Positions 1 to 64,000 of a stretch of 64,000 nt of DNA are shown one piece after another. The position numbers and the translations under genes are program-made. The notes below the pieces were generated by a model, which did no database searches, was not told where the DNA came from, and was given only the letters and a program-made list of their open reading frames with translations. The stretch comes from Parus major (lineage: Eukaryota > Chordata > Aves > Passeriformes > Paridae). Where the stretch lies: NCBI RefSeq assembly GCF_001522545.3, contig NC_031769.1:70573814-70637813 (forward strand). The letters run 5' to 3'. Each line of letters starts with the position of its first letter. Positions within the stretch are counted from its first letter, which is position 1.

Positions 1-3000
1 TATGTTTATAACACAGTTATAAATAATGCTTCATTAAAAATGTGGTAGTTTGACAAAAACCCACCACAAAAAATTATAGCAATATTTTCTTTTTTCTAGA
101 GTTATCTAAATACCTGCTTAGAAAACATACACAGGAAACAAATATGATCATCTAGTATAATTTTCGTACCTCTTTCTGACATTTTCTATATTATGCCTTA
201 CTTTTATTTTGGCTAAAGCAGATCACAATATTTAACAAAAAAATATTAAAAATATTTGGGGAAAAACAGGAGAAATATGTGTGTTTTGGAGAGCATTTTC
301 ATTGCCAGTTGTCACAGGCCAATTAAAGTGTTTGTATGTGGATTATTATTCTTGTAACCATTAGGTCACAGCTGTTCAGTTTCTGTGTTTCTGAGGTGAA
401 AAGGTAGCTGAGTATGGCCAGACAGTTTCCCTGAATTTTTTTGACTGATGTATGAATATAAATGAATCACCAGATATCCCAGAGAATGGACTGTCTCTCC
501 ATCCCTGCTATGATTTATAAAAAAAAAAATAAAAGTGATATCGAGAGGAAAGCAAGCAGAAATTTTAAATAAAAATGTTTAGCTCTGGAAAAAAAAAAGA
601 TTTAGCCATTGAAATCTATAAATTACATCAAATAAAATACAGATTTTCTATCCACAATTCTTTATATTTCTAGCCCTAAATTGTGAGCTCTCATAATTAG
701 TAATTTTTGGTGTTATATTACAAGAATGTAACAGAACAGAACTGCATTTTCAACCTGTCAAAGCTGCAGAATTTTATTGTAGCTCAAAGAAATAAGGAGA
801 CTTGCATTGCAATTAGAGCTACAAAGGTTCTCACTTTTTAAGACCGAGTGTCTTTGCTGAATATAAAACCCCGTACAGTCAACCTGGTAGCCTGTGAATG
901 TATGCAGGACACATTGACTGGGCTGTCTGGCTTGGAGGCAGAGTTCAGTAGTGACCCTGTCTTCCCTCATACCCTCCTACTGACTATAAGAGGCTAAATG
1001 ATTTTTATGACATTGACCCAACAGCTCCACTCTTCAGGCACACAAAATAACCAGTGATCAGGGCACATTTCTGGGAGTAGGATCTAAGTTACAGCTGTTC
1101 TGGTTTTTAAGAGTCAGACAGTTTCAAATTGTGCATTTTACTTCTATCAGGTTGTTAGAATTTTAGATCACATATTCTGGACTGTGAGATGATTGTTTCT
1201 TAAATCTATGGTGAGTTTAGGTGTTGATAATTTTTATTTTAATTTGATCAATCATATAACAAGATTAAAGAATAAAGGATCTATGGTGCTAGGTATGAAA
1301 AAGGACAAAAAACAAAATCAATCCTTTATTTCTCTATTTCCCTAATGAACATTTTACAGCAATGACTATACTATGTGATAAAAATTTATACTGCAGCACC
1401 CTGAGAGAAAAGGGGATTAAAATATTTAAAATATTTGTACTCATTCATAGAGTTAAACCATAAAATCAGAGCTACCTTAATGAATAATGTGTAAACTCAC
1501 CTGCTTTTGTATAACAAACAGGAAAGCTTTGTTTGATTACCTAGGTTCCTGTATTACATCAGAGAGTAAAACCATTACAAAAGCATCAGCAGATTTGTGC
1601 TGCCTCACCCTAAGATTACACACATCTCTTCTGTGGCAATTTTCTTCCTTCTATCTCAGTAGCCACCAGAAACTAATGTATACAGACCTGTACTACCCCT
1701 AACTTTTCTTTACACTTTATTATAAACTGCAACACTGATCTCCACTTGTCCAAGAACTCAAATCCTACTTTTAACCCAAAGACTTGGAATGCATGCTCCT
1801 CTTAAGGCATTTCCATGGTGCATGTGTTATTACTTCTTGCTGCAGTACAAGGAACTTTAAATTTCACTATTTTTCCATTTTCTTTTTCTTTTTTTTTTTT
1901 TAACACAAAATTAAATAATGCTTTAGAATAAATAAGTTAGAGTTCATGTTTATAAACATTTCTATGTTTTATGACCATGCATGTTTCATGATCTCAACTA
2001 GGCAGCTGTTCCCAAAATACCTGAATGTCTACAAGGTAAAAAAACTGGTTTGGAGGGACAAGGCACTGTGTCACATTGCTGCTCTGTGAGGACAAGGAAC
2101 AGTAAGTCTTCTATCTGCCAGCTTGCTTTCAAAGTAAAATCCCCCTGGGAAAGAGGTTAGTGGGGGACATCCCCTATTGCCACAGGAGGCATGCACTTAA
2201 TTCATCATCATACATTCATCTGCTAGAAATATGCACAAGAGGGCGGGTGAAAAAACGCAGGATCTAGTGAACTTGTAGTTTTGGATGGAGATGTCAGAGA
2301 TTTTCACCTCCTTATGATCGTCTTAATATAGCATATTCTAGGTTTATATCTGAGTTAATTTCTTAGGATTCAATTCAATTATTTTTATCCATCCCTGTCT
2401 TGTAAAATTCACTACAATTAGTGCCAGCATATGTGGCAATCTTCATTACTGCCAACCATGTAAATTACCTGATAATCCCAAAATAAGTGAATGGTGTCCT
2501 ATAATAAAAAAATGAACTTTCCAAAATAAGAAGATTTGACAATAGTTCTCCAACTTCTCGTTCTTCACAAAAGCATTCAGATGTTAGTAAAATTGCTTTC
2601 ATTATAGCATTTATTCCAGCCAACTTAAGCATTCTGAATTTTCTGAAAGAAACTTTCTCTTTTTATTATTTTATTTTCAGACTAAGGAAAAATATTATGT
2701 ACAAAATTACCATAGTAATTGGCATAAAATTATCTAGGTCCTTTAGGAGTCTCAGTTTCCACTGACTTTGGGGAAAGAATGTAGATACTTTTGAAAACAC
2801 TGACTGAAATAGTTTTTCCAAAGTCACACAGGACATCAGTGACAGAACTAAGGCCTCTGGAGTGTTGGCACAATATCTTAGCAAGAAGACCATCACATCA
2901 CTACAAGAACAACCATAATTGCGAACAGATTACGATTCAATTAAATGCAAAATAAAGATTTTGCGAAGAAATTGAATTGCAATCAAGTCTACAACATTTT

Positions 3001-3329
3001 TCTCCTACAATAATAAATTGAAAAATATGTCATGTGTTTGTATAGGAGTGGAATCTCCCCTTTCAACAGAACATATTATCATTGTGAGATATGTACTGTG
3101 GCCAAAACTGTTGAAGGATTTATGTAAAGTAACAAAAAAAGACAAAAATATGTAATGTTTATCCATTTATTAACTCACTATGTCAAGGAGAAAGACAGTG
3201 ATAATGATGAATTATCTACACATAATATTATTCTGCAGGTTCAAGAGAAGGAACACTGAAGCATCAGAAAATTTGCACTCCGAGATCCAGTTAAATTGTT
3301 ATTAAAAAATAAGACAAAAGCTTTTAAAT
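1..3329. other. Non-coding AT-rich DNA
   Basis: No gene or recognisable mobile element is visible. All open frames are short (76 codons or fewer) and read as chance. Short A runs and a T run near 1890 are the only low-complexity sequence. Confidence 0.6.
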
Positions 3330-3349
3330 GATAGATGACTCCCTACTGA

Positions 3350-3815
3350 GGGGAACTGACGGCCCTGTGTGCCAACCAGATCCACCCCAGAGGGACCTAA
3401 GAGATATTAATAGGAGACTTCCTGGACTAATTTGGCTCTCTGATTATTACCCAGTTCTGGTTGCTCAGGTCAGCAGTGACAATGTTGAGAAGTCCTAGGA
3501 CAATCAAAAAGAACTTTAGGGCACTGTGACAACTTGTTGAAGGGACAGGAGCAGCAGAGGTGGTGTGTTTCTTCAATCCTTTCAGTGGCAGGGAGGAATG
3601 ATGAAAGAAGCAGAAGATCCCACCTGAGGAAGATGTGACTTGAAGACTGGTGTTATTGATAGAATTTTTGCTTTTTAAATCATGGGGTGGTTTGTATGTC
3701 ACCAGGCCTGCTGTATAAACAGACAGGATTCACCTGTATAAAGGGGGAAAAGAATTCTATTCCAGGAATTGGCAGGGTGATTGAGAAGACTTTAAACTAG
3801 GTTTGAAAGAGGAAG
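3350..3815 (+). pseudogene. CR1 ORF1 remnant, C-terminal esterase-like domain
   Basis: Forward-strand translation gives stop-interrupted pieces matching the end of CR1 ORF1, such as RSPRTIKKNFRAL and, further on, a GGKEFYSRNWQ-like ending. In CR1 elements this part of ORF1 is described as an SGNH/esterase-like domain, thought to aid RNA or lipid interactions. Several frameshifts and in-frame stops (for example in the segments around residues reading PRGT* and RAL*) show it is dead. The longest antisense open frame here (3427-3702, minus) is only a shadow. ORF2 follows about 45 bases downstream, the normal CR1 order. Confidence 0.75.
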
Positions 3816-3860
3816 GAGATAATACCAGTCTCACTAGAAATGGGTGGCATTTCAGTGTTG

Positions 3861-5571
3861 GGGTTGAAATTGACAGTCCAGCTGAAGTGCATCTACATCA
3901 ATGCTAACAGCATGGATAAAAAACAGGAGGAGCTGTAAGCCATGGTACAGAAGGAAAGCTATGACACAGTAGCCATCACAGAAACATGGTGGGATGACTC
4001 ACATGACTGGGGTGCTGCAGTGGATGGTCACAAGCTCGTCAGAACAGAGAGGGGAGGAAGGAGAGGCGGTGAGGTGGCTCTTTACATTGCAGAGTGTTTT
4101 GAAGGAGATCAAGGATTGTGAAAATAAGGTTGAGTGACAATGGAAAAGAATTAAAGGGAGGGCCATGAAGGCAGCATCCTGGTAGCAGTCTGTCACAGAC
4201 CACCCAAGCAGGATGAAGAGGAAAATGAAATATTCTAGGAGTGCCTGGCTGCAGCTTCACATTTGCCAGCCCTTGCTCTTGTGGGAGAATTTTACTTGCT
4301 GGATTGATTGGAAACTCAACACAGTTGAGATGATGCAGTTCTAGGTGGTTCCCGGAGTGTTTGGAGCTTCCTGACACAGCTGGTAAGTGACTCTGCTGGG
4401 AGCAGTGCCCTGCTAGATCAGGTTGAAAACAGAGAAGGGCTGGTGGCAGATGTGGTGGTAAGAGGCCGTCTTGGCCACCAAGAAATGGCAGAGTTTTCAA
4501 TCCTTGGTGAAGCAAGGAAGAGGGTCAACAAAACCTCTGCCTTGGACGTCTGGTGGATGAACTTTGGCCTGGTCAGGACACTGGTTCAGAAAGTCCCTTG
4601 GGAAATAATTCCTAATCTAGCAAGGATCTAGCAAGACTGGGCACACATAAAGAGGGAAATCTTAAAGGTGTAGGAACAGGCTGTCCCTGTGTGCCAAAAG
4701 ACGAGCCTGCAGGGAAGAAAACTTACCTGGCTGAACAGGGAGCTTTTGTTGGAACTCAGGGGAAAAAAAGAGTTTATGACTTTTGAAAAAAGTGACAGGC
4801 AGCGCAAAAAGATAAAGGTGTCTTTAGGTCATGTAGAGAGGAATATAGAAAAGGTTAAAATTCAGCTAGAATTCCATCTGGCCACTGCTGTGAAAGATAA
4901 TCATAAGTGTCTTTATAAATACATCAACAAGAAAAGGAGGGTCAATAAATGTCTCCATCCTTTATTGGGTGATGGGGGGAACCTTGTCACTAAAGATGAG
5001 GAAAATGTTGAGGTCCTTAATGTCATCTTTACCTCACTCTTCAACAGAAAGGCCAGTTTTCCTCCAGGCAACCAGACCCCTGAGCTCGTAGACAGGGACA
5101 GGGAGCAGAACTGACCCCGGCAATCCAAGAGGAAGTAGTTGGTGATCCCAGATCCCAGATCCCAGATCACCAAGTGACAGAGATCTCTTAGACACTCACA
5201 AGTCTGTGGGACTGGATGTGGTTCATCTTGTGATACTGACAGCTGATGAAAGAGCTCTTCAAGCCAATCTCTATCATAATTTATCATCAGTCCTGGCTAA
5301 CCAGGAAGGACTGAGAAGACTGGAGGTTGGCTGATGTGATGCCCTCCTACAGGAAGGGCTGGAAGTGGGATCTGAAGAACTACAGGCCTAAAAGATTAGT
5401 GCCCAGACACTTGAGCAGATTATGAGCAGATTATCTTTAGAATGATCATGTGGCAAGTTCAGGATAACCTAGAGATCAAGTCCAGCTGCCATGGATTTAA
5501 AAAATTAATTCCTATTTGACCAACCTTATCTCCTTTTATGATCAGGTGACCCAGCTAGATAGATTATGAGA
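3861..5571 (+). pseudogene. CR1 ORF2 remnant: AP endonuclease plus start of reverse transcriptase
   Basis: In a live element this ORF encodes an apurinic-like endonuclease followed by reverse transcriptase. The N-terminal endonuclease blocks are readable: INANS near 3895 and ITETWWDDSHDW near 3975-4012, which holds the catalytic Glu. An in-frame TAA follows KKQEEL. The later catalytic block, expected as GDFN, reads GEFY at 4284-4295. The final SDH block is missing two residues and reads GHQEM near 4473-4487. Open pieces at 4443-4631 and 4689-5114 cover the linker and the reverse transcriptase N-terminus (LNRELLLEL, KYINKKRR, LHPLLGDGGN, TKDEEN). A local heptamer expansion lies at about 5143-5168. 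No catalytic reverse transcriptase motif is reached before the copy ends. It cannot be functional. Confidence 0.9.
5143..5168. repeat. Short tandem heptamer (GATCCCA)n inside CR1
   Basis: The unit GATCCCA is repeated about three times in a row, followed by a partial copy. It looks like a slippage expansion that arose after insertion, because the CR1 coding frame does not need it. Confidence 0.8.
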
Positions 5572-8500
5572 GCGTTTATTAGTTTAGCAGTTTAAAACTA
5601 ACTTTGCTTTAAAATGTTCTCCCTACCAAGAATTTTATTACAACACAAAAACTTACCATTATTTGAATCATTCTGGGAAGAAAACAAAAAGAAATATTAA
5701 AAGAATGTAAAGAAAAAGAGAGAATTAGGGGAAGCAGAAGGGATGGAAACATAAAAAATGCATAAAGACGTTCTAAATGTTACTCATCACATTCAAATTA
5801 GTGCCCGTTAATTAAGCAGGGACATTCACACAATCAGTCTTTCCTACAGTGAAATGGGATAAGATGGTGTTTTCTGGCCTTAAGAAAATCATTATTGTTA
5901 TCCTTTTTTTTCAGTTATATTCAAATTCAAGCAGCTGGCTTTGTTGAGGGAAACAAGAAACAAATTCAGAGCTGAGAAAAAATACTTGTAGAACTCATAA
6001 TTTTCGTATGAACACTTTTAAAGGATTTCTTCTAAACTGAAAAGATAAATTGCAGCAGTAAGAAAGGCAAATTAGCAGTCTTGAATTGTAGTGTTTTGCA
6101 AAATTCTCAGGGACAACTTGAAGGGGAAACTGAATTAAAAAAACATTTAGCAGAACACCTGGTCCTCTAAATGGACATAAATCCACTGGCTATTTCCAGC
6201 TTGGAGTCTTAAGCCACTCTAATATCTGTTGGTTTTTTATTTTTATTTCTTGTAATCATTTTTCATGATATTCATTAAACAAAAAATTGTGCTTATTCTT
6301 TTTGTTTGCTTATTTCTAATCTGATTTCAGTCTGCTAAAAAATAAAAAAGATAATATTCTATCAGTCTGATTTTTATAATGAAACTAATAATAAAATTAT
6401 TTATTAGATTTTTGACTGACTTGTGTTCTTGCTCAACTCATATAAACTGAAATAAATAAACTCTGAAAAAAGATGAATATATGTTCCAGAATTTGGCTTC
6501 CAGTACAGGACTTTTTTTGATAATGTTACTTCAAACTGATGTAGACAAACTGTTAAATAACTTTACTGATTGTGAAAAAATACATATCCCTTTAAGAAAA
6601 TCACCTTTTAAGTGCTAAATGACTAAATCCACTGGTCTGGAACAATTGTATTTTAATCATTGTACAAAAAGTTTGCCTTGTCAGGTCTGAAAAATGTTAT
6701 CATCATGGAGTTTCTCCATGATACTTTGCCTTGGAATTTTATTGCTTGAGAAATAATGCTTTATATAATCACTTAAAATTATTTATTATCTTGTAGAGGA
6801 TAAGTCTTCTGTGGAAAATTGCTTCTTGCTCAAAACACATGTATTCCTTTTGTGCATGTGAAGTTATGTGCACTTTTTTTAACTGTATTTTATTTCTCAT
6901 CATTGCACAGTGAACACAATTCACTTTCCACCTAAAGTTATGTTTTATGTGGTAGAGTATAAAAATAGTTTGCTAGATTCATCGGTCCTGTCATATAGAT
7001 TTAGAAATAGTACGGTAGAAGACAGCAGCTTTAAACATACATGGTTAACACAAAAGTTGGATTCACAACTAACATTCTATTGTGATGGTGCATTGCATGA
7101 AAAAAATATAACCAGTTGAGAAGACATTTTTCCATTTTAAAGCAATCTTAGCTTCCAGTAACATTTTTAGTTAGGTCCATCTTTCCAAAGTTGGCCTGTA
7201 ATTATGTTTTTCTGTTTTTTTTGTTTTTTTTTAATATTCTTGCACATTGGCCCTTCAAACTAAAAAAACCCCAACAAAATAGCAAAATAGAGTCACCTCT
7301 GGCCCCCACCCCCCGCCCCCCAGATAAAACAAACACCCTGAAATATCCTAAATTTTTTTTTCATTGTTTGAATTGATTGGTTCATTCCTATAAATATTTT
7401 ATGTTTCAGTGACCTGTTGCATTCTGACATTCTCATATTTTAAATGTGTGATATTTAATAATTTTTAATGCATGATAAATACAGATATTTAATATCTGAA
7501 TGGAAACCTGCATATATAGATTGAATAAACAGAGGCACTTCCTGCTCAAAACTAATTTTATTTTATCATGTAACACTGAAATATGTTGATATAGTATAGA
7601 TTGAAACTGAGGGATGAATGCAGGTCAAATAAAGGTACAACACAAAATATGCTCAAAAATGTTCATTGATTCTATATTATACACAGACCAAAAATAAAAT
7701 CTGTATCTGTGAGCTCATCAAAGCTATTCAGTCTACCAAAAGGTATTAGCAAAAACCCTTTCTTGCTTTCAAGGTAATCAACCATGTTATGATACCAATC
7801 AACACACATTTTGGACTAAATACTTGAGCACACAGACACAAGTTTGAGTTGGGCTATCTGGGTCGCAGATTACAAACACAGGCAAAACCACCTTCAGTCA
7901 GTTCTGTCACAGCTGTTGTCACATTAGATGAAACATCCAGGAAGAAGGAAGGGAAGAGAGTTATGAGATTTCTATTTAAGGTTTCCAAGCAGTAGATTGA
8001 ACCAAATGACCTGATAGCTATGGTCCTGCTTTCTGGTTTGTATGTATATAGAGCCAGACTTTTACACACAGACGGAAACCAGGGAACATAAGAGAAAGAA
8101 AATAGAAAAATCTGATTTTGGAGGGAAGAAGAAAATTTGTTACCAGCCAGAACCAGCAGATGTTATGATGGCTTAAGACAAATCTATTTCTTCAAAATTC
8201 TCCTTGACTCACTTTTATCCCCTTTTGTTTTTCCATATATATGTATCAGGAGAACCAAGTTTGCATCCTTCATACTTCTGGTAGTGACAATTCAATTTGC
8301 TTTTAATGAAAAACACATCTTGAGACTGATCTGACTACATACAGTCTTAACTCATCCTTGGAATAGGTGAGGAACAAAAGGAGTCTGCTTGGCTCTTTTG
8401 ATTCTAGAATAATTGATTTAGCTGGGAGGAAGAAATAGGTCACATACTTGGATTTGACAACTCTTTATCAGTCCTACCCACTGATATTAGGAAAGTTTTA

Positions 8501-11500
8501 AATTATTTGTCAGTGAAAAAGATATCTTGTCTCTGGGTTTCATGCCTTTCCTTGGCTTGTGACTTGTGTAAAACAACCTGTGCACTGTCTCCTTTTGAAG
8601 ACTCCAAGTAGAGATTCAATAGAGCATTAAGTGTTTATGTTTGTATCATCTCTGTTTTGAGACGATTCCTTCCTCCACACAGGGAATGTCAAAGAGTCTA
8701 ATTTTGAAAAGAAGGCAGAAAATTATAGAAACCCTTCCTTATTGCAAAGCAGTGACTTTATCAATTACTCAAATACATTCTCAATGGTCTTTCATTTTTG
8801 TTATTTTTCCTTGGTCACTGGGAGCCTCACACCCTTCTCCACGAACAAAATGTCAGTGTCTGCTTCTCTAATTGTCTGTTGAGCAGTTGAATGATAACAA
8901 TTCATCTGACTGTCTGTGTAGATTCAAAGTTAGGATTGTAATGCAGCAATCATGGAGTCAATTATTTTAGTATTCTACTCAAGAAAGCTGATAATGGAAC
9001 CATTTTTTATTTATGTATTTTGAGCAGGACATTTTAGTTTAAGTATCAAAGAAAGATGCCACTGTTAATATTAACCAGAGGCATTTTTATTTTATTAAGT
9101 TTTTGAATTATATTTGCTAGTTCTAATTAGCTGCTTTTATCGTCATAATTTTTAAGGATTTCTATTAGTTCAGGGAGGGAATTTAATTAGAATATGACAT
9201 TATTTGATACTGCAGGGAGACTTTAGATTCAGTAGTTAAAATTAAATAATGTAGCCCTAGCCTTTGCAATGTTTTTCAAATTATTTAATTAGCCAATTAC
9301 AGCTTATTTAAGATGTACATATTATTTACCTTGAGACATAATTCCCATTGTGATTTGGTTCATCTGATAGGTTCCACGTTTGTTCAGACAGTATTTGGAC
9401 TTTTTGTTTTGGCAATCTTCACTGCTGTTAAATAGGCTTAATAATCTAAATAAAAGATCCTACAATGCCATTGGTTTTGTGTATATCCCTGTACTCAAGA
9501 TTAAATTCAAAGTTTCATATGGTTTCCATGAGCATTCTTATTACACTGCAGTAAAACTTATCTGTTATCTACCCAACTTGTTTTATTTTCAATCCATCTG
9601 TTCTTAAGAGAAATTTCCAAGATTACAGTGTCTTGGTTTGAAAAAGCAACCCAAGACATAGAGAAAATAAATAAAAAGAATATTTGGGATTCTACAGTCT
9701 TACTTCAGTGAACAAATTAGTGTGCTTTTAGATTGCATTAACTCTCAGCCCTAAAAAGCCCTTAACCACAAAAACATGTCTATATTTTTCCTAAAGCATT
9801 CAAATATAGCTCAGTTAAGTAACAAAAGGCAGAAGAAAAGCCAGGAAAAAAAAAAAAAAAGGGCAGAAGCCTTTTCTTGCTTTATACAGATAGCAAGAGG
9901 CCACAGTTTTTCACCCTCTGAGCACTCAGAGAATGCACATGTCACCAAGTCCTTATGATAGCTATTCTTTTGTCCTGAAAGGTGTATGAATATACTGCTT
10001 TGTTGTAGAGAGAATGTTGTATTGCTTTCCAGTTTCTTTAGGAATAACACTTCACTCAAGCATGGTTATAGTATTCCTGCAATTCAAAAAAACCACGATG
10101 GCCTTTCACAGTAGGCTGAGACCTTGTCCTATGGTTAAATGAGCAACATAACTTGAGAGAGAAGGCAAGCAACTCTCTCTCTCCCTGCTCACAAAAGTCT
10201 TTCTTGCTGAAAGAGTGAGTAAAAGCTGCAGTTCCTGAACGCTGCTGCTGAAGGTGGGCAGTGGGGCATGCAACCTTAATTTCTCTCAACCTACAGTGAG
10301 GAACTGCAGCCTGAGGGTGCCACCTCATGTTATTTATGTTAGCCTAACTTGCAATTTGGTGATAACCAAAAAGTGGGATCCCACAGCCACCTCTGGCTTA
10401 AAAATTACAATGCTGAGTGCTCTTTACATACTAACTGTTCCTCATCCAACCTAGGAAGATTTGTCACCTCAGTGAGCTGTGGGGCTGTCTCTGTATGCCA
10501 TGCTCCTAACACCAGATGATGTCTGGCACCCATCCACGGGGTGATGTCCCAGCCTGGCTGGACCTGTCCCCAGGGAAGAGCCTGATGCCTGGGCAAGGGC
10601 TGTTATGTACTTAGAAAAATCTCTTTACTGTGAAAAGATTTCAGAATGCTTACAAGGCTTTTTTGAAATTTCAACCAGTGCAGATGAAAGAGAGGTAAAG
10701 GGACATAATGAAAATAGGGATTCAACAGATCTGAAAAGAATACATGAAAACTTATAAAATGAAAGAAAAAAACTAGATGTATGAATAATGCTACTGAGGT
10801 AGAAAACAAGGAATTCCTAAGAAAATTTGTGCTTTGGGCAGTACCCTAAAGAACATTAAATCAAAATTAATTTTAAAATGTAGGCTATATTTATAACACT
10901 GAGCCAAGGTTTCTCATTGTTTGGAGGTTTGATGTAATAATGAGATAATTCTCATATTTTCGGCCTTTGAGCGAAAGGAATCTTTTGGTTTTAATTTCTC
11001 AGGCCACTCCATTTTGGTGAAAGAAACAAATTACTACAACCTTCTTGTCTGTAAAATGCAGCTCAAGAGCTCATCATCCACCTCCTTTACAGAAACATGC
11101 CATAAAAATTACAGGGTGCAATATGTTAGTAATGTCAGCACAAAGTCTGGAGTTTCCCAGGCAAATTTCTTTAAGCACTCCAATTATGTGGATATTCAAT
11201 ATTGTTTATTGCCGAGGTAAATCACAGATAAACATTTTCTTGCATACCTTTCAGTCACAATCTGCAATTGCACTAACCTGCAGTGATATTTGCACTGACC
11301 TGTAAGAGCATCCAATATGCAATGCAGCTGTCTTTGTCTCCCCGCACGTGCTAACAGCCCAGAGAAAACCTGACATACAGCTGAAGCTGTACATCTGGCA
11401 CTTCACTGACCTGAGTGGCAGGTTTGTGTGCCTGACACACCCCAGAATCACACGAGGATTTCTGAAAAACTTTCATTTTTATTTTTTCTAACTAGGTACA

Positions 11501-13513
11501 GGAATAAAGAAGAAAAACAGTGAGGAGCTGAGCTTGAAGACCATACTCTAACTTTTTTTTTATCATGAAGATCTGAACCAAATAATTTACAGGGTTTTCC
11601 TCAAATACAGTGTTGCGAAGTGCCTTATCCTTGGGGCTGTGCTAAGGCTGCAGTCATACTGACTACAAAGCTTTTGCCCTTACGAATTTCTCAGATGGGG
11701 GAATGCCTCTCTCATGAGGCAAGATGCAGGAGATTTTTGTTGAAGAGCTCTGGAATAGATGGATTGGCTTGTAACAGGAGAGCACACTAGCTACATTTCG
11801 TGGAGGGAGGGGTTGTAGGATGTGCTTCAGTGATTTTCTTAAAGTTAAGTGCCTTTCTTAAAATTAAGTCAAAAGAATGAGGTTCTTCTCTATTAAAAAA
11901 ATAATAATAATTACATTAACGTGGCTGGTCATATGATGACCAAATACTGACTGCATGTAAATACACGTGCACAACATATATGTGGGATATGTTTTCTTCA
12001 AGCCTGTACTGCACAATACTTCACAGCTGGTGTCAGCAGTACAAAGTACCTTTTTACTTTTACGTTTCAGGTAAAATGCAAGTTGGAGCTTCTCTAGAAT
12101 GGAGTAAATACATCCATAAGAAAACTCCTGAGTTGACTGCAGATTGACTTATGCTCTGCAGAAGAGCACTGGTTTACTTACAGAAGGAAATTGAGAATTT
12201 CCTTATTTCTTTCAGCTTTCACTGAAAGTGCTCTGAAAAATATCATTGTAGAAAAACTAAGTGACAAGTTTCCCTGCTGGTATAAATGAATGAACTCAGG
12301 TTTTGTGTGTATTAATAACCTCTGTTTTATTTTACTGAGTTTTTAAAAAGTAAAACGAACATTTATGAACCCACCAAGAAAGGGAAATGTAGAAGGAAGT
12401 AACATTATACATTATGAATAACTGCAACTTGGAGGGGTTAATGATTTAGAACTAGATCTAATAGTCTGTATAAATGCCTACACAGAGAAGGAAATTTTTC
12501 ATGATTTGTAAGAAATTAGATATGCAGTAAAATGGATTGTACATTAATTTAAACACCTGCCTTTGACATACTTCCGAGATCGATGTTCTGCTTACTGGCC
12601 TTTCCAAACTTCTTCACAAAGGTAGAACTCAGGTAAAATCATTTCAAACAGAAATCATTTAGCACAAGAGCTCAGCAAAACATCTTAACAACATAACTTG
12701 CTTTACAAAAAATTCTGCATAAAAAAAAAACTATGACATTTTGGAGTGGTGGACCACATTATGCAGAAAATAACTTCTATGAACTGATCTTTTTTCTTAT
12801 TCAGGCCATGTGGAATTTGCTTCTTATTTGCAATTCTGTAGGATTATTAGAGCAATGACACCAGTTGCAAATGTGGAACAGTAATCTGAGGAGAACAGTC
12901 CTGCAGAATGTCAGGTTAGTCCATTTCTCTCATGTGGATTGCTCATTGACCTTCTCTCCAAACTCCAAGCCAACTGGAGCTCAAATTTTGATCCAAGGTC
13001 TTTGGTGCAGGAAGGCAAAGGCAGCACTCTCCCAACTGCAGTGGGGGTAGCATCCAGAAGCAGAGGTGATTCCCACTCTTTCCTCTATGCTTGCCATGAG
13101 AAAGCTAACTTCTTCACAAACTCTCTCCTTTTGCTTCAGGACAAAAGAAGAGTACTATTTTCACATTTTACAAGCTTTAATAGTCTACCTTTTCCCAGCA
13201 TGAAAGAAAGTAGAGCAGACAGGAGGCTTTCAGCTCAAGACTGGATTTCATGTTATAATTGAAACCACAGTAAAAATATTTTCTCTATTTACAATTATTA
13301 TTAATAAAAGCTTATAACAACAAAGCAATATCTGTGGTACTAAAATGCTAGAAAATGCTTAGTTACTTAATTTCCTTTTATATTTCAGGCATATTTAAAC
13401 AACACAAATCCTGGTATGTTGCACAATTTGAAATCAAACTATTAAATCTCTGAGATATCTTAGTAGATTTTTATGGGGAAGAATTAAAACCAGAGTTTGT
13501 TATATTTATAATT
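5572..13513. other. Non-coding DNA, nearly 8 kb
   Basis: No gene or clear transposon is visible. Notes from reading: a small perfect hairpin at 6702-6722 (9-bp arms, 3-nt loop); a C-rich block at 7303-7321; an A run at about 9845-9860; and a stretch of higher GC at about 10060-10600 that lacks any recognisable domain in all frames. Open frames stay at or below about 90 codons and none shows a known motif. Confidence 0.55.
7303..7321. repeat. C-rich block (three C runs)
   Basis: Runs of 5, 6 and 6 C are separated by single A and G bases. The complementary strand is G-rich and might fold, but only three runs are contiguous, so a quadruplex is less certain than for 39566-39591. Confidence 0.7.
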
Positions 13514-13700
13514 ACAGAACAACTGATTAAGCTGAGTTGGAAGGAACCCATCAGGATCATTGAGTCCAACTCCTGCCCAGCATAGCACCAACTCCAAGAA
13601 TCACACCATGCACCTGAGGGTATAGCCCAAAGACTTCTTGAGCTCTGTCAGGATTGGTGCTGTGATCACTTCCCTGGGGAGCCTGTTCCAGCACCCAAAG
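13514..13700 (-). mobile_element. CR1 LINE, 3' terminal fragment
   Basis: The reverse strand carries a CR1 3' untranslated end of about 187 bases. On the plus strand it reads through GAGTTGGAAGGAACCCATCAG and GAGTCCAACTCCTGCCCAGC, and ends in CTGGGGAGCCTGTTCCAGCACCC. This is the usual reverse complement of a CR1 tail in the subfamily with AATCACACCATGCACCTGAG-like sequence. The element is heavily 5'-truncated, as expected from incomplete target-primed reverse transcription. The tail lies at the left, next to unique AT-rich DNA. It has no coding capacity. Confidence 0.88.
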
Positions 13701-16700
13701 TTGCATTATTAGCTCAAAATTTAACTTCAGTTTCTAGATTTAATGGAAATTATCTGACGGTATGAGGATGCACATATGTATGCCCAGATACTTGACAGCC
13801 CAGAAACTAGGAAGAAAGGAATACATTATATGAAACAATTCTTTTTATGAATTTTCTTATCTGCTCCTTTAGCAGCCCTCTGCTGGAAAACAGACCATGA
13901 TAAAAAGGGTTGCACTGGGCACCTTCATGGCTGACTGTCAATGTGGCTGTGCAAGGTCCTGGCTTGCTGGCTCTCCTGTGAGCTGCTCAGGAGGCCCATT
14001 CACCTGGGAGCTTGAAGCCTCAGTTGTCTGCTTTCCTTCTTGCCTTGCAGTTTCTCAGCTGTCTGGGTTTCCAGAGATTACGAGAAACTCTGGCTCCTGG
14101 GTAAGAGTGATACAGCGTGATTAATTCTCCCTCACAAAGAATTACAACATTTGGAAATTTTCTTGCAAAGTGGAGTAGAATCAATTTGTTATAATCTCTT
14201 TTTATAATCTCTAATAAATATTTCACCTTTTTATTCTGGAGCAGAAACGTGCTGTAAAAATGCACAGCCACAATGAAATGTCTTTTGGTGTGAATGTATA
14301 TGAGTCTCTAAGACTGAATTTTTTCTTTTACTTGTTAGGCACACATACCTTCCTAAAGTTAATGAGTAAAAGCATATTTTATTACACCTAAAAGTTTTTC
14401 ATTTGTTATGGAGCAAATAAAAATAAAGGTTGGCTCTAGACTCCATATAGTGATTCAGAGTTGGAGATAATTAAACAATTTATATTTTGTTACATATAAT
14501 TTTCTTTATTCTCAAACCCCAGGCATGCTTGATGCCCAAACAACAAAAAAGGAGAACTGCATTTCTAACTTTACTATGCACACAAATATAATGTGCACAT
14601 TATATTTGGATTCTGATTCTTTCCCTTCATGAGCATTTTAAGAGCTTGCATTCTGACAGGGAAATGAAATTTGGTTTTGTGCAGAACAATACATCTGTAG
14701 TACCCCAGTCCAGAAAAAAAATCCCACATTGCAGCCTAACATTTTGTTACTGAATTTGGATTCATGTCTGTTTCCACAAGAATGAGAAACCAGACAAACA
14801 AGGTGGTCATAGGACAGGCACATAATGTGTTGTTTCCTATTTGTGCTTTGGATCAGCATCATTATGACACTAATACAGCAGCTCTGCTTCTGGGAGGAGC
14901 TGAAAATTCACAATTTAAAAATTATATTTTTTCACATATAATTTTTGATGGCATTGTAGCAGTAATGTCAGAGAAAGGTTTTAGTTTGATCTGAAGAGAA
15001 GAAAGACTGAATGATCAGATTAAAACTCATATTCTGCATTTCTATCAACATTAAAATGGATTGCAGCATAGCTGCAAAGACTCGGGCTGCTTCAGGCTCA
15101 GAATAAGCTCCTTGGTTAGGAACTAGCAGTTTTTTCAACACAACATTATCTCTCCATGTTAATTTATTTCATTATAGTGATTTATAGTTGATATTGCTTT
15201 TGTCTCACCTTGATGGTTGCAAAGACATTATTCACTATCAGACACGGTGCCTTTTGTCCAATTTTCTAAATGTCACTACTAAAAGAAACTATGCAAAACA
15301 TTTTAATTAATGCTGAATTCAATCAAAGAGAAGAGAAAAATGTTCATTGTAGTGCTTCAGAAAAAAAACCCTCCAAGTTATAATAAATTAATCCCTCCAT
15401 GTTGCCATTTGTAGCATAAAAGTGAACTACAGAGGTTATTCAAAGAGGGTGATTCAATTCTCATCATTTAGGAATATCTAATTTTATAACATTTTAGAAA
15501 TATTTTCTGGTCTTTAAGTGTATAGCTTGTGCCTATTTGTTCATAAGTTCCATGCCTTTAGAAGAAAAGTTGAAGGGATACTGTAGTATAGAGAGGAAGT
15601 ATGAGAGAAAATACAGGAAGCTAGTCATGCTGTGAATTTTCTAATTACAGTGCTAATAAGAGATTATTGAAACACAAACATTATGATAGAGAGACCTTCT
15701 GACATTCATTATCATAATTTTCAGTTCACCTACTATAAATTTTACATAACACTGCTAGAACTCTTTATTTTGGTGTAGATTATTTTATCTAGGCATTTGT
15801 TTGCTAGATTTTCTAGTGATTTATCTGACAGCTCTGGCATTTATGACTCTACCTGGGGAAGAATTTCAAGATAAGTTTCCCACTACACCAGTGCCAAATT
15901 ACCTTTGTGATATAATTTTTATGTTAGTTCCTTTATCCAAACCTATGCTTTTCACTACAAAATTTTCAGAGCTGCAACTTGAAATGACCCAAATTTATTG
16001 TATAAATACACTGAAATGAAAAACCTTGAAGTAGAAGTGCTACGCCCAGTAATCAGAAGGTAATATTTTTCTCTAGACTGTCAAGACCTTTCATTTTTAT
16101 TTTCTTCAGATTTGTAAAATGGAATTGTAAAGTAAATTACAACCTTGCAACTTTTTCAAAAAATATTAAATGGAATTTTAGAATCTGCAGATGTAGTAAT
16201 TATTTTCATTGTCATTATTTATTTCCCAAATAATAAGAGGTACCTCTTCTGAACCTGGTGTATTGACCTTACAAATTAGTGCATAAGCTAAAATTACGAT
16301 TTCCTCCTCCATGTTTTCTCTTTTTTTGTTTTTTATTTTGTTTTTTACATCTCCACCTTAGAAACAAAGTCAATAAGTCAATGGAGGGCTTATTTTGAAA
16401 GGATGTTTAGAACTGAACTCGCATTTCCTCAAATCATATTTAAAATTTTCAGAGAGATTTTAAAGTATTTTAGAGGAGGATAGACAAAGTGAATATTCAC
16501 ATCAGATGAACTTGTGAAGATTGTGTCTTCATAGTGTTTCACTGAATGCTGAACATATATTAAACTGTCTCAAAATGAGAAATGGAGAAAATGTTATCCT
16601 TACCTACACCTTCTGCAATTCATTATGGTGGAGATTTTACAGTTACAAAAATCTTGTCCTTTAAAATAAACAAACAAACAAAAATAAAAGCCCTGAGGCT

Positions 16701-16741
16701 AACTTTAAAGGTTAAACAGTCTTTCTTTCTTCTCCTTTGCT
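13701..16741. other. Non-coding DNA
   Basis: Unique AT-rich sequence without recognisable genes. The notable structure is the 26-bp palindrome at 14583-14608, listed separately. A short (CAAA)n-like A-rich stretch lies at about 16663-16687. Confidence 0.55.
14583..14608. repeat. Perfect 26-bp palindrome
   Basis: The left arm CAAATATAATGTG is followed immediately by its exact reverse complement, with no spacer. The centre is GTGCAC. No protein family target is evident and function is unknown. Confidence 0.95.
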
Positions 16742-16849
16742 TCATCCTTTGATATTGCCAGCTTCTTTATTATTCATTTTAACTTCCAAGCTGCTCAGCT
16801 GGTGGATGGAGTCTCTTAGTTTAGTAATGATGCAAGCCTTCATTCCTTC
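16742..16849 (-). CDS. Candidate terminal coding exon (unidentified, weak)
   Basis: On the minus strand a pyrimidine-rich run ending in TTTTTTACAG (16850 onward) forms a good splice acceptor. It is followed by 35 codons and a TGA. The peptide begins EGMKACIITKLRDSIHQL and ends NIKG; it is hydrophilic and could be helical. The frame is open from the acceptor to the stop. A minus-strand AATAAA lies about 525 bases downstream (near 16216-16221), which would suit a 3' untranslated region. I do not recognise the protein, and no partner exon was found in this window. A chance arrangement is quite possible, and RNA evidence or conservation would decide. Confidence 0.22.
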   Translation of the reverse strand, partial: EGMKACIITKLRDSIHQLSSLEVKMNNKEAGNIKG

Positions 16850-18126
16850 CTGTAAAAAAGAAATATCCATGAATAAATGAAATTTATCTCTCTGCTGCCA
16901 TGTCAGTCTCCTAAGACTTCTCATCTGAGAACTGGTACCTGTTTGACAGTGGTGGGAAAGTGGTATTTATTAATGAGTTTCATAATTTCTGCTTGGGAAT
17001 TACATATTTTCTCTACACTGCAGGCCAGTCTCTGTCTTACAGCAAATTGCCTCTGCATACAGGAAAAATCCATTCACTTCTTACTCATAATAAATTTTGT
17101 CTGTGGAGGAACACCAGGTCTCAGGAGCAGTTTAGACTTCTAAGTTATGTTTCTGTATGTTTACATAATGCAACTGGTATATAAAACTACTTACAAAAAA
17201 AAATCCTCTTGCCACTGAGAGGCTGTAAAACCCTTTAGATATGAATTTAATACAGAAAGAATGCCTAGGATAATAAGGATCAACTGAATCCAGGCAGACA
17301 ATGTGACTTGGAGATATTCAGAGCTTGGATATAATATAGCTTGGAGTTACTAAATGTAGGGTCTCAGCCTACAGAGAGAAGGCTATTTCCTGTCAAACTG
17401 AAGGGACAAAGAAAGGAGCAAGGTAAAAGAGAGGACATGAAAGGACTGAACTTGTTAGATCCCCCCAGCACACAGCTTTCCTCACAAAGGTGAGTTCCAT
17501 GCTTAAATGGGCTGTATGACAAGCCCCAAAGAGGTAAAGCTCTGATCGTGAAACTCTTTCGTTTATATTGTCTTCATCAAACAACTGGGGCTCTTGGGGA
17601 AAATGGGTTTGTACATTCAGAACAGCAGTTGCAATCCGAAAGGGGAAATATTGCTGAGCTATAAATCCAGGACATAATGAAGACTCTGAGTCTACCTGGT
17701 GCAGAGATAGGCAATGGAAGTGAAGGGATGTCGCTGCTAAGTACTTTGTGAGACTTCTATTGAACTGATGACAATTTTCTTTTGTCGAGAAGGAGCTCAC
17801 CAGAGATAACTCAGGGCTTTTAGTAAGCCATATAAACTTTTACTCCCATGGCTTTAGATCCTTAGTCCGGGTACTCTGAAATATATTCTAGGCTTCATGT
17901 TAAAGTATGTACCACACAGAAAAAGAGTCAATCATTTTTATGCCAAGAATTTGCTAAGTAGGATTAGGACTAGCCAGTTGAAGAAATGTTATTTACAGAC
18001 ATAGGGGTCTGTGTATTCACTGGGAATTGAAACATGTTACAGCTGGTCAACACAGTGGCTTTCACTTACTTGACTAAAAAATTGGCTTACACAATTCAGA
18101 CTAAATGTAAAGGAAAGAAGTTAATT

Positions 18127-18147
18127 AAAAAAAAAAAAAAAAAAAAA
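18127..18147. repeat. Poly(A) tract, 21 A
   Basis: Uninterrupted run of 21 A on the plus strand, with no retroelement body upstream. Confidence 0.95.
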
Positions 18148-20861
18148 GACTAATTTAAAATAGGAACAGAATCTAGTAAAAAACAGACTTCATTTATTTT
18201 AAATATTCACTAAAACATCAATAAAGGAAGATTTTCATTAAATATAGATTACAGGACAGTTTTATTAAAAAATTGCAACTTTTCTCCTTTTGAATTAAAA
18301 CAAAGTCAGTAGTGGTCATCATTTGTACTTCAGGCCATATGTGAAATATCTGCATATTATTTTAGTATGCCAGGTAGGGTTCAGAAATGCAGAAATGACT
18401 GTATGTTAAATATATCATATAATTTCACATATGAAGAAATTTTTGTATGTATAAACAAAATATTGACTCAGTGAGAAGAGAAAGTACATTCTACCATATT
18501 TTGGAAAGAAAGTGTTTTAACCTTATTTTCCAATGCAATAATTCATGTCACAGGAAAAAAAAAAACAATGCCATATTATTATATGGATTTTCAAGAAGTT
18601 AGTGAGGAATAGACAAGGCACAAATAGTTGAGAACAACAACATGACATTGAGTTTTGGGAAGGTTTATAGTGGTGTCTAGTTTTAGGCATTTATTGCAGT
18701 GGAGATAAACTCAGCTTATACCTTTAGGGTGTCAATTGCAATACAGTTGGCCAGAATGTTCCCAGATACCTGATTTAATAAGAACTAGGTAAAGATAAAA
18801 ACAGACAAAGGAATGAGAGTGAAGTTTGAAGTCTAGAGGCATAGAACATGACTGAAACACTGCTTGATATTTGTTCAATATTTGTTTGATTGTTATGACA
18901 AATTAGATTAAAATTGATGCTTTACTGGCCAGTGACAGTGATAAGAAAAAAAAACCAAAACTACTTCAAAGGAAATATTTGCTATGGTAGTCAATAACCA
19001 GAAAAATTAGTTAAACCTAGAAAAGAGGAGAAAAGAGCACAGACATAGTGTCATGGCAATTAGTAGTGTGTATGAGAAATTATATTCCTGTGAATTAAAT
19101 CATTACCTAATTTAGTTGTTTTTAATCAATAATTCTTCCTCAATAAAAAAAGTCTCTCATGTCTGAGATCCTTACACAAACTGCTATTATTCTATAAAAC
19201 AGTTAAATGGGAAATTTCAGGAGAAGCATTTTGAGTATGTTTTCAGGCAAATATATGTTTCTGGATAACTTGACAACTAAACTCAATGATCTATTGAAGA
19301 CCACAGGTCTTCTTTTAAAATAAAACTTAATTTGCAAAAGAAAACAGAAAATGGCAAAACTCTCACTGAACTTCTTGCAGAAAACTGCATCTCAGATTTT
19401 TTTGATGACAGAGTAAGAAAAAATGTTGAACTGTGGTTTCATATCTACTATTGTAAAGCCTGCCCACTATGAAGGTCCCCCAACAAGAAATCACTTACTA
19501 GATTCTCAACAAAAAAGAATTTGGGTGGGTCTACTCATTACTTGATTTAAAGCCTTGCTAAATTAAATGCCCAAGTCACATGAAGTTTTTGTATGCTCAT
19601 CTCTGTGACTGGTGTTTAAACATCTCTGGAAATATCTTTTTCTAATTTTGGAATTCACATTAAGGAATATTTTGTGTATGGGCAGTTTCAACAACTTTGT
19701 GCAGACTAATGTTCTTTCCAAGATGAAGATGGCAAAATCTGGCCCTTTTCCAGTGAAAATGAGAGCTTGGACCAGACTAAGGTAGCATTTTGATGTTTTG
19801 CAGAAAACTCTATTACAGTGTCTTAGCTTTGCCCTGCTGAACCTGGAGTACTTACAATAACTTCCTAGCCTGTTTGGGTTTCTATTTTTTTAAAAATATT
19901 TTTTAATTATGAAAAGCAATATTTAGGAATTAATTTCTGCATTATGCAATCTTTAAAAACACAGAAATTATATGTAAAATTATATAAGCCACTTCTTTGC
20001 ATGCACCATAATAACTACGAAAATCTCATTTTTCAGGTTGTAGCAGAGAAGGAAGCTACAAAACAGTGGAGGGGTATTAACTGAAAAATAAGCAACTTGA
20101 CAATAGAAATAATAATAAAAATTACCTATAATCTTGGCTTTTACTCAGAACAATAGCAATAAGGAATGTAAAGGTGACTGATCTATTCTATAGCAACAGA
20201 GTCACCATGGAAAGTGTTATATATTTCTTAAGTGCATTTTGTTGATACTAGGTACTGAATATAAGAATATAATGTATCTAAAGTCCTTTACACATCTTTA
20301 TTCAAGAAAACAAAGCAAGGGACCTTTTATTTATTTATTTATTTGTTGGGTTTTTGTTTTTTGTCTTTCATATCTAACAGTAAAAGGAAAGAAAATAACA
20401 GATTACAGATTTCTGTGAGTTTGTCTGGGGACTGAATTTGCCATTGTGTTTTTAGAACTATTTGTGACTTAAAAAAACCCTTCTGGCTTTGAGACACCTT
20501 CATTTTTTTGAAAACTGTTTTATACAGTTGATCAGAAGTTTCCCTCCAGCATGTTAGTTTTTCAAGAAGCTGTTTACACATCTTCCTTTACACCACACTG
20601 GCAACACAGAGGGGATTTAAAATGGAAGTAATTTACCTGCAGGTCTATAACAGATACAAGACAGCTCATAAGCCACTACTCAAGATTCATGAAAACTCAG
20701 GGTAGGTATCCATTACCCATCAGGTTTTTTTCAAATCATACCTAAAGGTATGCTATGATCTGGTTATTAAAATTATTAGAGAGATGCCTCTGCCGCAATT
20801 AAGGTGAAAATGAGACCATATGCTGAAGTCAAGAATATGGATTTTATTTAAAAGTAAATTT

Positions 20862-20943
20862 GAGGAAGAGACGGAGATAGAAAGAAATAGAAAAAAAAAG
20901 GGAGGGAGAGAAAAAGAGTGACAGAGGGACAAAGTAGAGAATA
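20862..20943. repeat. Polypurine (GA-rich) tract
   Basis: About 82 bases almost entirely A and G on the plus strand, broken by only a few pyrimidines. Tracts of this kind can adopt non-B DNA (triplex) forms; no function is shown here. Confidence 0.85.
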
Positions 20944-21039
20944 TCACTACTCTGTGGATCCTGAAGCCATCATATTGATTCTCTTCTTTCACTCTTCTTG
21001 GTGCTGAGGGTCCCTTAAAACCATAGTCTGTCAGATTAA

Positions 21040-21525
21040 TATACATTTAAACCAGGTGGGAATGCCCTGGAGCTGGTGGAGAGGGGGCAGCAAGTTTGGC
21101 ACTGTCTCTTGCAGCAAAGTGTGGAGATCCAGACTCTTGCATCACTTTGCAACACATACATGCTCTTGTGCAAGGCCTCAGGAATGAGTCTGGGTAGCAG
21201 TTTGGGGTCTCTGATGGATTATGGAACCTCCTTTGCTGTGCCATGTAAACATGATGTCCCACAGACGTGGCCTACCCAGGATTGGTTCAAGAGCTGAGTT
21301 GTTTTGTGTAAAGGAGGACGGGTGTTCATTGCCTCTGACCAAGGGTTATACTACACACCCAAAACTCTCCTCCTTGACACTTGGTTTGTGGGGGAGTGTG
21401 TGCAAACCTGGCCTCAGCAGATGACACAGCCAGTGATGACTTTCAGGAGAGCTCCTGGGTTTGGCTTTCTTGTGGATACATTCTTCTCTCTTAGCCTTGT
21501 TTACTTTTCCCTAGACCTAAGATAA
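21040..21525 (+). pseudogene. Coding-like stretch of unknown origin, one internal stop
   Basis: One forward frame is open from 21040 to 21525 except for a single TGA at 21295-21297, giving about 160 codons. Local GC content is clearly higher than in the flanks. The predicted sequence is rich in Cys, Trp and Leu. Its second half contains GGRVFIASDQGLYYTP, then WFVGEC, and ends in a hydrophobic segment (VDTFFSLSLVYFSL). The pattern vaguely recalls a surface protein, possibly a retroviral envelope remnant, but I cannot identify it. An ERVL-type LTR begins about 340 bases downstream on the same strand, although ERVL elements usually lack an envelope gene. It may equally be a host pseudogene or chance. 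Confidence 0.25.
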
Positions 21526-21867
21526 TTGGACAATGGCATCACTTTATCTTGTCTTAAGTTGTCTTAAACTGCTTAACTCACAGTCCAAAGCTCCAGTCAG
21601 GAGGCATATTCACAGAACATTCACGGTCACAGGTTCTTTATGTACTTTTGCCATGATGGGCAAAAAGTCCTTCATAACAATGTCTGAGCCATGAACTATA
21701 ACATTTCACTTTCACAAGGTATCAGGAAACACAAGAATATTGAGAAAAATACTCATCTTCACTTGTTTGAATGCTTGAATAAATAGTATCGATTATAATC
21801 CAAATTCTGAATTTTCTGTTTCAGAAAAAGGTTGGTAAAGGCAAACCAGATAGAAACACTATAGAGC

Positions 21868-22406
21868 TGTGCTGATTATGAATTAGAGTTAATTTTCTTC
21901 ACAGTGGCTGGTACAGGGCTGTGTTTTGTATTTTTGTTGAACACGGGCTTGATAATACAGAAACTTTTTTTGTTGCTGTTGAGCAGAGCTTACAAACAGC
22001 CAAGGCCTTTTCCTCTTTTGGTGGTGTCATTTTGGAGAGGAAGTTGGGGGGTGCTTGGGAGGCTGGGAGGAGAGACAACTAAGACAGATGATTGCAAAGG
22101 ATCAAAAGGATATTCCAGACCGTATGCCATCATGCTCAGTATATGAAGTGGAGGGAAGAAAAGGAAGGAGGCATGTTTGGGGTGATGGTGTTTGTCTTCC
22201 CAAGTCACTGCTACTTATGATGGGCCCCTGGTCTTCTGGAGATGGCTGAACACCTGCTGCTCAAAGGGAAGTGGCAAATGAATGCCTGGCTTTTCTTTTC
22301 CATCTGCCTTTAAGATAGTGTAATATGGAAAAGTAAAGCCAGTTGGTGGGAGAGTGAAGGAGCAGATGAGTGGGCCTTGGTGGCTGTCTGGGGATGAAGC
22401 ACAAGA
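21868..22406 (+). mobile_element. Solo LTR, avian ERVL-like family
   Basis: This is a degraded long terminal repeat of an endogenous retrovirus in the forward orientation, about 539 bases. It shows the family landmarks in order: GAGTTAATTTTCTTCACAG near the 5' end, TTGATAATACAG, CCAAGGCCTTTTCC, GGATATTCCAGACCGTATG, and a TATA-like TATATGAAG at 22140-22148 after CATGCTCAG. GTTTGTCTTCCCAAGT and GGAGATGGCTGAACACCTGC follow. The 3' part after about 22305 is diverged but ends with a recognisable GGGAGAGTG...GGATGAAGCACAAG segment. It starts with TG (TGTGCTG), but the end has drifted from CA. No clear target-site duplication remains and no internal viral genes are present, so it is probably a solo LTR left by recombination. 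The family name is from recognition, not a search. Confidence 0.82.
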
Positions 22407-24730
22407 AAGGGCTATAGCTTTTTACATGAGCATACAACTGACTTGTAGCTTTGGGGGAAAAACATTAGCAACAACAACCAAAAAAAATACCAATAAGCAA
22501 ATAAACAAACAAAAACTCCCAAGAAACCCCCCACCAAACTTCTGTGACAAATTACAAAAATGGATTGATTGAGATACTATCTTTTAGTATAGTTCTTAAT
22601 TTTATTTACTGAAATATCCAGTATTATAACCTACTTTCTTCATGATTATTTGCTTGGATTGCTTCTGAAGTTTCAAAGATTTGTTTTTTGGGATAATTTT
22701 CTTCTTCATTTACTGATATCTTACTTGGGAGATGGAAGCAATTAATAAAAAGCTGATCATTTCTCAAATACACATAAAGAATAACATACTAGCAAAACAA
22801 TGCATCATAGTTTTAGTCACAAAAATGTTAATGCAAAATAGCATTTGACGCTATTTTAATAATCAGAGTTAATTGTCGGCCACATTTGAAAATGAAAGAG
22901 AATGGAAAATCTGTTGACTTGTTGAATTAAGTTAAACCAGTTTATAAAATCAGTCAACATTCCAGTACAGGATGGGCAGCTTGCAAGGGGTTAATATGTT
23001 CTTAGCACTTTGAAGTCTAAATTACTTTTAGAAAGTAATATCCATATGGTACCTTGAAGGAAGGCCTAAGCAGTAAACTTTAACTGCTGCCTGAGTTGGC
23101 AATCATTTCATAGAGACAAGACACTGCACGAGAAATTGCTCTATAAATAAGATCCCTTACAGAAGAATTAAAATGAAATTCATATTATTGGTCTTCACAA
23201 GGAGTCATAAAAAACCCAGGACAGCCAGGAAGTGGCACTTGTTTCAAATCACTGTTAGAAGCACCTGAAGGACACCCCTAAAGTCAGCTTGATCAATGAT
23301 GATGAATGCATTGGTCAAGTTTTTGTGCGACTGTAAAGCATTTGGAAGCCTTGAGGAAATTCATCTGGCAAAAAGAAATAGGACAGATATGAGATATTCC
23401 TACTGCAGAGATTTTCCTATGACCATTAATCCAGATATGTGCCCTATCTTACTGAGTAAAGTATCTCTAAACTCTTCCCTGTATCATCCCCAAATCTTTT
23501 AGGAGCTCCCCTGTTCTCACCTCCTTGATACAAGATCTCTGAAGTGTGACCTGTTTCTTGTGGTTTGAAGGGAGATATGTGGTCATACTGTCTGAATGAG
23601 ATTTATGATCCCCCCTGTCAAATCGTGCATTTTGCTAGCAGTGACAAGAAAGAAACTCTTGTATGATGTTTGTATTGGATCTCTGCTGATATCTCATCTG
23701 CCTGGATGCTGATATTCTGTGAGCATTTACACAAGGCTGTCAGTACTGGAGAAATGTCACATGAAAGTTTAAAGGTTTGACCTGTAAATCTGATGGGGAT
23801 GATGGCCGCAAGTAGGTGGAGGAGGGAGTGAAAGAAATTGAAAAGTGTATGTCACCTATTTGAACGAAGGCTTTCCTATATCATAGAAGAGGCAGGCAGA
23901 AAAGAAATAAAATTGCTGGAACCAATGTCAGAAGCCTAAAGTATCCAAACCAGAAAGCAAGAAATTATATATGATTACCTAAACTGAATTGGATTACTGG
24001 AGCCCTTCCACTAAAGTCATGATTTGTTTTCCTTTATAATTTATTTTTTTCTTCAGACACTACAAACCATGAGCAAAATATTCTGAACTATTACTCATAT
24101 GGCATTTTATGAAGGGGAGTGATGGATATACTAGAGGTAGCAGTGACATTGATGGCAATGCATAGCAAAAGAAACCTGAAAATGTTTGATATTTGTTTAA
24201 AATAAAACTTCTTTCTAGTTGCTGCTATTTTGAAAATTATTTTCAATCAGTTTCATGTCTTTGAAAAGTGACAGTTTAATGTCAAAAGGTCTATAAATCT
24301 GCTATTATTGCACACAACAGATATGTGCCTGTCAGCTGCCATAGCTTTGAACTTTAACCACATTCCTTAAGGGTGATAAGATAACATCAAAATTGCTTTG
24401 ATACCTGAAGGTTATGTTGGGAGATGTATTGAGAATACAATACCTGATAAAATGGACAACAACAATTTCATTAGAAACAATGTTTGCTGATATTAGAGAA
24501 CACAAAAGCTAGGCACAATAGCTCAAAAATTTAAATATGGGTTCAAAACCGGTTCACTAAGATGTTTAATTAAAAATTGTTTTAATTTAGATTTTTAATT
24601 TGGTGTTTTCCAATAAGTAAAAGTGCACTGCAAGATGTTTGTGTGTTTAAACACGTGAGCTTTATGTTCACTGACCAAATATCCTTCTGCTCAATTTTTC
24701 ATTCTTTTCCTTTCAAGTTTTCATTTAAAT
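22407..24730. other. Non-coding DNA
   Basis: Mostly unique AT-rich sequence. An A-rich patch follows the LTR (about 22478-22530). No open frame carries a known motif. Confidence 0.55.
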
Positions 24731-24815
24731 TCATAGAACCAAAGAAACTTTTTGGTAGGAAGGGGTCTTAAAGTTTATCTAGTTCTAATTCTTCTGCCAT
24801 GGGCAATTAAGACTC
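24731..24815 (-). mobile_element. CR1 LINE, very short 3' tail fragment (old)
   Basis: The plus strand reads TCATAGAACCAAAGAAACTT, then GGTAGGAAGGGGTCTTAAAG, TTATCTAGTT and CTGCCATGGGCA. This is the reverse complement of the last bases of an avian CR1 3' end (the 'TTCTATGA' end lies at the left). It is about 85 bases long and clearly diverged, so it is probably an old copy. The right edge is uncertain. Confidence 0.7.
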
Positions 24816-26290
24816 CAGAAGAGCTCTAAAATTCTGCACATAAACTTTTGCTCACAAAGAACCAAAAACATGAATTTCAGCATCCAATGTCTTCCCTGTA
24901 CGTCAGGTCCTGTTTCTGGATTTAGCAGATAAAGTAAAAAGCAATGAGAAGTCAACTAAATGTTATCATCTTACTCAATTATAAATTGTCTTGGATAGAA
25001 TTTACACTTTAAAGTTTTGTTAAATTAGGACCTAAAAGAATTTTGTCTTACTAAAGTCTGTTAAACTCTGCTAATAAAAACATCAATTAGTGTTAATTTC
25101 AGCAATGTAGTCCCTGAAAACTGCTTCATAATTCACACTCTTGAAGAATGCCAGACAGAGCAGACAGCAATAATTTTCAGTTTCTTTTGCCCTGTAGCCT
25201 GATTCTGCACTCTCACACAGACTGATGTGAGGTGCTTACAGTTGTGTATTAAACAGTCTTAAATCAATAGGCTGGATTTGAACTGACAGCTATGCTGTAT
25301 ATTTCTCCATTAGCTGAGGCTGATTTTAACAGATATATGTACAAGAAAAGAAAGCTAAAAACATTGGAACACTGCAATTTTATGCCCCATTGAAACACAA
25401 ACAAAGAATTATTGTTTACTTAAAGCTTTATAATGTTGGAATTAAATGTCATTCTGCAATGATATCTCCTTCACTGATGACACTTTAGGACAAGATAGCA
25501 TCTAAGACTCAAACAAATAACTGAATGATTCAGGGCAAATTTGGTGATTTATAATGCAAGAATCAAGCTCATTCATGTTCTGAACATTCTTGCAAGAGCA
25601 CTTATTTTCTTGAGAAGAAAACTTTGACATGAGTGACAGAGTAGTTAGGATCAAGTATAGATCTAATCATCATGCTTCATTACTTTAAGGCTGGTAAGTA
25701 CTGTATGAGGTTTCCAAAGTTGGTTTATTTTGCACATTAGTCACAACCATGCTCTTTTCGATATGACAATTAAATAGTCCATTAGTCATTTTATAGGGTA
25801 TTTATTCACCAGCCAAGAGGAAATTGTTATTCTGCTCTGAGATGAGCTGGGTAATTCCTGACAGATAAAATCAGAAACCTTTTTCACAAATGTGTGCATA
25901 TCCAGATGCCCACATTCAATTAATTTCAGCAGCACAGTTTATTACCCTGTCCTTATAGGGTGCTTAAGTACCTGCACAGTAAAGTTCCTTTCAGCTCAGT
26001 AGCAAATTAGTTGCTGGATCACAGAACTTGCCTCTCAGAAAAGGCAGTACAATGTCTAAGGTCAATTAAGTTTAGTTTTGGCATAGCTTACAGATTCACT
26101 TTTCAGGTTGCCTAAAATGACACAAATTCACAAAATCAATTTAAAGTATTGTTTGAAAGATACCTGGCATCCTTGAGAGGTAAAATATTCAACGTCCTCA
26201 AATCTTTTGTCATCTCTGGCCACGGCAAGCCCATCTGTCTATTTGCAAGGTCATAGCTAGCAGATCACAACAATTTAAGCAAACAACTCT
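24816..26290. other. Non-coding DNA
   Basis: Unique AT-rich sequence; nothing recognisable was seen. Confidence 0.55.
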
Positions 26291-26722
26291 GTAAGGGTCT
26301 GGAGCATTTCTCTTATGAGGACTGATAGCAGGACCTGAGCCTGTTTAATCTGGAGGAGAGAAGACTGAGAGGGGATCTCATCAATGAATATATATATCTC
26401 AAAGGCATTTGTCAAGAGTATGGTATCAGAATCTTTTCAGTGGTGCCCAGTGACAGGATGAGGAACAATGGCCCTAAAGTAAAACACAAGAAATTCCACC
26501 CCAACATGAGGAAGAACCTTTTACATTGAGGGTGGCAGAGCACTGGAACAGGATGCTCAGGAGGTCGTGGAGTCTCCCTTTCTGGAGATACGCAAAACCA
26601 ACCTGGACACATTCCTGTGTAATATGCACAAGATTACCTGGCCATGGCATGGGGGTTGGACTAGGTTATGCCCAGAACTCCCTTCCAGTCCTAACTGATC
26701 TATGGTTCTGTGATTTTGTATG
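26291..26722 (+). mobile_element. CR1 LINE, 3' part of ORF2 plus 3' UTR
   Basis: A forward CR1 fragment of about 430 bases. It begins in the C-terminal coding part (GGTCTGGAGCATTTCTCTTATGAGG). It runs through TCTTTTCAGTGGTGCCCAG and CATGAGGAAGAACCTTTTAC, a degraded 'trailing' block GGTGGCAGAGCACTGGAACAGG, and GTCGTGGAGTCTCC. It ends in GGTTCTGTGATTTTGTATGA, the normal CR1 terminus. The subfamily differs from the copies at 27719 and 53625, which use the 'GGTTGTCA..CATTGGAA' type of tail. Small changes break the frame and no reverse transcriptase core is present. Confidence 0.9.
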
Positions 26723-27718
26723 AAGTATCCAGTCATACAGGTAGACTGTAAATCTGACTGAGGAAGACCATGTTCCAACCTGACAGCACACAATAACTTG
26801 CACAGTGCCTCCTATAGCTACTTCTTTTGCATGGAAAACCTAAACCTTATTCCATGACATTAGTGTAACATCAAATGCACATGTTAAGTCACATGTTTCA
26901 ACTGTAACTAATGTGTCATTTTAAACAGTGCTGATCTGAGAGGAAGAGAATGAGGAAAGATAAAGGGGCTGCTGTGGAAAAATGAACACAAAAACTTTAC
27001 AGATAAAAAAAAATTCCAGTAACTTGAATCTTACAAGATGTAATGAGGACAGATAAAATAATTCCTTATGATGGGTTAATCTTGGCAGGCTGAAAGATGC
27101 CTCCCCAGCCACTCTCTCTCCCCCACTCTTCAACAAGACAAAGGGAAAAAACAATATGGAAAAGCTCACAGATCATGATAAAGACAAGGACACTTATCAA
27201 GAACTGTCACAGGCAAACCAGACTTAACACAAGGAAAATTAGTTTAACATATTGCCAAGTAAAATAGAGTAAGATGATGACAAAAGAATGAAGGATGTTG
27301 AGAAAAGAATGACTAAACCTAAAACACCTTCCTCCCTATAACACTCTTCCATCCCTGATTCCTCTACTTATTTTTCTGAGAGAACTGGAGCAGAGGGATG
27401 AAGAAGGGAGGCTTGAGTCCATAGTAGCTCCTCTATGCCATTCCTTCCTCCTAACACTTTTTGGAAAAATCCGAGGAGATGTGCTGTATTACTATTATTA
27501 TTATTATTATTATTATTATTGCATATTATTGACTGTAGCTAATGTGATGTGTTGATGTATGCAATGAAAATGGTTAAAAAGTGGGCAAAGGCTATTTAAC
27601 TTGGAGATGAGTTGTTTGTGATTTGTTTACTTAGGGCAATAATTTACATAAAGTTCAGAGAAATACTGGAAGAAATGTACTTTGCAACAATGGCAACTCC
27701 TTTGTTCAGTGTTTAAAG
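26723..27718. other. Non-coding DNA between two CR1 fragments
   Basis: Unique sequence apart from an (ATT)n run at 27493-27520. No coding signal was seen. Confidence 0.55.
27493..27520. repeat. (ATT)n microsatellite
   Basis: About nine ATT units in 28 bases, uninterrupted. It is likely length-polymorphic. Confidence 0.95.
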
Positions 27719-27905
27719 GCTGATCAAACATTGGAAGGGACTGCCCATAGAAGTGGTTGAGTCACCATCTCTGAAGGTGTTTAAAAGATGCAAATGTGGC
27801 ACTTAAGGACATGGTTTAGTGTCAGACTTGGCAGTACTGGACTAACTGTTGGACTTGATTACCTTAGCGGCCTTTCCGACATGAATATTTGTATGACTGT
27901 ATGAT
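27719..27905 (+). mobile_element. CR1 LINE, 3' terminal fragment
   Basis: A forward copy of about 187 bases of a CR1 3' end. It contains TCAAACATTGGAAGGGACTG, GAAGTGGTTGAGTCACCATC, GGTGTTTAAAAGATGC, GGACATGGTTTAGTG and GTTGGACTTGATTACCTTAG, and finishes in GTATGACTGTATGATT, a drifted ATTCTATGATT end. It is 5'-truncated, with no coding capacity beyond the last ORF2 codons. It lies 80 bases upstream of an independent LTR insertion. Confidence 0.93.
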
Positions 27906-27979
27906 TAAGAAAGCAGTACAATGTTTCTCACCTGAGGCAGGATTCAAAGAGTATTTTAAACAGGTGATGACCTTGACAG

Positions 27980-27985
27980 TATTTA
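27980..27985. repeat. Target-site duplication, left copy (TATTTA)
   Basis: The six bases directly before the LTR match the six directly after it (28285-28290). Confidence 0.88.
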
Positions 27986-28284
27986 TGGGGGATATGGGGT
28001 TATAATTGTTAAAGTTTTTACAGCTTATGTTCAGCAGAAGACCCTATCTAGAGGCACAGCTGCAGGATAGACAAAAGTCAGTTGGGGGTGACAGACAGCT
28101 GTGACTCGTGGACTGCAACTGAGTCAGCCAATGGGTGCTCTTCTTATATTATGTTTTGGTTTTAGATTGGCTGAGATTTTAGATTTGGTTGAGATTAAAG
28201 GTATAAAAGGAGGATAACTTCTGCGATAAAGTGATTTCCTTCACGTGCACAAGGAGGTCTGTGTCTTTGTTCCCCACTGCTACA
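27986..28284 (+). mobile_element. Solo LTR of an endogenous retrovirus, 299 bp, with 6-bp target-site duplication
   Basis: The unit starts with TG (TGGGGGATATGG) and ends with CA (CACTGCTACA). It is flanked on both sides by the exact duplication TATTTA, as expected for integrase-mediated insertion. Promoter-like signals are in order: a CCAAT box at 28138-28142 (GTCAGCCAATGGG), a TATA box at 28202-28210 (TATAAAAGG) and a GATAAA polyadenylation-like hexamer at 28225-28230. The TATA position, 60 bases after CCAAT, is conventional and defines the forward orientation. No internal viral sequence exists on either side, so this is a solo LTR formed by recombination between the two ends of a provirus. 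Six-base duplications are typical of class II (ERVK/beta-like) elements, but the family is inferred and not confirmed. Confidence 0.85.
28138..28210 (+). promoter_or_regulatory. LTR promoter: CCAAT box and TATA box
   Basis: CCAAT at 28138-28142 and TATAAAAGG at 28202-28210 lie inside the solo LTR with normal polymerase II promoter spacing. Initiation would be expected near 28230-28240, so transcription would run rightwards into flanking DNA if the LTR is still active. Activity is not shown by the sequence. Confidence 0.6.
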
Positions 28285-28290
28285 TATTTA
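28285..28290. repeat. Target-site duplication, right copy (TATTTA)
   Basis: Matches 27980-27985 exactly and directly follows the terminal CA of the LTR. Confidence 0.88.
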
Positions 28291-31200
28291 ATTGGTAGAA
28301 TTTCTAAAATGAAATTCTGGATGTGTTTGATAGCCTGATCCAACCTCTCTTTTTCCCAGTTGAGAACACAGATATTATAAATTCATGTTTGTGATGTATG
28401 TAGATTCTCATTAAGCCCCTTATTACTTCCAGGTCTGAACACAGAAACCTCATTGCATGAGCATTTTCTTATGGCACTTAGCTGTAGACCAGACATACCA
28501 CCACCACCTATGACAGAAGATACCTTAATCTGATTTTGATATGTTGGCTGGCTGAATTTCTGCCTAGTCATCAGGGGGATGGTTCAAAAAGCTACAAAAT
28601 CAGATACCACTCCTGGAACTGGTGACAGCCAGTACCTTTATGCAGAATCCATGAAAACTGCTATGCTACAGAAGAAATTCAAGAGGACCCTGTAATCGCT
28701 TCCACTTGAAGAATGCTCCAAACAGCAGAAGCAACACTCAAAAAAGTAAAGAAGTTTCAATAATTTGAGATACTGGTTTCAGCCCTCCAGCAAAGTTAAG
28801 ACAGCAGGTGGTTTAAAACAACACACTGTGCCAGAGAGATGCAAAATCCCTGAGCACCTACAATCCACCAATACACTTATATTAGTGAAACCCAGAAGAA
28901 TAAATCACTCTACTAAAACAAAATTATGAATATGTGATTTGTACCTAATGTTAATTTAGTGAATTGGGCCCTTTTAAACATGCATACTTAATTTGTCTGA
29001 CTCATTAACCCTAAACTAAATTTTTAAAATATAATCTCTTAATAAGTTTAAATATCAGCCATGCCTTATTAGAAGGATGCTCAGTTTATGAATTAACAGC
29101 CTTCTCTTCTTCAGGGAACTAGCAATATTTAGCTGAACTTTTGATTTGAAATGATCTACAGTAGTTCATATTCATGTTGTGAGAAAATTAGTACATAATT
29201 CCACTAACAGTCACAGGAATTAATCCTCAAATTTTCATCTTACTGACATGAAATTCTATCCTCATGAGTCCGCTGTGTTCCTTGCAGCATTTCATAGATA
29301 ATTATTCTTGATCTACTTTCATGACCTACTGAGTTCCATTCTGTTAACATTTCGTTTTTTTCCTTAGACTTTCTGAGTCTCTCTCCATATTTTCTGTTCC
29401 TTGTGTCCTTCTGTCAATCTTCATTTCATATTGTGCATGAGCTGTATGCACAAGCTGATGAGCAGAGTTTAGAAAAACTTAAAAATAAATTCAGGAGCTT
29501 CACATTGATGCTTTGTCCTTGTAGATTAAAGGGTAACATTTGAGAACAGAAACTATAAATAAAGTCATGAGGGGTGAGTGCCAAATTGATAATGATGTTT
29601 TAGTAATGATGCTTGTATCCAAATTCTTTAACAAAATATCAGGAATAAGCTTTTTATTTTCATCAATGCACCAGCGAAAACCATTGATGAATCTGCCCAT
29701 TACAGCTTGTCCTACAGCCAAGTCTGTTTGCTTGAATCAGATGGAGAGTCAGGTTCCCTGAACTCTGGTCATACCATGTTGTGGAATCGCTGTGTTAATT
29801 TTAGCTGTATCCCTTAGGGACCATCAGAGCAACCATTATGTTAAGCAGCACTTCATTCTTGGGCTGGTCTCTTTAATTATATTAGCTGATTATAGATGTG
29901 AACAAAAATGGCAGAACTGAAGACAAATGGATTTTCCAGCACGGTTCATTAAAATGCAGTTCATTCAAATATCTTGCAAGGATGTCAAATAGGTGAAAAG
30001 ATGTAATATAGGCAAATCAAAACTGATTATAAAAGCTGCTGAAGAAATCAGAATAAGATAAAAGTTGACATGAAAGGTTAATTTAAGCAGTGAGATTGCT
30101 TTAAGTCCATTGGTTTAAAATTGTTGTGTAAGTCCACTGTGCTAAAATAATCTAATAACTGCTTTTCAGCTTATTGCAGTCTGGCCTCTAGTTTGTGCAG
30201 ACATTGTGAAAATTGCCTTCAGGTAGCTTGGATACCAATCAAAATACCTCTTTAGTACCTAATACCAGCTTAGGATGGAGCACAAAGCCATTGCATAAAT
30301 TGTCTAAAAATGGTGCAGTTAAACCACTATGAAATCGAGTGCACGTAGCCACACTGAACAGAGGCAGAGAAACTGGAGTTTGGGATGGCAGCACAGTCAC
30401 AGAGAAATGTCTCCTGCCTTTATAGGTGAGCCTTAGAGGCAGAAGGCACTGTCACTTCATGAGGGGAGCACAGAGGAAACAGCTTCTGAGAGTAGCACTA
30501 CACTACCTGGAAAGCATATCCTACTTGAGGTGCTATTTGAACTGAGGTTTTCTAAACCTGACAGCACTATCAGGGTACTGACATGGGCAAACTGGTCAAT
30601 ATGTTACCTCGCTAGCATAAATTTAGTTATATTCATACTTATGTAATCTTTGACTAGTGTAGATAAACCCTTATTTATTCAGTGGTGACAGTAGTAGCAG
30701 GAGTTTTATGTTTGTAAAATTCCTCACACGATCCCACTACAGTAGAAGTTTTTGTGCTTTATTATATTACCAGCAGTGTTATCACTAGGTTGGACCCATA
30801 TTACCTGGACTAATATCCATGTGATACTAATTATAAGTAACAAGTCCATAATTACTGGTATTATTAACATCCTGAGTCAAGAGTTTAAGGCATACAACAA
30901 CACTAATTCAACTAATAGAAGATGGAATCTGTTGTTTCAGAGTACAAACACAATAACAGATCTTTAATCCAAAGAATTTAGTCTTACTAGTTAAGAGAAA
31001 ATGTTATCCTTATATGTTGTGACACATTTCTACTTTAAATACTAATGCTGCAGGAAAATTCATATTCCTTAAGTACACAATCTCAACACAAGTACTTTCT
31101 TAAGACTGTGTCTATCATGAAACCTGCATTCCTTTGAATTGAGTAGCAAAGCCTACCCACCCCAGATTTCAGTGGGTCCAGAACTTTGTTCATACATTGT

Positions 31201-33136
31201 TTCCCCATTCCTTTTGAAAACTATCAACTTCAGAAGTCCTTCTAAAATTCAAAGTTTATATTTGTTCTCTCTCCACTCTCCTCTATAGTGTCACCATTTA
31301 AGTATTGCTGTGTGGTACAGAATGAATGTCAAGTAGTCCCCATTTATAAGGGGTATAGATTTGAAGTGCTAATATGCCAGCTATTGACATTTCTAAAGAA
31401 TACTGCTGATTGATATTCTGCAGCCCAGAAGCATCTTTTAAACACTAGAGCAAAGGGTACACATCAACAGTAGCACTACTCAAACATAACATTCTGACAG
31501 CATGGGATAACAGAGACTATTTCTCCTTCAAGTCATGGAAAATTCAGTTTTAAATCTAAGGGTACATGAGACCTCTGAAGAGTTACTTTCTCAGATTTTA
31601 ATTTCTCTCACACTGTCCTTTTTTCTACCTGCAGGCAAACGTCATCAGCACCTTAAAATTTCTGCTGCAGTTACACTGACCCTAATCATTCTGTATTACT
31701 AATCTATCAATATTTTCGTTAAATACAATCTGAATAACTGTTTTGTTAACCCCATCCTTAAAGACACACAAAATCCAAACAAATCATCAAATCCAATCAG
31801 CAGTGCTGTGGATAATAACAAAGGGAATGCAGCTGACTCCAGATAGTTTCTTCTTCCTGCTACACTAAGACTGTCATTGCTCCACACCTCCTAAACATGG
31901 GATACACATCTGAGAGTTGCAGACAAGATTATTGTAATAATTTCTTCCTAATCCTGTTTTCTTTGTTCCTATGATGAACTGCCTGGATTCAGCACCTGCC
32001 ATCACAGACAACCATGTCATATAATCCTTTTCATAAAGTTAATCAAGTCATTTAAAAAGTACTTAGGCCTCTTGATCTTGCTATTGCTATTTTGCTGAAA
32101 ACCATCACAGATCTTTTTTGTTAGAATTTGTCTTATATTTCTGATCCTTGTTTTGTTCAAACACATGTTTTTACCCATTTGATCTCTTGCCCAACATTGT
32201 ATACTGGTAAATAAGATGAAATGATAAGCATGGATTAGGAAAATAAGCTCTTTTAATTAAGAACAGACAGAGCCATTCTATTCATACTGTGTTATACTAA
32301 AGCCTGCTCCTTGAAAACCTGCTGGGTAGCATGTCCTCTCTGTTTTATGGGGTCCTGAGATTAGCCTATATATATATATCTCTGTCCCACATGGATTTTT
32401 AAAGTGTAACCTGTAGAAACACACATGGGACAAGAAGCACATGCATTATATACTAAATCAGCTTAGTGGCTTCTGAAGTAGAAATATTTCTTCTTGTTCA
32501 AAACGAGCAACTACACTTAGATTTTCTGGAATCATATCTTTCATTTCCATTGCATTTTGGTATAACTGTCCTATGAGGAATTAATATATACACACCAATT
32601 GAGAATAACTATCTTTTAATAAAATCATTGATCCCTAGTTTTTAAGTGCATTATGTTTCATTTATATAGTTGAATTTGATCTCTTTTCTATTATTCACCT
32701 CTTTGAGATTCTCTGTGAACAACATCACTCTGAGTTGATGCTTACATTCAGTAAAACTTGTTGCAATTTTATTTTCTATTTGCCTACTTTATAAGATTCA
32801 CCTATCCCTCTCCTTGTTTAAAAATAACTTTTTATTCATCATTGTGTTAAAGACATTATGGAAATTTCAACAGATAAGACATCTGTGAAAGAGTCCATCT
32901 AAGAAAGATGTAAGGTCAATCTAATACTGTTTTGCTAATGTGTTTTTTCATTTGATTCAATTCCTATAATAAGTATTTCCTTTAAGATTCATTTTAATTG
33001 AATAGCCAAGGTCATTTTGAAAGTCCCATAGCTGTCTAAGCCATTTTCTTTCATTTACATGCAAGCAATATGACTAGTGAATATCGATACATTCATTTTT
33101 TTTTCTTCAAACTTTTGTTTGTTCCATACTGGCTTG
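28291..33136. other. Non-coding DNA, nearly 5 kb
   Basis: Unique AT-rich sequence. The only longer open frames (73 codons or fewer, for example at 29500-29721 minus) carry no recognisable motif. A short TA dinucleotide run lies at about 32369-32380. Confidence 0.55.
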
Positions 33137-33219
33137 TCAAAAAAAAACCAAACAAAAAAATCCCCCCAAAACCACAAAAAAACCCACAAAAACAAACAAA
33201 TAAAAAAAAACCAAACACT
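33137..33219. repeat. A-rich low-complexity tract
   Basis: About 80 bases composed nearly wholly of A and C, with repeated CAAAA-like units and one CCCCCC run. It lies directly before the (AATAG)n microsatellite. Confidence 0.9.
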
Positions 33220-33237
33220 AGCCTCTAGAAGTTTAGA

Positions 33238-33449
33238 GTAGAACAGAATGGAATAGAATAGAGAATAGAATAGAATAGAATAGAATAGAATAGAATAGAA
33301 TAGAATAGAATAGAATAGAATAGAATAGAATAGAATAGAATAGAATAGANAATAGAATAGAATAGAATAGAATAGAATAGAATAGAATAGAATAGAATAG
33401 AATAGAATAGAATAGAATAGAATAGAATAGAATAGAATAGAATAGAATA
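33238..33449. repeat. (AATAG)n pentamer microsatellite with one N
   Basis: About 212 bases of TAGAA units, imperfect at the left (GAACAGAATGGAATAG) and nearly perfect further on. A single N stands at 33350 and the repeat phase changes there, so the N marks an unresolved join rather than one unknown base. The array directly abuts the 3' end of the CR1 on the minus strand. In element orientation it reads TTCTA repeats, so it probably grew from the CR1 tail, whose unit is ATTCTATG. Confidence 0.97.
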
Positions 33450-34881
33450 ATTTAGTTTGAAAAATACCTCTAAGATCATTGTGCTAAATCATTAACCCTG
33501 CACTGTCAAGTCTGCCACTAAGCTGTGTCCCTACGCTTTTAATATCTTCAGGGCTGGTGATTCCACCACTCCCCTGGACAGTGTATTCCAATGTCTCACC
33601 TCCCTTTCCATTAAGAATTTTTTCCTAATATCTAAACTAAACTTGGAGCAACACAAGGCTGTTTCCTATTGGTCTTTCTTTTGCTATATGGGAGAAAAGG
33701 CCAACTCCCACCTGGCTTCAACCTCCATTCACACAGTTGTAGAGAGCACTAAAGTGTCCCCTCAGCCTCCTTTTCTCCAGGCTAAACACCCCCAGCTCCC
33801 TTCACCACTCCTCATCAGACTTGCGCTCTAGACCTTCACCAACTCCATTGCCCTTCTTTGGACATGCTCCAGCACCTACATGTCCTTCTCATAGTGAGAG
33901 ACCCAAAACCCAAAAAAAGATCCAAGTATGGCCTCATAAGTGCCAAAACAGGGGGCCTATAACTGCCCTTGTCCTGCCACACTATTTCTGATCCAAGACA
34001 AGAATGGCCTTGGCCACCTGGGCACACACTGGCTTATGTTCCGCTGACTGTGATGATGCTCAAGATGACTCCACAACCTTCAAGGTCAGGCTGACAGACT
34101 TCTAGATGGGCAGTACATTTGTCAACTTTCAGTCAACTGGAATCTCCCCAGTTAGCCAGGGCTGCAAGTAAATTCTGAAAAGTGGCTCAGTGATCACTTC
34201 TGTCAGCTCCCTTGGATGGATCCCATTCATCCCCTTCAACTTGTGCATGTCACCATGGTGCAGAAAGTTGATGACCTTTTCCACTTGGATTATAGGAGCT
34301 TCATTTTACTCAGTCTCTGTCTTCTAGCTCAGGGGCTGGATAACCTGAGAAAAATTTGTCTAACTGCTAAAGACTGAGACAAGGCACTAAGTACCTCAGC
34401 CTTTTCCTCATCCTTGTCAACATGTTTCCTCCTCCATCCAATAAAGGTTGAAGATTCTCTATTGCCCTCCATTTCTTGATGATGTATTTGTAAGAAAACT
34501 TTTTGTCTGTTATAGCAGTAGCCAGATAAGGTTCTAGTTGGGATTTCACCCTTCTAATTTTCTCTCTACATAACCTCACAAGATCCTTCTGAATAATTCT
34601 TCTGAATTAGCCACCCCTTCCTCCAAAAGTCATAAAATAACCTTCCATTTATATTTTTTTTTAATTCAAGACAGAGCTCACTGTTAAGCCCAGCAAGTCT
34701 TCTTTGCCACCAGCTCTTTTTCCAGCACATGTGTCTTTAAGATTTGCTTCTTGAAAATCATCCAGCCCGGCTGAATTACATTGCCCTTTAGGAATGTTTT
34801 CCAAGGAACTCTGTCAACCAGGCTCCTTAAGAGGCCAAAGTCTGCCCTCAGGAAATCCAAGGTGACAGTTCTGCTGACTCC

Positions 34882-34948
34882 TGTCCTTCTCAAAGAACCA
34901 TAAAACTCTTTCATTTCATGATCACTATGCTTAAGACAGCCTCCAGCC
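34882..34948. repeat. 67-bp direct repeat, copy 1 (artefact)
   Basis: Identical base for base to 34975-35041. The two copies are separated only by adapter sequence, so one is a duplicate created during library preparation or assembly. Confidence 0.95.
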
Positions 34949-34974
34949 TGTCTCTTATACACATCTAGATGTGT
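34948..34974. other. Residual Nextera/Tn5 mosaic-end junction adapter (assembly contamination)
   Basis: The 19 bases at 34948-34966 are CTGTCTCTTATACACATCT, the Tn5 mosaic end used in transposase-based libraries. The next eight (34967-34974, AGATGTGT) are the start of its reverse complement, as in the circularised mate-pair junction adapter, cut short. It is not genomic. On the minus strand the segment translates to DVYKRQ, a string that can arise only from this adapter. The true genomic sequence should contain a single copy of the flanking 67 bp. Confidence 0.97.
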
Positions 34975-35041
34975 TGTCCTTCTCAAAGAACCATAAAACT
35001 CTTTCATTTCATGATCACTATGCTTAAGACAGCCTCCAGCC
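34975..35041. repeat. 67-bp direct repeat, copy 2 (artefact)
   Basis: Exact copy of 34882-34948. CR1 copies normally carry this segment once. Confidence 0.95.
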
Positions 35042-35131
35042 ATCACATCACCCACAAGTCTTTTCTTGTTCACAAACCACTACTCTACTAGGACACTTTC
35101 CCTAGCTGGCTCACTCAACAGCTGTGTCAGA

Positions 35132-38100
35132 TGTTTTCCCTTCCCTTGAAATATAACTTCCTCTGAGTTTTAGTAGTTATGATTTGGAGTAATTTGGGCA
35201 TCCTTTTCAACTAAGTTGTTAGTATCTAGTCAAGATGATTTCATGATAGCTATACACACATGATGCTACCAGGGTAAACTTAATTCTGTAGGAAAAGGTA
35301 GGAATACTATAAATAGTTATTTTACTTCATGAAAAGAAAAAAAAAAAAAGTGTTATAGCCCACTTATTCCTCTACCTGGTATGCTTGTAAAGTTGTTTTA
35401 TATTTTTCCCATGTTAGATACATTATCGGCACCCACTGTTTTATTAAAGTTTTCACAAAGAACTGCAATAGTTTTGATGACCAAAAATATTCAGACAACA
35501 CTCTTTCTAGCACTCTTTTGCTAGCTATATACAGTTGACAAATAATTACCAATATTGTTGCAATTTCTAGTAGCATTAATCTCTCTAATAAAATACAGAA
35601 GTCTGTATCTTCAACCCTTGAGTATTGTGAAGAACTCCCAGAAGGCCAACAAAATAAAACTGCCTCTCTAATCTTTCCCCAAAGTAGCTTTGATAAAAAT
35701 AAGTTTCTCTTTCCTCCATGCTGTCTGATTTTATTTCTTTACAATTTATCATTTCATTAACCAACAATACAATCCTACCTTCCCAGCTTCATTATTCATT
35801 CCTGAGTATCACATAGATTTAAATAAGGATGTTGAAGTCATGTTTTTAGATGCTGTAGTCATCAGTAAAAGCACATAAATCAATGTAAAGTACATTCAGA
35901 ATGGAATCTTAGTGGTCAGAACTGGTCAAAATTAATAAAACTATAGAAGAGTTGTAAGAAACTAGAATTTAGGTGTGGGAAGGTAAGCATAATCACAGGA
36001 AAATAACAATTCAATAAATAAAATTAATGGTCATGAAAGGATTGCCCAAGAACAACCTATGCAATCCATTAAGAAGAACAAATTCAAAAATTATTTCTGT
36101 GTTGATATGCAGCAGTAGTTTCACGGTTGTAACTGTTTGTTGTTCACAGACACTTCCTTAAATCTACCCTTAAATATTTTTTAGCCTTGAGTTCAGGAAA
36201 AAAGTTAAGACATTAATGGAACTTACCTGACTCTACAATAAGTTCTTTGTCATAACTTAGCCAGGAGTTAATTATTTTTTACCACCAAATAACATTTTAA
36301 TTCAGAACTACCAGGATTAAAGCAGGAATCACTTGATCAAATGCATTTCTTTCTGTGATGCTTAAACTAATTACCCTAACAACCTGCTGAATATCTACAG
36401 CATCAGTGTCTCCCAGGACCTTAGATGTCTCTTCAGACACTTGGCATCAATTCAGACCACAAATGCAGCCCAGACTCACATAATTTTCAAAACAGATGTT
36501 ATCAACATTGCATCATTGAATTGTTTAACACCAATAATTTAACCCTCAGTCTGGGTTTCCATAACTCAACTCAGAGCCTGCATTTCCAGGTTCAACTCCT
36601 CAATTCTGTTGCTGCCTCCTCTCAACAAATGCATTTCTGTCACGTTTCTGCTGCATCTGCCACTGCTGGCCTGGCATCTCAGGTGGCCTCCTGTACTAAT
36701 GAGGAGGGGCAGGGGACAATCTTGCCCCAGCTAATTTCACCTAGGTTCTGGACTAAGATTTTTTAAAATAATAACTGCTGCTTTATCCATTATGCTATCA
36801 AAACCAAAATGTTCATTCCAAGTCACCAAGTATTTTCCATCCACTTGCTAGCTCACTGGATGTTCAGAATTTGCTCATGGACATTGCATCATACCTGGTT
36901 TAAAATCAACAACCTGGCAATAATTTGCAGGACTCTTTTGACTGTACAATTTAGAATTTAGAGACTGAGTACACTGTTGCCACCTGCTTTATGGAGGCAC
37001 TCAGCATTCTTGCTGAAAACTAACCCATCACAGGTTATCCACTTTCCTTAGGACATAAGTACAATGGACAGTATCTTAATTTTATGCTCTTTATAATTCT
37101 TAGAATAATCTCTAAATGCTCAAAAGATACTGTTTTGAGCAAAATATCAGAAAACATGTATAGCACTATTTTAAACACAAAGTTCATGTAGCTTTAAGGC
37201 TAATAATTCCATGGATATATAAATAACTTGTACATTAATAAAATACTAGTTTAAATACAAGAAAAATAGTTTAAATACAAGAAGATACTGAGTTTTCCTT
37301 CTCACACAACTAAATCAAGATTACATAGAATGTTTCTGCAATATTAGAACTGGAGAAATGCTTGAAATTAGAAAGTTAATTCCAGATTCTTCTATTTACA
37401 GAAATAATCTGTGCATGGTGCTAAAATTATACATATAAAGGATAATGAAAAGATTTGTTATGCCTATTTTAAATTTTCAAATTATTTTCAGTTGAAATTT
37501 TGATTAGAAGTAGGCTTTAATCTGGGTCTTAGCCACCTATGGCTCCTGAAAATTTATTTACATATTTTGTGGTCAAACTCCTTGGTTATTTATATTGCTG
37601 TACTTGCTGTTTAACTCAATGTTCAAATAAAGCCATAGGAGAATCTAGTATAAAATAATATTATACAATGCTATGGATCTATGGTCCAAATCCTTTACAT
37701 GTAAAGAAATGGCAGCAGTGACATTCAGGCTGAAAACCAGGTGTATCAAATATATTATCACAAACTAGATTATTAACATGTGAGTTGGTGTAAACAGTGG
37801 GCAGTGCACAGTAGTGATGACCCTGGACATCAAAGGGAAAATAAGAAAGAGAAATAGAGATTAACACACCCCCACCACCACTTCCCCATACTCCATGTTC
37901 CATGGAAGAAATTAACTGAAACTTTCTTTTCCCTCTCCTAAGCAAAGTCCCAGTTTTTAAAAGCCAACAGAAGTTTCCTCCTTTTGTTCAAAGACATACA
38001 AATAAGGGCTTTAATTTTCCCATGAAGTGTTCAGCAAGGGACTTCATCTGAATTTGTACAGTGTGCAAAACATTATTGTTTTATATGGTTAATTTTTTTT

Positions 38101-39565
38101 CTTCTTCTCAGTCATTGCAGCTTCATTTTCAAAGTAAAATAAAGTATTTTCAAAAGGAATGAGAAAACACAAGCTTTCTCTTCCCACTTGTAAGATCAGT
38201 TACAGCTTAACTACACTATGCTAGAAAAAATGTCTGAATGACACTTTACCCATGCAGCACCAACTGTGAACTAATAAATTCTTGGCCAGGAAGTCTGCAT
38301 ACATTTAGGGACACAGGAATTTTCACTGTATTAAATTAGGCATACTCATACATTTTAGAAGGAGCAGGCCATATGTTTGAGGAATGAAGGACTACAATGA
38401 GTAATTCAGGAAATACAGTATGTCTTAGTCTTATCATATTTTTTTGATTTGCTGATTATCTTAGAGAACAGGCTTACCTTTTGGCTGGATAATATTTGTC
38501 TTTGGGTTAATTTGGAAGGTACTTAATTGCCTAGCTGGCTTGAGAGCTCAATACTACAGTGGGAGATTAAAGTGCTTTTTCTTCAATTTGCATTTTGTAG
38601 GAAATTATATAGTTTGTGGTTTGGGGTTTTTTATTATAATTATTACTCATATTAATTTATGTGTTAGATTTACAGAGAGCTTCAGAATGTTGGTGAATTA
38701 TTTTTGTGTCAGCTGTTAACACTGATCATTTACATAGAAGTTATTATCTAAATTACACTAATCTCAAGCACTTCTTGTGACACTTTTCTCACATGTGGGG
38801 AAAAATATAGCTGAACATATAACTGAACTTATAACTGCTTTATTAGAGCAGAAAAGACACTTCAATAAAAGCGTAAAGTGAGTCTTTACATACTTATGAT
38901 TGACATCATTCAGTGGGTGCTTAGTGCAATATATCCTTTAAAAGTTTCATCCTTCTTCAGAGTTAATAACATATTCAAAGACTATTGTAAACCCTTTTTA
39001 TTGCTTAAATATCCAATGGTGCCAAAAATACCTTTGGCTTGTTCATGCCATACACTTAAAAGATGAATATGAAACTTGAGTCATGTTTAAATCTACACTA
39101 ACCATAAAAGATGAAGGAAAGCATATTAGTTTTGTCAAGATGGTGAATCCTACAGCTGCCTCTGTTTTTAATCCTGTCAGTCTTTTTTTCCCTTTCTCAT
39201 ACTTGTTTTTTGCTGAAAGGTTAATTGATATTTATTATATAAACAGAGGGCCCACCCTAAAACACTCTTTCATTGGAAAAAAGCATCAGTAGCCATGAAC
39301 AGTAAAAGCTTTACAAAACAAAGCCTCCTTTACAAAGTTGGGGTTTTTTTCCTTTTTTTCTTTTCCTGTATACCATTCAAATCATAGCCTGCTGCTTTAA
39401 GCCCAGAATTATATATGCTGAATTCTTTGAAGTTTCTAAACAGTGCATTTATGTATCACATGAACATTCCTATCCCAGCATTCCTGTCCTTATAAATTAT
39501 CTCTCTATCCTCCATTTCAGTAATGGTTCTACAAATGCCACCAGAGGTCTTCAGAGTACCAAAAT
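35132..39565. other. Non-coding DNA
   Basis: Unique AT-rich sequence with a short A run (about 35337-35349) and a 17-bp near-tandem duplication at 37247-37283. A 113-codon open frame at 36425-36766 (plus) lies in slightly more GC-rich sequence, but I recognise no domain. Confidence 0.5.
37247..37283. repeat. 17-bp direct repeat, period 20
   Basis: TAGTTTAAATACAAGAA occurs at 37247-37263 and again at 37267-37283, separated by three A. It looks like a simple local duplication. Confidence 0.9.
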
Positions 39566-39591
39566 CCTCCCCTCCCCTCCCCTCCCCTCCC
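39566..39591. repeat. (CCCCT)n, predicted G-quadruplex on the minus strand
   Basis: Five CCCCT-like units in 26 bases. The complementary strand has five runs of three to four G separated by single A. This fits the standard G-quadruplex pattern with very short loops. Confidence 0.9.
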
Positions 39592-39757
39592 GGACATGTT
39601 TATTGTGGGGCTATTTTAAAGGAGGCTTTGTCCCCCTGTTCTCAAGTGGCAATCTGTTGCAAATGTTCACAGTCATTGCCATCTTTTGGCTTCTACTCTT
39701 ACCACATTACACAGACTCCCAAATTATCTGTTGCCCATTCCACAGCAGGATTCTCTA
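39592..39757. other. Short unique spacer before LTR
   Basis: About 166 bases between the G-rich microsatellite and the LTR; no feature seen. Confidence 0.5.
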
Positions 39758-39763
39758 CATTTA

Positions 39764-40300
39764 TGTTAGGTTGACTCTGGCCAGCAGGTAACTCACCACC
39801 CAATCGCTCACTCAGTCATTGTCAGTAGGACAGGAGAGAGGATCAGAAGGGTAAAAAGCAAGAAAAACTGATGGGTTGAGATAAAAGACAAAGCTGCATA
39901 TGCAAGAAAAAAAAGTAACAACGAATTCCTCCACTACTTACCATTGGCAGACAGGGCTCCAGCTATTTCCTAGTTGGGAAGACCAATGACATAACCATAA
40001 ATGTCTCACTTTCCTTCTCCATTCCTTGAGCTTTTACTGAGATTTTACTGGGCATGACAACATATAGTGTGGAATACACTTTTACACAGTTCAAGTAATT
40101 TCTGATGCTCCAAAATCCTCATGCATTCACAGTATACTCACTAGGCAAGAGTGGGGAAAAGCCTTGGTGCCGTGAAACTGCTGTTTAGAAACAGGTAAAA
40201 CATTGGCAGGTTATCAACATTTGTAGACACAAATCTAAAATATAGCACCAGGCAGGCTCTTATGAAGAAAAATACCTCTATCCCAGTCAGATCCAGTACA
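39764..40300 (-). mobile_element. Solo LTR, avian ERVL-like family, reverse orientation
   Basis: About 537 bases, read on the minus strand. It starts TGTACTGGATCTGACTGGG, passes GATAGAGGTATTTTTCTTC, TTGATAACC, CCAAGGCTTTTCC, TATTCCACACTATATG, GTCATGCCCAG, TTGGTCTTCCCAA and GGAATTCGTTG, and then ATCTCAACCCATCAG, TTTACCCTTCTGATCCTCTC and GAGTGAGCGATTGGGTGG. It ends GTCAACCTAACA. The TG...CA ends are intact. It is the same family as the LTR at 21868-22406, and the 3' third is better preserved here. The TATA region is degraded. No internal viral genes flank it, so it is a solo LTR. CATTT occurs one base outside each end (39758-39762 and 40302-40306), a possible but imperfectly placed target-site duplication. 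Confidence 0.87.
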
Positions 40301-40306
40301 GCATTT

Positions 40307-43300
40307 GAGATGACATGGGCTGTACAACCAGATTTCTCTGATTGTAGCTGTATGGCTCAGCACTGACACTATTTTCTTTACCTCCTGTGGTGTATATTTT
40401 CTGCACCAATATTTGAGATATGACTCTGACCATAAATTGAAGGAGGGATTATGGGAATGTGCCCATCTCCCTCAGCTGGTAAGCAGACTACTTTCTGAAG
40501 ATGTTCTCACTCCACTTTGTTAGAAGGATCCCAACATGATCCATTAGCACAACTTCCACTGTCAGGCAGACATTTATGTGCAGGATGCATCCCTTCCTAC
40601 TTGAGTCTTTCCCACAAGGAAAACACAGCCTGGACCCTGGACCCTAATGCCTTTCATTGTGGCATGTCCCTCCCCATGCCTATGTTCCACTCAGGGTCCT
40701 CCTTATAGTGTTCCCATGGATGGGCAACAAAACATTATTTATGCTTATTACATCATGTTAAAATATAATATATGAACTCCAATTGTGGATATTGTGCTAG
40801 TGAGTGCATACAAAAATTCAAAGCTGAAAGACTAGTTTAAGGGAAGAAAATATGAGTAAAGATAGATGGAAAGATAGAAAGAAAAAATAAGACAATTATT
40901 CACCATAACACTGCCTGATCTCTGCACATAGAGCAGCTTGAAACATTGCAAACTCTGTATTTCTTTGTGTGATTTTAGAAGAGTTATGAGAAGAAAAATT
41001 GGAAAGGCAATAATATAAAAAAATGCATAGATGGACTAGCCTCTTCAAGATGGAGGGTGGTATGCATGATAAAAGGAAAGAATTTTCATGGTTGAAACAT
41101 AGGCATGCTGGAACATGGCTGAAATTCTTTCTATGGCTGAAAGGAGACTGAGAGATGGACAAAAAAGATACTAAGCTAGGAAGAGTAAAGTTGAAGTTTA
41201 ACTGATCATAGAAGACATATCAGTGAATTGTTCCAGTAAAAGTTTTAACACACCCAGAGTAAAATATCAAGAAAGAAAATGTTTGCAACACCATTCTGGA
41301 TGAAGAAGCATGGAGAAAGTTTTACTTGCTATGGCTGTAGGAAACATGGTAAAAAAATCATAATCAGAAGGAACAGTATGAACAAAAATTTTAGTTACAT
41401 GTATGAAGCCTTCAGTGAAGTTAAATCACCTTTCTCATCCCTATCAAATACACTAAAACTGCAAACCAGTGTTTGAGGTGAAACAACTGCAGCCTGGAAT
41501 GACAGATAGCAATATTTTTTAAGAGATGTACAGATGTTATATTATCACTAGGTACCTTTTGGCTGTAGGATACAGAGGCTATAATTCATGCACATAAAGT
41601 ATTTTTTATCTCTCTGTTTATTAATTTTATGTATTTTATTGATGTCTGACAATCATATGATTTGTAGCATTTTAAGATATAGTGTAAGATTTAAAAAACT
41701 TTGTAGACTAAATACATAAAGTAGCCATGGTTTTGTGCATAAGAATGCAATTTTGTAATTCCAACTTTTAATTTTTTTTAAGAAATATTTCTCCAAAACA
41801 TTCATTACCATTGGATGTTTTCAAATATTTTTTCATATTTCTAAGTTTTAGCAACAAGGGTCATTTTTTGGGCCAAATTATGCTGCAGCCTGCAAACTAG
41901 CACATTTTTACTGCAGTGTTAAAACTTAGAATAACTATCCTTCAAATGAAGTAGGTGCATAGCCCTGGGTTCTTCCAAGAAAAGTATTATTTAATCTGAA
42001 AATTTTTTACTATTATAACTCATGAATAGTAAATATTATTTTCATCATAGCAAAACCTTGGAAATGAGAGTGTTTCAAAAGGTTTTACACAAAAATAGCT
42101 ACCTATCTTTTGGAGGTAGTTGCAAGGGATTACTCCTTTCTATACATTATGATCAGCTTCCAATGTCTTGCACAGTAGAGTGTGTATTTTATTTCTTGCA
42201 ACAATGATCGTTGCGATAATGGGGAGAGCAGAAATTCCAGTGTGACTTCTACCTTTTGTGTATATGTAGGCTGCTATGGAAACCCATCCATCAGCAGTCA
42301 AGACTTTTGACTCTTCCACTCCAGCAATCAACAAACTCTGAATAAGAGGTAACAAACCCCCACAGAGTACTATATGGAATAGAAAGACTTAATAACATCT
42401 CTGTAGACTCTTAAAACCATGCTATGTGAGCAGTGATTTAGAAGCAACCTATCTAAAGAAAACAGAAAATATCCAAGAAAAGCCCAAACTACCAGCTTCC
42501 CAGAAGTCAGTGAGCCAGTAAGTATTAGACCTTTGTGAAAAGGGACCTGCACTTATTTGCAGAAATTTAATTTGAAATACTTGTTTTGGTGTGCTTTATC
42601 ACATTGATGGCATTTTCAGTAGCATTACAGTGTTTATGATCCCTCATGTGACAAGACACAGAATAGCAAAGGAAGATGAGGTCTTGGCAACCTAATTCAG
42701 AATGTCTGGAGAGTGTGAAAACAGCATAAAGACTCTATTCTAAAGATGATACTTATTTCTGCATTCACAGGCATGGATCTGAATTTAGCTAGCTAGGCAA
42801 ATATATTCTGCGCAGGTTCGGTATTATGTATTTTCAGTTTAATTTGAGCAGCATTCAGGTGGTGTTACATTTAAAGAAAACCTATAAAATATGCTTATGT
42901 GTACAAAATTTTTACCAGTGTGTTTGTGAATAGTTTATAGCCACTTCCAGCAGCTCCAGATGCCCCAGACTATACAGAAATGTAATGGCTGAATGAAATC
43001 TAAAGTTTATAGACCCTAAAGAACAGCCCCCTAATATATTTAATGTATGTCAGTGGAGTTTTGGGGTAGATTTTTAATGTTTTTTAAGTTGAAGACTTGT
43101 TGTAATTCACTAATATTGGAACATAATGACAAATAATGCCTGTAGCAGCAGCTGTCCTCAGCAGTTGTTCTGAGCTATGGAGATTATTCTGACACAGATC
43201 AACCTTGTGTCCTGATTTCCACACCCTAGACCAGCAAAATGGTCAGGTGAATATTTGACAATCAGCATCTGCTCAAGCCCTGCTGATTTAACTTGAAAGA

Positions 43301-44239
43301 TTTCTCTGTGAAGGTTGTAGCAAGGATATGATCTGCTTAAGTAACAGTATGAATAGAAATTTGTGGTTTTCCCATGTCTCTGAGTACAGACCTATGGTTT
43401 GGAAAGTTTCATGCAGGAATCTGTGAGCCACATCTTGGTTGCTCCTGACACCTAGGCTACCTAGATTAAAGCTAAAGTGATTTTGCTTATACAAGCTAAA
43501 AGAAGACTTTTATTTAGAATAATTTAAAGGTGAATTGAGCATGAAAAAGTCCTTTACTGAGTAGGGACTGATAAAAAAAAACAGATTTCAGAGTTAAAAA
43601 TAGAGAAATGACAGAGATTTCTCCAGGAGATTGCAAGACTGGTGATTATTTGAATTTTGCAAGAAACACCTTATCCTATTTACACAACCACAATCTTACC
43701 ACTGTACATTGGTTTTGATAAAGAGGTGGCAAACAGAAAGTTTGTCATATGGGTTCCCCCATCAGCCTGTAGGAAGACCAGTGCTGATGCTACTGATTGA
43801 AGGGACATAAGCAAATGCAACTCTCATCCAATCTTGACCCTCTTGATTCTGTCTCTGTTTTGTTTGTTGCATATTTGTAGGGCTTATAGTAAACTCTCTG
43901 AGGAGGGTTTTACTGATGCTAATATCTATACAATGCTCAGAAATATATGTTCTCAGAATATCTTAGTAGCAAAATTTGCCATGATAATTCGAGGAGTGTA
44001 GGCAACATTTAAAAAATTTAATATACAGCTGCTGAGCCACTGTATGCCTTGTAACCACAGCCTCTTCTGTCAGATCTACACTACTTTGTACTAGAGAATC
44101 AGCACATGACATTTAATGAAGTTGGACTATGCTTTGTCCAGCAAAGTCCAGTGACTATGACAGACTGCTCTGCTCCCAACAGTATTTGTAACAGATTTTA
44201 TTTCAGGAGTCCCCTTGCTTAAATCCTGGTATTATCATA
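40307..44239. other. Non-coding DNA
   Basis: Unique AT-rich sequence of nearly 4 kb. No coding exon or recognised repeat was seen; open frames are 88 codons or fewer. Confidence 0.55.
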
Positions 44240-45105
44240 TGTGATTCAGTCTCCCATGATACTCTCATAGGCAAGCTCCAGAAGTGTGGGCTGGACAAGT
44301 GGATGGTGAAGTGGATTGAGAGCTGGCTGAATGACAAAGTTCAGAGAGCTGGGATCAGTAGAAGAGTCTGGTTGGAATCTTGTGACTAGTGGTATTACCT
44401 AAGGTTCACTACTGGGAAAAGTGTTGTTTTACTTATTCATCCATGACTTGGATGAAGGGGCAGATGCTTCCTCAGCAAGTTCACTGATGGCACAAAGCTG
44501 GGAGGAGTGGCTCAGTGGGCTGTGTAGCCTCTCAGAAGGACAGATAAAAGAGATGGGCAACGAAGAACTGTCTGTAACTCAACAAAGGCAAATGCAGGGT
44601 CCTGCACCTGGAGAAGAATAATCACAAGCACCATGACAGGCTGGGGGCTGACCTGCTGTAGAGCAGCTCTGTGGAGAAGGATGTGGGGGTCCTGGTGGAC
44701 AACAAGCTGTCCATGAGCCAGCAGTGTGTCCTTGTGGCCAAGAAGGCCAAAGGTATCCTGGGGTGCATTAGGAAGAGCATTGTTGCCAGCAGGTCGGGGG
44801 AGGTGATCCTGCCCCTCTGCTCAGCCCTGGTGAGACACATCGGGAGTGCTGTGTTCAGTTCTGGGCTCCTCAGTGAAACAGAAACAGATAGCTCTTGGAG
44901 AGTGATGGCCCAGAAAAGGACTGTGAAAATTATTAGACAACTGGAGCATTTCTCTTACAAGGGAAAGCTGTCAGAATTTGGCCTGTTCAGCCTTGAGAAG
45001 AGAAAACTGAGAGGGAACCTCTTTAATATCTATATGTATCTGAAGGGAGTGTTTCAAGGGGATGGATTTAGGCTCTTCTCAGTGATGCCAAGCAACAGGA
45101 CATAA
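44240..45105 (+). pseudogene. CR1 ORF2 remnant: reverse transcriptase core and C-terminus
   Basis: The reverse transcriptase motifs are readable but dead. The SGVPQGS-type block reads SGIT*GS near 44387-44410, with an in-frame TAA where Gln is expected. The catalytic FADD block reads FTDG at 44480-44491, so both the second Ala and the second Asp have changed. From 44671 to 45105 a 144-codon open frame keeps the C-terminal region (EKDVGVLVDNKLSMSQQC, KAKGILGCIRKS, LFSLEKRKLRGNLFNIY, RLFSVMPSNRT), ending in a stop. A frameshift separates it from the upstream part. Confidence 0.9.
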
Positions 45106-45360
45106 GGCAACGGGCACAAACTGGAACACAGGGAGTTCCACCTGAACATGAGGAAGAACTTCTTTACTTTATGGGTGACAGCACTACAACATGGTATCCA
45201 AAGAGATTGTGGAGTCTCCTTCTCTGGAGATGCTCAAAAGCCATCTGGACACAACCCTGACCAACACACTCTAGGAGTTGATCTCTGCTCAAGCAGAGAG
45301 GCTGGACTAGATAACCTCTAGTTATCCTCTCCAACCTTACCCGTCCTGTCATTCTGTGGT
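44240..45360 (+). mobile_element. CR1 LINE, 3' half with intact tail end
   Basis: A forward CR1 copy of about 1.1 kb. It begins within the reverse transcriptase (a segment resembling the block after the first catalytic Asp) and runs to the 3' end CATTCTGTGGTCC. The 3' UTR (CACAGGGAGTTCCACCTGAA, TGAGGAAGAACTTCTTTACT, GAGTCTCCTTCTCTGGAGAT) is the same subfamily type as the fragment at 26291-26722. It is 5'-truncated, as is normal for LINEs. Confidence 0.94.
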
Positions 45361-48300
45361 CCCTGAATAGCAGAGAAATAGCCAGCAAAGGCCATGAAGA
45401 CCCAGCCTCAGTTGCCAGTACTGGAAATTAACAATACTGTGTTGTCAAAGAAGCACCTTTTTCTTGCAGTGGGATTTTCAAAGCTTCACTGAATACATGT
45501 GGCTTTATGAAACATCTTTAAAAAAACAAATGATCTACTCCATTCAATTTAGTCATAAACTCAATGCTCAAACAAAACAAAAATTTATTAGATTTTATGT
45601 TGCGTAAGAGATGGAAGGAAAGAAATAAGTGTGGAACAGAACATGTACCAAGAAAATTCCAGCCTTAAGGTTGTTCCATAGAATTACAAAATCTTGAAAT
45701 ATTCTCAGTGGTATAAGAAACAATGCCTGAATAACTTCTTAGTCTAGAAGTTATTTAAATTTTTTTTTTTGTCTATTATGTAGTAAGAATGTATGTGTTA
45801 ATACTGAATCAAACCAGTATTGCACTCTGATGCAGTAAAATAAGAGTTCTATCATCCCCAGGGATTATGTGAAAAGACTTGTCATGAATGCATAACTTGC
45901 TCATTGGTACAGACTTGTCTTTTCAGTCAGGAGATAATTATTGCTCTTGCAATTGAATCACCTACTCAGCTTAGGTAAAATATTCAGCAGACCATTGTAT
46001 ATGGTTCCAACAATTTTGCTACCAGTGTCTACAAATTGATTGTCATAGTTATTTAACATCCACCCAAATGTGACAGTTCATAATACAAAATTTACACTGC
46101 AGTAAAGAGAAGAAGCCTAGAGAGTGAAATTACTGACTCAAAAATTCATCTCCAAGAAATCAAGAGGGTCAAGTCAGATTAGTACTTGATAGTCAAATTA
46201 AATGTCATGAGCATCAATATGTAAACACTGTTAATAAATCTGTGCATTTCATTCCAAGTTGTGGTGTAAGTATTGCTTAGGTTTAACATATTTGATAATT
46301 ATTTTTAGAAGTACTACTGAAAATATTATTACTACTGTAGAGGGAAAAAAATTGGATTGTGTTTCTTTCTTTGACTTAAGTAACAGTTTTAAAAATTAGA
46401 GCCAGTGTACAGTTATGTGTATTCTAGTATATATTGAACTAGTAAAGATCTGCCTTGCAATTAGGAAGGTTTTCTAATAAATACCTTCTTCAAAAGATAT
46501 GTTTTCAAAAATGACTGTTTAATGTATCCATAAAAGTAGTTCAGCAAATACATATTTGCATATAATCAACTTTTGTCCAGAACTGATCCCCTGCATCTGA
46601 TAACAGTTGGTGCTGTAAATTCCCAGGCGTGAACCAGAGTTCCATCAAGTTAAAAATGTTGATGGATATTTAAAGAACTGATTTGATTGATTTAATTTGA
46701 TTGAGGGGGCAGAACTCTTTCCTGGTCAGAATAAAATCTTCATACTATAGCTATGATCATTCCTGGGATATGCAACCAAAGGGATAATTTGCTGATCATG
46801 AGCTGATAAGGTAGGTAAAACTTTTACTGTGACGGAGCAAGTAGAACTGAGGCAATCTAATACAATTTCTCCAAATAATACAATTCTCCAAATACAGGAC
46901 ACCTTTATATTCTGAACGCAAACCTAATCAAACGCAAGTGACTGCTCAATACTAGAATGAATATTTAACTAAAGCCCATTTAGATCTGTCTAAAGGAAAA
47001 AGGAGATAATATAGTTTTGTTCAACTTGAGCTATCTCACTGGTTTCCTTTTAACAAAAAATACTTCATGTCTTAGCAGAGAAATAGCATCACATTTAAAA
47101 GTAAAGGATAACAATAATGCAGCTGTGCAGAGAATACACAATGGTTTTAACTAATGACCAAATGAAAAACAAAAAACAAAACAAAACAAAAAAATATATT
47201 AAAAAAAAATTTCTTGCGTTGATATCGTAAACTACCATTACTATAGTTGACTAATTCTTGTCTTTGACAGAAAGTTAGTTATGCACAATGAATGGCAGAA
47301 GGAGAACAGACCTGAAATGCTGTTCTTAGAAATGGGAAAATAAATTCAGCCATGATGTACTTATATCAAAGTCATTATTTTGGAAATTAAATGTTAATTC
47401 CTCATTACATGAACAGATGGACATGAAAACTTTATTAATTCAAAATTATTTTAGCATTTATGCCATCAAATACATTTAGGAAACATAAACAAAAGTAGCA
47501 TTCCTTGGTCAGATAGCTTTGAGCAGTCAGAAAACATCAACTAGACAGTGGGAGATTACTACATTACTTCTATTAAATCTTAGGATTCCTTTATCTTTTC
47601 AATAAAGCTTAATGATTTGTTTCCTTTTCTTATGAAAAGATATTTTTTTTAGTGTGAAACAGACAAGAAATGGGTACTGGTACATGTGTTATACTGATTT
47701 GCTTGGGTTAGCACAGACAATCAAAAATTATTGATAACTGCTTAGACTTTACTAAACAAGACTTCAAATAAATGCATAGTTACACCTGATTTTCTTAAAC
47801 TATAGCAAGGTGAAATAAAATTTGAAATCTTCTACCCCACTGCATTGTTTCAATTTTTTTATAAAGTGTAGTTTTACAATAAAGCTTTACTGTGTTGCTA
47901 CTGGTTCAATTTTCATAAGGCATGAAATACAATAAGGTTGAATAAAATATAAAAGTGATAAGACCAAAGATGAATCACCTACAGTGGCAGGGATGTCTTG
48001 AGGCAGACTTTAGTGCCAGAAAAAGCCTGTACATTTTCTGTATGGATTAAGGAAGAAAATTCCTACTGGGGATGGTTTGATGTGTAGACATCACCTGGTT
48101 ACTGGTTCCAGTCCTACAAGTGATGAATCCTAAGATAAAACCAAACAGAAATTTTAAGGTAAACTGAGAAGTTTATGCTAAAGGCTAGGGGAGCACTGAT
48201 GCAGAAAAATAGGAGGAAACTGTTTGCAGAGGCATAGAAGGAGAAATCCCAACAAATCATCCCTGTATGGAGACCTAGGGTTCTGGGCTTCTAGGGAAAT

Positions 48301-49232
48301 CCTGAGCCAAGAGGAACTTGTGAAGCAGGAAGAGCAGTGAAGCAAGAAAATGTTCATGGCATTTATTACTCTACGCCATTGAGCTATGCCAATGGTGACA
48401 TTTTGGCTGTACAAAGATTTTAAAGGAGCATGGATATCTGCTTTCTTTTCTGTATATTTTTTGCATATTCCCAGTGAACAGCTTTCTAGTGTAAGGGTTC
48501 ATTAAGAAATCTGTCTGGTTTTGATGTCCTCATTTTATTGTGCTTGGAAGTAAATTAGACTAATAAGGAATAAAAATATTTACAATATTATAATTGCTTC
48601 TGTTTTTACCAGATAAGTAATTTGGGTTTTGGCAATACCAGATGCAGATAAGTGAAAGTCACATTCAAATATTATATTTCAGCTTTGTTTTCTGGTAGAT
48701 TGAAGTTCTCAACATCTGAGAGATCAATAAGCTACAGTGAAAAGACAAAATGTTATCATGGGTCCAGAAAATTTTTGTACCCTTTGTGCTTCAAGACAGT
48801 ATAGAAAATTGAATTTAGGCTAAGTTGAAGATAACAGTATAGTGAATCAATCCGTTTAACATTCCAGTCCAGTGCAAGCAGCGCCTCATGTTAGACCTTG
48901 TGACAAGAGGAATTCGCAAGTCAGACTGCACGGTACAGAGAGGTTCCTGCAGGGTAGGGCATGTGGTGGGAAACATGAATCATGGAATGGCATGAGCCAA
49001 GGTTCTCTCTGGAGACTACATTCTCTGCTAGCTGCTACACACTGCTTCCCTTTCATGCATTGCACAGAATTTCTCAGTAGGTCAACCTTCTGTGTCTGGA
49101 ATTGAAGAGGAATTGTAACTGAACTAAAAAAGCATTACCTGCAAATCTTGAAGCTCAGCAATATGCAAGAAACACAGATATGTGAAGTGTACATAATGAC
49201 AGATCTGAAAATAAGTCTCTGTAGGCAAAGGC
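45361..49232. other. Non-coding DNA
   Basis: Unique AT-rich sequence. An A-rich patch of CAAAA-like units lies at about 47165-47212. No gene signal was seen. Confidence 0.55.
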
Positions 49233-49482
49233 AAATAAAATAAAATAAAATAAAATAAAATAANNNNNNNNNNNNNNNNNNNNNNNNNNNNNNNNNNNNN
49301 NNNNNNNNNNNNNNNNNNNNNNNNNNNNNNNNNNNNNNNNNNNNNNNNNNNNNNNNNNNNNNNNNNNNNNNNNNNNNNNNNNNNNNNNNNNNNNNNNNAA
49401 AATAAAATAAAATAAAATAAAATAAAATAAAATAAAATAAAATAAAATAAAATAAAATAAAATAAAATAAAATAAAATAAAT
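49233..49482. repeat. (AAAAT)n pentamer microsatellite containing an assembly gap
   Basis: About 31 bases of (TAAAA)n lie before and 84 after a 135-base run of N. Both flanks have the same unit. The true array length is unknown because the gap lies inside the repeat. The long minus-strand open frame reported across it (LFYFI repeats) is an artefact of the repeat and the N run. Confidence 0.97.
49264..49398. other. Assembly gap, 135 N
   Basis: A run of 135 unknown bases with microsatellite on both sides; it is probably a scaffolding gap of estimated size. Confidence 0.99.
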
Positions 49483-51530
49483 ATTGTGTCTTCTCTTTTC
49501 CCCAGTCTGTGCTACCAAATAGTTTTGGTAATTACATTCTGAATAAGTCATCTTTGAGGCGCAAGGAACTGTCCCTTCATTGTTCATTGACAATGGTGCA
49601 GGTCAGAGAAAATCTACCAAAAAAATGTAAAAATAGAGGTAGCACAGATAAATAGAAATTTAGTCTAGTTTAATTTAAATTGTCTTCAAACTTTCCCAGA
49701 CCAGATTTGTTAAAATTAGAAAAAGTTGTATGTTTTTGCACACTGAGACTGTGGTGCTTTTTGGAACATTACTTCCAAGATACCTTTGACATCCTTTTGG
49801 ATTTCCAGTTCCTGTAAATGTGACCAAGCCACTTTCTCATTTTGCTCAATGCTGGCTCATAAAGAAGTTTTCACAGAGACTTGAAGTATCATACCTTTGA
49901 AACAAAACTGATTCGAAAACTACAGAACAATTAACAATAATTCAAGCAAAACTTAAAGTATATTTTTTAGCCTTTACATATACTTGGGACTTTATAGTTC
50001 ATAGCTGCTGAAGGGTGCTGATCTTTCTAAAACAGAAAAGATTTTTTTTTTTTAAAATAAAAGCATGCAGTTCATATGGAAAATGACCATAAGGAATTCT
50101 TAACATTTTCTTTTCATTTTCTCTTCTGGAAAAAGGAAATTTATCATATTCCAGCAGCAACTGAAAAGGAAGGTAAATTTTTTTTATAGTAATTTTTCTC
50201 TGCTTGAGAAAAATAGAAAAAACCTGGTTGGTAAAGGAAACAATACAGAATTGTCCTCTTTTTTTATTGGTCAAATATCTAATTTTTTTTCTAGGGAATA
50301 CTGAAAAGAAAGCCACCTACATAAATGGAGGTTTTGGGTTTTTTTTTAAGATATGGTTTGAAAAATATCTTTGAGATGAGCTGAATATCTTCCCAAGTCC
50401 CCCTGATACTATTGGGTAAATCCCCAGTGCCTGCCATGGGTGTTTTGTGTTCTACTTTTAGGAGCTAAGTGTGCTATTGAAGAGCTGAGTACCACCTTTT
50501 AAGTGTATATATACTGTACACTGTTTGTGTACTGGGACAACTGAAGATTGACGTATTTTCCTCCAGGTTTCTCCCTGGATCACTCAAACTCCAGTGTAGA
50601 AATATAATTGTGTTTGCAGGCACAGGCCCTAACAAGGCACAGGAAAGGTGACTTCATGCACAGTGGCACAGACTGTTGTCCACTTGCCTTCAAATGTGGA
50701 GACAAAAGCAGATGTCTATCTGCACCCTATTGGAAAATAAGCCTAATGAGCTACTCCAAACTCGCTGTCTAGAAGTTCAGCATATATACAAGACTTTATT
50801 GACAGAGTACATAACAGATTCAGTGTGCATGTCTCACTGCTTCTCCTGCAGATGTAATCCTGCAGTGTGGCTCATAATGAGAGAGGATTTTCAGATGTTT
50901 ATTGAATGCTCTGACTTACAGAATAGCTCATTTTGTCCCTGCTCCTTGGTTCTGGTTCCTAAAGCCTGTTGCTCAGCTGATGCTGAAGCAGAGAAAGCGA
51001 TATGTATCTGCTAACTACAGGTGTTCTGGCAATGGGGCTTTGGCTGATGTGAGAGACTAGCTACGGAACAGGCCATCATCTGAAGATCAAAGTTCAAAAA
51101 GGAAAAATTCAAGGAGTATTTTCACTTCATCTCTCCTTTGCCATTGTAAAATACCACCATAAAATGAGCAGAAATTGCAAATATCTGAAAATGTCCTGAG
51201 ACCTGTCCTGTCCTGGACTTCTGACAATGAGTACATATAATTCTTATTGGATGTTTTGCTTAGGTAGAGTCTTTGTACATGTGCAGAATGGTTGGTCATT
51301 AACCCCTTGAGTGGCTGATTGAACTCCCAGCTTCCTTCAGCCAGAATGCTGCAGAAAAATAATTTGATAAATTTTTGGACAATCTCTCCTGGTGGAAATA
51401 TCAGAGTCCCAGGGATTCTCCTGTCAAAACCTGCCTAGCAGTACATGGGTGTTTCAGTGTGTGCCTCAATTACCAGCCTGGGTGGAAAAACTTCCCATCC
51501 CAGAGATCTCCCTATGCAGCTCTACACCCA

Positions 51531-51565
51531 AAGTTTACCATATAAGTGAGCTATATGGTAAACTT
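51531..51565. repeat. Inverted repeat, 14-bp perfect arms, 7-nt loop
   Basis: AAGTTTACCATATA (51531-51544) is followed after AGTGAGC by its exact reverse complement (51552-51565). A second small inverted repeat (AACTTTT / AAAAGTT) lies just downstream near 51577-51594. The stem is too short for a typical microRNA precursor. Confidence 0.93.
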
Positions 51566-52564
51566 ATATACATATAAACTTTTATACAAAAGTTACAACC
51601 AAAATTAAAAATTCACCTGTATAGACAAGTGCTTGCTGGAGGCTAATTACTGCCTTTCCTCAAGGAGCATTTCAGTCATTCAGATGCATTACTGGATTAT
51701 TGTAGAAACTTCAATTTTTTGATTTAAAAAGTATCATTTAGCATATATGCTATTTATAATTAATTTACTTTGTCTGAAATAAACAAAGTCCATTTGTAAA
51801 TTTATGCATCCTAAGGTGTTTGGTTTTTGTTATGCCTTCTCCAGAACTTTACATTACAAAAGAATTAGAAAGAATAAAAAAAAGAGAGAATTAATTGCAT
51901 TTATACATAAAATGTGCCATTTCTTAATCTTAGATTTTACATTTACATATTTTATAAATCAATAGTTAAATAGAAAAGCAGTAGCTTCTGTGCCTATTTT
52001 TACTTGAATGAATTGACATTCATGCCAGAGGACAGGAAACTTTATGAACTTTTATTTTATGCTGCAAGATGTGTCTTGAAAATTTTGGAAAAATTATGCC
52101 ATCTGGTTACCCATTTGCCCATTGTCAACCATAAAGTAAGGTGGAATAAATGCAGTTTATTCAGCCTCACTAGATTCAAACTAAATCAAAAGCTCAATTT
52201 GTTTGATCTAGATATGATCTGCTGGGATTGATTAAAGTAAAAATGAGTGCCACAGTCCTAGAGTATATTTCAACATCAAAGATGTTTCATTTAGTTCCTT
52301 GAATACAATATGAAGGTAACAGATAAAATCATTCTTTAATGCTAAATCCTTCAGACCAAAAATGCCTGTAAATTAATTTATACACATTATAATTCCAGCA
52401 CACTGGAGTGTCATGGTCTGATAGATTTAGGAATTTTTATTCAAAGTAATTTATAAAAATAATGTTCATGATGCAAAAAATACTTTTCATCATATTTTAT
52501 ATTAGCACCATAGAATTACAGCACCTATTATCCATGACTGAAAGAGAGTATTTGTTGGAAAAAT

Positions 52565-52651
52565 TATAGATTAATTGCTCAGCAGACATTATTTATGACT
52601 ATGATATATGATTATCTATATAATCAATTATATAGATTAATTGCCCAGCAG
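52565..52651. repeat. Direct repeat pair (21 bp, period 66) flanking a hairpin
   Basis: A 21-base sequence beginning TATAGATTAATTGC occurs at 52565-52585 and 52631-52651 with one mismatch. Between and overlapping them, 52614-52637 is an inverted repeat with 11-bp arms (ATCTATATAAT) and a two-base loop. Confidence 0.9.
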
Positions 52652-53624
52652 TTTCTATAATGCTACTGAAAGTGAAGCAGCTACAGCATAACCATTGAAA
52701 ATCTCATCCATGTCTATCTTTGACATACCAAATTGTTGTATTTCAAATGTCAAATTCATAATATTGGAATACTTTCTTCATATGAGCAGCTTTTCAGAGC
52801 TGGAACTTTCTGAAGTAGTTAAGCTTTTGAAAACCCAATGAAGTGGTTCTCAAATTTATCTTTGGAAAGCATATGTTAGTTAGGATGGTATTCACCTCAC
52901 AAATTTATAGCCAGCCAAAAGCTAGTATTGCAACTTGGCTAGATAAATTTAAAAAAAACATGCAAAAGAAACCCCAAAAATCCTCCCACAAAAGTTAAAA
53001 TGAGAATAATTATTTTGGATACCTTGAAAATTTTGACCTAAAATTTAATATTTTTGTTTGCCTCTTTCTTTTTCAGAGAATCAAATGTATAAATGATGAT
53101 TGTGAAAATATTGTTTACCTCCCTCTACTTTTAGCACTTCAGGATGTATATACAACTTGAATGTCAAAGGTTAAGGGTTTAATTTCTCTTGTGCTTAATT
53201 TAAAGAGAGGATATTGAATTCCTGAAACACTTTCTTTCATCCAGCTATCAGATGAGTTTCTATGGGTTGGACTATAGGCTATAATTCTGAAGAATTTTGC
53301 CTTATTTTTGGTTTCAAAAATTTTTAAATATTGTGTAATCTGTTCAAGCCCTCTTTTCACAGAAAGTGGGGAGGGGAAAAGGGAGTATTTATCTGCATCA
53401 CATTCTTATGAAAAACTGAGAAGTGTGTAAGGCTAAATATGTGCTTAGCACCTAGTGCTTATTTCTTGCATCTATTTTAGGCTTTATGTTGTGATGGTCA
53501 TTGTGACAGTTCTGGAGGAAACAGGAACTGGTGATTACTTGCTCTATGCTCAGCAAATCAAATAATTTTCCAGACTGCATGAACCACTACATTTGATACA
53601 TAAATAGTCCATTGTCCCACAGCA

Positions 53625-55200
53625 AAACAAGCAGAGGGGAAGAAGACTGGCCTGTCTGAACAGAGAGCTTTGGCTGGAAAGAGGAGAGTTTTGTCCTTTG
53701 GAAAGACAGTTATCACCATGATGAATCTTCATCACACAGAGGAAAATACAATGACAAAGAATGAGGAAAAGTCTGAGGTACTTGATTACATTGACTCAGT
53801 CTTCAAGAGCAAGTTGTTGTCAGGGTACCCAGCTCCCTGAGCTTCCAGTCATCCTAGAGGAGAGGGGAAAGGGTATGGAACTAAAGTCCCACAGTCCAAA
53901 GGAAAATGGTCAACAACCTACTACACCAGTTAGACACACACAAGTGTATGGGACCAGATGGAATACACACATGGGTACTCAGAGAACTGGCAAAAGTGCT
54001 CAATGAACCGTTTTCCATATTTTATCAGCAGTCCTGTCTAACTGGAGAAGTCCCTGATGACTGGAGGCTGGAAAATATTATTCCCATCTAGTAGAAAGGC
54101 TGGAGGGAAGTTTTGGGAGACTACAGGTCTTCAGTTTGACCTTGGCTCTGGGTAATGCCACAGAGCAGATTACCAAGAGTGCTATGACACAGCATGCAGA
54201 AGACAAATAGGAGTTCAGGCTCAGCCAGTGTGGATTTATAAAAGGTAGGTCCTGCTTGCATCCAGCTGGTGGCTGTTGTTGACCTGGACTTTAATAAAGC
54301 TTTTGGCAATATTTTCTCCTGGAGAAACTGGGTGTTAAAAGCTTCAATGGGTGTACACTTTGCTGGTAAAACCATGTCTGGATGCCAAGGCCCAGAGAGT
54401 GGTGGTGAATGGACTGAAATCCAGCTGTTGGCCAGTCACTAGTGGGATTCCCCAGTGCTCAGTGCTGGGCCAGTTGTGTGTAACATCTTTACAAATTAAC
54501 TTAGCGAGGAGATCAAGAACACCCTCAGTGAATTTGCAGCTGACACCACATTGGGCAGGAGAGTTGATCTGCTGGAGGGTATGAAGGTTCTGCAGAGGGA
54601 TTTGGACAGGATAGATCTATAGACCAAGCCCAGCTGTATGAGGTTAAACAAGATGAAGTACTAGGTAAAGGACCTTCATTTGGATCACAACTCACATGGA
54701 GCCCTGAATGCTGGGGACAGATTGGCTGGAAAGTGATCCAGAAGGATCTGGGCATGTTGTTCGATAGCAGTTTGAACCTGAGCCAATGTGTGCTCAGGTG
54801 GCCAAGAAGGCCAATGGCATCCTGGTTTGTATCAGCAATCGTGTGGCCAGCAGTACCAGGGCAGTGATTGTTCCCCTGTACTTGGCACTTGTGAGGTACT
54901 GCAGAGTGTCCAGAGAAGGGCAACAGAGCTGGGGAAGGGTCTGGAGCAAAAGTCTGGTGAGCAGCACCTGAGGGATGGAGGTGTTTAGCCTGGAGAAAAG
55001 GAGGCTGAGGGGAGACCATATTGCTCTCTACCTGAAAGGGGACTGTAGGTGGTAGTGGTGGGGGAGTTGGCTTATTCTCCCAGATAGCAAGTGATAAAAC
55101 AAAAGGAAATGGCCTCAAGTTTTTCCAGGAGAGGTTTAGATTGGATATTAAGAAAAATTTCTTCATGGAAAGGGTTGTCAGATGTTGGAATAGGCTTCCC
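53625..55200 (+). pseudogene. CR1 ORF2 remnant: reverse transcriptase with all motifs traceable but mutated
   Basis: The piece at 53906-54091 keeps the N-terminal fingers (LLHQLDTHKCMGPDGI, LRELAKVL, YQQSCLTGEVPDDWRLENI). Near 54280-54310 the first catalytic block reads DLDFNKAFG, with the Asp present but the usual following Asp replaced by Gly. Near 54440-54475 the template-grip block reads SGIPQCSVLGQ, with Cys for Gly. The catalytic FADD reads FAAD at 54533-54544, losing the first Asp of the pair. Downstream, 54786-54971 keeps [20 protein letters not shown]. Frameshifts separate these pieces. It is the most complete reverse transcriptase in the window, yet clearly inactive. Confidence 0.92.
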
Positions 55201-55344
55201 AGCAGAGTGGTTGGGTTACCATTCCTGGAGGTATTATTAGTCAGGGACCTGATTTAGTGATAGACTTGGCAGTATTCGGTTAATGGTTGGGCTCAATGAT
55301 CATAAGGGTCTTTTACAACCTAAATTATTATGTGATCCTATGTG
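53625..55344 (+). mobile_element. CR1 LINE, about 1.7 kb, with 3' end
   Basis: A forward CR1 copy starting at the linker between endonuclease and reverse transcriptase (AGGGGAAGAAGACTGG...). It continues through the whole reverse transcriptase and 3' UTR to GTGATCCTATGTGA. The 3' UTR (CCTCAAGTTTTTCCAGGAGA, GGATATTAAGAAAAATTTCT, GGGTTGTCAGATGTTGGAAT) belongs to the same broad type as 27719-27905. It carries many small deletions, so only short open pieces remain. The 213-codon open frame on the opposite strand (54525-55166) is an antisense shadow. Confidence 0.95.
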
Positions 55345-55702
55345 AATATTTTTGTATGCCACTGCTTTCTGCAAACTGTACTTAAGAAGAAAAACTGTAG
55401 AGGAATGTTCCAAGTCTTGGACAGAAAGTATTTACTGAGTTTGGTAGTGGTCTAGGATGGGTAAGTTTAAAAGCAGATGACTTTTGATTATAATAATTTC
55501 CAGTTTTCTATTAAATTAGATTAACATTAGACATAACCACCACTGTTTAAATTATTAAAGTATTGAAATACAATTTCAGGGAGGCACCCTTAATAAATAT
55601 GGGAAATATGTTAATTATGCCTGGCATTGGTTACATTTGAAACTAGTAAAACTATGACCTATTGCAATGGTCTTATCTCAATTTATAAGGATTCCCTGAC
55701 AA
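55345..55702. other. Unique spacer between two CR1 copies
   Basis: About 360 bases of AT-rich sequence with no recognised feature. Confidence 0.5.
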
Positions 55703-55955
55703 TAAGGGCAAGAGAACCTAGTTTTACACCATACCAGGGGAGGTTCAAGTTGAACATTAGGAGGATTTTTTTTCATGGAAATGTGACTGGACTGCCCATG
55801 GAGGTGCTGGAGGCACTGACCCTGGTGTGTTTAAGGAAAGGCTGGATGTGGCACTTAGTGCCATGGTCCTGGTGATGTGGTGGTGTCAGGTCACAAGTCA
55901 GACTCAATGACCTCAGAGGTCTTTTTCCTCCACTTAATTGACTCTGTGATTCTTT
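55703..55955 (+). mobile_element. CR1 LINE, 3' terminal fragment (second subfamily)
   Basis: A forward fragment of about 250 bases. It contains CCAGGGGAGGTTCAAGTTGA, ACATTAGGAGGA, CTGGACTGCCCATGGAGGTG, GGAAAGGCTGGATGTGGCAC, TTAGTGCCATGGTCC and CTCAATGACCTCAGAGGTCT, and ends TTGACTCTGTGATTCTTTA. The 'TGGCACTTAGTGCCATGGTC' block marks a subfamily different from the neighbouring 53625-55344 copy, so the two are separate insertions rather than one broken element. Confidence 0.93.
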
Positions 55956-58900
55956 AATATCCACCTAGCACTGAGCCAACACATGAGACAGCATGCTTGT
56001 ACCAACCCAACCTACAGGCTGATTTATATGAAGTTTTTTTTTCAAATCCTATTTTCACATTAATCCTTGCTCTTCATGGTGCTATGCTATTTCACAAAGA
56101 CAACACCGGTTTTGAATTTGTTGGTCTTAAGAGACCTTTCTTTCCACACCCTCTCCTGTCCAAATGAAAATAAATTCGAGTGATACTGATTTTTCTCTGT
56201 GTCAGTGGCGGAGGAAGGGAATGAGAAACCAGCTTGCTGACACCTGAATTTATTTAAGACACAAAAGAAATATCCTTGCATGCTATTAGCAGTATATCTC
56301 TATAAGAATAATTCATCTGAACAGTGTCTCATGGAGAAGTATGCTTTTACATTTTACAGAAGAGGTAATAAAATTATACATCTTTTGTTTTTATGTCATC
56401 TCTCAGAGCCCGTAAAATATTTTAGTCTAAAATGAACCAACCAACTCTAAACAAACAAGCAAATAAAATTGCCCACAAGAGAAGCAAATGTTCAAGGTTA
56501 TTTTAAAATATGTATTTTTACTTTTGCTATTCTTTATTTAAGTTTCTAGGCTTACGAGTAGAGCATCGATCCTGCTTTTGTGAAGTTGTCTTGCTGTAAT
56601 ATCTGTCTGACACTGCCTTGCATTGGCTGTTCACGTACAGCCTGCTTGCTGTATGTTAGGGCAGTCAGTTCTGCTGAAATGGTTTGTATTTTGGGGTTTG
56701 AATATGTTGCTTGGATGTTTTGTGAGACACAGCCTAGTAAAGGACTAAACAAACACTAGTGCTTTACAGATCAGTGTGTTGTGTTGTAACCACTTGTTAA
56801 TGCTCTATAAGAGTAGGTACATCTTGTTCCAAAGGGAAGCAGCTGAAGGCTACCATCTGGAAAACAAAGCAGTGTAGATGTTAAAGAAAACTGATAAAGG
56901 AATCCTGGCTAATGCAGAACTGACCTTGAAAACTTTTCATTTACCTGTACTGTCATGTGCTGGTATTAAATAGCCTGAAGCTGTCACCCATAACCCAAAT
57001 CTTCCTCCATAAAATGGGCAGCAGAGGTCTTGTACATACAGATGCTGGCAATGCTGTTGAAGGCTGTACTTCCTCCTAGCATTTGCTACTTCATTCTCTG
57101 CCAACATCAGCAACTACTATTGTTTGCTGCCATACTTTGTGTGAACTTCCCTTTAAAAGGTGTTCTTCTCCTTCCTCACAACTTGAGATGACTACAGCTT
57201 CCAGTTAAATGATCTTCCTTGATATACCACAGAAAAATCACATGTGAGTGGGGCTGCTCATTTTTCTGCTTACTTCTCTCAGCTTGATGGTGAGGATTTT
57301 CTGGGCTCTTCTAGCACCAAAGGGGTGCAAGTCCTACTGAAGTCTCACTGACTTCAGCACCAATACAGAGGTTCTCTTTTGGTCACTAATTCATGTAGAA
57401 AGAAAAGGTTAAGCTCACTGAAAAATGTCATGGGTAAACTAACCCACTATAAATACAAAATTCCTATAATTGTAGAAAAAAATTACAATTTCACAGAATT
57501 CTCCACAGCTTGAAGTATAAAATTTTCATTCCTATCAAAGGATATTCACTGGAAAAAGTTACCAAGTTTATTAGAATTTATCTTAATATATTTTTATATC
57601 TCTCTTTAGCAAGATGAAGTTGATAAATGTGATAGACATCTAGAAGTACTACATATTTGAATATTGTTTTGCTATGCACACATCAATTCCCTTTAACCAC
57701 ATGGTTCTGAGCCAACATCACAATAGTTAGGATCTCAACATGTGGTGGCAAAGGACAAATAATAAACAACAGAGGCTAAACCATTTTTTTTCTAAACTAT
57801 GAGATATTTTAAAATTTTAATTAGAAACAACAGGGAGTATATCTGGATATGCAACTGCTCTTCTTGAATACCAAACTGAGTCATATCAGGTGTACTGTAC
57901 AATGCAGCAGATGTCTCACTCCTTTACTATAAATAGAGAAAGCACTGTGGATTGTATTCTATTTGGACTGGAATTCCCAACACAATCTATTGCTAAATAG
58001 CTCTATATTAGCTAAATGAGTTCCATCTACCTAACGTGGTTTATTTTAAGATCAATGTCCAGGAAAGACAATAGCTTCTCCAAAGGTTAAACAAAACAAG
58101 AAAAAAGTACAAAACTTGGTTTGTAAATGAATAAGAAAATTAAATAAAAAGAGAAAAACACGCCACAGCAAAAGACTGTGACTGCTAAAATTTGGACATT
58201 GTGTCTGTGTAACATCATAAATGTTAAGCAGATATTATGCAGCTTAAAGTAAAAAATGGCCATGACAGTAAAAAGCAGACTTCCACGCATATGTAATAGG
58301 AAGCTGGCTTTCATTAAGAACTGCAATAAACAAGCGTGGCAATGATCCGCACTATAGTCATCATACTAATGTTTGTCTCATAACATTCCTCATTAGGAAA
58401 GACTTTTCATTCAGAATTAAAAAGTATAAGAAGGCTTATTAGTGCTGAATTTACTAGCATTCTACTATTTCAGTACCTATACTATTTCATATTTGATAAA
58501 GCAGTCTAATATAAAAAGGAAAAAGAAAGCTGTCAAAGGAATATTTTTTCCTTTTACCAGATGGTGCACACCTTGCATGTTTAGTGATTTGAATTTAAAT
58601 AAAGAGAAAAGAATGTATTTCTGACTACATGTAGGCTGCAGAATTCTAAAACATATTTGATTTAATATTAATACAGTATGTTTTACCAGATGATTTATTT
58701 GATGTACTAAGTAATTTATTTAATCCAGTATCTCACACGTAATACATTACATACCTACTGTGACAGACAATATATCTAATTCAGTAAGGCAAAAGTTTAA
58801 TTCTACAGCTTCTTTGCTCTTCTCAGTCTTCCAAATAAAGATATATTTTATTGGAGTACTGAGTATTAATTTCATTTTAAACAATTTCAAATCCAGTATT

Positions 58901-60325
58901 ACACGTATTAAGAAAAAGTAAACCTATCTCAAGAGTGAAGAGAAAAAAAGGAACTTAGCAGTCTTGTAAATGTGCTTGCATACAAACCACTTGGCTTCAA
59001 TATGCTACTCTTGATAAGTGATATTTGTAATTAGGAATATTTCAACAGCTGCATGTATTCATGAAAATATCAGTAATTTTTAAAGTGCTTTGAATTTATA
59101 TTCACATTCTCTTATTGCTCATTAGTTAAAAATAACATTATGAGTCTGAGGAACAAAAATATTATCGTACAGCCATTCACATGCACTGAATTAACAAAGA
59201 TATTTGTAATTTACCTGTAATCTGGAAATTGTCACCCAAACTGTTTGAAGTATAACTAAGACATAAATGATCTTATTGTAGACATCAGAAATTATGTTAA
59301 AAGACAGACAAAAGGTTCTGGCTGCTTTTCAATGAGATTTTATCAATATGTCCTGGTTCTTTGGTGCATTACTTAAGCAAAGTTGCATGGAATGACACAT
59401 TTTGAAAGAACTTGTACTGTTAAAATCTAAATAACACAAATTTGCATAACAGAATTTTTTAAAAAATTGAGATAGAAAGGTGCTGGTCAAGAAACATGAA
59501 TTTAGAGCATGAAAAACATTCAAGGCAGTAGGAAAGGGACTGTAAAGAAACTGTAACTGGGATTAGAAAGTTCAGTTTTGATAAAGCCTATTTTTCTTTA
59601 ATGGGATAGCAAAGATAAAACATTTGCTGACATTTTTCTTAAATGAGTTTTACTTCAGCCTTTGTGTATTGGCCTGAAATATGGTAACAATACCTTTCTG
59701 TGTAATTGAGAAAATTGCATCTCAGAATTTTTCAATTACAATTTCTCCATCAGAACAACAATACAGTAGTTGAAACATACAGTGTCAAATCCTCTCTCCA
59801 TATAACTCTAAAAAGAATTGGAATTAAGTGGAATGCATGCTGTCGGATCAATAAACTCATTCCACACCCACAATTGGATACATGACATTTACTGTATTTT
59901 ACCTGTGGAACCAGCACATTCAAACTCTAGAGTATTTCTGAATTTATTTATTCCTTCAACTTGATGCCACTGAAAATAGAGGTACATGGAAAGTCTAAGT
60001 TTCAGTCTCCATTGATCAGGGCTTGCAGATGGAGCACACTCCTAAGAGTGGGTTTGTTGAGGAGCTGTTGTTATGCCATCATATTAACATCTAAGTGTGT
60101 TATACCTAGTTATTAGACTAAGTATTGAATAATAAACACCAAGAAGCATGATTCAAATCCCTCACCTGTATTCTATAAAATGAAAACTGAATGAAATTTT
60201 ATTCATCATTTATAAGTCAAAGAACTTTTATTAACCTCATAATATGTTCAAAAAGTAACCAATTTACTCAGAAGTCAGGATCTCTCCTGCTGAAGTTGAT
60301 AAATGATAAAAAAAGAAAATAAAAT

Positions 60326-60370
<45 letters not shown>

Positions 60371-63300
60371 TAAAATCTAGTGCCAAAAGGGGCTCTGAAT
60401 CTGTGTCATGCTGCTTAGGAAGCTTTCCTGGAAATGGCAAGTCTTGGCTGCCAGTCATCCTTCTCATTCTGACACATATATTGCACTTATTCTGTAATTA
60501 CTAGACCAAATCCTCTCAGGGGAGAAAAGGAACTGAGTCAGATTTTCCTAATAGCTGAGTGAGTGATTAAATCATTGCACAGGAGAGGGAACGAGAAAAT
60601 GTACCATTGCCTTCTTTCTGCTCTTGCTTGCAGGAATATTAAAATGCTGACATATTTTAGGCTGAGGTTATGCTTTGGCTACTCAATGAAACACTGTTCT
60701 GGAGGATGACCATGGAAACCTGAGAAAATTTGGTGATAAAAATGAAATCTATTAAATCAAACATTCCTCCTCAATGGTTGTTGGACAAAGCCTTTTTTAC
60801 ATCCTAATTTTGAGCACAAGTAACTGAATTGTTATAAAAATCCTCCTTAGGCTTGTCTGTTCATTTTTTGTGCTTTGCCATTAGATCTTGTAAAAGAAAG
60901 TGATGCAATCAGGCAGCAGCAGCTTCTGGTTCATTTAAATATAACTGCAGAAATAATTCTTTCAAACCACTTAGAAAAGGCAGGAAAACCTCACATATAA
61001 CAGTTTTTGGAAAATGGTGCTTTCTACAGGCCAGTGGGTTAGCCTGCCAACTTGCAGTTTCCATCTCATTTAGTGTTATATATTCTTCATGTAACCCTTA
61101 ATCACAGGCAAATCCACACAGGCACAGAAACCATCCAATACTGAAAAAGAATAACATAGCCTGCTGAACATGTATACAAAATTTCCAGATGATACTCGTA
61201 AAAACATCAGACTTTATAATAACAATTTTCAAGATTTCAGAAGGCTAATGAATGCTTTGGATGTTTGAGCAATGCCTGGCTGACAATTAATGTTACTGAG
61301 TTTCCATTTAGTAAGTGAATGATAGTTTTATTTACTTTATTTTTTACAATAAAGGAACAGAAATCCTTCAATTATTTAGGACAGTAAGAACACAAATACA
61401 CATATCTTCTCCCCATGCTTTATTAAAAAAAAAAAACTGACAATCCATTTTTCCTCCTTTAAACTAAAAGGGACTTTTTGCATTCAAAAATCTCTTCACT
61501 AAACATTTGCAAATTGGATGTTCCTGTGGACTAATATCAATGAAATAATCCATTATACTGTGTAATTGTATTTGATAGGTTATACTTCACACAGATTTTT
61601 CTGTTCTGTAAGCTGTGTCTTATACTATAGAGTTGTTTTTCTGAAATCGATGACTGTACATGTAGCACAAAATAATACTTAGCACCAGTAAAGCTTGAAA
61701 AAGCTAGCACATAATGACTAATATATTTATTTCTATGTCAATGCCTGTCTGGAATTAATATATTAAAAATTAAACTTTTTAAATAATAGATATATCAATT
61801 TGAAAATAAATGTGCTCTGTGTGCTTACTGCTCCTGAGAAAAAGATATTCCTCATTTCTTTGTATTTTAAGCGCTGCAAACTTCTGATGTGGTCTAAGAA
61901 TTATTTTTTCTCTACTGAGAGACAGAGACTGCAGCCTCTAGCTATATAAACTTTTACATTAGTGATGTTAATATTCTGCTATCAAAGCAACTAAGAGAGG
62001 ATATGCTTTCATTGACATTTCCCTTTGAAGTGAAATCCTAAAGCTTTAATTTTTATTAATGCAAATCCCTGCTAAAAAATACCTTATCCGTGGTCACATA
62101 TGAGGCACTATGAGATCTAAAGACATCTTTGCTTTCAGACTTCCGTATTAAACAGCTTCTGCCTGCAACCACACCACCTTAGGCTCTGATAATGTTGGCT
62201 TTTATAATACAGAATAGGCAGGGACTAACTGCTACTTGAAAAGGAGACTTCCAAATAAAATCCTAAACTTGTGGAAGTTACTGAAAGAGTGATGGAGTGC
62301 TTTACAGAATAAGAACCAACAAAGCATTTAAATTCCAGGATAAGCTCACAAAAACAAAATTTTGTGATGTCTGGGATATGGCAAGGTTGACAGAAGAGGA
62401 AAAGGAAATGGTGGTTTCCCAATGAATACTTGCAAATTCACAATTACATGTCAGAAAGTTGTCATGTGCCCTGGCTATTTTTTACTGCTATAAAATAAAA
62501 TAAATACTTATGATTTTCTTGTGGTTAAAATAAAAGTAAAGGTCAAAGACCAACAGCTAAATCAACATTATGTAAGGGTACAATGCAGTTGTCAAAAGTT
62601 GCATTTTGTAGAATAGGGTATAGACTCACTTCATACCAGATTCTCCGTCTGCAATTCTGTTTTTTTTATCTAATCATGTAAAAATAGTGTGCAGTTGTTC
62701 AGGGCATCTTACCAACACTGCAAAAACCTCTGATCTATTCCCTAATGAGAACTGCTATTGTTACACTGTTTCTCCACATTTGCCACTCTAACCCAGATGC
62801 TACTTCTCTGTGACTTTACAAATATTTTAAAATATGAAATATCATATAAGTGAAAAACAATAGAGGCAGATTGAATTTTGGCCTCTGGAAATTAAGTTTT
62901 CTTCCAACTTTATTATATCAGCTGAATTTTGCAATGACCTCTCAGCTGATGTAGATTAATCCAAACAAGTCTGGTCACCCTTAAGGGTGATTGCACACGG
63001 CTGGCAGCAACCCACCACAGACTTTCCAGTCAGCTTGCAATATGGACAGACCAAACGTTTTCCTGATTATAAAGAACAAAATTGATAAGCCAGTATTTAT
63101 CCTCCCACATGATGAGTTTCCTCCAGCATGAGTATTATCAGCTCTGTACTGGAAGCAAATAAAGCATTCACTTGCTCAATGGGAAGTTCAGTAGCATAAC
63201 AAATTGATGCTAACAAATATTTGTTTGTGTAAATTATGGCTGTATAGTTCATCCTATGAACTTTTTTCAAAGGATCAAATGCATTCAGGCCATCTGAGAG

Positions 63301-64000
63301 GGCTGGGTTTGTCTCTGATAGAATATGTTTTTATAGATGTTTTATGATCAGCTGTTGCACATATATATGTGTTTATTGTTTTACTGAGCTACACAGTTAT
63401 TCTACATGAAGAAATGAGAGCAATGTGTTTTTTATTCTCTCAAGTGTGCTTAGAAAGACATTTCCCAGAAACTTATATCTTTCCCACAGATGTTGCAGCA
63501 TTTTCTTCCTCTGTGATATACTTTTATATAGCACTTCACAAATGAAAGCTTGAGTCTTACAGTCTCTCACAAAAACAAGCTATTTTGAGGTACTTGCTCG
63601 TGATCTAGTGAGTGGAAACACACTGATCAGTACTTCTTTTGTAGGATGTACAATATATGCTAAAATTATCTTTGAAGGAAATGTAACTAATTAAGTATTT
63701 TGACAATAACAAAAACCTTCAAGTGACATAGCATATAGTATTTCATATATAACGATTCTTTTTCCTAATTATTTTTTTCCATATTAATTGAACATGCATC
63801 TTTGCACTGGCTTGATCTTTTTCTTCATAAAGTATGAGAAACTTTTACTTTAGTTAGTGTTGGATAAGGAATGATTGATCAAATTCTTATTTTTTTCAAG
63901 AATTAAAAATAAAAGTTAATTTTATTTACCTCATGGGCAGGCTGATGTAAAACTCAATAAAAAAATACCCCAAAAACACAAATACTCCTCACCCAAGAAA
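55956..64000. other. Non-coding AT-rich DNA, about 8 kb, to the window end
   Basis: No transposon or gene was recognised in this longest feature-poor tail. Open frames are 79 codons or fewer. The only clear simple repeat is the 35-base A run at 60334-60368, preceded by AAAAT units. Confidence 0.55.
60334..60368. repeat. Poly(A) tract, 35 A
   Basis: Uninterrupted run of 35 A, preceded by about 30 bases of A-rich AAAAT-like sequence. No retroelement or processed gene body is seen upstream, and no convincing target-site duplication flanks it. Confidence 0.97.

Follow-up and report, generated by a model that had tools for sequence, protein, structure and literature searches.

The window, a 64-kb stretch of the great tit (Parus major) genome assembly, carries at 34882-35041 a piece of sequencing adapter set between two copies of the same host sequence. 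The Tn5-type mosaic end (ME) occupies 34948-34966 on the plus strand (CTGTCTCTTATACACATCT, 19/19 bases). Even with 3 mismatches allowed, the window contains no other ME match, and the same search of shuffled window sequence gave matches in 0 of 100 shuffles. The ME is followed directly by the first 8 of the 19 bases of its inverted counterpart (34967-34974, AGATGTGT). Read directly from the window, bases 34948-34974 equal bases 1-27 of what we take to be the 38-base Nextera mate-pair junction. The flanks are two direct 67-bp copies, 34882-34948 and 34975-35041, with 100% identity and a spacing of 93 bases; the C at 34948 is common to copy 1 and the ME. A preliminary description, made from the letters of the window, had placed the adapter and both copies correctly to the base. 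The features discussed below are as follows.

34882-34948, plus strand: copy 1 of the 67-bp direct repeat; left contig end, adjoining the Tn5 cut
34939-34947, plus strand: the 9 bases ahead of the ME; 4 of 7 informative positions agree with the Tn5 target preference
34948-34966, plus strand: Tn5 mosaic end, exact 19 bp (adapter)
34967-34974, plus strand: inverted ME, first 8 of 19 bases; the remainder of the mate-pair junction is absent
34975-35041, plus strand: copy 2 of the 67-bp repeat; right contig start, its left border presumably a computational join
34684-35079, minus strand: 131-aa open frame across the artefact, including DVYKRQ; decayed CR1-type fragment, no gene
34700-35144, minus strand: CR1-type repeat context, the span aligned by relatives in the same genome

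Elsewhere in the window, an assembly gap (49264-49398, 135 N) separates an AAATA array from an AAAAT array, and a single N stands at 33350 inside a (TAGAA)n array, whose 10-base register breaks there by 17. Both have the look of joins made from short reads within simple repeats.

The sequence interrupted by the adapter is a dispersed repeat. The assignment to a CR1-type element, made in the preliminary description, is supported both by relatives in the genome and by LINE-like avian protein relatives, CR1 being presumably the correct family name. A search of the same genome with a 551-bp region, in which 40 of 184 candidates were scored, yielded 54 matching pieces, counting the window itself. 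Several relatives contribute two pieces that overlap in the genome, e.g., C1:86933719-86933931 and C1:86933873-86934013. Among the protein relatives are an avian protein that carries PF14529 and one recorded as a jockey-like reverse transcriptase; numerous genomic copies together with LINE protein similarity are what a CR1-type LINE should display. The relatives also reveal the uninterrupted state of the locus. Thus, 9 of the 11 aligned CR1 relatives run as a single copy across the insert site, lacking 50-90 bases of the window with nothing substituted for them, while the other 2 match the left side only. Analogously, none of the 12 protein relatives (E <= 10) contains DVYKRQ. In 9 of them, the alignment covers both sides and leaves residues of the window frame unmatched in between, and in 3 it covers the left side only.

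The minus-strand frame 34684-35079 does remain open across the insert for 131 aa from stop to stop (...SLRRTTHLDVYKRQAGGCLKHSDHEM...), and it does contain the false in-frame peptide with DVYKRQ, as had been pointed out. A Pfam search with this frame returned no match; when three neighbouring frames were added, three of the four had no match and the fourth matched only Vps5, with an E-value of 0.17, below the cut-off. An Rfam search of the 64-kb window and a plasmid similarity search with the artefact region were likewise without match. The frame is a decayed CR1-type fragment and not a gene, and the odd protein segment encoded across the adapter is almost certainly not real.

The adapter is by no means unique to this locus. 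A screen of the whole assembly (1,020,301,622 bases, 1,669 contigs), which the preliminary description had proposed, found 198 exact MEs (102 + 96), compared with 0 matches to a reversed-ME control and a random expectation that arithmetic puts at about 0.007. This settles that adapter sequence has been left inside the assembly. The 15-base ME prefix occurs at 220 places (control, 4). One hundred of the 198 exact sites, including that of the window (L044), were used to establish the anatomy of the class by local alignment, an abutting repeat being defined as one that ends no more than 3 bases before the ME and restarts no more than 12 bases after it. Such a direct repeat is present at 77 of the 100 sites, versus 2 of 200 control points of the same loci; among the other 23 sites, 7 have an offset repeat and 16 have none within 250 bp. 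The repeats are 21-156 bp long (median 60), and in 64 of the 77 they are exact over their full length and reach the ME. In 76 of the 77, the bases between the ME and copy 2 form a prefix, 0-9 bases long, of the inverted ME; the spacer measures 0 bases in 32 sites, 1 in 12, 2 in 10, and 3-9 in 23. In a second set, the first 20 of 32 further places that, by the search pattern used, have no A after the ME, the repeat abuts at 14 sites, and 6 have no abutting repeat under the thresholds applied. Incomplete MEs behave in the same way: among the first 100 prefix places, which cover C1-C3 and part of C4, 11 have 17-18 matching ME bases instead of the full 19, with copy 2 beginning after 16-18 of these, and the repeat is present in all 11.

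Several further properties of the class deserve mention. The spacing between copies does not correspond to a fixed assembly word size, a possibility we rejected, since its median is 83 and 73 of 77 values spread between 50 and 130. Selection for preservation of the reading frame was rejected as well. The statement that the 93-base insertion keeps the frame is true (93 = 3 x 31) but is not notable, because the spacing is divisible by three in 31 of the 77 repeat-bearing sites. Of the 91 repeat sites, 3 have an N-run of at least 5 within 600 bp, as do 4 of the 29 others, a weak difference. Adapter tails, which were searched from 15 bases up, are rare at 16-18 bases, commonest at 19, and fewer at 20-28; tails of at least 30 junction bases occur at 1 of 198 sites. 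That one site (L124, C10:12222574-12222603) has 37 of the 38 junction bases and no flanking repeat. It is likely a true chimera containing the whole junction, i.e., of the kind that the preliminary description had in mind for the window site. At another site (L021), the ME and 8 inverted-ME bases are followed by about 30 other bases, a second imperfect junction stretch, and then a 97-bp copy 2; it looks as though two or more adapter-bearing reads went into this join.

The identity of the reagent follows from what stands after the ME. Since this is a prefix of the inverted ME in 76 of the 77 repeat-bearing sites, and since a search for paired-end continuations of the Nextera i5/i7 type after the ME gave 0 matches among the assembly sites, the reagent is the mate-pair junction adapter, as first proposed. 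The locus shares with known Nextera mate-pair contamination the exact 19-bp ME, the succession of ME and inverted ME (8 of 19 bases at the window site) and, as a class, the Tn5 preference at the border between genome and ME, which is considered next.

Over the 9 bases that it duplicates, Tn5 weakly prefers the target GNTYWRANC, and a border at which the transposase cut should retain traces of it. G at -9 and C at -1 are among the 4 positions that agree at 34939-34947, a fit that, for this single site, proves nothing by itself. Of the 100 sites, 47 have G at -9 and 46 have C at -1, compared with a background of about 21% each. The mean consensus score is 3.73 of 7 at the ME border and 1.99-2.63 when the register is moved by 1-4 bases; moving it by 5 gives 3.26, so the surroundings are not flat. 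At the start of copy 2, the score is 2.66, compared with 2.35-2.71 at shifted places (77 sites). When the 91 repeat sites among the 120 read in both sets are pooled, the left border scores 3.69, the right 2.76, and the baseline 2.56; left and right differ with p = 2.5e-6, and right and baseline with p = 0.10. It should be noted that the slight excess of the right border over the baseline counts against the reading, preferred below, of the repeat as an unmerged overlap. The sites that lack an abutting repeat (23 of 100 in the first set, 6 of 20 in the second), L124 among the further ones, count against it as well.

Bacterial reference contigs, at least 120 stretches of which contain the full 38-bp junction, served as a positive control. 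Up to four full junctions occur in one 8-kb stretch (L192 and L226, among the matches listed), and 7 stretches of 6 IMG/VR viral contigs contain the full junction as well. The control set comprised the 80 listed bacterial loci with 90 full junctions, 85 of which had enough flank. The left and right borders of these 85 score 3.85 and 3.41, respectively, against a baseline of 1.93, i.e., the Tn5 signature is found on both sides, and a repeat abuts in 14 of the 85. Because of these 14, a repeat alone does not exclude a whole junction. The great tit sites differ from the bacterial ones in that the junction is nearly always shortened and the unmerged repeat is the rule (77 of 100). As whole junctions have two Tn5 borders and the great tit class has one, the copy-2 border of that class is best read as made by software.

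In our opinion, the locus is very probably a two-step assembly artefact, in which a contig end with an adapter tail was abutted to the next contig and the overlap between the two was left unmerged. In the wet laboratory, genomic DNA would have been tagmented by Tn5 at about 34947/34948 and thereby have acquired the mosaic end. When the mate-pair (jump) library was circularised, this first mosaic end would have been joined to a second, inverted one, and a jump read would have run from the genome through the first and into 8 bases of the second. In the computer, such a read, its adapter unremoved, may have been used for lengthening a contig end or for closing a gap. Its tail of about 16-28 adapter bases would have hidden the 67-bp overlap with the next contig from the assembler, for which reason the two contigs would have been abutted instead of merged, giving copy 1, tail, and copy 2. 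The single site in the window presumably arose as its class did, and the program and step responsible for the join are inferred. The limit of the tails near 28 bases may reflect a trimming or screening rule. As to the cause of the sharp range of tail lengths, our guess is that reads may have been cut where at least 10 inverted-ME bases were recognised and left otherwise, which would produce the peak at 19 and the near-stop at 28.

The preliminary description had recognised a mate-pair adapter artefact, which stands, and had explained it by a junction read assembled as genomic DNA, which is not supported. In that explanation, sequencing passes right through the junction of a circularised mate-pair fragment, and the resulting read enters the assembly whole. 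In its favour, the adapter is of the mate-pair type, one great tit site retains 37 of the 38 junction bases, and bacterial references often contain whole junctions. However, such a chimera should contain the full 38 bp between two Tn5 borders, and the window site has 27 of 38, while the class to which it belongs has a clear Tn5 signature only at the ME-side border. Moreover, the explanation leaves the flanking repeat unaccounted for: two Tn5-cut ends joined to each other would not duplicate the left flank, and a kilobase-sized fragment would not put copies of one 67-bp sequence to the left and right of the adapter. We therefore regard the assembly of a whole junction as improbable here, and an overlap of two contigs that was left unmerged accounts better for the 67-bp duplication. 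A repeat around the adapter would be obtained directly if a 67-bp tagmented fragment had been circularised and read around, which yields copy, junction, and copy. Circles of about 100 bp form poorly, and this route predicts both a full junction and a two-sided Tn5 signature, neither of which is seen in the class; it is accordingly much less probable still.

A real insertion in the bird, whether a Tn5-like element or a scar left by Tn5 engineering together with a genomic duplication, has in its favour the presence of the sequence in the assembly and nothing more, and we give it a negligible probability. The 19-bp ME is, as we take it, a laboratory hybrid sequence. It recurs at 198 sites with repeats of varying length rather than of 9 bp, the window site has neither cargo nor a second full end, and the CR1 relatives lack the insert. 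A natural Tn5/IS50 insertion would show a 9-bp duplication and two inverted ends around a cargo, whereas a 67-bp repeat and one full end are found. The genome-wide recurrence of the adapter and its absence from the alignable CR1 relatives thus uphold the earlier judgement that this is not biology.

With the unmerged-overlap reading, the locus joins two kinds of known sequence. The Vertebrate Genomes Project has used the term homotype false duplication (PMC9516828, as described in the available part of that paper) for copies of one locus set apart because the assembler failed to collapse them, and the great tit site is probably of this nature: its copies are identical, and its relatives are single-copy (9 of 11, the remaining 2 aligning on the left only). 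Sequence errors and haplotypes are the causes given in that part of the paper, and the word adapter does not occur in its main text; at the great tit site, the likely cause is the adapter tail, and the copies are tens of bases long. The peptide, in turn, resembles the linker scars of Tn5-engineered proteins, in which the ME read in the same frame gives DVYKRQ; thus, a myc tag inserted with Tn5 ends in ...ARADVYKRQ (PMC4106830, available part). Those scars, however, are deliberate real insertions, each with a nine-nucleotide repeat according to the same part of that source.

The chances are about even, in our estimate, that the joins marked by adapter are only what can be seen of a larger set, to which the same step contributed many more short false tandem duplications without adapter, and that a one-sided versus a two-sided Tn5 signature generally separates computational joins from wet-laboratory chimeras in assemblies of tagmentation libraries.

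Adaptor removal in the published great tit assembly was probably incomplete. The word Nextera does not occur in the main text of the great tit genome paper, and our literature search found no earlier report of this contamination among the matches listed, which does not prove that none exists. A 19-base screen detects full-length adapter ends, and shorter tails require a shorter pattern. An open frame of at least 100 aa crosses the adapter at 46 of the 120 sites read; these frames are mechanical, some running off the locus or through N, and are not genes. The adapter peptides in the printed frames are DVYKRQ, CLLYTS, VSYTHL, LSLIHI, and MCIRDR. In the literature, DVYKRQ turned up in 4 papers, and a search for five further adapter peptides led to one paper, itself among those 4.

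No biology of the great tit is at stake in these findings. The error is nevertheless systematic. This chromosome-level bird assembly carries 198 full adapter ends, and 91 of the 120 sites read also have a false repeat, typically some tens of bases in length. Such sites can introduce spurious exon segments and peptides, as well as indels that show up in comparisons but are not real. Thus, the biological interest of the locus is low, and its practical value is moderate.
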